Source: Serendipita indica DSM 11827
Lineage: Eukaryota > Basidiomycota > Agaricomycetes > Sebacinales > Serendipitaceae
Reading direction: 5' to 3'
DNA length: 64,000 nucleotides
Assembly: GCA_910890315.1 (NCBI GenBank)
Contig: CAJVGD010000002.1
Span: 1,116,001 to 1,180,000, forward strand
Shown here: piece after piece, positions 1 to 64,000 of the stretch
Layout of the letters: every line of letters starts with the position of its first letter
Numbering within the stretch: position 1 is the first letter of the stretch
Made by a program: the position numbers and the translations under genes
The notes under the pieces: model-generated
Seen by the model: the letters and a program-made list of their open reading frames with translations, nothing else
Databases searched by the model: none
What the model was told of the DNA's origin: nothing

Positions 1-55
1 CCAATATACTAATCATACACCTTCTCCTTTTCATACCGGTGCTCCCATCTCCAGT

Positions 56-508
56 ATGGACGACGAAGCCACGGTGAGGCTCTCGTCTTGGGAACTGAGA
101 TCCCACTCATCACCATCTAGTTTCTTGAACATCCCATCATCCACTGTCTTCTTTGCAACCACGGCACTAGCGCTTGTTTTGCGACTTCAATCCACACTCT
201 CAACCGCAGTAATGCTTGAGAACGTTAGCATAATGGAATTTCTCGAATCTGCGATTGGTGTTCTTCACACCTCGCCGGCGATGGCAACGTTCGGATGGGA
301 CACCATCTGGACTACGGTTGCCTTTTTGGTGTGGCATATTTTTGGAGATGGAAGTACCTCACCAAATGTGCAAATGTTCATCCCGATGGCCACTTCCACT
401 GTCGCGCTCGGAGTCTCATTTTCTGCGCCTTTGGCTCTTGGTAATGTGGTCAATGAGATACTGTCAAAAGAAGACATCAAGGAGGACCAGAATCTACCCA
501 CTTCATAG
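56..508 (+). CDS. hypothetical membrane protein, probably 5'-incomplete
   Basis: The reading frame is open from the left edge of the window, so the ATG at 56 may be internal and earlier exons may lie outside. From that ATG the frame encodes 150 residues and stops at 508. Hydrophobic stretches near residues 27-45, 80-95 and 108-127 suggest two or three membrane spans. The last 20 residues are hydrophilic and acidic. The layout (a span, a loop, then a GWDTIWTT segment leading into a span) recalls fungal multi-span proteins of unknown function, but I cannot name the family. It is convergent with the E2 gene, with 87 nt between the stop codons. Confidence 0.5.
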   Translation: MDDEATVRLSSWELRSHSSPSSFLNIPSSTVFFATTALALVLRLQSTLSTAVMLENVSIMEFLESAIGVLHTSPAMATFGWDTIWTTVAFLVWHIFGDGSTSPNVQMFIPMATSTVALGVSFSAPLALGNVVNEILSKEDIKEDQNLPTS

Positions 509-595
509 TATGTTTTTGTCGCACACTCGCTGTACAGTTTAGTTGAGGAATCAAAGGCTGCATTATACGCGAGGCAATGTTAACTACATCATCGA

Positions 596-2147
596 CTACC
601 TCCCATCCCCGATCAGACGGGCGGGTTCTTCAACCCATGACCTCCACGACTCTACAAATGCCGCCATCTCTGCCCCTTCGACGATTCGGTGATCTGCCGA
701 CCAGCTAACGCCGACCTCTAATCGTTTGTGGCCATCTCTTTCCACCCATTTAGCCCTTCCGATTGCCACAATTGCTACTCCGCCACCAGGGACGAGTAAA
801 GGTGCTGCCCACTCTCCCTTTCCAATCGCTCCGACATTGGAGACAGATATTGTTGCACCACGCTTGGGCAGTTCCTTTGGCGTGAAACCCGCTGGTGTCT
901 TCCGTCCAAGAGCTTGGAACCGTCGTAACTCGCCCATGATCTCATATGGGGTTTTAGTCTCAACTGATTGCAGAACGGGTGTGTATAGTCCACTGGTGGT
1001 CGAAACCGCGACTGCAATGTCGGATTGTGATCGAATTGTGACACTTGGTCGATCATCGGGCTTTGACATTGGGTTGAGCGAAGATCGGAAGATCGGCCAT
1101 TCTTGCATGGCCCGTGAAAGCGCTTTTAGTAGGAGAGGGAGGATAGTGAGGCGGTGATATTGTGTGTTGGGATCGACAGCTGGAGCTGGCAGCGGAGGAG
1201 ACGATCCCCAGATGCCTTGGGGTGAAATAGCAGGAGGATGCCCACCGGTTGGAGGAGGGTTAAATTGCGGCGGGATATAAGAGTTCATCGATGGAAGGAG
1301 CGCATTGAGTGCTGTAAGGTCCAACGTAGACGAATATCCAAAGTGCGGAATCTCGAGACTCTTCGTCATACTCTTCCACATAGCGTAGCGCGTTCGACCC
1401 AGTTCAACGTGGGTATCTTCCAGTCGTACACCTGACGCTGCTGATGTTGTGGTGTCTCGCGGTTGACTCTTCCGCGCTAGATAGGCTTCGACATCTGCCT
1501 TTTCTATACGCCCTCCTGTACCAGAACCAGGAGCCAAGACTGACAAGTCTGAGATGCCGTTTTGTCGAGCAAAGTGCCTGACAGAAGGTAGTGCGAGAGC
1601 CGCGGTAGGGCTAGATAACTCTTCGTTGGATGGATCCAGTGGATGTCTCTTCCTCGGCGATGCACTAGGGACGAGCGGCGGCTTGAATGTCTCTGACTCT
1701 ACTGAAACACGTGCTGACGTCGTTTGCTTTGGTACAGCTGCAACGCTCTGCTCCTCAGCCTCGGCTCCTTCCTCTGTAACCTCAATAAGGCAGAGCTCAG
1801 CTCCGACTTTGGCTATCTCTCCCTCCTTGACCAGAATCTCCTTGATCACGCCATCGAATGGGCTCGTTATTTCGACAGAGGCCTTGTCGCTTTGAACCTC
1901 ACAGAGAGGGTCGAATGTTTGGACAGACGACGAGGGTTGCACGGACCTGTAACCGTCAGTACAAGCACGCGTGCCAATAACTTGCACACCATTTGAGGAC
2001 TTCACACTCTGTGATACCTTCACCAATGTCCGCGAGAAGGAACGGTCGAATTGTCTTCCTGGACGCAAAGCGCACGTATGGGAGGACAATGTTACACGAG
2101 AGAGGTCTCCTTGTAAGTAGGTGCCGGGGAGAAATACGGGCCAACAT
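596..2147 (-). CDS. lipoamide acyltransferase (E2) of branched-chain 2-oxoacid dehydrogenase, mitochondrial
   Basis: This is the E2 core of the mitochondrial complex that transfers acyl groups from branched-chain 2-oxoacids to CoA. Two exons join across a 43-nt intron (1989-1947). The join gives the lipoyl domain, beginning LADIGEGITECEVLKW and carrying the lipoyl-lysine motif EVQSDKASVEITSP. A Ser/Pro/Ala-rich linker follows, then a peripheral E3-binding domain (around PSVRHFARQNGISDLSVLAPGSG read in pieces) and the catalytic domain. The catalytic motif reads SADHRIVEGAEMAAF. Glu stands where most family members have Asp in DHRxxDG. The first 30 residues are rich in Arg, Leu and Ser, as in a mitochondrial presequence. 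I chose the ATG at 2147; an in-frame ATG at 2189 is also possible. The PNPOx-like gene is divergent, 339 nt away. Confidence 0.9.
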
Positions 2148-2486
2148 AGGCGTCGAGAGAGGGGAGTCCAAGTTGCGCTGCGTGACCATTCGAGCTCCGA
2201 ACCGACACCATTCGCTACCTCCGTTTCCTTGCAGAGAAGACTTCAACCCATCTTTCCATTAGTTATATGTTCTACATCATGATCTGAAGATACTTTGCTT
2301 CACTCTGTTCCTCATTCACTCCTAATTCTACCAGTATAGGCCCTGCAACCGAGACACATAGGATTGATACAACTTTTATGCAAGTAGTGACTAGTTCAAG
2401 TTGAAGTGAGTTCTTGTTGGAGCCAGGACGAGTCACCGGTTGTCCTCGACCTTAACGAACGCATTTCCAATCGTAGGCCTTGACGG

Positions 2487-3404
2487 ATGGGAAAGCACTT
2501 TGACTCGATACCCAAAGAACTTGTACCATGGATTGAACAGCAGAAGATCTTCTGGGTAGCAACAGCACCGCTCAGCGAAGACGGTCACATCAACGTCTCG
2601 CCAAAAGGGGTTGAGGGCACCTTTCATCTGGTAGATGAGAATACCTGCTGGTATGAGGACCTTACCGGGAGCGGAGTGGAGACAATATCTCATCTGAGGG
2701 AGAATGCCCGTATCACCATCATGTTCAGTGCCTTTGAAGGTCCACCACGCATCATGAGGTTTTGGGGAAAAGGTAAGAGTATGGATATCAATCATTTCTC
2801 CACCTCAAACAGAATCAGGGACCGTATATGAAGTCGGTACTCCAGAATATGACGCATATATCCAACCTGAGCAACGAAAACCTGGATCCCGAGCCATAAT
2901 TCTTATCAAAATTCATAAAGTGGGGACAGTACGTGCTTCAAATCGGCGATTGATGCAAGTAACCCACATTTCAACAAGTCGTGCGGCTATGCAGTACCCT
3001 TCTTCACCTTCGACCGGTACCGTACTCAATTAGAGAGCCATTTCGCGCGAAAAGAACTGCAAGACTTGGAACACGGCGCTCGTGCACCTGGACAGAGTGG
3101 TATGCTCGACTATTGGGCCCAGAAGAACGTAAGGAGTCTCGATGGATTACCTGGTCTGCAGCAGGGTATTCGTTTTGCAGAATCCCTGGAAGCTACGTTA
3201 CCTCCTGGGTACATCGGCAGTGGCGAGGCCCAGAAATGGCGGCGAAAAGAGGTGGAAGAGGTCAAAAAGGGTCATCACGCTTTATATATCTCCTATTTCG
3301 ACTGGTTCACATCTACCCAGACCAAGATGGTGCTTTCTTTCTTATTTGGTGTAGCGCTGACGGTCAAATTCCAGCCGTACATCGCCACCAAGTACAGAGG
3401 TTAA
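2487..3404 (+). CDS. pyridoxamine 5'-phosphate oxidase family protein with C-terminal membrane segment
   Basis: This is an FMN-binding split-barrel protein of the fungal YPR172W/YLR456W group; the substrate is not known. Three exons (2487-2772, 2819-2928, 2979-3404) join in frame to about 273 residues. The N-terminal part has IEQQKIFWVATAPL and HINVSPKG, the usual start of the flavin-binding barrel. The second exon supplies the strand AIILIKIHKVGT. The third begins SCGYAVPFFTF, a conserved signature of this fungal subgroup. A hydrophobic stretch near the end (KMVLSFLFGVALTV) may anchor the protein in a membrane. Family membership is clear from these motifs, but whether it oxidises pyridoxamine phosphate is unknown, and close relatives often lack that activity. 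Confidence 0.88.
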
Positions 3405-4200
3405 TACTTGCAGTGCCCACTGAAGCGGGATGTCAAACTTTTCGCGGCAGTCAGAGCCCATCTAGTATGTGACAGAGCCCACTATCACAACCCAAAAGAG
3501 TCTTCAAGTCAGGGTAAACCCGGGCTGTATGTAATGAATGATACAAGAATATCGACCATTACAACCAATAGCGACCCAGTGACCGGCATATGTGCTGGTT
3601 TCTCTCTTGGTTCTGGCACTGACCCGGAAAGCTACCTATGCAACTGCGATTTTTGCACAATCTGTCGACACTATACGATTAAGTGGATTATTTATTCATA
3701 ATTTGATAGGCGGGGCGTCTCTTTGCGACGCGCCTCTCGGAAATGTTCGTTGCTTCGGTCGGACGCGCGTTGCAAACCCTAGTGAGGTTTTATCTTACTT
3801 TGCGATATAATTTCATTCATTTTTGGTCTCTCTATCATAGCGGTGACACGCGCGTGGACATACGCCCTTGTACTTCAATTGGCTCGTAGTCCGGAATTCG
3901 AGGAAGCGGTGCTCGAACCAAATGCCAGCCATATATTCTACCATGACAGACTCTTGGGATGGTCGGTGGTAGCTGCGGCGAGCGACTACAAAAGCTTACA
4001 ACTTTCGATGAAGAGGTCCCTCGGAAGCCTTCACCCTTGTCCCAGTTCACGGTAAGTGTTTCTCTCAAGTCGCGTCACGAATTCTTACAGAGCCATAGGA
4101 TTCTGCCCAGCCCTTTTCGTCTTCGGTTGGTCTTTGGTAGCGGCTACTCTTTGGTCGAACAACTAGAAGCGTGTGTGCGCCTGCACCATTCCCAATCGTA
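3405..4200. other. intergenic, no gene recognised
   Basis: About 0.8 kb between the PNPOx-like gene and the small ORF at 4201. Short open frames occur on both strands, but none shows a family motif or a coherent exon pattern. Confidence 0.5.
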
Positions 4201-4434
4201 ATGTCTGCATCAAATCAATCGCGAGCCTTGCACAATCCTAGTGCAGGAGCCCGGGGCGATGCGACATGTTGCATCTGCGGGGAAAAGGGAGGGCATAACC
4301 GGGGTTGTATCCAGAGACAAATGGAGGTCGAAGCTGCAGCGGATCTTGAAGCACATAAGCATGAGTCACAAGCTCAGCAGGTCCAGCTCCAGCAGCAATT
4401 CCCACCTGGCAGAACCTCAAGCAATGGACATTAG
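4201..4434 (+). CDS. small ORF with zinc-knuckle-like CCHC motif, unknown
   Basis: An ATG at 4201 opens 77 codons. Near residues 23-36 lies TCCICGEKGGHNRGC, a Cys/His pattern of spacing CX2CX5HX3C. That is close to, but not the same as, a retroviral-type zinc knuckle (CX2CX4HX4C). The rest is Ala/Glu/Gln-rich with a polar tail. It has no neighbour close enough to suggest a shared promoter. The motif may be chance; I include it because the Cys/His spacing is compact and the frame starts and stops cleanly. Confidence 0.35.
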   Translation: MSASNQSRALHNPSAGARGDATCCICGEKGGHNRGCIQRQMEVEAAADLEAHKHESQAQQVQLQQQFPPGRTSSNGH

Positions 4435-4926
4435 GTTTCCCTCCTACTCAAACCATTCCTTAATTTCCTTTCACGGACTTCGTCTTGGTCTGACCTTCGT
4501 CGCGTCATTCAAGCAAACTCTTGCACCCAGCTTTCACAAAACCCGACAAAACCAACTAAAAACTTGAAAACTTGGACAATAAAAGCAACAGATCTAACGA
4601 ATTCTTACGATTTCCGAAGTTTGTTAATCAAGCTTCGACTTTATCTTCATCCCTTGCTGGACGTGTGCGACTGATGGGCCGTGCAAACCCTCCCTTCCCT
4701 CTTCCTCCCTTCTTTATTGCTCTTTATGGTCACATGTGTGACCAGATCTTCATCCCTTAGCTTCCCCAGCGTCCCCCTTCTATCCGCCTTCATTCTCTCC
4801 TGTGCAAAGTGACTGCACTCATTCTGATGTAGTCGTGGATCTTGTTGAATTCATCCCTTTGCCAAATAATCCTGTCTATATCTAAGGCGAATACATTACA
4901 GGGTGAGGTACGAGCTATATTACAAA
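4435..4926. other. intergenic, 3' flanks
   Basis: About 0.5 kb holding the 3' flanks of the small ORF and of PRP16. I see nothing gene-like in it. Confidence 0.5.
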
Positions 4927-9597
<4,671 letters not shown>

Positions 9598-9649
9598 GGT
9601 TGTCGTCGGGGAGCAAGGTAGAGAGCAAGCTTGGTGGCCAGCGTCACCG

Positions 9650-12600
9650 ATGTCTGCTGCCTATCGTACGCAAGCAGAGCCGTACCGGGACTCGCTTCGG
9701 TCCGCGCAGACGAGTTCTGTGTATTCTGAAGACTCGTCGTATCTCGAGAGCAGCCCGCTGGACAGTATTATTCGCGATTATCCCGTCGTGCCGGGTGCTT
9801 CGCCCAATGCGTTCAAATTCTCGCCGGCATCATATGGAAGCACGCCCAGGACTGGATCCTCTGTCACTGGAAAATTCCAACAGGCCCAGCAGCACGCTCG
9901 GGGCGCGGAGGCTCCACTGAGACTGCGTGAGCAAACTGCAGGCGAATGTGGGGGATTATTCCAACGTTTTATCAGATGCTGATATTGTCCAGATTCAGAC
10001 GCTCCGACACCAAAGCAAGCCAGTTTCGTCCAGACCCAAGACAGACCCGGATCGTCGCCGCTGCTTCATGCCAGATTCACTTCACCATCTGATTCTTTTT
10101 CTGATGATCCCAGGGATCCACGTGGAAGTCACAACGATGGCAAATCACAGGATAATTTCATCGACCTCAGAGATAGCGGCTCATATACCCCGCCCGAGCA
10201 ACCATCCGCACACCAGGCCCAGCCAGACATGCACTATTTTACACATTCCAGTCATGGAGTACCTCCACGCTCTGGTCACGGCGTCACACCAATGATGAAC
10301 TTTGGTCCACTCAAGACACCCTCACAGCCCGACCATTTGAAATCGCGCTTCAGCCCCGTTACTCCAGATGTCGACGCAGATTTGGAATTGGTCGCACACA
10401 CCAACCAAAGCGCTCAGTCCCAGCAGCAGCACGGTGGACGAGTAGCATACAAAGACAGTTTGCAAGCAGGTTCACACGACTACTTTAGTAAGTCGTATTC
10501 CTCTTTGTACCGCTTGTCCACCCCAAGTATACCGCTATGATTCCAGCGCCTCCTTTGGTCCCACGCTTACCAAACCCCGTTTAGACAGAGGGTCCTGGCA
10601 AACGCAGTCGTCGGCTGCCAACCCAGCTAGAGAGACCTGGATGACGACCACCAGCGGAGTGACAATTGCCGACCCATTTTCCTTTCGACATTACGAATCC
10701 CCCCAAATCTATCCTAACGAGCAGCCCAGAACGACGGCTCTCCAACCAAATTCTGCTCCCGAAGTCGTGGTCCATCGGCCTCTTTCAGAGGCACCTTCAT
10801 TGTACACGGACAGAGGTGATTACGTCGACCTTGCAGATTCGCTAAACAACCCCGTATATGCAATTGTCCCACCATCTCCTGTGGAACCGGTCCCTCAAGG
10901 AAGAATGCCAAGCAAGGTACCCGTCACAACGCGCTACAATTTCTCGCGGCCGCTCAGGAGTGATGTGTCGGTAATGGATAGAACTAGTGCGGAGACTGGT
11001 ACGGGCGCGTCTGCGCGGGCGTCCGAGTATTCGACCATGTCTTCATCCACTGATCTGCCCCATACGATCATGGGGTTTCCCGAGCCACCAATTCCAGCCA
11101 ATCTCCCCCCTTCCATGCTCTCAAATATGCACAACAATCCCAATGACCCTCCTCTTACGCGTCGCGCCATTGCTCGCATGAGCATACCCAAGACGGTCCC
11201 CAATGCCGTCGTTACGCATGACCTTCATTCTCCCAGCCCAGAGACGAGAGAACTGGCGCTTCCTTCTAACTCGCCAAATCTTCAGCCAATGCAACTCAGC
11301 AGTTCCCCGGGCCGTCACACTCAACAAAACAATCTAGGGTCTCGTAGTCTTTCCCCAATACCGGACACGGAACGGAGTCCGTCTCCGTCTAGCGTTTCTC
11401 ATGGATCCCCTCGCTTTAATGCTCCTTCTCCTTTGCCTGGCCCACCAAGAACATACGACGTACCGTACAGCTACTCGGTTACCATCACCGATCATCAAGT
11501 ACAATTCCCACCTGGAGGATACAATGCCGAGTCCTTCCAAAACAACCACACCAGATATTCGATGGGTGGTACGGCTCATCCACCAGCACCCAGGGAAGTC
11601 GCAGCTCTTCGATCATCGCCGCCACCTGTTGGACCACGACCTGGCTCGGGACTTTCTGTCTATTCTCGCTACAGCTTCTACTCCGTTGGAGATCTGCCGG
11701 ATTCTGCAGCTCCCACGCCCAAGGGATGGGAGAAGGAGCGGTACCGTCAGGGTGGAAAAAGCAGCCCTTCCCGAAGTGACAGCACACCTACCCCGACAAA
11801 AGAGAAAAGGAAAGATTCCGATGATTATCAAGGTTTACCGTATCTGAGCGGTACGGAAGAATCTGTACCCAACACGCAGCCTCCGCAAGAGGCAATCATG
11901 AGCCCTCAAGAATCTCTCCTACTCGGAATCAGCCACCACGAGGCGAATAGACTCCAAGAGTCTGCCTATTGGTTCGAACGAGCGGCAACGGAGCATGGAG
12001 GCTGTGGAGTGGGCATGCTTATGTGGGGTTTGAGCTTACGACATGCATGGGGAGTCGAAAAGGATGAGCGAGCGGCGTTTTGGTGGTTGAAACGGGCGGC
12101 CGGGTGCGCGGTCGAGGATATGGAAAGGTCGCGACAGATGAAGGAAACGGGTAGTATGGATCCAGAAGCTGAACGAGATCGGAAAGCCGTCCAAAGTGAG
12201 TTGGTCTTGGCGGTCTACGAGGTCGGACAGTGTTTCTTCCATGGGTGGGGTGTTGAAACGGACAAAAAGTTAGCGGTCGTGAGTCTACGTTTCATCTTTC
12301 ATCCGTTTCGTCTCACCTAGTTTTTAGAGCTATTTTCAGGTGGCCGCTCGCCTTGGGGACGTCGATGCCCAGCTCGAACTGGGCTTCTGCTTTGCAAACG
12401 GAAAAGGTTGCAAAAAGGACCTAAAGGAAGCAGCGCGGTGGTATCGGGCCGCTGTAAGTGTCTCGTCGGCATCAAGGTATCCTCTCTGATCTCCAATAGG
12501 TCGCTCAAGGGGCAAGCAACGTCGGCCTTGCTTGGATCTACAAGGCCAAGTATGGTGGAGATGGTGCTTCGAAAGAGGAAGAGAACCCGATCGATAGGAA

Positions 12601-12778
12601 CGGACGAATTATGCTCCCAAATTCGAAGAGCAGCACTACCACGTCGCTCAAGAGTGGTAGCGGCAAATCTGACAGTCCCCGTAAATTACGCAAGCCACCA
12701 CCACGATCTAAAACGCCCAACGGACGAGCACGTAGCCCAGCACGAACAGACGTGGGCAGCCATATCGATTCCCCCTAA
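9650..12778 (+). CDS. Sel1-repeat protein of the Nif1/Dsf2 type
   Basis: Fungal relatives are cell-cycle and cell-wall regulators with Sel1-like (tetratricopeptide-type) repeats. The first two thirds is disordered and rich in Ser, Pro and Thr, with many SP/TP sites. The C-terminal part carries Sel1 repeats: ESLLLGISHHEANRLQESAY, then WGLSLRHAWGVEKDERAAFW, then LGDVDAQLELGFCFANGKGC and VAQGASNVGLAWIYKAK. Likely introns are 9927-9994, one starting at 10492 with an uncertain acceptor (near 10532 or 10584), one after KLAVV near 12279 and one near 12453. It ends SHIDSP at 12778 with a basic tail. An in-frame ATG at 9596 overlaps the PRP16 start codon; I prefer 9650 but cannot exclude the earlier one. 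Confidence 0.82.
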
Positions 12779-12980
12779 CCCAGCTCCTTGAATCCTCCTC
12801 CCAACCGAAGCTATACTTCGTCGCACTTTCATTAACATTTCTATCTCTCACATACCCCTATTTATCACTTATTACGTCCGCCATGACTATTTGGGAAGCA
12901 TGGCGGCTGGTACTTAGCTCCTATTCTCAATACAGAGTTATCTAGTTCAACCAAGAAATCAAGAAAATCGAGTACATGCA

Positions 12981-15178
12981 TCAGTCCCGGTAGGATGCCG
13001 CGTCTCGGTCTGGGCTCGCCAGTCTCGCGTACTCGAGAAGGAATCGGAACATCTGAAAAACCTTGAGTTTTGAATGGCGAGTATCTACAGTTTGCCACTC
13101 ACATAGGCCTGCATATCTTCAATTCGCCAATGATCCCGCACAAAGTTGACGGCATTCATCGCAATCTTCTCTGCGAGTTCATCATGTCCAGGCGTTCCGT
13201 CTGGCCAACCAGTAAAGAATGACATAAGATCGAAAATGTCCGAGTAGTCCACTTTGACGGGCTTTGTGGACTTAGGCACCCACCGAAGAAGAACGTGCGA
13301 ATACGTACAATATAGTGATAGAATGGAACAAGCCACTCTGTGTTCCACTCGGGGAATATGGTAGATTTGAAGACGACACTACCGCTGGAAAGTAACCTAG
13401 CATAGCGTTGCGACCACCCATTGCCGTCAATGTCGATCACATACTTGGCGTCCTGGCCACGAGACTGTGGGACGACTTGGAGGAACTCTACTTCTTTGCT
13501 GATATTCTCGCAGAACGGAGGTGGCTCGTTGCACTGCACCAATGGGCCCACGAGTCCGACATCAAGGTACTTGGAGGTAACCTCGCTCCGCGGGTACGAC
13601 TTGAGCACGAGTCTTCCATGATACCTGGTCTCTGAGAAGTGCTCGTGAGACCCTTTCTTCCAGGGACGGTCCTCGAGGAAGACGTCGTTAACTTCTTGGA
13701 GGAGTTCGACTTGCCCTGCTTTGTCCTTTGCGTGGAAGTGTAGACGTATCCGATGCGCGGCTTTCCAATTCCAACCGGTGTGAAAGTCGACACCTGTGCT
13801 TCGTGCACGCCAGAATAGACGGGTATCGCGTCTCTGAGACCAAGGGACCACATTCAGAGGGTCGCGAATGATATCTTCAAATCCAGGGAGAGCGGGGAGC
13901 AGGAACGAAAAGTCTTGCGCCCATTTGCAGTGTACCCACATGGGTTCGAGCCGGGATTCGTGGGTGTGGTCAAAAGCGAAAGAACCGTGTAGTTTGATCA
14001 GGGAAGGGTCGGAGCAGTAGTCAAAGGACGCCAGAGGATGAGCCAGGAATGTATGAGCTTTTGAATTGTTAGCCTTTTCTAAGCCAACGCTGAAGAAGCT
14101 TACAAGAGTTGGCATCTGGTTTGGGGTTCATTATGGCATTTGAGAATGGATGACAGGCACTCCTTAGGTTTCTTTGCGAGTTTCTGTTCCTGTCTTCGTA
14201 GTGCTTGAGCTGCGGCTCCGTAAAATCTATTAGAAGTCAGCGAGCTACCGCCTTTGGAGAGGGCACTGACAAGACTCATCATTTGCCAGCTCCAACGCCA
14301 TATCATACTGGTCTTTGCCAAGAATTATGTTGCCCTTGTCGTGATCGCTGGCATAAAGTTCGAGATCTGGGAGCCACTGAGCGACCGGCTCGAGCAAGTC
14401 TCTTATATCTTGTGCTCGACTGTATCGCGCCCTCTCACCACCCAATGTCAATGTTCCATTCTTGACCGTGATCGAAAAGGAGAATGAAAGTTCCTTTGAA
14501 AGACGCTCCACTCGGCTGTTGAATAGTCGAGGAGAGAGAGCAAAATAAGGCTCAACATTTCGAAAGAGCGCATCGAATTCGTCGATTAGAACGACTCTAT
14601 TCTCCTTTGCGAATCTCCACCTGTCACAATTCAGCTCCGTCAAGCAAGGGACGAAGGTACTACCAATCGTCAAAGCCTTTCGGTGGCAAGCGTTTATAGC
14701 GCCTCTTGTACTCTTCCACTGCCATTTCCAGTGTTTTGCTTTGACTTGATTCGTCGTGTTTAGATATCATCCGGACGGATGATGGCGACTGACCGTTCGA
14801 GTCTGGCTTTCCATGTCCGTTCACCTCGGTCAATAAGGTCGGCTACGGGATGTCTTCCACTCATATTCTGGACAAGGTACACTTAGTGGTGGGCCTTTAA
14901 TTGGCGATACGAAGGAAACTTACGGTGTCGATAAGCCCATTTCGTAGTCTGGGATGGACAGGGTATCGAATTGGCTTCTGGTCGCGACCTTGTTTGAAAG
15001 ATGGGAGGAACCTGGGCAAAGAGAAACCGGAACGCGGTTGAGACGAATCTCCATTGCTTCTCGGCAACAGGTCAATATTCGAGCCTCGCGGCCTATTATA
15101 GAACAATAAGAGCCCTGTAATGAATGTGATTGTTACGCATAAGCGCTTTATGCCGCGACCAAGCAAAAGCGCGAGCAT
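12981..15178 (-). CDS. glycosyltransferase family 90 (CAP10 domain), type II membrane protein
   Basis: GT90/CAP10 enzymes of basidiomycetes transfer sugars, often xylose, in the Golgi; the donor here is not shown by sequence. The N-terminus (MLALLLGRGIKRL, then TITFITGLLLFY) is a short cytosolic stub plus a signal anchor. The middle holds RVVLIDEFDALFRNVEPYFAL. The CAP10 core has DTRLFWRARSTGVDF with WNWKAAHRIRLHF, then YVIDIDGNGWSQRYARLLSS and a segment reading SVVFKSTIFPEWNTEWLVPF. The final exon is MFRFLLEYARLASPD and ends in YRD at 12981, as is common in this fungal subgroup. Several introns of about 50 nt interrupt it. The neighbouring GH3 gene is divergent with a 778-nt gap. Confidence 0.9.
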
Positions 15179-15956
15179 AGTTGGAGGTCAAGGCGTCGTC
15201 AGTGGCCAGCATTGGGTAGTGATCAGGCAGAAGTCGGAAATATGCTCCAAATCAATCTTCATATAAAGTGTTCTAACTAGCTTTCATTAAGGCTGACCCC
15301 ACTCTTGTTGCTCTCCCAGTCAACCACTTAAGGGATAATCGCATGACCAATCGCTCTGATGAGCTCACATGACGAGGAGTCTACTACTTGGGATCCGAAT
15401 AGCGCTGCGACTGCGCTCAAACCTCGAGACGGAAAGGCTTCCCGCACTCTGCCTGACAAAGCTCGGATATTCTCTCTATCATCATTCTCACACATTACTC
15501 GGGCGCCTGACTACTCTTCCCCTCCTCCTAGGCTCCTGACTCTCGATGAGTATGACGCCCAGCACCGTTTGCTGTGACTATCTGCTACCCGAGGAAACTC
15601 GGGTATTCTCTTTATCATCTTCATGACAAAGATCGGGAGTCCGAGTCCTCTTCCCCTCTTCCTGGACCCATGACTCCTGGCTCCTCCACCAGTGTCTTGT
15701 CCCGCACATCCCGCACGTCTGGCCCTGGCCGTCTGCTAAACTATGATTCCTGTCCAATCATAGCGACTTCTGCGGCAAGGATACATAAAGTAGTCTCGGT
15801 TATGGTCGGTTTCAGAGCCGGAAAGTGAACTGGAAACCAGCCATGGCCGCAGAATCCTCGGCGTTTCTCTATTCGACTCGAGGTCGATATAAGCCCCCCC
15901 GCAATCCTTGCTTGCTCAACCGAGACTCGTCTCTCTCATCTTCTATCCCTTCCACC
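15179..15956. other. divergent promoter region of GT90 and GH3 genes
   Basis: A 0.78-kb spacer between two divergent start codons. It contains an imperfect duplication (15461-15675) and a weak TATA-like GATATAAG at 15885-15892, about 65 nt before the GH3 ATG. The open frames here carry no recognisable domain. Confidence 0.45.
15461..15675. repeat. imperfect direct duplication of about 80 bp
   Basis: The segment at 15461-15542 and the one at 15597-15675 share the same order of short blocks: CTCGG.TATTCTCT.TATCATC, then TCTTCCCCTC.TCCT and ATGACTC or CTGACTC. They are separated by about 54 bp. The copies differ by small indels and look like an old local duplication in the promoter spacer. Confidence 0.5.
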
Positions 15957-18900
15957 ATGTCTTCTGCATCCAAATTCGCCCGCGCCAATCTCGAAGACGT
16001 CGTCGGTGCCCTCAACCAGGAGGAGGCCATCAGCTTGATCAGTGGCGTGGGCTTTTGGAATACTGCGGCCATTCCTAGGCTCAATGTTCCATCTATAAAG
16101 GTAACTGTTTGCTTCTTTTCGTGCTTCACTGGTACTCACGCTTATCGCAAGGTGTCTGATGGGCCGAACGGTGTCCGAGGAAATAGATTCTTTAATTCGA
16201 CACCAGCAAAGGCTATTCCAGTATGCACCTAACGTCGTCTCATTGACTCGTTGTGCTGATTCTGCGTAGAGTGCAACCGCCCTTGGGTCCACGTTCGACA
16301 CCGACTTGATTCACGAGGTCGCTTCCAAGCTTCTCGCTCCCGAAGCTAAGCTGCGGGCTGCGTCCGTCATTCTCGGGCCGACAGTCAATATACAACGTGT
16401 ATGTCTAGATATATCACCTAGACAGTCACTAACGTCTTTTGTAGTCCCCCCTTGGGGGTAGAGTAAGTTCACGCTGCCCTGCAGATTGCATGCTCATACG
16501 GAAACTAGAGCTTCGAATCGTTTTCCGAGGACCCGACTCTTTCGGGAAGGATTGCTGCTGCCTATGTAGACGGTCTTCAGCGGCAAGGTATTGGAGCATG
16601 CATCAAACACTTTGTCGCAAATGACCAAGAAGACGACCGTCAAGGCGTCAGTGCCGAGGTTTCGCCGCGTGCTCTGCGAGAGATCTATCTGATGCCCTTT
16701 ATGTTGGCCGAGAAACTTGCCAAGCCCTGGTATGTCCAGCCATCGTCTTTGGATTTGCCACTTATCGCTATTATCACTTCTAGGGCCTACATGACATCGT
16801 AAGACTCGTTTCCTAGGTGTGAATGCCTGCTCATTTGACCCAGCTATAACAAAGTCAATGGTCTCCACGCGTCTGAAAACCCCTTCCTATTGAAGGATGT
16901 TCTTCGCAAAGACTGGGGATCAGAAACAACAGTCATGAGCGACTGGTTTGGAGTTTACAGCATTTCCGATTCTATCAATGCCGGACTCGACCTCGAAATG
17001 CCAGGAACCCGCGCTTTCCGGAGCCAGTACCAAGTCTCTTGGTCGATTCATTCCCGTAAAACGACACTAGATACCGTCAAGCAAAGGGCGCATAATGTAC
17101 TCAAACTCGTGCAGAAATGCGCCGCTGGCGCTCCCGAGGTTAGATGACTTTTATGCACAAGGATCTTGAATTAACGGCGTTGCAGCTGCTCGATGGCGAT
17201 GGGGAAGAGCGTACTGAAGACAAGGAGGAAGACAAAGCTCTCATGCGCAGTCTTGCCGCACAGACTATAGTCCTACTCAAGAATGAGGGTAATGTCCTAC
17301 CTCTTCAACAGAACCCGAAGAAGATTGCAATCATCGGCGGAAACGCAAAGGCCAATATTCTTTCCGGTGGAGGGTCGGCATCCCTCAAGCCCTCCTTCCT
17401 CATCACGCCGTTCGAGGGTATAACCGCGGCGCTCGGAAAAGATACTAAAGTCTTGTACACCGAAGGAGCTCAAGGTATGTTATCTGCAAGCTAAGATTGT
17501 TTGCTCATTCGCATATATAGCGCTGAACACTCTGCCAAATTTTGAGCGCGAGGTGGTTACTTCCGATGGACAATTTGGCTTCGACGGCGCCTGGTACTCT
17601 CATGATGAAAACGACCAGCCCCTTCCCGAACCTATGCTCACTCAGCGTATCGACTCCTCTCTGATGTTCCTCTTTGATGGCGTCCCTTCGGGCCTGACAC
17701 CTAGATACACTTTCCGGTGTACCGGGCACTTCAAGCCTCGTGATGAGGATCAGCTTTGGAACTTTGGCTCGACAGCAATTGGTCGCTCCAGAGTCTACAT
17801 CGACGGCAACCTCGTTGTCGATACGTGGACTAATCAACGAATGGGCAAGGCGTTCTTTGGCATGGGTTGTGAAGAAATGCGTGGACAATTTCACCTCAAG
17901 CAAGGCGTCGCGCACGAGGTAGTGCTCGAGTTCACCAACCTTCGCGGCCAGAAGGCGGGAGAGGATACTCCAATTACAACGCCCGTAACAGAGCCAGGTG
18001 TTCAGTTTGGTGCTGCACCATGTCTCGACGAGGAGCGTGAGATTGAGAAGGCTGTGGCGATAGCTAAAGAGGCAGACGTCGCTATCCTCGTCGTTGGACT
18101 CAACGCTGATTTCGAAACGGAGGGCTACGACCGTACTACCCTCAAGCTGCCCGGAAGGACAGACGAGCTCGTGAGGCGGGTGGCACAGGCCAACAAGAAC
18201 ACCGTCGTCGTCACTCAAGCGGTAAGCGTACATAAGACGGGAATTAGCGGAGAGTTTGACTTCTTTTCATCAGGGTTCTTCGATTGAGATGCCTTGGGTA
18301 GACGAAGTGCCCGCACTCATACACTCGTGGTACCTCGGCAACTCAACTGGAGAAGCAATAGCAGACGTACTCTTTGGAAAAGTCAACCCGAGTGCCAAGC
18401 TCTCGCTCACATTCCCGAGGAGACTCGAGGACACGCCTTCTTATGGCCACATGGGCTCGGAGAACGGCACGGTGTGGTACGCTGAGAACCTCTTCGTCGT
18501 GCGTACATCCCTTTTCTTCATCGAACAAACACTTACACTCTTTCCTTAGGGCTACAAACATTATGTTCACAAAGCCATTCCGACACTGTTCCCCTTTGGC
18601 TATGGTCTGTCCTACTCCAGCTTTGAGTTCTCCAACCTTCAAGTCTCGCAACCGTCCGGACCGGAGTTTACTTTCAGCGCCAAGGTCACAGTGCAAAATA
18701 CTGGATCCGTCGTCGGCTCGGAAGTCGTTCAGATCTACGTCTCACCGTCCTCGACAACAAAGCTCACGCATCCAGTCTATTCGTTGCGTGGCTTTGCAAA
18801 GGCAAAGGACGTTCAACCTGGGAAGTGTGTCGAAGTGGAAGTCACATTGGATAAGTATGCGCTCAGCTACTGGTGCGATGTACGCAACCAGTGGAAGATT

Positions 18901-19002
18901 GAAGCGGGGACATACAAAGTCATGGTCGGAGTTTCGGCTGAAAAGATGATTCTCACGAATGAAGTCAACGTCGAAAAAGAAAACTACTGGAACGGTTTGT
19001 AA
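15957..19002 (+). CDS. GH3 beta-glucosidase with PA14 insertion, intracellular
   Basis: Hydrolyses beta-glucosides. The gene has about eight short introns and encodes about 850 residues. The N-terminal GH3 barrel has VSDGPNGVRG, ILGPTVNIQR, GACIKHFVANDQEDDR and VMSDWFGVYS, whose Asp is the usual nucleophile. The second domain starts near TIVLLKNEGNVLPL. A PA14 domain is inserted (REVVTSDGQFGFDGAWY to HEVVLEFTNLRG), as in many fungal beta-glucosidases. After it come HSWYLGNSTGEAIADVLFGK, PFGYGLSYSSFEF and a C-terminal fibronectin-III-like domain. No signal peptide is visible at the ATG (MSSASKFARAN), so the enzyme is probably cytosolic. The nearby GT90 gene is divergent. Confidence 0.93.
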
Positions 19003-19934
19003 AAGACTGCTTCGATTGTATCAAGAATGAATGAAACAGGTTTAACGGATGTCTCTCAACAATCTGGTCCTCATGAACATGACTTGGAGAGAATTAAACG
19101 TCTCCCAGTGAAGTCGAAGCTATCTGATGTAGGCTCGTTCAATCATCCTAATCCATGTCGCCCGTAGGTTGAATCCACTAAATCTGTAGCCAAGTGTCCT
19201 CTGGGGTTCTGAGAGTTATTGCGCTTTCAAAGGGCAGGCCGGGTCAAGCACAGAGGATAATTCAGGTGAGAAACGACAAGTACTTTTCAAGATATCAGAA
19301 ATACCAGATTCAGTCGGCTTGGAAGGTGAACGACTTGAATTTATCCCATGTGGCTGTTTATTGGAACATGGCGCTATATTTCCGACTGTCTTATACCAGT
19401 ACAAGTTAACGGTCGTTCGTATGTAAACAAAAATTCGACTTGCTTCACGCCTTTGATCTTGGCCCCAGATTTGCGACGGGACTAATGCCAGAAAGGAACA
19501 TTGATCACGCTGGATGTTCGGCGTCCTTTCAGTAGGCCGCGAGTCTCCCAATTAATGTATTTTCTGATTGGAGGTAAACAGATGGATTCTGAACAGAAGG
19601 GGCCTGTTGGGTAATCTTGCCGGGGTTTATGCTTAAATGTCTCTTCACATTCACAAGTCAAGTCACATTGAGATGTCGAGCGCCCTTATGGTATTCAGAT
19701 GAGGCTTCGCGGGATCAACTGAAGTTTGCACTCGGAATCAAGTTCGGATTCACCACACGCGATCACACTCAAAGGCAATCTCAATTCTGGGATAAGACCT
19801 AATATCCCTTGTTTAAATACATCCAGATACGCGTGAACGTTGCCCCGGGGAATATCAGGTGTGGGAGCACGTCGGGAGGTGTCCGAAATTGTCGAGTCCT
19901 TTCCTTGGGTACAAGGACTCGACGTTTTATCGCC
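19003..19934. other. intergenic, no gene recognised
   Basis: About 0.93 kb between the convergent GH3 and DUF4360 genes. I see no coherent coding pattern or RNA gene. Confidence 0.5.
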
Positions 19935-20962
19935 TCACTTGCACTTGGAGAAGGTGAACTGGAATGTCTGGTTCAACTTGGTGTCGATCTGAGGAACAAT
20001 CAGTACGAGCTCGGTCGAGAGGACTGGACATACAGAATCGGTTGCAATGTAACCAGAACCCTTGGTGTTCCTGCTGTTGCTGACCTGGAGGGCGCTGTTG
20101 ATGTTGAGGACGGTGTTTGTTCCACAGGGGCTGAGCACCGTGGTGGCCAAATCGAAAGAGTCGCGATACCTGAACAATCCTTAACATCAAAATCAAACGG
20201 AATGGCATCATGCGTACGTGTAGTCAGCTCCTGCGATCGGGCCATTGAGCGTCGAACGGGCGGTGGCTAGAGTGGATCATTAAACCAAATTATAGAACAA
20301 ATTGTATTGATAGATACCTTGGGCGAGCTGGCTTTGGAAATAGTAAACGGCCTGTTGAGTCGCAGTCACGCCACTATCAAGTTGGTAGTAGCCACGCTGT
20401 CCAATCATTAGCGAGCACTCGAATGTTCCTAAATCACCATACGTAGTCGACTGAAGCAATAGCGAAGGAGAATCCTCCTGGAACACGGACGCCCAGAGTG
20501 ACTTGACAACTCTTGCGGTTGCTCGAGATGGGGATACCGGGACCCGCCTCCGCCGCGAACGAGCTGAAAGTTACCGTAACCCTGAAAACGGATCAGTAGC
20601 CGCCAGCGAGAGGAGGGGATGGATACTGTACGCCGTTCTGTCAGCTAATGAACGGATCAGCCGTCAGCGAGAAGGGGGGAAAGAATTACGTACTACTCAA
20701 GACGTAATAAGCAGTACCAGCGGGGCAGCCACTACCATTAACACCGCTGGAGAATCATTAGAGAACGGGCTCTCCCATAATGTGTTGCAACGTACATGCT
20801 CGTGCTGTTGATATGTCAGATTAAACTTGAAGCAAAATCATTTATTACACACATGTTGAATCCCTCGGGAGCAACAGGAACCTGTCGCTCGACTGGGACG
20901 AGGAGAGGGGAGGCAAAGGCGGAGGCCGCCAAAACGAGCGAGACAATGGTGCTGAAGAACAT
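19935..20962 (-). CDS. secreted DUF4360 family protein
   Basis: A cysteine-containing extracellular protein of unknown function, DUF4360 family. The start [19 protein letters not shown] is a clear signal peptide, followed by [15 protein letters not shown]. Splicing through two tiny exons (9 nt at 20796-20804 and 11 nt at 20627-20637) gives the family pattern [18 protein letters not shown], then [17 protein letters not shown]. Later exons give [56 protein letters not shown] and the end FQFTFSKCK. Introns are 45-56 nt where measured. A TATA box lies about 80 nt upstream of the ATG. The micro-exons are inferred from motif continuity, not from transcripts. Confidence 0.85.
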
Positions 20963-21893
20963 TGAGAAGAGAAAATGCGGTTAATGAGCCTTGAAAGAGG
21001 GGTTCTGGTCTGCGGAAAAGTGTCCTGGATGCCCAGGCTCTTTATAGGTCTCTTGAGACCGTCTCATACGCTGAAGTGGCATCGAAGCTGTCAAATGAGT
21101 GACCTCACGCGGCGATTCTACTTGTAAAGCATGGATAAAGATGCCGTACAAAGGCACGGTCCGAGTGTTGAGGTCCAATGGGAAGGACAACGTCCGGATG
21201 AGTTCACTGCCTCTGTGCCTCTGCCGACAAACACAAGTCAAATGTCTTGATGAATCTGAAAACTGTTTAGACCCACGATGAGCACAAATCGAGTTCGAAG
21301 TCGAGAAGGCAGGCCGAAGGTGCTGACCGCCTTTTTGTCGGACGCTTACCGTGTCAACACTTGGACCCCGCCACGTCCGTCAATTAAACGTCTGTTTTGA
21401 TCCATGCAGTCCACCTGGGCACACAACTAGCCGTTCATCGGTAGAATCCTGTCTTTCTTCCAGATGCTTCAACAGCATGCAGTCGCCCATCGATCACGAA
21501 CTGAGAACCGCTCGCGAGGAATGCAAATCACACCGCCTGACCTTATCACCGTGGCTCTTTCACGTTTTTTCATAGAGCCACGGCCATTTTCATGGCGCAG
21601 ATCGACCCAAATGCTCTACTTTCGCTAGCAACCGGTAGCCTTGACAGGCCATGACGGTCACTAGATAGTGGTAGTAGCAACATGCCAATAGAACAGACAT
21701 TTTGTCTTTTAAACATTATTCCGAGATAGGGTCAAGTGACAAGATTGACATTGCCAAAAAATCCGTATGTACGGCCCCAAATGGCGCCCGTAAAGAATTA
21801 CAATCGATATCAACCGCAATGCCGCGCACAATGCCGAGCTGATGCGACGACCCATGTGACGATGATCCGCCGCTGACAAGCCGTCGCGTCGGC
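20963..21893. other. intergenic with DUF4360 promoter
   Basis: About 0.93 kb between the DUF4360 start and the RPB1 stop. It holds the TATA box at 21041-21047 and otherwise nothing I can identify. Confidence 0.5.
21041..21047 (-). promoter_or_regulatory. TATA box of the DUF4360 gene
   Basis: On the minus strand CTATAAA lies about 80 nt upstream of the DUF4360 ATG, a usual distance for a fungal TATA box. Confidence 0.5.
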
Positions 21894-24800
21894 TTATTCC
21901 CACGAGGGACTCGACTTGTACTGCGTCGAGCCGCTGTTGCCCTGTGTAGATCCTTGCGAGGTGTTTCCACTCCATTGCGGAGACGTCGGGCCTACGGTCG
22001 ACTGTCAACACCTACAAAGTAAGACAAACAAACACGTACTGTATTGAGGAGAAGCTGGGGCTGAGGTATCACGTCAGCACATACATCTATAAGACATTTG
22101 AAAGTCTTACAATACTGTGGAGCTGGGTGACGGGGTAATTGTCAGTAAGAGAGCCCTGAAAAGGGTTGATAACGCACATTTTGGAGCATAAGCAGGAGAG
22201 GTAGGAGCTGCATAATATTAAAAATAGGTGGCAAGAACCTCAGAACCAGGAACTCACAATATCTCGGTGAGGCAGGGGACATGCCCGCCGGACGGGCAGG
22301 GGACGTTGGTGAATCTGGATATCAAATCGCGTCAGCGAAATCAGATATTCACATGACTTTCTCACATTGAGGGCTGGTAGGAGAGTAGCGAGGAGACGTG
22401 GGCGCTAATAGTTACTCAGCATCGGGAGTAGAAAGGTAAACAGGGAACCCACAATACTTTGGACTTGTCGGAGAGTACCGGGGGCTAGTTGGCGAATACT
22501 TGGGACTTGTTGGGGAGTAGTGAGGGCTCGTTGGAGAGTAAGTTGGGCTCGTAGGCGAATACCGAGGGCTTGTAGGCGAGTATTTAGGACTAGTGGGCGA
22601 GTATCGAGGTGACGTTGGCGAATACTTGGGACTCGTTGGTGAATACTTAGGGCTTGTAGGGGAGTATACCGGGCTGGTAGGGCTGTACCCAGGACTGGTC
22701 GGCGAATATCTCGGACTGGTTGGGGAATAGCCTGGAGAGGTCATTCCCGGAGAATATGCTGGAGATGTAGCACTGGCACGTGTTCGGTCGAACCAAGGTG
22801 ACTGCTGCATCGGCGAGAATGGTGAGGTCGCACCGGCCATATGATGATATGGAGACATTGCTGTAATGTTCGGGGAGGTAGGGGAATAATGTCTCGGCGA
22901 GGAAGGGCTATATCCGTGTGGCGACATTCCCCCCGAGGCCGGACGCATTGGACTCGGCGCATAGCCTTGCCAATCAAATGACGGTGCGTCATCTGTACCA
23001 TTCATATGTAATGGAGAGAAGGCTGCTTGGTGGTCGACCTTCAATTCGTACGGCATCGGGGAGTTGTTGTCGTACGGTGTCATGACACCGCCCGGAGTTG
23101 CCGCGCCGTCCATTACAGAGCCCATCATGTGTGGTATCGGCACGGTTGATTCTACCATTACGTCCTTTAACATCTCCATATCCAAGGCCACGTCAAATGA
23201 CCCTGTGCCCATGGGAGCAATTTGGCCGAACATGACATTCTCGGCAATGCCGCGACAATCGTCCTTCTCTCCGAGAGACGCAGCGTCCATTAGAATTTCA
23301 ACTGTTTCCTCGAACGAGCACCTCATGAGCGCCCCAGTATCGGCTCTGTTGATACCGTGTCTGGTAATTGCTGTGAGGTTACCCTTATTCGTCATCAAGT
23401 CCACAAGAATCGCGAGATGTCGGTAGTTGACGTAGGATCCGTCAAATTCGATGACTCCTCGCAGCTCGCGCAGGAGCGAGGCCCGTGCAGCTTCAATACC
23501 AAGCACGCTGAAGATTTCCGTGCAACTATTCGATGTCGTCCTACGGAAGTCGACACCGTCGACAGCCAGAACCTTCTTCAAATTGACACCATCTGTCTCC
23601 AGCACCCACTCACGCTCCGCATCCGTCAGTGCCTTGTTTTGCAAAGTGCCGTCCGGCCGCGTGATGACTTTGTCCTTCTTGACCAAGAATACACGATCAA
23701 CCCCGGGTACACCACGAAGATCGACGGTATTGAGGAGTGTGACCTCCAGTTGACGAAGGAAGAGGTCGTCCGAGAAATCGCTCATCGCTTCCATCTTTTC
23801 TGGGGTATGCACGATACGGCAGCGAATGATCAGTTTCTCAGAATTGTCTTCACTCCAAATGATGAAAAGATCAGACGTGAACTTTTCACCGATCTTCGAC
23901 GCAACGTAGGCCATTTCAAGCTTGCGATCCAACATCTTCGACCGGTCAAGCTCCAGACGAAGCACCCAAGGCGAAAGGACATGAAGCTTCGCCTCAATCT
24001 CTGGATCGGGAATGGCAAAGAAGGCGTCGACGAAGTCCTTATCCTCCTCGATGACCGTCGTAGTTGGCTCGGGGTCGTAGTGGATCTCGACAGTCGAGGT
24101 AATGGTGCGAAGTGTTGTGAATGCGAGTTCCGTTTGGACGGCCTTGGCAAGCACACCAGTCTCCTCACGAGCGATTTCATCTTGAAGGTATACAGTCAGA
24201 ATTGGCGTCTTGATATTGGTCGCGACGTTGATGATCTCCTTGAGGCGAGGGACACCAAGTGTGACGTTCTTGCTTGATACACCAGCATAATGGAAGGTAT
24301 CTACTCGAGTCAGCCTTTGTGTTCTACAATGCTAAGAGGCAAGACTTACTGAGCGTCATCTGGGTGGCCGGCTCACCAATAGATTGAGCGGCTAGGGTAC
24401 CACACATCTCACCTGGCTGAACCAGGGATTGATTGAATCGAGTCTCGATTTCTCCTAGAACCCACTCAAAGGCTTGCTTCGTGAGATGGTACTCCTCTAA
24501 AACCGGCTTGGTGGCAAACGTGGCGCGAAGGTGCATCTTGAACATCATCGTGGCATTGTTTTGGGCCTCTAAACTCAGTTCATCATCGCCACGAACGACG
24601 ATTAAGCGACTCATAAGCTCTCGAAGCTTGTCGTAGATTTCTCCCGGATGAAGATCGCTGGCTTCGCGTCGATCGATGTGGAAAATTTGTTGCGCGTTCT
24701 GGATGACACGACGAACGTTGACTGGCATGTAGCGGTCGGCTCCGGGATCCGAGTATCTGAAAATGAACTCGCGTAGCAGTTTTCTGTCTCGTCGCAGCTC

Positions 24801-27800
24801 CTCCCACTCCGCATCGAGCTTCATTTGCAGCTCCAAGGAGTGGTCCTCGAGCCCAGGCTGAAGCACACCATGAGCAAAGCCAAGCTTCGGGTCGGTGACG
24901 TCCACTCGATATTTCCTTTCGAATGCCTGATTGGAGAGGTGGTATGTAGCCACGCTTTGACGTTCGATGAATCCACCGTCGATACCATCCTCTCCGTAGG
25001 TGAACTGGAGAATATCACCTAGCGAGTTTCGCACAGTGCCATCATAGCAAACCATGACATCCTCCAGGGCCTTAACCAGTCGTCGCTGGATATAACCAGT
25101 CTCTGCTGTTTTGATAGCTGTATCGATCAACCCTTCGCGACCAGCCATGGCATGGAAGAAGAATTCAGACGGTGTCAGACCCCTGAGGTATGAGTTCTCA
25201 ACGAAACCTCTGGATTCTGGACTGAAGTCGTCCTTTGTGAAGTGCGGCAGCGAACGATGCCGGAAGCCGAATGGAATACGCTTGCCCTCCACGCTTTGCT
25301 GACCCACCGCGACGGACATCTGTGCGATGTTGATAAAAGAGCCTTTCGACCCAGCGACGACCATCTGCTTGACGTTGTTGCTATCCTTCAGACTCTCCTG
25401 CGCCATTTTTCCGGCGGTGTCGCGGGCCTTGTTGAGGTGCATATTGACATGACTCTCAAATGACTCTCGAATCGTCATGCCAGGTTCCGCTTTGAGTCGA
25501 TCGTTGCTCGCGTCTTCGATGAGCTTTTGCACCTTTTGCTTGGCGGACAGAATGGCTTCCGAGACTCCTTGCATGGTTTGGTTATCAGCAATAGTGTCGC
25601 CGATACCGATGCTGAAGCCATTGTGGAAGAGCCAAAAGTTCACGATCATCTGAAGGCCAGAAAAGAGATCGCGACAGATTTCTGGGCCTTTTTCTCGGAA
25701 GACGACGTGAACGAGACCGCCTTGAGTGGCGCCAACCGTCTTCTTGTCAACAACTCCAAAGATGATCTCGCCATTTTCGATCATCATGCCATCATCCGCA
25801 GGAGGGTTATGACTTCGAGACTCTGGGAGCCTAAGTACGTTGATCCCTCGCGGGATACACATGCTCAATAGCTGCTTCCCGGTCCAAAGCGGCTTCGGCT
25901 TGAGGATAGTGGGTGTCGGAACGATACCGTCCCAGCCGGGAAGCCAAAGCAGGAGGTTCTGAACTTGGATCCAGTCGACAAAAGTATCGCGAAGCGTGAA
26001 CTTTCTGATACCGCATAGAGTATCCTGGACGATACCCATGACGGGTTTGTTGGCTTGTGGGGAGACAATCTGCCGAGGAACCCAAGCGATTTGGCTGAGC
26101 TCCGCTCTCGTCTCTTCGCTCTGCGGGACGCTGGCGGATCGCTTAGACAATACTTTCCATGGCAGAAAGGACGTATACGTACTGCAAATTCATTTCGTCT
26201 CCATCGAAATCGGCGTTGTAGGGAGGGGTCCTAGAGTCAGGTCAGCAGGGGTCCTGCAACAAATCTTGCACGACGTACACAGAGAGATTCAATCGGAAGG
26301 TCGAGTACGGCATAATCTTGACACGATGAGACATCATGCTCATCTTGTGTAGACTGGGCTGACGATTGAAGAGAACGTAGTCACCATCCTTCAAATGTCG
26401 CTCCACTATCCATCCAAACTGGAGGAGCGAGTCGCTTCGTTTATTGTACTTGAGATCGATACGCTCTCCGGTGTCGCGAATCACGTAACGTGCACCAGGG
26501 TATTCCTGTGGACCTCTCCGAACCAGTTCGGTGAGATACTGAATGTTGTAGCGCGTCACTAGGGCATATGATCAGCAAAGTGGCTCCACTTCAAGTAGCA
26601 ACGTACCCCTCTCTGGGTAGGTCAGTGTCATAGCAATGCTTCGCGGTACACCAACTTGATCCAGTTGGAGATTGGGATCTCCAGTGATGACCGTGCGCGC
26701 GGAGAAATCGACACGCTTTCCCATCAAATTGCCTCTTAGCCGTCCTTCCTTCCCCTTTAATCGAGCACGAATGGCCTTGATTGGTCGACCAGACTTTTGC
26801 ATTGCCTGCGGGACACCAGCGATATCGTTGTCCATATACGTCGCAACATGGTATTGCAGCAGCTGCTCGTACTCCGAGACTATGTGCGGGGGTGCACCTT
26901 CTTGCTCGCTGCGACGTACATTGCCACTCGCACGAATTATTTCGGCGAGTTTGTAGGTCAGGTCGTCTTCACTCCGCCGAACCCCGCCGTCAACCGAGAT
27001 TGAAGGTCGAACTGGCGGAGGTGGCACAGGGAGTACCGTCAGGATCATCCAATCTGGTCTTGCATAAGCTTCGGAGAGACCAAGCATCTCAAGATCAGTT
27101 GTGGAGATCTTGCGGAAGACACTGAATACGTCTTGGGCAGACACCTGGCGCTTCTCTTGCACGGTTGGACGGGATTCCTGTTTCCGTTAACAAAACGAGA
27201 TTTTGTGGCCAGGTCATTCTACCAACCTCATCGTCATTCTGCTTCTTGTAATTGAAGAACAACTTTAGGCCCTCCTTGCGAATCTGAGGTTGGTGATGGC
27301 CACAGCCTCCATGCCCTTTCTTGACCTCGACTGGCGGGCCTCCCTCCTGTTCGTCTTCCTTGACCTCATCGGGCTCACAAGTCATCTTGCCTTTACAGAC
27401 ACTCCACACAACAGCCATGCGTGCTTTGGGGTTGTTGCGTGTGAGTTTCAGTTTACTCGCAAGTTGCGGATCGGTGTACTAAATCCATTGAGAACGACAT
27501 GCAAATCATTGGTCAGCGATCCGATAAATATTTGAAACCGCCGTAGATCAGTGATAGGAAACAGATGACACTCGTTGAGATGGGCATGCAAAAGCTTCAC
27601 AGAGCTCCGACAGAGCCGTACGATGCGAGCGATCTGACAGAACTGAGAGACCGCCTCGATGCCTTTGAGTCTCGCCCAACCCTCCTTTTCACCACGCGGC
27701 CAAGCGCCCCCGAAAAAGCTCTTGCAAGGATCTACAGATGGCACGAGGGCCACCTCGGATCGAGCTACGGAGACGACCCGGTAAACCGCGGGTTCGGGGT

Positions 27801-28347
27801 TTCTCACTCGGAGAGTGAAAAGAGCCCCCAGAAAGTGTATAAGGAGTGTCATGGGAACACTCACGGGATCGACTTTCAGCTTTCCACAGTTGACACAAAT
27901 GGACTCCAAGATCTTCTTGACTTTGCCCAAGAAACCTGAACGTTGGTATCAGCCAACCGCAAAAGGAGAAGTATGATGAGTATACCTATGTGAAAGACTG
28001 GACGAGCGAGCTCAATGTGACCGAAATGCCCTGGGCACTCTGCCATACCCTCGCCACAAGTCGCACATTTGAAGTTACGGTCTATTGTCCCCATTCTTGG
28101 ATCAGCCAGACCACCTTCTTTTTGCTTTTGTTGTTCGTCCATGACTTCTGGAAACTCGATCTTTGCGACCGAGTACGCTTTCTAAAAGTTTGAGTCAGCC
28201 GCCGTGCAAGCGCCGAACAACCAAAAAGGCCTGATAAAATGCAGGGATAGACGGACTCACGATTTCATCTGGGGAAAGGATTCCAAACTGAACTTCTTTG
28301 ATCTGGCGTATGGGAGCTACAGACTGAGCGAACTGGTGACCAAGCAT
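21894..28347 (-). CDS. RPB1: DNA-directed RNA polymerase II largest subunit, Rpb1
   Basis: The catalytic core subunit of RNA polymerase II, about 1,800 residues. The start is [20 protein letters not shown] at 28347. The clamp zinc site reads [19 protein letters not shown]. The region [18 protein letters not shown], the [13 protein letters not shown] segment and [20 protein letters not shown] are standard Rpb1 blocks. The C-terminal domain (CTD) begins as degenerate heptads, then has about 13 consecutive YSPTSPx heptads in one exon (22740 down to 22453). The end of the CTD is split by six introns of 48-55 nt, all placed just after a Tyr codon. Exons there are 39, 57, 30, 12 and 21 nt, then a last one of 98 nt ending KSSPSWE. 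The VPS27 gene is divergent, 332 nt away. Confidence 0.96.
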
Positions 28348-28679
28348 GGCCGATTGCGAGAACGGATGGACAACGGACACAAGAGCGAGAGTCTATTCGA
28401 GTCTTTTAAAATATTCCTAACTAGTTGATAGATGAAAATAATAAGGTGTCGGGTCGGAATTCGTATAACAACAGCCTTGACCAAGGGTTTTTTGCAAGGG
28501 CGGAGGAGAAACGAGGGTCGATGACGCGCTAGAGAGTTGCCAACAAGCGCCTTGAGGTGTCTAAATCGACTCTGAGTGTTGTTTGTCCAGAAATTTAAGC
28601 GGTCAGTCGGCGACTCTGCAGTGGGAGACGCCAAAGTTGAGGAACCACTTAGACCCCTCCGCCCGCTGCTTGACCCGCC
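28348..28679. promoter_or_regulatory. shared spacer between RPB1 and VPS27 start codons
   Basis: A 332-nt spacer separates the two divergent ATGs, so it should hold both promoters. I see no convincing TATA box, in line with housekeeping promoters. Confidence 0.5.
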
Positions 28680-30951
28680 ATGACTTCTTGGATATGGGGT
28701 TCATCCCAATTTGACGAGCAAGTCGGTGCGTACGACGTAGGAATCCACTCTGGAGCGCGCGCTGACGTCGCAAGCAGACAAGGCCACGTCTGAACTGCTG
28801 CCTACTGATCAGGAGGACATCGCATTAAATCTCGAAATATGTGATCAGATTAAATCAAAGGATGTCCAACCAAAGGATGCCATGCGGGCTCTCAAACGAC
28901 GGCTTAATCACAAGAATCCCAACGTTCAGCTGCTAGCGCTTACAGTGAGGACTCGCCTTACGTCAACTCGCTCTCATACTGACCTCCTTTACAGCTCACA
29001 GACGTCTGTGTGAAGAATGGAGGCAACCATTTTCTTGTGGAGGTCTCCTCGAGAGAATTTATGGATAATATGGTCTCCATTCTCAAAATTCCGGTATGGC
29101 GAGAGCGCTTGCTCACATATCCTACATCTCACATTGTCACAGGCTCTGAATAATGATGTGAAGAATCGGATGCTGCGCTTCATCCAAAACTGGGCCATGG
29201 CATTCGAAGGGAAGCCAGAATTCGCATACGTGAACACAGTCTACAAGACATTGGTTTCAGAAGGTGGTTTAAATCATTTCTACTCTAATGTTTGGACTCA
29301 CAAAAGATCCAGGGTTCAAATTCCCACCCAAGGATCTCATCAACGCAAACAACGCCATGACTGACACCGCGATTGCTCCAGAGTGGATTGATTCAGACGT
29401 TTGTCTTCGCTGTCGCGACCCATTCACTTTCACCAACCGGAAGCATCATTGTCGGAACTGTGGCCTAGTTTTTGACCAGAAATGCTCGTCCAAGTCCCTT
29501 CCACTTCCTCATTTTGGTATCACTCAAGATGTTCGAGTGTGTGACTCGTGTCACTTCAAGCTTACGCGCAAAAAGGAACAGGCTGCCAAAGAGGCAGAGG
29601 ACGCAAAGAAGAAGCAGCAACAGCAGCAACGCAGCGAGCATTCATCTCATATCGATTATGATCTCGCGCGTGCAATCGAACTTTCACTGAAAGAGTCGCA
29701 AGGCAGCACCAGTGGTCGGGCGGGATACGCTCCTTTGAGCGATGTCCCAAAGCAGTGGCATGCATCCGAGCCACCACTCGTGGACCGTTCGACAGCCAAA
29801 GGAGAAGAAGAAGACGAGGAACTTCGCGCTGCAATTGAAGCCAGTCTTCGGGAGTCGCGTGCTCCGCAACCTAGCGCACCCGTCGAGGAGCCGACTCATC
29901 AGACATACGAGTCTCCGGTTGCTACCGTTCCATCATACGACCTGGCTCCACTCGAATCCGACGCCATCATGTCGTTCAATCAAACAGTTGCGGATGCTCA
30001 GACATACGGTATGCAGGATATGAGGCGTACGCACGAGTTGTACAGTCGAGCCGCGTCGTATCAGCCTAAGTTGACGCGGAGTCTGGATGACACACAACGG
30101 AAAGAGCGTAGGTCACGGTGGCTTTCTTTCTTGATAAGCAATTGACGCACCTCCCAGAGATATTGTCAGATATGCATGATAAACTCTCCCAGGCCGTCAA
30201 ACTCTACGATAATCTTCTCACCGAGCAATTCTCTGCCCGAAGACAAGCGACACCGACCCAGTCGTCATATGCTCAGTATTCTGCGTATAATCAACAGCAA
30301 CAATGGGCACCATCAGCACCATATTCTGCTGGTTATACGCCAGCACCAATGAATAATGTGCCGGTCCCTGATCAGAGGTGGGTGACCCCAGCACCAACTG
30401 CAATACCCCAACAATATAGTACACAACAAGTTGTACCTTCATCTCCGCCTCAGCATACGCATACGCAACCAGTATCCGCACCTCCTCAGATGAACCAATT
30501 CCAAATGCAGCAGCAAGAATATGGAACGACGCTTCCTCCTGTCACATTACCACAATTTTCCACTCCTCAGCCTCCTGTGGCTGTATCGCCCGCACCTGCA
30601 CCTGCACCTATCCCTACACCCGCGCCGGTGCCATCTCAGCCACAACCAGCCTTGTCGCGCCATAATACTGTTCAGAGCTACCATCCTCATGCAGCGCAGG
30701 TTCATCGCTCGAACACGGTTGCATCCTCTCCGTATCAAGCTCAACAACCTCAGGTACAATACACGCCGCAACCCCTCGCACATCAGGTACCGCACCAACA
30801 AGCGACGCCAGCTCCGCTTCCAGTGATGCCCACTGCTCCAACAAATGCACCTTCGTCGTATTCGCTGTTTGCGCAGCCGACTACGCTCCCTTCGATCCCA
30901 GCGGCGCCGAAGGCGGAGCCCAAGGAAGCAATGTTGATCTCGTTTGACTGA
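28680..30951 (+). CDS. VPS27: ESCRT-0 subunit Vps27 (VHS-FYVE-UIM)
   Basis: Sorts ubiquitinated membrane proteins at endosomes. The first exons encode a VHS domain: [20 protein letters not shown], then [20 protein letters not shown] and [17 protein letters not shown]. The FYVE zinc finger has [20 protein letters not shown] with [13 protein letters not shown]. Two ubiquitin-interacting motifs follow: [15 protein letters not shown] and [15 protein letters not shown]. After the GAT-like segment ([20 protein letters not shown]), the rest is Gln/Pro/Ala-rich. The protein ends in EAMLISFD, a plausible clathrin-box-like terminus. An intron near 30106 joins QRKE to QILSDMHD. It is convergent with proline dehydrogenase, with 145 nt between the stops. 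Confidence 0.95.
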
Positions 30952-31096
30952 GTAGTGCTACTTTAGTCTCGTGCTGCTATCTCCCTAGCAAGACGAGAAA
31001 GTGTGTAATCATGTTATGTACCTAGCTCACTTATGAATCTACTGGACTGCTATGAATATCGAGGTATTCGGTTATAAAGAAGAATATTTAGTAAAC

Positions 31097-32750
31097 TCAG
31101 GCGAACAGCCTTCTTCTAAGCTCTCGAGCAACCCGTTGGCGCTCGATGGTAGTATTCGAATTCCCTATGAGGACGTGAGCGATATGAAAACAAATTTTCG
31201 ATGTTCCGTACCAAGAACGCTCTTGTTCTCAATCGCACGTCTACTGAGATATGGCATCACGTCCTCCAATGTGCCATACGGGACGCACTTGAGAACCATA
31301 GGAGAGTTTGGGCAATCGAGTCGACTCGACACATAGTTGGTCAGCTCGTCAGCCATACCAAATAGCTGACCAATTTGGACTCGACTTGACACATCGAGTG
31401 GGACGGTCACGACGCCATCCGTGACTCGAGAAGCAAGACCACGCTTGACGATACCATCAATAATCACGTCGCAGCTGTTCCGGTTGTGGGTACCGAACAG
31501 GATTCCAACGGGCGACGAATTTGGCTTTCCGTCTGTGCGGTCGGAAAGTTGGTCCAAAAGCATATTCGCGCACTGGTTATAGCACGCATCCGTCTCGTTC
31601 TTTTCGCTCCACACGGGTGGGGGGCCAGATTTAGTCGGATCTGATTCGTGTTTGGCGACTTCGAGTGGGTGGTACGCGCCGCGGACGAGTTTGACGCCTA
31701 GCGTGTATCCGTTTGATTTTGCATGTGCCAGTGCAGAAGTGAGTCTGTGTGGTGTGCTGCGAAGATAGGCTTGGAAGGTTTGATATATGACGGGTGTGAT
31801 TGGAGACTCGCGATTGCACGTCCTCATCATGTCTGTTGCGAATGCATCGATGGCAGGCTATGGAGAATGTGAGAGTTTGCGATTCAAGCCAGTCTTGTGC
31901 CTACCTCGTACCAAGTGTGCTCTGCATCGACACATATCCGGACCTGGTGTTTGACGGCGAACTCCCCGATCTCCTTTAGACTGGAATGAAGAGACTTGAG
32001 AGCCGAGATATCGCCCTCTTCTAGGTAGGATGAGATAGAAGAGTCGTAGAGAATGTCTGGTGTGAACGGGGCGTGTGGTTCTGACTGCTTCGCGACTAGT
32101 AGGCTGGAAAACTTGCGAAGTGTAGTGGCGGACGGCAACAATGCTGTCTATATATAGAGGTCAAAACTTCTCAGTTTTGGAATGCAGCTCCATACCAGTT
32201 TAATGGCAATCCAAGTCTTGCGCGTGGCCGGATCGTCTAGTCCTCGTTCATTCTCTACTCCCGCAACAATAGGAATTGACCTTTTCATCTCCTCTATATT
32301 TCGTACGTACGGCGCTTCCTTAGCCGACTGCTCTATTCCCCCTGCTGACTCTTCCATAACCTCGACACTGTAATCAACCATACTCGCGATATTGCGTTCT
32401 CTGAGCTGTCGAATAACAGTCGCCGTCTCTTCCACCGTCTCTCCGCCAACGAACTGCTGAAAAAAGGTTGCCCGTACGACTGATAGCGCCACTTGGTCAA
32501 CTATTGGAATTTGGAGTGACGCATCTAGCAGCTTCGGAGAGACATCCACAAAGGTTGGAAAGGACAATGCCGAATAGACAGCTAGACTTCGTAATAGTGA
32601 GGTGGTCGAGGACAGTTCCAAGTCCTTTGGCACATCATGACGATGGCTTTCGACTACGACGGTTCTCGAAGTGAGTGTAGGACGGATACATAATGGTGAT
32701 ATAAGGGGTCTCCGCGGCGAAACGAGTCTCCTAGAGGATCTGAGGAACAT
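31097..32750 (-). CDS. PUT1: proline dehydrogenase, mitochondrial
   Basis: FAD enzyme that oxidises proline to pyrroline-5-carboxylate, the first step of proline use as a nitrogen source. The start MFLRSSRRLVSPRRPL is a mitochondrial presequence. The barrel shows ERNIASMVDYSVE, CVDAEHTWYE, YTLGVKLVRGAYHP, GILFGTHNRNS and LKCVPYGTLEDVMPYLSRRA followed by IENKSVLG. The last exon, joined across an intron ending near 31142, adds NSNTTIERQRVARELRRRLF. The arrangement RRA-EN near the end and RGAYH in the barrel are substrate- and flavin-contact regions known for this family. Four or so short introns; about 490 residues. Confidence 0.94.
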
Positions 32751-33584
32751 GGATAAGGCGTCAAGCCGTGTGTGACGCGGTCAGCTGCAACTTTATATCA
32801 CGGCCGGCTCGGAGCTCAGGCAGACGATAACCTGATGGATCACGCGAAAGGATCTTCACGTTTCAAGGTTGATATTGATGCTCCGGTAGTTCCGTGTGCT
32901 ACTATGAATATGTAAGCATATTTTCCGTTGGTATATAGTCTCCACATACTGTGCCCGGAGTGCAGAATACTGGATGTCCGATACCCGCATTTCACTCTCG
33001 GAAGAGCGAAGACAGCCTTCCGCTCCGTCGGTCTGGATTTCCCCGCCTTCTAGAGGTCATCCTTTGGTCCGTAGCGCTGAGTGGTATACTTTGTAGCTTT
33101 CCAAGACTTCGTGCGAGTTCTGCATGTCTGCCCTCCAGTTCTGACTGGAGAACTGTCAGTTTAAACTCGATATCTTACAATCTGTATAAGCAGCAGTAGA
33201 AACCCGATCAATACAAGCTCTTAGAACATATTTATGCCCTTTCAATCATGTCTGAGACACGCTTGGGTTGCCACAAACTCTCTCAAAGTTTACTGCGGTC
33301 TGCTCTGGTCTCGATTGATTTATGTTATCGAATGCGGGGCCCCGAAAACGCAGGCTATTACAGGCATTGAATGGGCCCAAGGTTTGGAAAGATGGAACTT
33401 GCTCATTAAGGCTCCAGCACCCGCCATTAAAACATACAAAGTTGTTTTTATTAGACTTTTTCTCCTCGCTTCCAGTTGCGAGTTCTCAAGGATGCGCCCC
33501 GGTTCGTGGGCTCGACCCAGGGCGATCTAGGGTGGCACTCCATAAGGCGCGCACCTTGGCTCTGATCTCCCCCGCGCTCGCAAG
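32751..33584. other. intergenic between proline dehydrogenase and CAND1
   Basis: About 0.83 kb between two divergent start codons. It should contain both promoters. No domain-bearing frame is seen. Confidence 0.5.
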
Positions 33585-36500
33585 ATGACGAAGGTATCTG
33601 CGACTAATTCTAGTGTAGAATACGTCTCACATCGCTCTCTAGGCCTATCTTCTCCAGTCATGGAACGAAAAGGTGCGCCCCTCGAGATTACGCGCGTACA
33701 TCACTGACGCCGAGTTAGATGATGTCTCCAGACCAGGACTTTAGGTATTTACAGCCTATACCTGTTCTGTATTCGCCATGTCTCATCATCGTAACAGGTT
33801 CATGGCGCTTAGCGACTTGACAAACGAGATCACACGAGATCCCAGCGTCTTTCAAGGAGATGAGTCTGCAGAGATGAAGACATTGGATCATGTCATGAAG
33901 CTCGTCGAGGACACCATCTCCGAAGTCAAAAACCAAGCAGTGCTCTGGTACATGAGGTTTTCGCCAATGAGCCATTCTGACATCTTATCGTCAGCCTCGG
34001 TCAACTGACAAAAATATTGCGTGATTCTCAACAAGATTTTGTTATCGAGAAACTCATCGCCCTCTTCAACGGCACCGATGATGAACTACGCGATGTGGCG
34101 GGCCTAGGTCGGACGCCTCTCCTTGAGCTTTGATTTCTATTTACAGATTTTCAGCTCTGAAGACTGTGATGACGAACATTCCCGACGGTGTCGTTGGGAA
34201 AGCGTGTACCAAAGTCGGGCCCCGTTTGCTAAAGCAGCTTCAGAATGTGAGCATTGCCTGTCAGTTGCACGACGAAGACTGACACCAGTAGCCCTCCACC
34301 CCGCCAGAGGCTATTTTGGAGGGACTTAGTATTCTAGCAATTCTTAACACTCGCGCTCCTGATGAGATTACTCGACTCGATCCTCAGCCTGTTGCCGTCT
34401 TTACTCAACTCCTGAAGCATAACCGTGTTGCAGTCAGAAAGAGAGCTATAGTGACGATTGGTGAGCTCAGGCTCTAGACTTGTGACGCCGTCTCACAAGT
34501 TTACAGCGCAATTCATCCCTGGCTCGGCTCCCAATGTCTTCAATGCCGTTTTGAAAGACTACATCATGCCATCTTGGGGAGGCTCTGTTCCTTTGGACCG
34601 TAGAGTCACAGCCGTTCAGCTGGTTGGTGCCATTGCGCGGACAGCCCCTCAAAAGCTTGGGCCGGTTGTCGGAGAGCTGCTACCAGGCATCTTCTCTGCC
34701 ATTTCAAAAGATGACCCAGAGCTCAAAGAAAGTTGCTTACAAGTTAGAACTACATCATGTAAAGGTTTCAAGCTGATCCTTGGTACAGACTCTCGAGTCG
34801 TTGGTACTTCGGTGCCCACAAGAGATCACTCCTTGCCTCAATCAGATTATCAACGCTGGTTTGGAGTATATCAAGTATGATCCTGTAAGTTACTTCCGTT
34901 TGCGGGTATAAACGCTAATAACTCGAACAGAATTACGCCGCCGATGACGAGGAAGACGAGGACGAAGAAATGGAAGATGCAGATGATGACGATGACGATG
35001 ATTCCGGAGCCGCAGATGAGTACGCATCGGTGACCTTCTTTGTGGGTATGCCTAACTTTTCTCAGATACTCCGACGATGAAGATACCTCTTACAAAATTC
35101 GCCGTTCCTCTACCAAGGTCCTCGCTGCTGTGATTGGAACCCGACCAGAGATGTTGTCAAAGATTTACCAAACCGTTAGCCCTGTGCTGATTTCCAGGTT
35201 CGGAGATCGTGAAGAAAGCGTCAAGGTCGAAGTTTGGGCTACGTACATCATCCTCCTCAACCAAACAGGAGTGTATGGAGGGACAACTGGTGGTCGTGAC
35301 AACGACGCCGTCGCAGGGTCTAAACGGAAGAGGCAGGACGAGAACATGGATGTTGAAGATTCGCCCCTTGATCTGCTCAGATCACAAGTAGCTGCCATGT
35401 GCAAGGTTCTCCTCAAGCAACTGCACTCAAAGTCGCCTGCATCATCTTCACAAGCCGGGTTCCAACTGTTGATTGAATTAATCACGGTTCTTCCCGGTGC
35501 ACTATCTCAGCATGCCTCGAACGTTCTCGGATGTGCCAAGAGTGTTTTGAGCCAATCAGTCGCAAACACCACGACCACACTTCACACCACAACGCTTTCC
35601 TTCCTCGCTCTTTTCTTCAAGACGCATCCTGCGGGGAGTTTCAACACATCAGTTCTCTCAATCACCCCCGTTCTCCTTACGGAGGCGACGCAAAAGCACC
35701 CCCGCGTAGCGACCGAGGCATTCAAGGCGTTCTCCGCTCTACTTCAGGCAGTCTCACCAGTGACGAGTGGAGACTGGGCGCTACAAATTTACAAGGAGGC
35801 TGTCAATCGCCTCTCACGGAACGATACAGATGCAGAAGTTCGCGCTGCTGCCGAAGAAGTCATTGGCGACCTTTGGGTCGCCGCAACTCCTATCGTCAGC
35901 ACTCAAGGCGGTGCTGAATGGGAGGCTCTTCGACGGAGTGCGCGCCCAGAGGGGGCGGTCAAGGTGATAAAAAAGGTCGGCGGGTCAAACGTTGTCATGG
36001 ATGAGGCTTGGACAACGCAATCAGTTGAGTGGGTACTTGGTATTGTGCGCAAGAGTGGTCGGGGAGGTCGTGCCGAATCGTTCGAGTGCCTTGATGTCCT
36101 CGTCAGCAAGTGAGCCCTGATACACTCTTGACAAACGAGCTCTAATCTTGCATGCAGGGGAACAGTTCCAGCACCGCTAGTCGTGGAGATCACCAACCAG
36201 CTCAAATCGTATCTAACAATTGCAGACATTGCAGTTCTGGCGCAGGCTTTGTCAACCCTCTCCTTGCTCCTCAAAACCTATACCAAGATCACTTGCCCCA
36301 TAGTCGAAGATGGGAGATCGGGCTTCCTGGGTATAATAGCCGAGCTCGCTAGCTCTCCTCTTGTGATGGGCGTAACTCTTTCCGCGGTTGAAGACTTTTA
36401 TGGCACCCTCGTCGCAGCCGACCCACAGATCACCAGCCATCTAATTCCTGGTCTCATGATGAGAGCGGAGCGTGCTGGAAAGGATGGTTCACCATCGAAT

Positions 36501-38010
36501 GTCAGTAAATGCATCGCGCGAATCCTTCGCTCCGACCCAATGGATATCGCTGGTACAATTTCAGAACTCAACAAGTCCATCAAGGTAGATTCCATTCTTT
36601 GATGCCCATACAATGTACTCACGCCGATAAAGGCTCGCAGTACAGCCAAGGAGAGTCAGATTGTTCTTAGCTTGCTAACTCTTGGAGAAATCGGTCGCAC
36701 AGTGTGAGTATCATTTGTCGCGTCTAGATTCGTTTCTAACAAGCTATAGTGATATGAGCCTTCAGGCCAACGTCTTCAGCGACGTGCTCCAATTCTACAC
36801 CAGTGACTCGGAAGCTGTTCGCTCGGCGGCGGCATTCGCCAGCGGTATAGACATGTTTTCGACTCCTAAAGCAAACTCTGACCAGTGCTTTTAGGTAATA
36901 TCTGCATTGGAAACACTCATGTCTTCCTACCCAAGATTGTGAATATGATTCAAACCGACGCAACTCGCCGCATCCTTGCCCTTCATGCCGTCAAAGAGGT
37001 CGTCAGCAACTGCTCCCATGGTCAATTGGAGGGTGTTGCAGAGGTCGTATGGACTCCTCTCTTCCAGCAATCAGGCAACACGGATGAGGGTACTAGAAAC
37101 GTCGCATCTGCCAGTCTGGGCAAGCTTGCGGCCATCAATCCAGAAAGATATCTTGGCCAACTATGTGCAAAACTACAAGACCCATCGCCAGCTGTGAAAG
37201 CGACGGTTCTCTCCGCTCTTCGATACACCCTGATCGACATTTCTGCCGAGTACGACGACCAACTCTCTCCGCTTATTCCGGAGTTCTTGTCCCTCATGAA
37301 CGATTCGAATCTCGTATGTACCACGTTTACCTCGGGAATAGCTGCTGAACATCATCTAGGCTGTCCAGCGTCTTACATTGTCCACTTTGAATGCTGCTGC
37401 TCGCAACAAGCCGAACCTCATCCAGGAGCATCTACAGAAACTCATGCCCGTGCTCTATGCAGAGACCGCCCTTAAGCAACACCTCATCAAGATTGTCGAC
37501 ATGGGTCCATGGAAGCATCGTGTCGACGAAGGATTGGAGGCGCGCAAGACTGCGTATGAGACTATGTACACTCTGGTAAGAATAGTATACTCTAGTCACC
37601 TGCTGCGGGCTGATATTTTGCAGCTTGAGACTTGCCTACGCAAGCTCGACATCAACGAGTTCCTCAGTCATGTCCTCGTTGGTATTGGTGACGAAGCAAA
37701 TGAGATCAAGGTCTTGGGCTATATGATGCTTTTCCGCCTCTCTCAAGTCGCTCCAACTGCTGTTGCACAAAGACTTGACGAAGCTCTTCCGGAGTTGGAG
37801 AAGACGATGAAAGATGTCACAGTCACCAAAGACACGGTCAAGCAAGACCTCGAGAGAGCAGCAGAGTTACAGCGGAGTTGCTTGCGTGCCATTGCTGGCT
37901 TGAGCAAGATTCGAACTGCCGGCGCAAGCCCAGGCTTTGACATCTTCTTGACTAGACTAGAGTCGGGCAAGTGGGGCGCGGAGCTCAAGGAGTTGAGAGC
38001 GGGCAATTAA
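33585..38010 (+). CDS. CAND1: cullin-associated NEDD8-dissociated protein (CAND1/TIP120)
   Basis: A HEAT-repeat solenoid that exchanges substrate receptors on cullin-RING ligases; about 1,200 residues. The first coding exon appears to be only 9 nt (MTK, 33585-33593). It joins a 30-nt exon (AYLLQSWNEK) and then MMSPDQDFR and FMALSDLTNEI, matching the N-terminus of the family. Later blocks include RRVTAVQLVGAIARTAPQKL and DTSYKIRRSSTKVLAAVIGT. A highly acidic stretch (near 34940-35060, Asp/Glu runs) sits where CAND1 proteins usually have an acidic loop. The C-terminal part has MGPWKHRVDEGLEARKTAYE and ends LKELRAGN. More than ten introns. Convergent with POT1, with 98 nt between the stops. Confidence 0.94.
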
Positions 38011-38108
38011 AGGTGTCTACTCACCATATACTCGATAGTGGTCTAGTTTAAGCATGCAATGTATGTTACAGATCAAGAAATACAATCACGTGTGATGATT
38101 CAAAGGGT

Positions 38109-41100
38109 TCAATCAAAGACGCAGTCGACCAGGTCGTAGGTTTTACCCTCGAGATCGCGTGTGCTGGGCCAGCTACGAATTCCGAGATCAACCCAAGGCG
38201 ACTCTACTAACTGTGCCATCTCAGAAACATTGAAGGCCGTACCAGAGGCCAAGAGCGGATGGTTGGAATCGAGGAGTGGCCAAACATTTCCCGTAATGGT
38301 GCCGAGTTTGCGTTCGATCGTTTCAAGAATCGTCGATACGTCGAACGTTCCGTCCTTGAAGTTAAACGTCTGTAGACTAAACAGACGCATCTATCGAGGT
38401 GTCAACACTCCAATCGAGGATGGCGTTGTTTGGTTTACCGCTTCTTCGCCAAAGGCTCGAATGGGGATATAGTTGTCGTCCTCGTCGACGAAGAGAAGAC
38501 AAAATTTGACCTCATAGACAAGATTATCGGGGGTTCGACATTTGAAGCACAGCTGCTTGGTGAAGGATCCACCTCCTATGCTTGAAGGAGGTTAGTACGC
38601 CCATCGTTGAGATTCTCACAACCCACCAAAAGCCACAATTTTTGCATGATATAATGATCATATCCTTTCGATTTGTTGGAAGAAAATCGATAACTCGTCC
38701 TCGAATGCGGCATCGAAGCACGCCTGGATTGCGCATGACATAGTTGAAGTCTTTAGTTGAGCCCGGAATAGTGCATGTCAATCGTGCAGGCGAGGCGACT
38801 CTTGCAATCGGCACGGGTGGCCCGGTTTTTTCGACAACTTCATGGCGGGTTGTAATTCGAGGATTCCCGCAAAATATCTCAGGGTCAAAGTTCTCCACGG
38901 CGTCCTCAATCATGGCCATTTGTTGGTTCTTGAGGAATATTTCCTTTCGTCTAGCGAATTAGAAATAGAAGTGAATATCCCGGGTCACTCACTCAAGTAG
39001 CTGAGCTAGATATGGATCTTCTGGATCTGCAACTCGAGTAATATCTGTACCCGAAAGCTCGGGAAGTTTTCCATAAATGAAACCGTCACGATCCTCGGAG
39101 ACCATGTTGGAAATTCGATAGTATCCTCCAATCGCAAGATTTTCAGCCACTTCGTATAGGCGATTGTCGAACCAGATATTTATCTGCAAGGTATACTCGT
39201 GACCAGCTCCTACAAAGTTGAACGCTTTGAACCGAGGATTTGGAGTATAGTCCGTCACAAAGACGTCCATAAACTTTCGGTTGCCAATTTCCCCGCGTCG
39301 GGCGCCGAGTACCTGTTAAACTCCTTAGGAACATCGTCATGCAACCAATGACTTACCTCGACTGTTGCATCTATGAACACGCCTTTTTTCCCGGAAGTGG
39401 TAAACTCTGAGAGGATGCGGTGCTTTTCGAAGCTTGGGAGTTTGACGGACTCGGGTCCCTTCATGATGCCCGCGATTTTGTGCAGTTCCTCGAGCAGTAC
39501 GTCGTCAACCGAGGCATATGGTGCTCCCTTTGCTTCACCAGGATTCAGGTCGTTGAAGAAGAGTTTTTTGGTTGCTTGATCATACCCTCTCCATTTGAAG
39601 CGGTCAGAGTATCCCACACAGTCGACTTTCCTCGACGGTGTGTCGCGTCGAGTCTGACCTGACCGTCTGAAATCGTTCCTGTAAACGCAAAATAGAAACA
39701 TACCTTGAGCCCAATGAGAACAATCATTTGACCGACGTCGATCTTGGGTAAAAATGCTTCGTTTGAGTGGAATAGTGTGACAGTCAGCCATTGATCGGAC
39801 TCCAACGAGCGATCAGCAAGCTTGATACTAAGAACGTAATCCTCTCCAGGAATATTAGAGAAACGAAGAACATCTCGGGTGGAACCTTACTGGACTTCTT
39901 CACCGGGTTTTGGGCGACGATGAGACCCGCAACATTTACCTGTTCACCGGCTCTCGTCTCCAGAATCCGTTTCAGCGATAGGAACCGCCCCTTAGAAATG
40001 TTAGCATAAATATATTAGGGCCCATAATCTTACATGCTTGGAGTGAAACCCATCAAAGTCGACCCGAGTTGCAGGGCTTGTCCTCGGCTCAACGTTCAAG
40101 GGGATAGAGCTCATCATGTCGTCTCCGAGATGATATACGACGCACTCTGAGTCATCGTCAGAACCTTCCGCCACGAGTTGCTCCTGTCGGGTTTGTTGGC
40201 CTCGTTCCTGCTCAGCGAGTTGCTCTAAGGTTCCTTCTATATCTGTGGCACTAATTCCAGCTTTATTTCGTTGTCGCCGCACTTCCTTGTGAGGTCTAAT
40301 CGATGCATTTGCATTGTCCACTGTTTCTCTGCTTGGAGGGATCGTAGGGTGAGATTTCTGTTGGTGGTGGCGCTCTGTTCTACTACTTTGGTGCTTCCTT
40401 GAGGGATTGACCCTGTCATGTCCGGGTCGGTTGTGAGACCCAGGTAGCGCAGCAGTATCTAGGCTCGAAAGTCTAGATGCCGACCTGTCATTCGGAAGAT
40501 TACGGTGATTCGAACCAGAGGCTTGATCGTCTCGTTTATTTGATGACGAGATCTGAGCAACTAATTCATTTTAGGACCAAAGGGATGACATTGGACAATT
40601 ACTCACCCTGCCCAAATCTTCGTATGCGAGGCTCGCCACTGTGTGCTTTTTGATGAATTTGCAGTAGAACGTCGTTGAAGACAAGTGCAAAGCAAAACGT
40701 TGTCTGGGTCTCTTTTATTGTCAAGACTGCTGGGTTTGTGAGCGCAATGTCGACAACCTCGCCCACCGAGGGAGATTCGCGAACACCAAAGCTTGGCTTG
40801 TTCAATATGCAGTCAAGAACGCGTTGCTTGTCCCCATTCTCGATACTGGAAGGTGCTATTTCGTCTGCGAGTTGAAGGACTAATGTTGCAGACTTTTCCT
40901 GCTTATCCCACTCTACCCGCTGTACAATGCCTCGTATGAATCCCCGATCCAACGAGTCTTGTTCCGGCGCTTTCCTCGAGTTGCCGCAATTGCGTAGCGT
41001 CTTGTTGCAGAGAGAAGCATATGGCGCAGGAAGGTTTCCAGAAGTCTCGTTCCTTGGTTTCTTCGTTGGTCGTGTGTTTGGATCAAGATTTGGCGCGTCG

Positions 41101-41117
41101 CGTCGTTTGGCCGCCAT
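38109..41117 (-). CDS. POT1: telomere single-strand-binding protein Pot1 (POT1)
   Basis: Binds the telomeric G-strand overhang. The first exon (MAAKRRDAPNLDPN at 41117) encodes a basic start and a beta-rich segment, FIRGIVQRVEWDKQEKSA to FALVFNDVLLQIH, that looks like an extra OB-type barrel. A charged linker follows. The telomere-binding OB domain has FLSLKRILETRAGEQ, DYVLSIKLADRSLES and WLTVTLFHSNEAFLPKIDVG. The second OB part contains EYTLQINIWFDNRLYEVAEN and GGYYRISNM. The C-terminal OB has two CxxC pairs, SCKNCG and LCFKCRTPD, a zinc ribbon as in metazoan POT1. It ends TYDLVDCVFD. The RTF2 start is 64 nt away on the other strand. Confidence 0.85.
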
Positions 41118-41163
41118 GGTTGGGGGTCAAGGTGCAGCACGGCTTGTCGCCCACCACGACTAA
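41116..41163 (+). promoter_or_regulatory. possible upstream ORF of RTF2
   Basis: The ATG at 41116 overlaps the POT1 start codon on the other strand (CATG 41115-41118). It opens a 15-codon frame ending with TAA at 41161-41163, 18 nt before the RTF2 ATG. If the RTF2 transcript starts upstream of it, it could limit RTF2 translation. Whether it is transcribed is unknown. Confidence 0.35.
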
Positions 41164-41181
41164 GCATTCCGAGCAGCCAAC

Positions 41182-42348
41182 ATGGGAAATGATGGAGGTG
41201 CGTAGAAATAACTTATCCAGAGACATAGAACTCATTACTTGTTTTAGGAAGCATTCCTGACCGCCGCGACCTCGTAAAGACCAAGGCAAAGGTACGCATC
41301 GCCGAAATATCAGTAGTCTCGTATGTTAACCATCAATAGGCTGAGCAAGCAGATAAACAGAATCAGATTTTGGCCAAATGGTTCTACTGCGCCTTGTCAA
41401 AGGTACGTGAACAGTGGATAAATGTGTCACCCTGCCGTGCTAATTGAACCATCGAACACAGAAACCACTCCAAGACCCGGTTGTATCTTGTGAACTAGGA
41501 AAGCTCTACAACAAGGACGCCATTGTTGAATATCTGCTTGACAAGACTGTCTATGGCGATGGCGCTCGCATTTGTGGTCACGTCAAGAGCCTTAAGGTAC
41601 GAGAAACCGATATTTAGTCGCTTTCCTGCTAAATCGTATTCGAGCAGGATGTTACACAGCTGCGTTTGACTCACAACCCCGCGCCTCCAGTCGCCAACTC
41701 GGACAAGCCACAAGCAGCCTACGTTTGCCCCCTCACACTCAAGGAGATGAACGGCGCCCTTCCTTTTGTTTACCTCTCTACTTGTGGCTGCGTCTTTTCT
41801 GCTGCAGGGCTACGAGCCATTGCGACCCCCGCAGAAAATACTCCACCCTCTGGTTCCAATAGCCCTCCCGCCAGCAAAAGCACCTACTCATGTCCCCAAT
41901 GCTCGAAACCGTACGACCGCCTAACAGATGTCCGAACACTGAATCCGATGCCAGAGGAAGAAGCTGGGATGCGCGAGGTGATGGAGGTGCGGAGAGCTGC
42001 GAAGAAGGCGGCTTCCAAGGGTAAGAAGCGTAAAGCAGCAGAGATGGACAGTGGAGATCGTGAAGCTGGAGAAATTGAGCATAAGAAGGCCAAAGTCGTC
42101 GCGGAGGAAGAGGCCGCACCAAAGACAAACGCAACCATGGCAACACTGACAAGAAAGGTTGCCCTGAGTCTTGCAGAGGAAGAGCAGAAGAGAAAGGGCA
42201 AGATGACCGAGGCGGTGGCGAGTCTTTATGCGCCAAAGAACAACTCCTCGAACAAGAAGGAGACATTCATGACTCGAGGGACCTTTACACGCGTAAGCAC
42301 TGTTCACGATTTTTTAAAATTTTGCTGACAGCATTGTAGTATGCTTGA
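41182..42348 (+). CDS. RTF2: replication termination factor 2 (Rtf2)
   Basis: A replisome-associated protein with two RING-like modules; in fission yeast it supports fork pausing at replication barriers. The start MGNDGGSIPDRRDLVKTKAK fits the family (MGCDGGTIPxRxELVK in animals). Then come LAKWFYCALSKKPLQDPVVS with CELGKLYNKDAIVEYLLDK, and HVKSLKDVTQLRLTHNPAPP. The second module has YVCPLTLKEMNGALPFVYLS with CGCVFSAAGL and CPQCSKPYD. A Lys/Glu/Ala-rich basic tail follows. The last intron joins TRGTFTR to YA at the stop. Five introns. It shares a 64-nt divergent spacer with POT1. Confidence 0.93.
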
Positions 42349-42412
42349 TGATGCCACCTTTATACGGGTTAACTGTATTGTATGCCAGGATATTAATTTC
42401 ATCAGATGACAT

Positions 42413-42960
42413 CTATGTCTGTGTAACGTTGGCTTCATTCGTTTGCGCTACCTCCCAGGGCTTTCGCCTCACCGGGGCAATGGATCTACTAGGCGTCTCG
42501 TCCTACCGTTTCATCAGATTATCATTGCAATCTCAGTATCACTTACGTTGATCTTGTCAGGAATAACCTTGTTATTTGGGATAAGATGGGCCTGGCCGGT
42601 TTCAATGAGATGTTTAATTTCTGCAAATGTAAGAACAGGCTCCTCTGCCTGCTTTGTTGTTGGGCTTTGTGTTTTGAGGTATTCATCAACAGTTAATAGT
42701 GAGCCAGTCTTTCTAGCGATGGGTTATCCCAACATGCTACGCTGCGATCCCTGGGTGCGTACTTTCGAAAGAAGAAGATTTTTGCTTCAAGTAAGAGTCG
42801 TTCTTTCTGCGACTCACTAGGATCCGGAGAGATCCCGATATTGCTGAGGAATTGCTTTGGCAAAGGTTAGGTATGAAGCGTTGTCCATTTGGCAAAGACG
42901 TGCGTTAAACTCTTCATCTTCCTCAAACTTATATTTGCGAAACTCGTCGATTGAGCTCAT
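42413..42960 (-). CDS. small KPWE-motif protein, PEX39-like
   Basis: Proteins of this type help import of PTS2 cargo into peroxisomes. The exons are tiny and no single frame shows the whole protein. Exon 1 (42960-42904) gives MSSIDEFRKYKFEEDEEFN. A 49-nt intron with a GC donor leads to QFLSNIGISPDPSESQKERL and LLEAKIFFFRK. The next exon gives KTGSLLTVDEYLKTQSP and TFAEIKHLIETGQAHLIPNN, then KVIPDKIN. The last exon reads DETPSRSIAPVRRKPWE and ends NVTQT at 42413. The IPDKIN and KPWE pair is the hallmark of the family. About 130 residues. The N-terminal join is the least certain part. It is convergent with RTF2 (64 nt) and divergent from the F-box gene (83 nt). Confidence 0.8.
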
Positions 42961-43043
42961 AGGATCGACGTCGCAGGGTCCAAACTGCCCCAATTGCCTT
43001 ACTCCCTACCTCATTCCTTGGCTCAACCTTTGACCAGCAAACC

Positions 43044-44533
43044 ATGAACACAATTCACGTACCACTCCCTCCGGAACTTTGGCTGGATATATCTAGCTAT
43101 CTAGAGCGACTCGATCATCTTTCATTGGTACAGGTCAACCGAAGATTTAACCAAATCTTCATCCCGGCTCTCTACTCGGATATTATCATTAAGGGTCCCG
43201 ACTACTATATCATGGACGGGCACCCCGTCTTCTTAGACTCTCCAGACGCAGCGTCCAGATTTTTCCTCGCAGGCAGGACACGCGGACTTTTAGAACGGCT
43301 CCAGAATGATGCAGAACTGCGTCAATGCGTTCGCCAATGCAAAATAAGCACATTTCGTGCGCCGTTCCGGGACATGACACCCTCGGAGGCTGGACAAGCA
43401 CCCTACGTCGTCTTTGAGACGCTCGTCGAGGATATATTCCAGCTGGTTGCCACACTTCCATCGCTCGAGAGGGTGAAGATTCATCTCAGCGAGATCCCCG
43501 CTCAATGCTTCTTTATGTTGTGCCAACTGCCCGATATCGACATTACAACCTCGGCAGTGACGATGTACGGAAAAGTGGACCTCTCCGAGTTCACCTCATT
43601 CAAAGTTGGGCGACTGGTGTTCGAGACGTCCAACGTCCGACCCGCCATTCCGTCCATTGTCGAGATGACACTCAGCGGCTCGCTGCGCGAGCTCTCGCTC
43701 AACACGGAATCGCGAGGGGTGCTCAAAAAGCTTTTCACAGAGCACATGCAGCGCAGTACTCCCTCGCTCCCGCTGCTCGAGGTGTTGGAGATTGGATGGA
43801 TTGATGCCCAGTACTTTGACTTCTTTCGCACCACACCAAACCTACTCGAGCTTCGACTAAAGGGTATCACACGGCTACAACTTGGAACTTCAACACTCAG
43901 CAGCGATTTACTACCTCGGTTGCGTCGATTCTCCGGTCACCACTCGTTATTACCTTGCTTCGTGAGGGGTCGACCGGTGATGAGCATCACGACACGCGAC
44001 ACGACTGGGACGCCGCACCCCGACTTTTGGGCTTATGATGACAACATTACACTGTCACCGCTCGGCATGAACTTTGGCTCCTCGACCCCTGTACTCAAAC
44101 TCGTATGGGTCGATTGTACGCGAAACAGAGAGCTATTACAATACCTTGTGGACAGAAACCCCGGGATACTTCATTTGGATGTAACACCTACCGTTCCCTA
44201 TACAAAGGTTCGCAGCGACTAGTGCGTGACATTTCTGACCCTTTACAGGTTCTTCTGTCCGAGCGACTGGACATAGTCGAGCAGCTCAAGCAGCTTCGTG
44301 AGCTCTACATACGGTCCCTCCAACATGTGCCCAGCACCGACTCTTTACTATGGGAAAAGGAAACTTGTGAAAGATTACGACGAAAGGGAAGTGCCATGCT
44401 GACATCGGTCAGCTTTAGCACTCTTATTGACTGGACGCGCAAAGTTGATAGCGAGCTTTGGACGCCCTCTGGAGAAGGACTCCCTGTCTATCGAATGTAC
44501 ATGGCCAAACTCCAGCCAATTGCATCTCATTAA
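43044..44533 (+). CDS. F-box domain protein
   Basis: Probably a substrate receptor of an SCF ubiquitin ligase. The N-terminal F-box is VPLPPELWLDISSYLERLDH, then LSLVQVNRRFNQIFIPALYS. The rest lacks a named domain and has leucine-spaced segments that may form irregular leucine-rich repeats. One intron (about 44207-44249) joins TVPYTK to VLLSERLDIVEQLKQLRELY. The end is KLQPIASH at 44533; about 481 residues. Such F-box/LRR-like proteins are numerous and fast-evolving in Agaricomycetes, so no partner can be named. The stop of the RBR ligase gene is 110 nt downstream on the other strand. Confidence 0.85.
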
Positions 44534-44643
44534 CAGTTTGTACCTTGGTGACAGGAAATAGAGATCGATGCTCAGAAAAAGGCTTTTTCGATGTTTTGTG
44601 GATTGCGAGTATGAAAGACAATGATATGAATATAGTACAGCCC

Positions 44644-46217
44644 TCAATCGAAGGGATCAGCTGCAAAATCTTCGTCGTCTTCCTCTTCCCATCCATTTGC
44701 TTCAAACAGTCTCCCTTTGCAGTTTGGGTCGTTGCTGAAATGTGAATACGGATCCTCCGCGCGAAGTTTTTGGCCACATAGATAGCAAAAATGGGTAGAG
44801 CACCGTGTGCAGGTCATCTAGGCAAAGTCAGTCACGGCCCTGTTGGTCTGTTTGGGAGAATCCCACGTACATGGTTGCATCCCATCGACTTTTCTACCGA
44901 TGTCGAACAGTTTGGGCAATTGGTAGTTGAAGACTTGAGCCAATTCTCCGTCTCCATCTCCTCTTTAAACTTGGTAACGAGCCTGACTAGCTGTGCCTTG
45001 CCAAACCGTCTCTCCAATGCAAGTCGGCCTTCAGAGCCATCTTCCAATTCCATGTACTCTTGCACAAACTTTGCCTTGATATCCGATGAGCAAGGGGCGA
45101 GACCATGCCATGAGCGTTTGCAAAGCATACAGAATGCGAATCCACAGTTCTCGCAGGTGCGCAATGTGAGGTGATTGCGGCGGAGCGTCACATCGTCAAC
45201 GCTACTCAGATCAAACTGTTTTAGCCGTTGTGCATTTGGAGATGGGCATGGGCCCTGGCAGACGGCAATGGGACAGTAGACAAGGCCTGGGTCGGTCTCT
45301 AACGCACGTTTTCGTTTGATCGCTTTCCATCTCTGCGTTTCCGCCTCGGATACTACACGAGATAATTCATCTTCTGTGACTGGTCGGTTGGCTTTGACGC
45401 ATTCGGCGTCGGCGCACATTACGCGATCTACATCTCCTTCTTTGATGTGCAGGGACCAAAAATCGGTGAGACACGGCCTGCAAAAGACGTGCTTGCAGTT
45501 GAGTTGGATGCACTTGGAACCTTTTAGCGAGGTTAGGCAGATAGCGCAGTCGAATTTGCTGTCAGAGAATGCTCGAAACTTGACTGCGGCGTCATGCTCC
45601 TGTAGTCGCTGTGCAAGTAAATGAGGCTTGGGATGTAGTAGTCTACGGTGTGTTCAACATTAAGTCTACAGGGAAGAACCTACATACCGTACGGAGCCGT
45701 CCATCAATCCGAGGTCATGTAGGAAGTCGGCCGACCGAATCCACTCGCATGTCCTCCATAGTGTACCAGACTCAATATGCAAGTCTTCCTCCCATATATC
45801 GATCAATCTTTGTCGTATTCTCCCGATCTCGGTGCTTGTCAGCCAGGTGTTGACGGTGTGTAAGCGCGCCAGAAGCGGCGTCGCTCTAAGTGGATAGGTC
45901 GATGGAAAAATGAGTTCGAGAATTAACGGTGGAAGATTGGAAATCCGCAGCCTGGCAGGAGATTCAGGCAAACTGTCGACATCTAGGGGCAAATCACTGG
46001 CTATCTCCACTTCTTGTTCATTTAATTCGACTGGTATTTCCAGTCTTAGAGCTCCAGGAGCTGAAACAGCGCTCGTGGACGCCTCTGTGTACTCGGGGAA
46101 GGCGGACTGCATTTACAATCAGTATTTGTCTAGTCCCGTGATTATGTTAGGCTTACGCATAGAACAGCCCATTCCTCCTCGCGAAGGTTTGCACAGTGCA
46201 CGAGGTCGTCGTTTGCC
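44644..46217 (-). CDS. RWD-RBR E3 ubiquitin ligase (RNF14/Itt1 type)
   Basis: A RING-between-RING ligase. The start MANDDLVHCANLREEEWAVL opens an RWD domain with LPPLILELIFPSTYPLRATP. RING1 reads CAICLTSLKGSKCIQLNC, then KHVFCRPCL. The IBR has VYCPIAVCQGPC and CENCGFAFCMLCKRSWHG. RING2 is CPNCSTSVEKSMGCNH, then MTCTRCSTHFCYLCGQK; the Cys in GCNHM is the likely catalytic residue. An intron splits GCNH from MTC. The acidic tail EEEDDEDFAADPFD ends at 44644. RWD plus RBR order matches RNF14 and yeast Itt1. Divergent from the DnaJ gene, 221 nt apart. Confidence 0.9.
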
Positions 46218-46438
46218 ATGGCGGCTAGGAGGCTGAGATGGTCAGAGTTTAAGTTGCGAACGCGCCGAGGAAGCAACTACGACGATGACGGATTCATATC
46301 CTCCTCTCTGACTCGACTCGCGTCTAACAAGTCTTGGCTGTGGAAGACATATCTGATCAAGCTGTTTGGTACCTCGGCGCTTACACGCCTTGAACTCCGC
46401 AACAACTCCGCCAGTCGTACACAAACACGCCGCAAAGC

Positions 46439-47513
46439 ATGGACGAAGACCCCGTATTTCAACTCTTTCCGGGACAGGATCACGTCGATCTTTACGCGGT
46501 CCTTGGGTTGCAGGCGTCCGATAGCGTCGACGCGATCAAGAAGGCTTACCGCAAGTTGGCACTGTTGTATCACCCAGACAAGCATGTACCCAGCAAGAAT
46601 GTCTCAAAAGAAGAGGCCTCTCTCAAGTTTACCCAAGTTGGATATGCATATGCCGTGTTGAGCGATGGGAAGCGAAGGAAGCGCTATGACGAAACAGGGA
46701 GAACAGACGAGCAATCCGGCTTGGGATTCGGTCCTGCGGATGGGGATGAAGGAGGGTGGGAGGCGTACTTTGCTGGCATGTTTGAAGAGGTGACGCGCAA
46801 AAGGCTAGACGAGATGAAGAAGGAATATCAAGGTGCGTGATGTTACCGGTGAGATATTGTAACTGACCTCGTTAGGCTCCCAGGAGGAAATTGATGACGT
46901 CCAGGAAGCATACTTGGATGGAGAGGGTGACCTCGAGCATATTATGGCCCATGTTCCCCATTCGACCTACGAAGACGAACCGCGTATCATAGCGATCATC
47001 AAAAAGCTCATCAAGTCAAAGAAGATTCAATCGACGTCGAAGTGGGAGGCGGACATCAAGGACGAAAAGGCTAAAAAGGCACGACGAAAGCAAGGCGAGC
47101 AAGAGGCCGGAGAAGCGGAAGAGGCGGCCAAGGAACTCGGCGTATGGGATGAGTTTTATGGATCTGGTGCCAAAGGAAAGCGTGGAGGAAGCAAGAAGAG
47201 CAAGCCCGAGGACGAGACAGCAAACCTCCAAGCGGTCATCCAGAGACGCGCAGCCAGCCGAAATACGGGTAGCTTCTTGGACAATCTTGCTGCCAAGTAC
47301 GGTGCGCTCGACGAGGACCCTATGGAGATTGACGACGCACCAAAAACCAAGAGCAAGGGAAAGGGAAAGAAGAAACGAGCACGAGAGGAGGATGAAGAGG
47401 AGATTTCAACCAAGAAATCTCGCAAAACACCCGAGTTGGATGACGCCGAGTTTGAACGTATACAGAGAGAGCTTGATGCGCGCAAGGCGAAGAAGAGGCA
47501 GACAAAAGGGTGA
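46439..47513 (+). CDS. DnaJ protein, DNAJC9-like
   Basis: An Hsp70 co-chaperone; the animal relative DNAJC9 also binds histones H3-H4. The J domain is at residues 17-85: VDLYAVLGLQASDSVDAIKK, HPD in LYHPDKH, and GYAYAVLSDGKRRKRYDETG. After one 43-nt intron near 46832 comes EEIDDVQEAYLDGEGDLEHI, which is the conserved DNAJC9 middle region, then DEPRIIAIIKKLIKSKKIQS. The C-terminal third is Lys/Glu-rich and basic, ending ARKAKKRQTKG, suggesting a nuclear protein. About 343 residues. Confidence 0.92.
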
Positions 47514-48124
47514 ACTCGATGGCAATTCTATGTAGCATCTATACTCAGTGTGATTTTAGTTGTGCCCCTTGATCTCCATATGAACTCAGAACAACACAGG
47601 TAGCGCGATATAACAGTCGAATCTTCAACACAGCCAGGATTGTCAGCCGATCAATTACAAAGGTATGATATAAATACCAAGGGGATTAGTTTTGGGAGAA
47701 ATAGAAACTGTTTGGCCGGATTCCATCACTTAGAGGACAGGCCCCTGTTTGCTAGGATGACACCTGGAGAGGCTGAGGAGGCAAAGAGAGAAACCTGAGT
47801 GGTGATTAGTGCCACAACAGTCTAGAAGTAGCTGGAAATGATTATTTGAGGACTGGAGAGGGCAGCGGGGTGGTCGTGGCAATTCGTGGTTTTCACGGCC
47901 ACTGTCACGAATTGTCACGGTCATTGTCACGATCACGATCACGATCACGATCACGGTTACGAATTGTCACGACAGGGATATTGCTTCGTTTGCTCACCAG
48001 CACATTCTTCTTGCTTCTTACCCCCGACCATGTATCTCTGCTGACAACTAATGAGTTTGAACCTGCTCTTAGCTAGCTTTCAAACCCATGAAGGACCACG
48101 TTTATTTCGAGGGTGTAGGATCAT
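47514..48124. other. intergenic, contains microsatellite
   Basis: About 0.6 kb after the DnaJ gene. It contains the hexamer repeat at 47904-47973 and no recognisable gene. Confidence 0.5.
47904..47973. repeat. TCACGA hexamer microsatellite with flanking copies
   Basis: About five tandem TCACGA units lie at 47927-47955. On both sides there is a copy of CACGAATTGTCACG, giving the region a nested repeat look. Confidence 0.8.
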
Positions 48125-48242
48125 TCAATGACTGGAGAGGGGGCGGGCCACCTGTGCCGCCGCTGGCCATCCAAAAGATTTTTGAAAATGAAACAAGTGC
48201 TTTAAATGTCCAATAAAGGCGCGTTGGTCTAGTCGCATGATT
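48125..48242 (+). repeat. left arm of inverted repeat including tRNA 5' part
   Basis: This 118-nt segment runs from TCAATGACTGGAGAGG into the tRNA-Pro up to GCATGATT. Its reverse complement recurs at 48519-48633 with roughly 85% identity by eye. The spacer between the arms is about 276 nt and holds the rest of the tRNA. Confidence 0.8.
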
Positions 48243-48300
48243 CTCGCTTTGGGTCTAGCTCAACTGCGAGAGGTCCTGGGTTCAATTCCCAGACGCGCCC
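48218..48300 (+). tRNA. tRNA-Pro(UGG) with an 11-nt intron
   Basis: The acceptor stem pairs GGCGCGT with ACGCGCC. The anticodon arm has CTCGC, the loop TTTGGG and, after an 11-nt insert (TCTAGCTCAAC), the closing TGCGAG. The anticodon is TGG. The T arm is CTGGG TTCAATT CCCAG. The intron sits one base after the anticodon, the canonical place. A T-rich terminator follows. Confidence 0.93.
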
Positions 48301-48314
48301 TTTTGTTTTTTTTT
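48301..48314 (+). terminator. RNA polymerase III terminator of tRNA-Pro
   Basis: Four T, one G and nine T directly follow the tRNA, the usual Pol III stop signal. Confidence 0.85.
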
Positions 48315-48518
48315 GCCAAGTACGTCTAGAAGAATCCAAGCCCAGGAGCTGGAGAATACGGGCAAGCGTCGACTCGCTCTGCTAGAATGTGCATAGTCGC
48401 CGTAATTAGCCTTTAATGTCGTGAATCAGACTTTCTTTTGATACACTGCTCAGTATATGGTTTCGAGTACGTCCCGAGCAACTATTATACTATGGCCGGG
48501 TGAGGATCCTCCGCCAAA

Positions 48519-48633
48519 ATCATGCGACTAGACCAACGCGTCTTTATTGAGCGTTTAGAGCACTCTTTTTATTTTTCACAATTTTCTGGATGGCCAGCGG
48601 CGGCACCAGGTGGCCCGCCCCCCTCTCCATTGA
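48519..48633 (-). repeat. right arm of inverted repeat with truncated tRNA-Pro copy
   Basis: On the minus strand it carries the tRNA-Pro 5' flank and only about the first 25 nt of the tRNA, with a G to A change at the third base. It lacks the anticodon and T arm, so it is not a second functional tRNA. Confidence 0.75.
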
Positions 48634-49530
48634 GGACAGACTAAATCCACTCTTTGCCAGCCGGTTTTGCTTTGGCTGTCAACGCACTGTGGCACCTCCA
48701 CCAACAAATTCCTGGGCGCTCCTCTGTTCTCTGGAGGAGCTCCGCGGAGACCCACCAGGCGAGTTCCACCTTGGTGTCGACGAGGGCCTTCAGGAGCACT
48801 CGTTCACCCCACAAACGTGGCTGCTTGGTGAGGCTTGCCGAAGCAAGTTTGGGAGGACAACGGCGCTGTGCTCCGGGGAGGCCCAAAGGCAACAAAAGTT
48901 GGGGTTCTTTGCATAATCGTGTCGTCTGTCTAGCAGTCCTGAATACCATTATGATCTTTCATGTATGAGGATCCTAAGTCTTCGTCCCCTCATCCTATGC
49001 GTCCAAGGGACTCGGAGATGTTAGGATCCACTTCCTAGTTAGGAATATATGGGCGACGAAACTTCGAAAATCGATGAAAGAATATTTATATAGTTTTGGT
49101 GCAAGGACCTTGAACTCGGTTTCCTCTACTATGACCAACTCGTCGGTTCTGCTCGAGGCGCTAGATCTGACTCACGTTCTTTGTAAGTTTTAAGCTGATT
49201 CTTTTATGCATTTGACCGTCTATAGTTGAACCCGCGTCGAATCTGGGTCTTGCGTGACGTTGGCTCTTGTACTCTGTTCCTTGTGCGTAGTGCTGAAAAA
49301 TATCTAATAGGCCTATTATGGGACACTGGTTATCGTCACGCGAGATTATCAATAGGAGTCGGCCAGTTTAATTGAAATGGTTGCATCAGTACTTATTTGC
49401 ACATCCTAGTGTTTCATGTTACATTTAACGCAGGTTGGTATAGTAGAAGCGAATGTAAATGGTCGTTTTCCTTACGAGCACCCGCAGCGTTCAATCATAT
49501 GGTCAAAATGTGTATTGAAACAGCAACTGT
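48634..49530. other. intergenic, no gene recognised
   Basis: About 0.9 kb. The first 300 nt are GC-rich and open in several frames on both strands (for example 48590-48916 on the plus strand), but none contains a known motif. The remainder is AT-richer and empty. Confidence 0.45.
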
Positions 49531-50122
49531 CTATGAAGACTGTGACATGTCCTTCTGAACCTAGAGCCGGGTAAGGCCAGTAATAAGAGCAGATTGGCAA
49601 ACTTACATGAGGGTTAAAGAAGAGACTGTTAGGACCCCAAGGGAACTGACGAGGCCTACGGTTGAGATACGGGTAGTCTGTGCAATTGTCGGCATGAGCT
49701 TGTCGAGTAGTCGAAAATCAGACGAACCAATATACTCGTGCGGATGTTCCGCCTTGTGCGCGGCGTGCTTCTTTTCAGTCTCAATGACCCAGTAGGTACC
49801 TCCTGCAATGACGGGAAGGCAGACTAGGATGCTGCAAGGGCATCAACAGGGCGAGTGGCACGGTCAACCAACACACGAACCTGATATTCTTCCACAGCGA
49901 TGTTGTACCTGGTGTGTAAAAATAAAGTCATCAGCTACAAAGGGTATTCGACCGATGATGATCGTTCCTACCGGCCGCATGGTGCTTGACGGCCTCTTTG
50001 CGGGCGAGAAATTCCTCTCCAGTCGGAAATCCAGGTTCAGGAGCAGGTACAGAGATAAATCTACGAGAGACGGGGAGCGACGTAGCGCGCAGAGTGCGTG
50101 CAAGCTGGACGGACCGTTGCAT
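49531..50122 (-). CDS. COX13: cytochrome c oxidase subunit 6A (Cox13), mitochondrial
   Basis: A small inner-membrane subunit of complex IV. Five short exons join to about 127 residues. Exon 1 is MQRSVQLARTLRATSLPVSR (presequence) then GEEFLARKEAVKHHAAG. Next is TTSLWKNIS, then ILVCLPVIAGGTYWVIETEK (the membrane span) and HAAHKAEHPHEYI. The fourth gives DYPYLNRRPRQFPWGPNSLF and FNPH, the strongly conserved family end. The last exon adds VQKDMSQSS and stops at 49531. SGT2 is divergent, 295 nt away. Confidence 0.92.
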
Positions 50123-50417
50123 GGTCGAGGTTCAAGTTTCGTTCTCGACCGCATCCACCTCTTGCCTGCGTCAACGATGCTCAAAATTCAAAAGATAATC
50201 TGTTTGAATAATACCATACTTTTACAGTACTCGGACGTTCAGATGTATCCTCACCCGTATTGCAGAATAGTGTACTGGATGGCCCCTTGTTTCATTTGTA
50301 TAATAGCATACTTGTCTAGTGCATCTATTAATTGATTTAGGGATGTAGCTAGCATTTGGTAATCGTGGCATCTCGAACCTTCGTCCCAACGACAGCCACA
50401 GACCTTCCTCACCCATC

Positions 50418-51687
50418 ATGTCTGAGACTCAGAAGCGTCTCGTTGTATCTATTCTCGAGTTTTTGGAAGCAAGCATTGCAGATGGGACTGTCGGTGCTGA
50501 TGATAAAGACGGCATCGAGGTGGCCAGTACGAATTTTCACATTCCCAGTTTACGTTCTCACACAAATCTAGTCCAATGCATTGGAGAAGCATTCGGGGTG
50601 GACGCTTCAGATGAAGCGACACGCCAACGATTGAGTGTCAAACCCGCGACGCTCCCAAGCATATTCGACGTTTATATGAAGACAAAGGAAAGAATGAAAG
50701 GATCCCAAGTCTGTCTACGTCTTCATCTCCTGCATCGTGACGCTCATTCGGTTCACAGTCCACAAGCTCGAGTGCCCCCGCACCCCAAGCCGAGCGCTCG
50801 GGACCATCCGCAGAGGATAAAGCTGCGGCTGAGAAGCACAAGATGAGTGGAAATGCCAAGATGAGCGGCAAGGACTACGAGTCGGCCATCGCAGAGTATT
50901 CGCATGCAATTGCTCTGGATCCAGGCAATCCTGTCTATTATTCTAACCGTGCTGCGGCCTACTCGTCCTCTGGAAAGCATGACTTGGCAGTAGCCGACGC
51001 AGAAAAGGCCATCGAAGTCGACCCAACGTTTGTCAAGGCCTACCACAGGCTCGGGTACGTATCTTGTCACAATGTTGGTTACTTGGCACTGATATGTTAA
51101 AGGCATGCACACTACTGTCTCGAAGACTACGAATCTGCGGCGTCAGCTTTCCAAAAGGGACTAGACCTTGAGCCAAACAATGCAAGTCTGAAGAATGGAA
51201 AGGAGAATGCCCTTTCCCGTATTACGTCTAAACCTGCATCTTCGACTTCGGCCGGCACCTCGTCTCGAGGTGGCCCCAGCGCTGGAGGTGCAGGAGGCCC
51301 AGGGTTTGACGAGGTGCTTCGATCCCTAAACGAGACTGGCGGGCCTGGAGGAATGGATTTTGCATCCATGATGCAAAACCCAGCCATTATGAACATGGCC
51401 CAGCAAATGATGGCGAATGGTGGTCTTGAGAATCTCATGAGAAATCCGGCCCTTAACACCATGGTATGTACCCTCTCGTATTCTATTGCTCTCTACTGAT
51501 GGTTTCCTAGATGAATCGACTCCAGTCGGGGGGAGGCATGCCTTCTATGCAAGAGCTCATGAGCGACCCGACTCTACGACAAATGTCAGCCCCAACTCTT
51601 GTTGCACGCCGTAGCTGACGTTCATCTAGGGCAGAAAGCTTTGGAGCTGGGCGAGGTGCTGGACGTGGAGGACCAGGTCCTCAGTAG
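50418..51687 (+). CDS. SGT2: small glutamine-rich TPR co-chaperone (Sgt2/SGTA)
   Basis: Hands tail-anchored proteins to the GET pathway. The N-terminal dimerisation domain is MSETQKRLVVSILEFLEASI, then CIGEAFGVDASDEATRQRLS. Three TPRs follow: EKHKMSGNAKMSGKDYESAI, NPVYYSNRAAAYSSSGKHDL and HYCLEDYESAASAFQKGLDL. The C-terminal part is Gly- and Met-rich (MMQNPAIMNMAQQMMANGGL) and binds hydrophobic segments in the family. It ends GRGGPGPQ at 51687. Several introns split it; the ATG at 50418 has a good start context. Confidence 0.93.
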
Positions 51688-52953
51688 AATCCTCACGGTT
51701 TGCACACCTGTATTCTAATATCGGCGGTTATAACAAACGGATCTTTTCGCCAGTGGGCGTACCAAGGTCATCTGCGACTCACGGGACACTTCGTAAGTGT
51801 TCTCTTTCGGGCTAACCACAAAGTCGTTCAATAGCGCGACTTCGGCGCCGCGCCACAGAACCAGAAAGGCGCTAAAATTCAATCGGGAGTCCAATAGGAT
51901 ACATTGGAATAGGGTATGCGATGAGACTGGCCCGCCTCCCCTCGCCTCTAGTCAGTCCATTCCCCGCTCGCTGGACGAATCGGTGGCATCTCCGAAATGT
52001 CTGCATTTATCGCAAAGGTATTTTTTAAGGCAAAACCGCCACGTAGGCTACCCGCCGCAGCGACTCTGCCAAAGATGCCCAAATTGGTGAAGATAACCTT
52101 GTCCACCAGAAAGGCTATTCCACTTTGAAAATTTATTGTTTGACAAGTCCTACGGATCCTAGGGCGATCATGAAACAACCGATAGCATCTCAGCTCGCCT
52201 GCAAATCTTGGCTACTGTGCGTGGCTGCTCGCCTCCAAGCGATTTCTTCGGTGCAGTCGAGTGCCCTGACCTTTCTCACCGGTGTCCAAGACGATTGTGT
52301 GGGATGCCATCTGCTGCAATCATGGTCAACTCGCTGATTCGCTCGGATTTGGTAGGGTAAGTCGTTCCCATCAAAACTCTGCCAGTAAACGACTTATACT
52401 TGCCGTATATGTATCTAGTTGCCCAGATGATGCTCTCTAATGATCCTCTGTGGGGAGTAGAATGGCGAAGAATCGAGGCACGATTCGGCAAAAGTCGCCA
52501 TTAAGGCGGGTGGCGGTCACTCTGCCACTCCTAAATCAGCACAAGCGTGCGGTTTGTCCACCGATTCTGTTCATCTCATGGGGCCGTTACGAGAGGCCGA
52601 TCGGCCGCAGAGAACCACACAATGGGTTCGCGGTATTTCTAGCAAAATATAGGGTCGCTCATGGCACTGGAGAGACGCAGACAACCGGGCGGGAACGGCA
52701 CAGAGGTCTGACGGGAAATTACCAGACCAGAAGGTGTCGCCGAAGTTTGGGTGGCCAGCGAATGGCGTGGATGATGGCTATTGTATTGGACAAGAGATGT
52801 CGCATGCGCATCTATTGATGGACAATACCCCATGTGAATGGGCAAATGTCCCCAGCCGCCGCTTAATCCTTGGAGGTTATATAGGCGGGCCCTCTACGCG
52901 CGATAGTTACGCCGCCCCCCTTTTGCATCTTTGTCTCCTACCCTCCCCGCAAC
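51688..52953. other. intergenic, no gene recognised
   Basis: About 1.27 kb, among the longest gene-free stretches here. Open frames are short, overlap on both strands and show no motif. No tandem repeat or RNA gene is apparent. Confidence 0.5.
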
Positions 52954-53654
52954 ATGGATTATCCAACCTTTGGAGGAGACGATCGCAAAATTCAGCTCTG
53001 CGTGCAATCACTCGACCGCAAGGTACGTCGCCTCCAAGGCGCTGGTCACAATTAGAAACTCATCTTCCGTGTTTATAGGGCGAGCTCTCAAAATATGACT
53101 GCCATCGAGTGGTTGTCAATCGCGCACCCAAACGACATCGTTCTGTGACTGCCATGAATTTCTTTTCCCAGCCTGTAACGACTGCGGATCCTGTTCCGCC
53201 CGTTCCCCCAGTCCCCGCTCCAGTCGCAGCCAAACGGCCGGCACCTCGATTTTTAGAGGTCTTTGCTCCTATGAACGTGACGGATGAACCCGGACTGTCA
53301 TCCTCGCCCACGTCCACCCCTTCGACAAGCAGGACATCCCTCCCCGCCACCCCCGCCTCACCTCGCCGCGAGCTTGACCACATCGTTCCCAACTCGTACT
53401 TTGCTCTCGTTCCAGCGAAACGACTACCCCGTAACCCAACAACCATGGTTTTCACGCCCGAGGAAGACCGCCACCCGGCGGCTACCCGGCAATTAGCGGA
53501 CGAGAGAGAAGAGGGTTACTGGCAAGAGGATGATGAGCCATCAGTACCAGTCCACGGTCTACAAGACACCGTTCGCTCTGATCGATCATATGAGTGGACC
53601 ATGCGGAAAGAGCCGGCCTCCCTCATGATGGACGGGACGTTTGGACGAGTATAG
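52954..53654 (+). CDS. hypothetical proline-rich protein
   Basis: Two exons joined across an intron of about 60 nt (after LDRK, acceptor near 53079). The start is MDYPTFGGDDRKIQLCVQSL. The second exon begins GELSKYDCHRVVVNRAPKRH, then a Pro/Val/Ala-rich stretch (PVPPVPPVPAPVAAKRPAPR) and many SP and TP pairs. The C-terminal third is acidic then polar, ending DGTFGRV. I do not recognise a family. Disorder and simple composition suggest a lineage-specific regulatory or scaffold protein, but that is a guess. The clean intron and start support a real gene. Confidence 0.65.
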
Positions 53655-54030
53655 CACAACGGTCTCCCATCCAAAAATGCTTCTCTGGGTTTTTATTCTG
53701 GCGCCTACGAGAGGCACCCTGCATATACACACGCATTCTAGCCGTCCCATAGACAGTCTTGGCTGCTGTGCAGCTCAAGGCCAAGACTCTGTATCTGCAT
53801 TCGCGTCGTCTGTGATTTATTGGCTCCCGAGTTGCTTTCTGTTGTATGTATTAGCTCGTTTACGACCCCTTAACGACGACTCCGCTTCAATGTCCTTTGC
53901 CTGACCACACGTAAAAGCCACAAGTAAATTATACTGAGCTCTGTCGATCGTTTATTACTTTTATCGACCTTGTTGGATAACAGGGAAATTCGACACCAAA
54001 AACACAGCAAGCCAACGTTGACTCTGGACC
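53655..54030. other. intergenic
   Basis: A 376-nt gap before NDUFS6 that presumably holds its promoter. Nothing specific is visible. Confidence 0.5.
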
Positions 54031-54705
54031 ATGTTTTCGTCGAGGGTCAAAACTGCCATTCCTCGCCTAGTGCGACTCAAATCCAGTCATATACAACCAC
54101 AATCAAATGTTGGCGTCCCAGCTGCCTCACCAATGCCATCGCTCTCAAAGCCACCGGTCGTTCCAGCCCCAGCACAGGCACCAAATTACCCAGATACATG
54201 GTCCACCATGCAGAGGAAGCGACCTTCAGAGGCCTCGAGCCCCTTGTTTGAGCAAATAGACATGACCTTGCAACCCATGCCGCTTTCGGCCATGCAACTC
54301 GTTTCAGAGGACCCTATTCGTGTTGTACATGCTCGTAAAGCTGTTTGCGATGGAGGTTTGTTGTTTAAATGACCCTCTATGGTTCAGGAAAACTGACGGG
54401 CATCGGTAACATCATAGGAGGTGGACCACTTGGCCACCCAAAGATTTGGATCAATCTGGTATGTCTTTAGGGTATGCTTCAGTTTCAATTTCTTATCGTT
54501 CCGTAGGATAAACCGGGACCTAAATCCTGCGGGTGAGTGCAAGAACGAATGGGTGCAAGCATGCGATTAATAAAATCCTTCACTCTGGTATGGGTCATGT
54601 ATAGATATTGGTAAGCGCGCTTTTGATATTCTCTTGTCGTATACTCACTCGCGTAGCGGCATCCGATTCGAGCAGGCACCACACCACGGCCATGACTCGC
54701 ATTAG
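54031..54705 (+). CDS. NDUFS6: NADH:ubiquinone oxidoreductase 13 kDa zinc subunit (NDUFS6), mitochondrial
   Basis: A peripheral-arm subunit of complex I that binds zinc. The start MFSSRVKTAIPRLVRLKSSH is a presequence. A Pro-rich linker leads to YPDTWSTMQRKRPSEASSPL and ISEDP-like VSEDPIRVVHARKAVCDG. After two introns it reads GGGPLGHPKIWINLDKPGPK followed by SC and G. A predicted 6-nt exon (54604-54609) then restores the conserved zinc motif CGYCGIRFEQ. The end is HHGHDSH at 54705. The His in GHPK and the cysteines in CGYC are the expected zinc ligands. Confidence 0.92.
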
Positions 54706-55145
54706 TTTACTCAATAGATGGATTTCTGCATTGAATTCGCGTTGAGGTAAAACGAACCTGTCGACCTATCCGGACTTTTCGCCACGGCCCGACTTCTAGG
54801 TCGACGCATAACAGAAATAGATCATGAGCTTTGCCAGACTGAATTCCGGCGGTTGCCGCCTTTGCTATAATTTAGGCGTCTGACCACTTTCTGGACATCT
54901 TCCGAATGGTAGCAGCCTTTGCAAATTGAGTCGTCGAGCCTCGCTCGGCGAAACAGAGTCGCCAACTACATCCGGAGTCCCAGGCACAAGGTATCTGTGG
55001 CAGGTGTCAGTTCTCGACGCTAGATTTGTGCGATGAAAGCGGACGGTTTATAAATACGAAACCTAGTGATGTTTCACTCTTCACCCTTTGACCCCTTCTT
55101 CCTCTTCGAGGACTCGGAAAGGCGGCGCCTGCGACCGGGGCTGTC
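54706..55145. other. intergenic with promoter of DUF6533 gene
   Basis: A 440-nt gap; its only clear element is the TATA box at 55049-55056. Confidence 0.5.
55049..55056 (+). promoter_or_regulatory. TATA box of DUF6533 gene
   Basis: A perfect TATAAATA lies 90 nt upstream of the ATG at 55146. It is the best TATA element I noticed in the window. Confidence 0.65.
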
Positions 55146-56832
55146 ATGTCGACGACGACGATTCATCTGTCGCCGGATGTGCTCAATTCCATCGTGGAAA
55201 CATGGCAGAATATGGTTGCGTCGAGCTACACGAGCGCGGCTGGGCTGACCGCCAATCTATACGACCTTTTGCTGACGCTCTCGGAGGAGAAGGAGCTTAT
55301 TTGGAACAGGAAGATGTCTCCTGTCAGCGTCTTGTATCTCATCGTACGTGACTTTCTGGTCTTACGGATGACCAGTTTATGCTAATGCGTTGGGTAGAAC
55401 CGTTACCTGTCGCTTCCGATTCTTCTCATGTACAACTATCGTACGTCTTTAGGGAGTGCAAACATTGTCCTCACAGGCATGTTTAGACATTTCTCTTCTA
55501 AGAGGCAAAGTGTCCGACAACGTGAGTGTACCCAAACAGTGAAGCCTTGTATCTGATCCAAAACTAGTTGTACGCGTGCAAACAACTTGACCGACACAAT
55601 ACTCATCTCTGTTTAGCTGTCGAGCTAATATCATCGCCTACGCGATTACGTGGGGTATGTTAATACAATCCTGTCATAAAGTATTTATATCCTTGTAGGC
55701 ATGTGCCTTGCCATCTCCACTTGGCTTCTTTCCCTTCGCGTTATCAGTCTCTGGCATCGTAATAAATGGGTCGTTTGGTCGCTCTATATCGCCTTTGGTG
55801 CCTGCCATATATCGGAATGGGTGATTACGGGGTACTCACTGTATTACATGTATCGTAAGTGGGTCTCTTTCGGAGATAGAGGTGGGTGCTCACAGGCTCA
55901 TAGCGAGTATTTCCTACTTTGGAGGGGTCAAAGTCTGTGGAGCCAATTCTGTTGAATTGATCGGAGCAGCATACTTTACCGTCATCGGTCTCGAAGTCTA
56001 CGTCCTCGTTCTACAACTTACCCATCATTACCTCAATACACGAGCACAAAGACGCCATAATATGCCAACATTTACTCTCATCCGGACCCTCTATAATGAT
56101 GGCTACATATATTTCATCATAGCGGTCTCCTTTAGGCTGTTGACATGTTTAGTGGTAAGTGCCCGTTCTCAACTTTCCACACTCCTCATCTCGTGTAGTG
56201 GGTATTCGGACCCGGATCATTGTGGTATCTTACCAACGAGATTGAGTTTGCAATGTATGTCCACATTACCTAAACCTATCAACGCCTAACGCAGCAAAAG
56301 GACCGTCTCCCTCGCCTCTCGCTTCCATCTTCACCTTAAACGGGTGGCTTCAGGCCCAGCACAAACCCAGAATGAATACCCTATGGTCACTGGGGACCGA
56401 CTTACACATCCAGATGATTTCTACGGGCGTGCACCCAACTTATCGACTTATAATACGACCGCCGCGTTGGAGAGCGGGTTTGCGCATGCCCATAGTTCTC
56501 TTCCTCCGCACAATCCTCAATCCCGAGACTCGATTGTACGGCCAAAGGATGAGGTGGATAGAGTGCCTGCAATACATCCGTTCCAGGATCCTGACTCTAC
56601 AGTGCCTCTTGGGAGAGAGAGTATGAGCTGGCTTGGACTTGCAAGAACCCGGTCGAGTAAAGATATCGTCACTGCGAATGAAGAAAGGCGCGAGGATGTA
56701 CGCGTTGTTTCAGCGTCTGCACCTCAGAGGTTCTCGATTCTCTATGACAAGGAAGTGGACCAATTGGAGCTGAACAAACGCCGACAGCGGGTGGGAGACT
56801 TGGACAAGCGAATGATAGTGGCGGTAGTGTAA
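55146..56832 (+). CDS. DUF6533 multi-span membrane protein
   Basis: A family expanded in Agaricomycetes, with seven predicted spans and no known role. The N-terminal signature is present: NLYDLLLTLSEEKELIWNRK, followed after an intron by NRYLSLPILLMYNYLDISLL. Further spans include AITWGMCLAISTWLLSLRVI, WVVWSLYIAFGACHISEWVI and AAYFTVIGLEVYVLVLQLTH. A later one is YIYFIIAVSFRLLTCLV, then WVFGPGSLWYLTNEIE. The C-terminal tail of about 170 residues is polar and probably cytosolic, ending MIVAVV. About six introns. Confidence 0.85.
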
Positions 56833-57067
56833 TATAATGCTGTAATTTACGAATAGAGCCGTTCAGTATCATCTCCTTACATTTACGTCGTCAAAGGAAT
56901 CTACAGGACGGCTGCTGGTACACCCGAGCTCTCATTGGCAGCAGTCGGCGGTCGTCAAGAGGGGTAGATCGTGTTTAGTTCGACAACCAAGTTTTGTAAA
57001 ATGAAGCGTCTTCTTGGCCGGTGCATGTGGAGAAAGTGATAACCGGTGCCGTAGACGCGAACACTTG

Positions 57068-58088
57068 ATGCCAACTACAATCACGCACGTCGTGTATCCA
57101 ACAATCCTGGCCGCACTCGTTGCATACGTAGCGACATTACAGCCCACATTCACGCAGGGCTTCATCCTTGGACAGCTTTCCATCTTGTTCTTGCTTGCAC
57201 TCGTCCTCAAGTATCTTTTTCTCGACTCGTCTGCCACACCCGCCGTCCCACCGTCATTTGCACCACTATCTGCACAAGAACGCGGTGCAAAGGCCGGTCA
57301 TGTATTCGAGGAAAAACTAGACGAGAGTGTTACGTCTCTGCCGTTGCCGTTGCACGACGGCACAGAGTCTGCGGAATGGTTCAATCTCATCCTTCACGAA
57401 GTAAGTTATACATTCTATGCTTGTGGAGACTATGTTTGACGACCGAAACAGGTATTTAACGCGTATCGTCAACAGTTACGAGACAATGTTAGAGGAGACG
57501 CTGGAAACGATATTGCACGGACACGCATACAACGATACTTGAACGAACACAGAGGCTCAGGACTCATTGTGCGTCGTCTCTACGCCCTTTTGTTCGTGTT
57601 TGCAGAGACTGACAAGGAGTATGTAGGATCCAATCGTCGTCAATGCAGTCTCACTGGGTCATTCAGCCCCAAAGCTTTCCAATGCGCATATTATTCCACG
57701 CGCAGTCGACCAAAAGGACGCGACAGGTCCACAAATCCGCATCGAGGCGACGTACACCGACACGGTATCGTTGGGCCTTTCGACATCCGTCTGTTTCAAT
57801 CAACCCGTTCCTGGATTTGCAAGATTACCCGTCTCGCTCTCCGTCGCACTCAACTTTCTCCGCGCGACCATTCTCATCTTCCCCCCAGCACCAGACGACC
57901 CAGAGCCGACGTTGACATTGCAACTCCAACCAGATGTCGAACTATCGCTTCATACAAACTCTTTATTCGGCTTGCGAGCTAAACTCGAAAATGTCTCAAA
58001 GGTGCACGAGTTGCTGGAGAACCGGATTCGAAGGGCATTGGTTGAACGAGGGACATGGCGCATTCACCTCCCGTTGAAAAAGACATAG
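57068..58088 (+). CDS. MMM1: maintenance of mitochondrial morphology protein 1 (ERMES)
   Basis: The ER-anchored subunit of the ER-mitochondria tether that moves lipids. A short N-terminus is followed by one membrane span (GQLSILFLLALVLKYLFL). The cytosolic SMP domain starts ESAEWFNLILHE and continues VFNAYRQQLRDNVRGDAGND, with a second intron before DPIVVNAVSLGHSAPKLSNA. Then come VSLGLSTSVCFNQPVPGFAR, RLPVSLSVALNFLRATILIF and LHTNSLFGLRAKLENVSKVH. It ends WRIHLPLKKT. I chose the ATG at 57068 because its distance to the span suits the family. Roughly 305 residues. Confidence 0.92.
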
Positions 58089-59309
58089 GAATTATATTAC
58101 GGTGTATATTTGTATGTTCCCACTTTAGACGTATTATTCTTGACGATACCAGGCATTATTTCCCCCCGTTTATGGTGGTCATGCGATCAGGTATAAGCGT
58201 CAATAGGCCAATCTAAACTGTGAAGAGCGCATCGGAGGCCTTGGAAAGTAGCATATGGCCCGGGTAAGGGCGCCCTCGCGGCAGGCTCCTAAATGACTAG
58301 GCAGCGGCCAAGTGCGGGGTAAAAAGCCACAACCATTTGCAAACCCCTGACTTGTCCGAAAATACCTCGCTCGGAGCCCAGGCGAGGTCGGATTTCGACA
58401 ACGCTCTCGGCTCATGCGCGTGTATCGGCACCCCATGACGCTATCAGGTCAGCGAACGCCATTTGAATGTGTACAGGATCGGCGTTGGTGATGATTGGAC
58501 GAGGAATAGGCGGAGGGCGTGTGATACCAGCGAAGAGTTGCGGACCCGTCGGAGACGCAGAGGTGGGTGACAATGGCGAAGAATGTGAGTTTCGCCGCGA
58601 AAGACGCTCAGCTGAGCAAGCGAGCGACTGATCCCGATATCAGCCTACCCCGTTGAGCCCGGACCGAAGATGGCGGGTGTGCTCACGTTGAGGTCGAGGA
58701 CGAATCAGTTCCGCGAAAGATACGAGATAAGGCATCGTGATGACATCCTCTGGCCCTGCGCGGCATGCGCATAAACGTCTAGTCGATGGTGAGAGACAAA
58801 GAGAGAGGGGGGAAATGAGCTCATGTTCCGGACCGAGCCCGATTATCGAATGAGAATGGGACAAGTCAAGTGGTCGCTACCCGTTTATCTCGATCAGTCT
58901 CGGGGAAACCTTGTCGAGTGAGCCACCGGAGCCTGTCTGCGGTGAAACCACGGAGATGGGAGACGGCGACGGCAAAGGCGCCAGAGCATCGTGTTTAGTC
59001 TCCTTTCTTTTTCTTTTTCACAGGGACAACAAGCGGGAAAGACGCCTTGACGCGTGGAGCCGGGTGTTGTATGAAGCCGTCCAAGTCGCTATTGCGCGTC
59101 GAGGATACCGCGAGGTTCAAGCAGACGGATTCACCGAAGATGTGGAGAAAGCTCGGTCTAAGTTGTGAAGAGACTACGCGAAATGGGTCGAATGCTCTCT
59201 ATGGGCGTCGCAAACGACTAATAGGTCGGGAAGGGGTCTGATACAGAGGCGTATAGTGATCACGAATAGATAGATAGGGCGAGCGTGAAAGGGAAAACAC
59301 GCAAGCGGC
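58089..59309. other. intergenic, no gene recognised
   Basis: About 1.2 kb between MMM1 and the TPR-MYND gene. A plus-strand open frame ending at 59168 lacks an ATG start at its beginning and shows no motif. I see nothing else. Confidence 0.5.
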
Positions 59310-60018
59310 CTATGTGGCGTGGCAGTAAAGGCGGTGTCGCGCTCTCCAATCTCGGGCCTATCAGCGGGTCAGCAAGGGTTTGAGAAGCGACCTAGAACAG
59401 AAAAAAACTCGCCTGACAATCGCTAGAACAGTAGAGAACGGACCGACATTGTCCACAGTGGCTCAATTGCTCGATGCTAAAACACTGGCTGGGGCACTGC
59501 ACCAAACGACGATGAGATTACGCGCTCGGAGCAAAGGGACGGAGAAAGTAAATCACCTTGGAATTGCCGCACGCGATCCAATCTGGCTGACCGGCCAGTC
59601 TGACGCTCTTTGCAGCAGCGAGATTGCCAGCCCGTTCGAGCAGCTGGGCGAGCAGCTCGCGCGATTTGGCGGCTTCGATGAGGTCGTGTGGTTTTGTCGA
59701 GGCGGCGCGTATCGATACGGCTGATCGTAGATTTTGCTCTGCGTCGGCGTACTTGCCCAGACGGATTTGGACTTCTGCGAGGGCGTGGAGGGTTGCAGCG
59801 ACCTGGGGGGACTGGAAACCAAAGCCCTTTGTCTTGACGTCGAGTGCTTGGAGGTGTAGACGCTCTGCCCCGACGAGATCACCAGAGCGGGCGAGCGAGG
59901 ACGCCTGGTTGGAAAGACCAAAGGCGTCTAGGCCCGAGACGAGACTGGGAGTGCGGGAAATGGCAGCCTGCTGTGAGTTTGTCGACGAGGGAAGAGTTGC
60001 AAGAGTTGCAGTCATCAT
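59310..60018 (-). CDS. TPR protein with C-terminal MYND zinc finger
   Basis: About 197 residues. The first exon encodes TPR-like helices: GLSNQASSLARSGDLVGAER, LHLQALDVKTKGFGFQSPQV and ALAEVQIRLGKYADAEQNLR. It ends WIACGNSK. After a 60-nt intron comes CPSQCFSIEQLSHCGQCRSV, then LYCSSDCQ. A second intron with a GC donor (59412-59358) leads to ARDWRARHRLYCHAT. Together these give the MYND Cys/His set. Short TPR-MYND proteins are common in Agaricomycetes and are often annotated without function. It is divergent from DCP2, with 84 nt between start codons. Confidence 0.8.
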
Positions 60019-60102
60019 GGCTGGAGGAAAGGAACCAAGTGGCCTACGGGTGTTTGGCCAAACACAGGTGCAGTAAGTCTAGTGCCGATCCCGTCGTTTG
60101 TG

Positions 60103-62289
60103 ATGCCCATCCTCAACCAGGCCTGGCCACTCCCGGTCACGTCTATCGACTCGTTTTCGTATGCAAATCTCACTCTCGACGCTGCCCTCGAAGATCTCGC
60201 AAGGCAAGTCGTCCAGACACGCCGCCTTGGTGTCGTTTTCGGCCGCTCATCGTCGTTGCTGTAGTCGCTTCATCTTCAACATTCCAGAATGGGAGAGAAA
60301 TAGTATGGAACGAGTCGGCTTCCAGGTCGAGAGCGCGTGAGCCATCCATCCTTGCCCCGTCAGTCAACCCGCAGCCTGACACTTGGCCAGTCACTGGTAC
60401 TACGAAGACTTTGTGCGCGAGCAGAATCCCTCATTTCCAACCTGCACCTTGAAAAAGTTCTTTGCCATGCTCTGGGGCGCCGTCCCGCTCCTCAATGAAT
60501 GGCACGAGATGCATGAAGAGGCCTTTGATCGGTTTATCGCCTACAAGGGCTTTGTACCCGTCTGTGGTGCAATCATTCTCAATGAAGCGTGCGACAAGGT
60601 TGGTCATGAACCAAGACCATAAATTGTGCTTGGCCAAACACACATCCCCCAGGTCGTCCTCGTCAAAGGATGGAAGAACTCGGCTGGCTGGGGATTCCCA
60701 AAAGGAAAGATTAACCAAAACGAAGCCACGATTGCTTGTGCGCGTCGCGAGGTACGTCCAGTCTCGTTTATTGACCAGGTCTGATCGCAGATAGGTCCTT
60801 GAAGAGACGGGGTTCGATATCAAACCTCTTGCTATCGAGGAGAATGTCATCTCCGTCTCCATCTATAGCCAGGTCATCACTCTCTATATTGTCCATCCCG
60901 TCTCCGAGGACGTCGTCTTCACCACCCGCACACGCAAGGAGATTAGTGTGCGTATAGTGATTCTCTGTAGCTCATTTCTAAAGGTCACTAGCGTATCGAA
61001 TGGTTCAATCTCGAAGATTTGCCAGGCTGGGGACGGGCGCGCGTCCCAGGCAAATTCTTTCTCATCACTCCATTTATGCAGTTCGTTCATGTCTTCTGTA
61101 TGTTTTCGAATCTCTAACGCGGCTTAGGGAGTTGAGGTCCTGGGTAAGCCAACGCAAGAGGCAAATGCAACTCCAGGCCGCACAAGCACGCTCCCCAGTG
61201 ATGCACTCGTCACCGCCGTCAATACCTGCCACTCCCAATGCCGTCAATCAGCAGACGAAGAAGAAGAAAGGACGGGACAAATCCAAGGCCAACAGGCGTG
61301 CTTCCGCCCAACTCTCTGGCGACTTTACCCCGTCTGGCATGTCATACGCTGGTAGTCGAGAATTCTCGAGTGATGACGCGGGTACAGCTTCACAGGAAAT
61401 TGAAACCTCACAGATGAATTCCGGCGACTTCAACCTCGTCGCCATACTTGCCTCGGGCCAGTACGGTAACCGAGGGTCGTTGAGTGGGCTATCCACCACC
61501 ACTACCACCACAACTCCAGGATCCTCACCAGAAGCACAACGTGCGACACCGATGGCACCTCCTGGGTTGATGCGGAGTCATACAGATTCTTCCTTGGTGC
61601 ACGCGCCATCACCCAACCTCTCCTATCAGCAACAGTCGGCCATCTCCTCTAGTGCTCCAACATCTACCATACAATCCAAGGACGAGCTCGCAAGGAGAGC
61701 TCAGCAGCTACTGGATAGCTTTGCAGACGATGCCGTTCGGCAATCGCCTACGACACCATACTCGAGCGAACAAACGCCACGGCCTCGACCAGTCTCTATC
61801 CCTATCAGCGCATATCCACCTATGCCTAATCAGATACCCCATCCGTTCCAAACCTCGACAGCTCTTTCACAAGACCGGATGGTTCGGGACATTCCCTTGC
61901 TCTCTATGCCTTCCATTCCCTCTCGAAGTGGATCTTTGAACCATCCGGGACCCTACATGGGTCAGCCTCCCAACGGCAGCTTTGTTCAGGGAATGCTCTC
62001 CACCAACGGCGTCCCACCTCTACACACCAATATGCCGCCAAATCCGCATCCGATTCAATCGTATCCATATCGACCATCCAGTGTCCCCATCCAGGATTAT
62101 TCGGCTCACCAAACGCCGACCATTTCATCACCTCACAATGCTTTAGCGTACAACGTGTTCAATCCCAGTGCATCATCAGCAATTAACACTACTTCGGACA
62201 AATCCCGTTTGTCTCCAGCGGCGTCGACGCCGCGAAATGTACCGCACGCGCAACAACTCTTGGCTCTCTTCCACGGCTCTCCTTCGTGA
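60103..62289 (+). CDS. DCP2: mRNA-decapping enzyme Dcp2 (Nudix)
   Basis: Removes the m7G cap to start 5'-3' mRNA decay. The start MPILNQAWPLPVTSIDSFSY leads into the all-alpha regulatory domain LDAALEDLA. A GC-AG intron (60204-60264) joins it to RFIFNIPEWERNSMERVGFQ, then AHWYYEDFVREQNPSFP. The catalytic domain has VPVCGAIILNEACDK and the Nudix box GWGFPKGKINQNEATIACAR, then REVLEETGFDI with its catalytic glutamates. Box B is RIEWFNLEDLPGWG. The C-terminal half is disordered, Ser/Pro/Thr-rich, and ends with a short leucine-rich motif QQLLALFHGSPS that resembles a helical leucine-rich motif for Edc3 or Pat1 binding. Confidence 0.94.
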
Positions 62290-62680
62290 TTTTTATTCTT
62301 TTTTCGCCATCGTATCTAATGTTTGTTCCATCATGTCTCTGTGCTTGGACTCGTGTATTTGTAGCCGTATCACGTCCGAGACTCACGTGTTTCTTCATTC
62401 GTCCCGTCCTATGACTGAACAAATGAAATCAAGAGTGTTATTCCCGACCGTTAGGGAGGGTCTTACCAGCCCAAATTGCTGTTCCGTACAAATTGGCGAA
62501 CGAATTCTTGTGAGATTTTTTTCGCTTGTGTTAAATAAAGACTGAATTGTGATTCGCCTGCGGTTAAGCGATTGAGCACCTTCCCCCTTATTTGTCCAGA
62601 TCACCAGCAAAGCCCTGGAGTCATCAAGATAGCTTCAAGAAGCTGAAAAGGGCCCGGAGAAGTTGAGGAAAGTCACATAG

Positions 62681-63558
62681 ATGGGGGTACCACGAGAATT
62701 TTGTCCGGAACTCGAATTGTGAGTCGTGTCTGCAAACTAACGCTTGATGTAGGATTCCTCATGGGACGGATGCTACGAACAGTGATCATGGGCGATATTG
62801 GCAGAGATTGAGGGCTTACAGTCCCAAATTTGGAGTTCAGCTCAACCCCTGCTGGAAAGCCCTACATAGAACTCATCCTCGTCTCCCTACCGTCAAGTCT
62901 TATATCACCATAGGTCGCTCCGCACTCTCTCTCACCTGTAGAATTTCACGTCTCTCATCGTCGTTTGATGGGGATCCTGGAGACTCGAGGATCCTCGGGT
63001 GCATCAGCCATTGCAGTCGATATAATGAAGGCGGAGATTCCGGCCAACGATGATCTACTATCGTTTATTGCTTCCATTGAAAGCACGGTACGACCGAGAT
63101 GCGCCTCATTTCATTAATATGACTGAATACAGCTCACACCGAGCGAATCTCGACATCTGCACCAACTCGCCGCTGCCGAGAGCACGCGTTCACAAGCTAC
63201 GAAGCACTTGTTCCAGCTTTGGACGCTCAAGGAGGCCTATGTCAAGACACTAGGAGTCGGCATCACTTTTGAACTCTCTCGCATCCATTTCGATTTCGAC
63301 ACCTCTGTTCTCGTGGTTGATGGGGAGCCTTTAAATCGCTGGGGCATCATTTCATTTGGTGTATCGAGTCTTTTCAGCGATGATGTGCCCGAGAAGTACG
63401 TTGCCGCTGTCTGCTATCAGCGCGATAGTTCAGATACAGAGACCGGAGGTGTTGTCAAGTGGGTATCAGTGGCTGAAGATCAGCGACTCACGCTTGTAGA
63501 CCAGCATGATCTCATCCAGAGGGTCGCTCGCGGCTTTCCTGTCGTCAATACCTCGTAG
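62681..63558 (+). CDS. 4'-phosphopantetheinyl transferase-like, 5' part disrupted or unresolved
   Basis: Transfers phosphopantetheine to carrier proteins. The 3' two thirds is clear: STPAGKPYI, then FHVSHRRLMGILETR, AIAVDIMKAEIP and the catalytic segment FQLWTLKEAYVKTLGVGITF with HFDFDTSVLVVDG, ending at 63558. Upstream, FLMGRMLRT (the GRxLxR motif of the family) lies in the same frame as STPAGKPYI, but a TGA at 62809-62811 separates them and no intron of normal size removes it. I also find no convincing exon for the region before FLMG. Either the gene is decayed at its 5' end, the base is wrong, or the model needs an unusual intron. The start coordinate is therefore tentative. Confidence 0.65.
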
Positions 63559-63884
63559 TGAACCCCAGCTTTCCAACCCTGTAGAGAGCTCGAGAATGAA
63601 CCCTTGTCACAGGGAGTGCCCGATAATTCTTGCGAAGGAATGTATTCTAAGGATTTACTGCGTTTACTAAACATTGTCATACGTGGCTCGCGGCCGAGTA
63701 TATTTAGGAGCTTGGTCGACCAGGCGCGAGTCTAACACGCTCCCAACAAGTCGATAGCAGTGATATAAGCCTTTTATTCATCAATTCAAGTATTATATTG
63801 GCACATGTGTTTGGCACATAGCAGGTGGTTGGAGGTGGCATCGACAGACGCTGTCCAAATCTTGGAGCTATCCACCTCTACGAT
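63559..63884. other. intergenic
   Basis: A 326-nt gap before the ORF at the right edge. It should hold the promoter of that gene; nothing specific is seen. Confidence 0.4.
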
Positions 63885-64000
63885 GTCGACCCAAAAGTCA
63901 GCCAAGGACAAGAAATGGCACAGATTTATGAATTTATTTGGTTCCTCATCTTCACATCCCCCAACAAGCAAGAAGCGCCAAGTATACAACACGGTCAACG
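63885..64000 (+). CDS. start of an unknown gene, cut by the window edge
   Basis: An ATG at 63885 opens a frame to the end of the window: MSTQKSAKDKKWHRFMNLFG, then a Ser/His/Pro/Lys-rich stretch. Basic, Ser-rich starts of this sort occur in basidiomycete NLR-like and kinase-like proteins, but 38 residues do not allow a call. Confidence 0.4.

Follow-up and report, generated by a model that had tools for sequence, protein, structure and literature searches.

In Serendipita indica DSM 11827, the distal CTD of RPB1 is encoded in a series of small exons separated by six introns, all in phase 1, four of which (introns 1, 3, 5 and 6, numbered in the direction of transcription) enter the protein repeat at the same place, between bases 1 and 2 of the codon for the Ser2 immediately after Tyr1. 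This gene structure is real and somewhat unusual. Our preferred reading, to which we give a probability of about 0.45, is that the introns owe their register to old duplications of heptads, that the intron sequences have since been randomised and that these are ordinary spliceosomal introns, constitutively removed. If the register does reflect duplication of heptad plus intron, the CTD is a place where the growth of a repeat can be followed alongside the multiplication of introns, its history being marked separately by the position of introns and by the class of serine codon.

On sequence grounds, the interrupted gene is RPB1, the largest subunit of RNA polymerase II. It lies complete on the minus strand (21894-28347) of the window, by which we mean the whole 64,000-nucleotide stretch analysed, with its ATG at 28347 and its stop at 21896-21894; the spliced model has 15 exons, 14 introns and a 5391-nt coding sequence for 1796 amino acids, with no internal stops. 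A 615-aa stretch of the protein matched a solved RPB1 chain (phmmer, E=1.2e-273), and Pfam placed Rpb1 domains 3, 4, 5, 6 and 7, in that order, together with the CTD heptad repeats (PF05001, E=1.2e-25), on the two exon stretches scanned, both downstream of the N-terminal part. The CTD stretch that we counted holds 20 Tyr and 41 Ser-Pro in 151 residues. Searches of the 24.7-Mb genome with the 3′ DNA of the gene or with the CTD repeat revealed no RPB1 paralogue. PF04998 had six further matches in the genome, on contig C5.

Two features of the surrounding region deserve mention in their own right. Body intron 3 is 386 nt long (27864-27479, minus strand), the other 13 introns measuring 48-79 nt, and the upstream reading frame crosses its entire length without a stop (27948-27451, 166 codons). 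It had no match in Pfam or Rfam, a genome search with it returned only itself, and no RNA family passed the gathering threshold anywhere in the window. Head to head with RPB1 lies a predicted gene on the plus strand (28680-30951), its predicted ATG separated from that of RPB1 by about 330 nt; the protein has a VHS- and FYVE-like look (Vps27/HRS-like).

The proximal part of the CTD, a run of 13 regular YSPTSPx heptads (22457-22729, minus strand, as for all CTD features below), is intron-free and forms the end of the 1848-nt exon 9. The spliced model then bears out the six introns at the coordinates that the initial annotation had given, each with GT..AG ends and, as it had also claimed, each in phase 1. 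Intron 1 (22405-22452, 48 nt) splits a Ser2 codon as T^CG, the caret marking the intron, and has the weakest splice signals of the six; beyond it lies the 39-nt exon 10 (22366-22404), which has 13 residues and split codons at both ends. Intron 2 (22315-22365, 51 nt) splits a Tyr1 codon behind its first base, as had been stated, and leads into the 57-nt exon 11 (22258-22314, 19 residues). Intron 3 (22208-22257, 50 nt), in a Ser2 codon (T^CT), precedes the 30-nt exon 12 (22178-22207, 10 residues), after which intron 4 (22123-22177, 55 nt) falls in a Ser5 codon that follows Lys (AAA T^CT). Intron 4 had been counted among five introns lying directly after a Tyr codon, a description that fits only introns 1, 3, 5 and 6. 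Exon 13 is a 12-nt microexon (22111-22122) encoding SPQY, and intron 5 (22061-22110, 50 nt) again splits a Ser2 codon (T^CC). Exon 14 (22040-22060, 21 nt, SPASPQY) is exactly one heptad long; intron 6 (21992-22039, 48 nt) lies in a Ser2 codon of the other type (A^GC), and exon 15 (21894-21991) closes the protein with SPTSPQW and a non-heptad tail of 25 residues.

The five internal exons have the lengths originally reported, all multiples of three, and we computed that each can indeed be dropped without loss of frame. That neutrality follows automatically from the shared intron phase and is no evidence of regulation. The introns themselves are 48-55 nt long against a genome median of 49 nt; branch-point-like motifs are present in them, weak in introns 1 and 3, and intron 3 has no in-frame stop inside. 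Most likely, these are ordinary small spliceosomal introns, sitting in a distal part of the CTD that is degenerate, and they would be removed constitutively.

How firm the individual junctions are can be judged from a purpose-built gene finder trained on 264 kb of this genome, whose splice matrices were seeded from eight RPB1 body introns, with the CTD introns excluded, and whose coding and intron-length tables include the CTD introns. With the true stop fixed, it returned introns 1, 2, 4 and 5 exactly, and with them the two boundaries of the 12-nt exon; it read through intron 3 and placed the donor of intron 6 off by 4 nt, so intron 3 and the exact donor of intron 6 rest on the continuity of the heptads. 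Left unconstrained, it placed just the first two CTD introns exactly before reaching a false stop, and it started the gene too late, at 27385, thereby missing the first three body introns. That a gene finder, left free, misses the true C-terminus together with CTD introns 3 to 6 suggests that the distal CTD is open to mis-annotation in such fungi.

For comparison, we used the 31 of 75 predicted genes that passed the score cut, a set that includes RPB1 itself with two CTD introns and that supplies 107 introns outside the CTD, at about 1.7 introns per kb. Ranked against these 107, CTD introns 1 to 6 have splice scores at percentiles 0, 27, 7, 39, 6 and 39, and, net of the model's intron cost, the splice-signal scores are negative for five of the six. 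The CTD introns score below background overall (Mann-Whitney P=0.01); the intronic signals alone, with the exonic flanks left out, do not differ significantly (P=0.28), so the lower scores stem from the exonic bases. On that same result, the idea that weak splice sites point to regulation was considered and set aside as unsupported. That at least one of the six introns is spliced otherwise, with the 12-nt exon unused for instance, is in our judgement the least probable of the alternatives. The gene finder's lapses speak for such an error, as do the net scores and the score of intron 1, which lies under all 107; against it, the spliced reading passes through all six junctions as unbroken CTD-like sequence, and the parse with the 12-nt exon scores -4.8 against -6.3 for a single 117-nt intron in a comparison that omits the coding term, the gene finder likewise picking the 12-nt exon.

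Several measures set the array apart from its genomic background. Six of the 14 RPB1 introns fall within 159 nt of the coding sequence (P=3.5e-4 under uniform placement), whereas the most introns seen in 160 nt of coding sequence in the background is three, in 2 of 31 genes, a maximum that is a lower bound because very short exons often escape the gene finder. Background introns are spread over phases 0, 1 and 2 as 39, 37 and 31 (n=107), which puts the probability that six introns share a phase at 4.7e-3, and that they share phase 1 at 1.7e-3. The chance that at least four of six introns lie at Ser2 in phase 1 is 4e-5 under uniform placement in the CTD and 5e-7 when placement is weighted by this genome's exonic splice preferences; the clustering and register tests are post hoc, and a correction of about 21-fold for the choice of heptad position is fair and leaves P small. 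The exonic flanks are odd as well: T^C borders four of the six CTD introns (1, 3, 4 and 5) and 1 of the 107 background introns (Fisher 1.1e-5), and T stands at -1 of the donor in five of six compared with 10 of 107 (1.2e-4), the commonest background flanks being G^G (22 of 107) and G^A (18). Introns occur in the CTD-coding regions of animals and plants. In a literature search on RPB1 and CTD introns, which scarcely covered subscription journals, no title or abstract among the matches listed describes heptad-phased introns.

Together, the register and the off-consensus flanks favour either copying of heptad plus intron or a site preference specific to the CTD over ordinary gain at proto-splice sites. 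The shared T^C flank leans towards copying, as would be expected if an odd site had been copied and not regained each time at the consensus. The initial annotation had offered both duplication of a heptad-plus-intron unit and gain favouring one site; its observation is partly confirmed and its interpretation partly supported, in that the register is beyond chance and the flanks are off consensus, whereas a likeness among the introns is not detectable. Pairwise comparison of the six, which it had put forward as a check, gave no excess similarity: scored against 3403 pairs from 83 background introns of 44-58 nt in the same genome, the 15 CTD pairs have a mean with P=0.34. The most alike pair, introns 5 and 6, flanks the heptad-long exon 14 and reaches P=0.0115 taken singly and 0.158 as the best of 15, and in a shuffle test P fell below 0.05 for 1 of 15 CTD pairs and 2 of 21 body pairs. 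Measured against what internal duplication should leave behind, the phase is the same in six of six introns and the place in the heptad in four of six, with two out of register, and similarity of the copied introns was not detectable in the 15 CTD pairs.

Any copying must, given this lack of detectable similarity, be old. Passages in PMC3584928 describe orthologous introns of Basidiomycetes as unalignable even between closely related species, so a loss of intron similarity is what those passages would lead one to expect. Harder to accommodate are intron 6, whose A^GC is at least two substitutions away from a Ser2 unit of the TCN type, and the two introns outside the register, 2 and 4, for which separate origins or shifts would be needed.

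Serine codons offer a further view of how the repeat was built. Among Ser-Pro serines without a preceding Tyr (Ser5-type), 12 of 13 in the proximal part are AGY and 8 of 9 in the distal part are TCN (Fisher 2.4e-4), counted over 22457-22729 and 21992-22456, respectively, with the irregular stretch before 22729 omitted; the switch coincides with CTD intron 1. Because AGY and TCN are more than one substitution apart, the two parts of the CTD appear to have separate repeat histories. Serines in the body of RPB1 are 67% TCN, so what stands out is the AGY array of the proximal part and not the distal TCN codons, and the distal codons are no proof of descent among the intron-bearing heptads. Mean DNA identity between heptads is 0.68 in the proximal part and 0.44 in the distal part, where the units were cut every 21 nt and are out of register; we therefore left these values out of the argument.

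On the duplication reading, an early distal CTD would have carried one or a few introns in a Ser2 codon, and unequal exchange between heptads would have copied heptad and intron several times, yielding introns 1, 3 and 5 and perhaps 6. The intron sequences would then have diverged past recognition while the splice junctions and the heptad coding were kept, and the intron-free proximal array would have grown separately from AGY-type heptads.

A close rival is that introns were gained independently at a favoured heptad site, the Tyr1-Ser2 junction, with no unit copied at all, which we regard as possible if rather doubtful. It sits well with the lack of excess similarity among the introns and with the make-up of the repeat, since Ser2 supplies 15 of the 33 T^C sites in the 16 in-register heptads, more than any other position, and any preference for T^C would favour that register. 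Against it, T^C is not one of the flanks that introns of this genome favour (1 of 107), G^G and G^A sites exist in the heptad DNA and are unused, and identical Ser2 sites (TATT at that site in 8 of the 16 heptads) are available in the proximal heptads, which are intron-free up to intron 1. Alternatively, the introns could be old, each of separate ancient origin and conserved across a fungal lineage, with a register that is partly coincidental and a distal CTD spared repeat turnover. In its favour, introns 2 and 4 stand out of register, the proximal array lacks introns, and intron positions in Agaricomycetes are, according to passages of PMC4524599, conserved enough to mark higher taxa, in contrast to the strain-specific, non-conserved positions of Trichosporonales described there. 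We nevertheless consider this unlikely, as a coincidental register is improbable (4e-5 under uniform placement, post hoc), and so are the T^C flanks (1.1e-5). Our searches for RPB1 relatives returned no fungal RPB1 among the genome contigs, where 15 of 19 matches were confirmed, all archaeal by title; in viral contigs, none of the pattern matches to two RPB1 stretches (19 and 1, respectively) was confirmed, and the nine matches among plasmids were weak and bacterial, six carrying an rpoC annotation.

What the array might do at the level of splicing is a separate matter. Introns of about 50 nt should be recognised across the intron, which makes retention likelier than skipping, and introns of 48-55 nt fit such intron definition. 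By computation, retention of intron 1, 2 or 6 leads to a stop and to proteins of 1724, 1729 or 1775 aa, and with intron 3, 4 or 5 retained, translation would run on beyond the stop in a shifted frame, to 1872-1876 aa. The frames so shifted stay open 3′ of the RPB1 stop (about 21893-21710, minus strand) for about 60 more codons, an estimate from the computed lengths of the retention proteins; their openness is probably chance. RPB1 isoforms made by skipping or retention are a possible outcome of the structure as analysed. That exons 10-14 form a cassette, skipped or with introns retained under regulation to yield different CTD tails, strikes us as very unlikely all the same. Its appeal lies in the five exons that can each be dropped in frame, in the below-background splice scores and in the exon skipping, alternative sites and intron retention that passages of PMC3990503 report for 741 genes of Cryptococcus neoformans. 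Yet the lower scores come from exonic bases, introns of this size lead one to expect retention more than skipping, with the stops and frame shifts just described, and skipping of exon 14 would replace Ser2 with Cys. A combined version, in which repeat expansion copied the intron and the in-phase array is also used to make shorter or different CTD tails by retention or skipping, would judging from the DNA be a long shot; were it true, the RPB1 mRNA would link the transcription machinery and splicing in mutual feedback.

Set beside known systems, the gene shares with other RPB1 genes its homology, its Rpb1 Pfam domains and its YSPTSPx repeats, and differs in a distal CTD split by six introns. 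Copies of an introner-like element are near-identical. Introner-like elements of fungi, described in PMC4457414 as multiplied invasive introns, have in common with the RPB1 CTD the presence of several introns in one short stretch. We considered and rejected an introner-like origin, as the CTD introns are dissimilar and their pair scores are at background level. A genome search with the 871-nt CTD region, by a method that skips simple repeats and very common words, returned only the region itself. Intron-rich genes of Cryptococcus neoformans, whose very small exons PMC3990503 reports, combine them with short introns, as the RPB1 CTD does; in RPB1, by comparison, such exons form a cluster that for the most part keeps register with the protein repeat. 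In collagen-type genes, in-register introns were made by internal duplication. Although the CTD unit is just 7 residues long, with two of six introns out of register and no intron similarity left, it is with such repeat genes that the RPB1 CTD shares intron phase and, for four of six introns, the place within the repeat unit.
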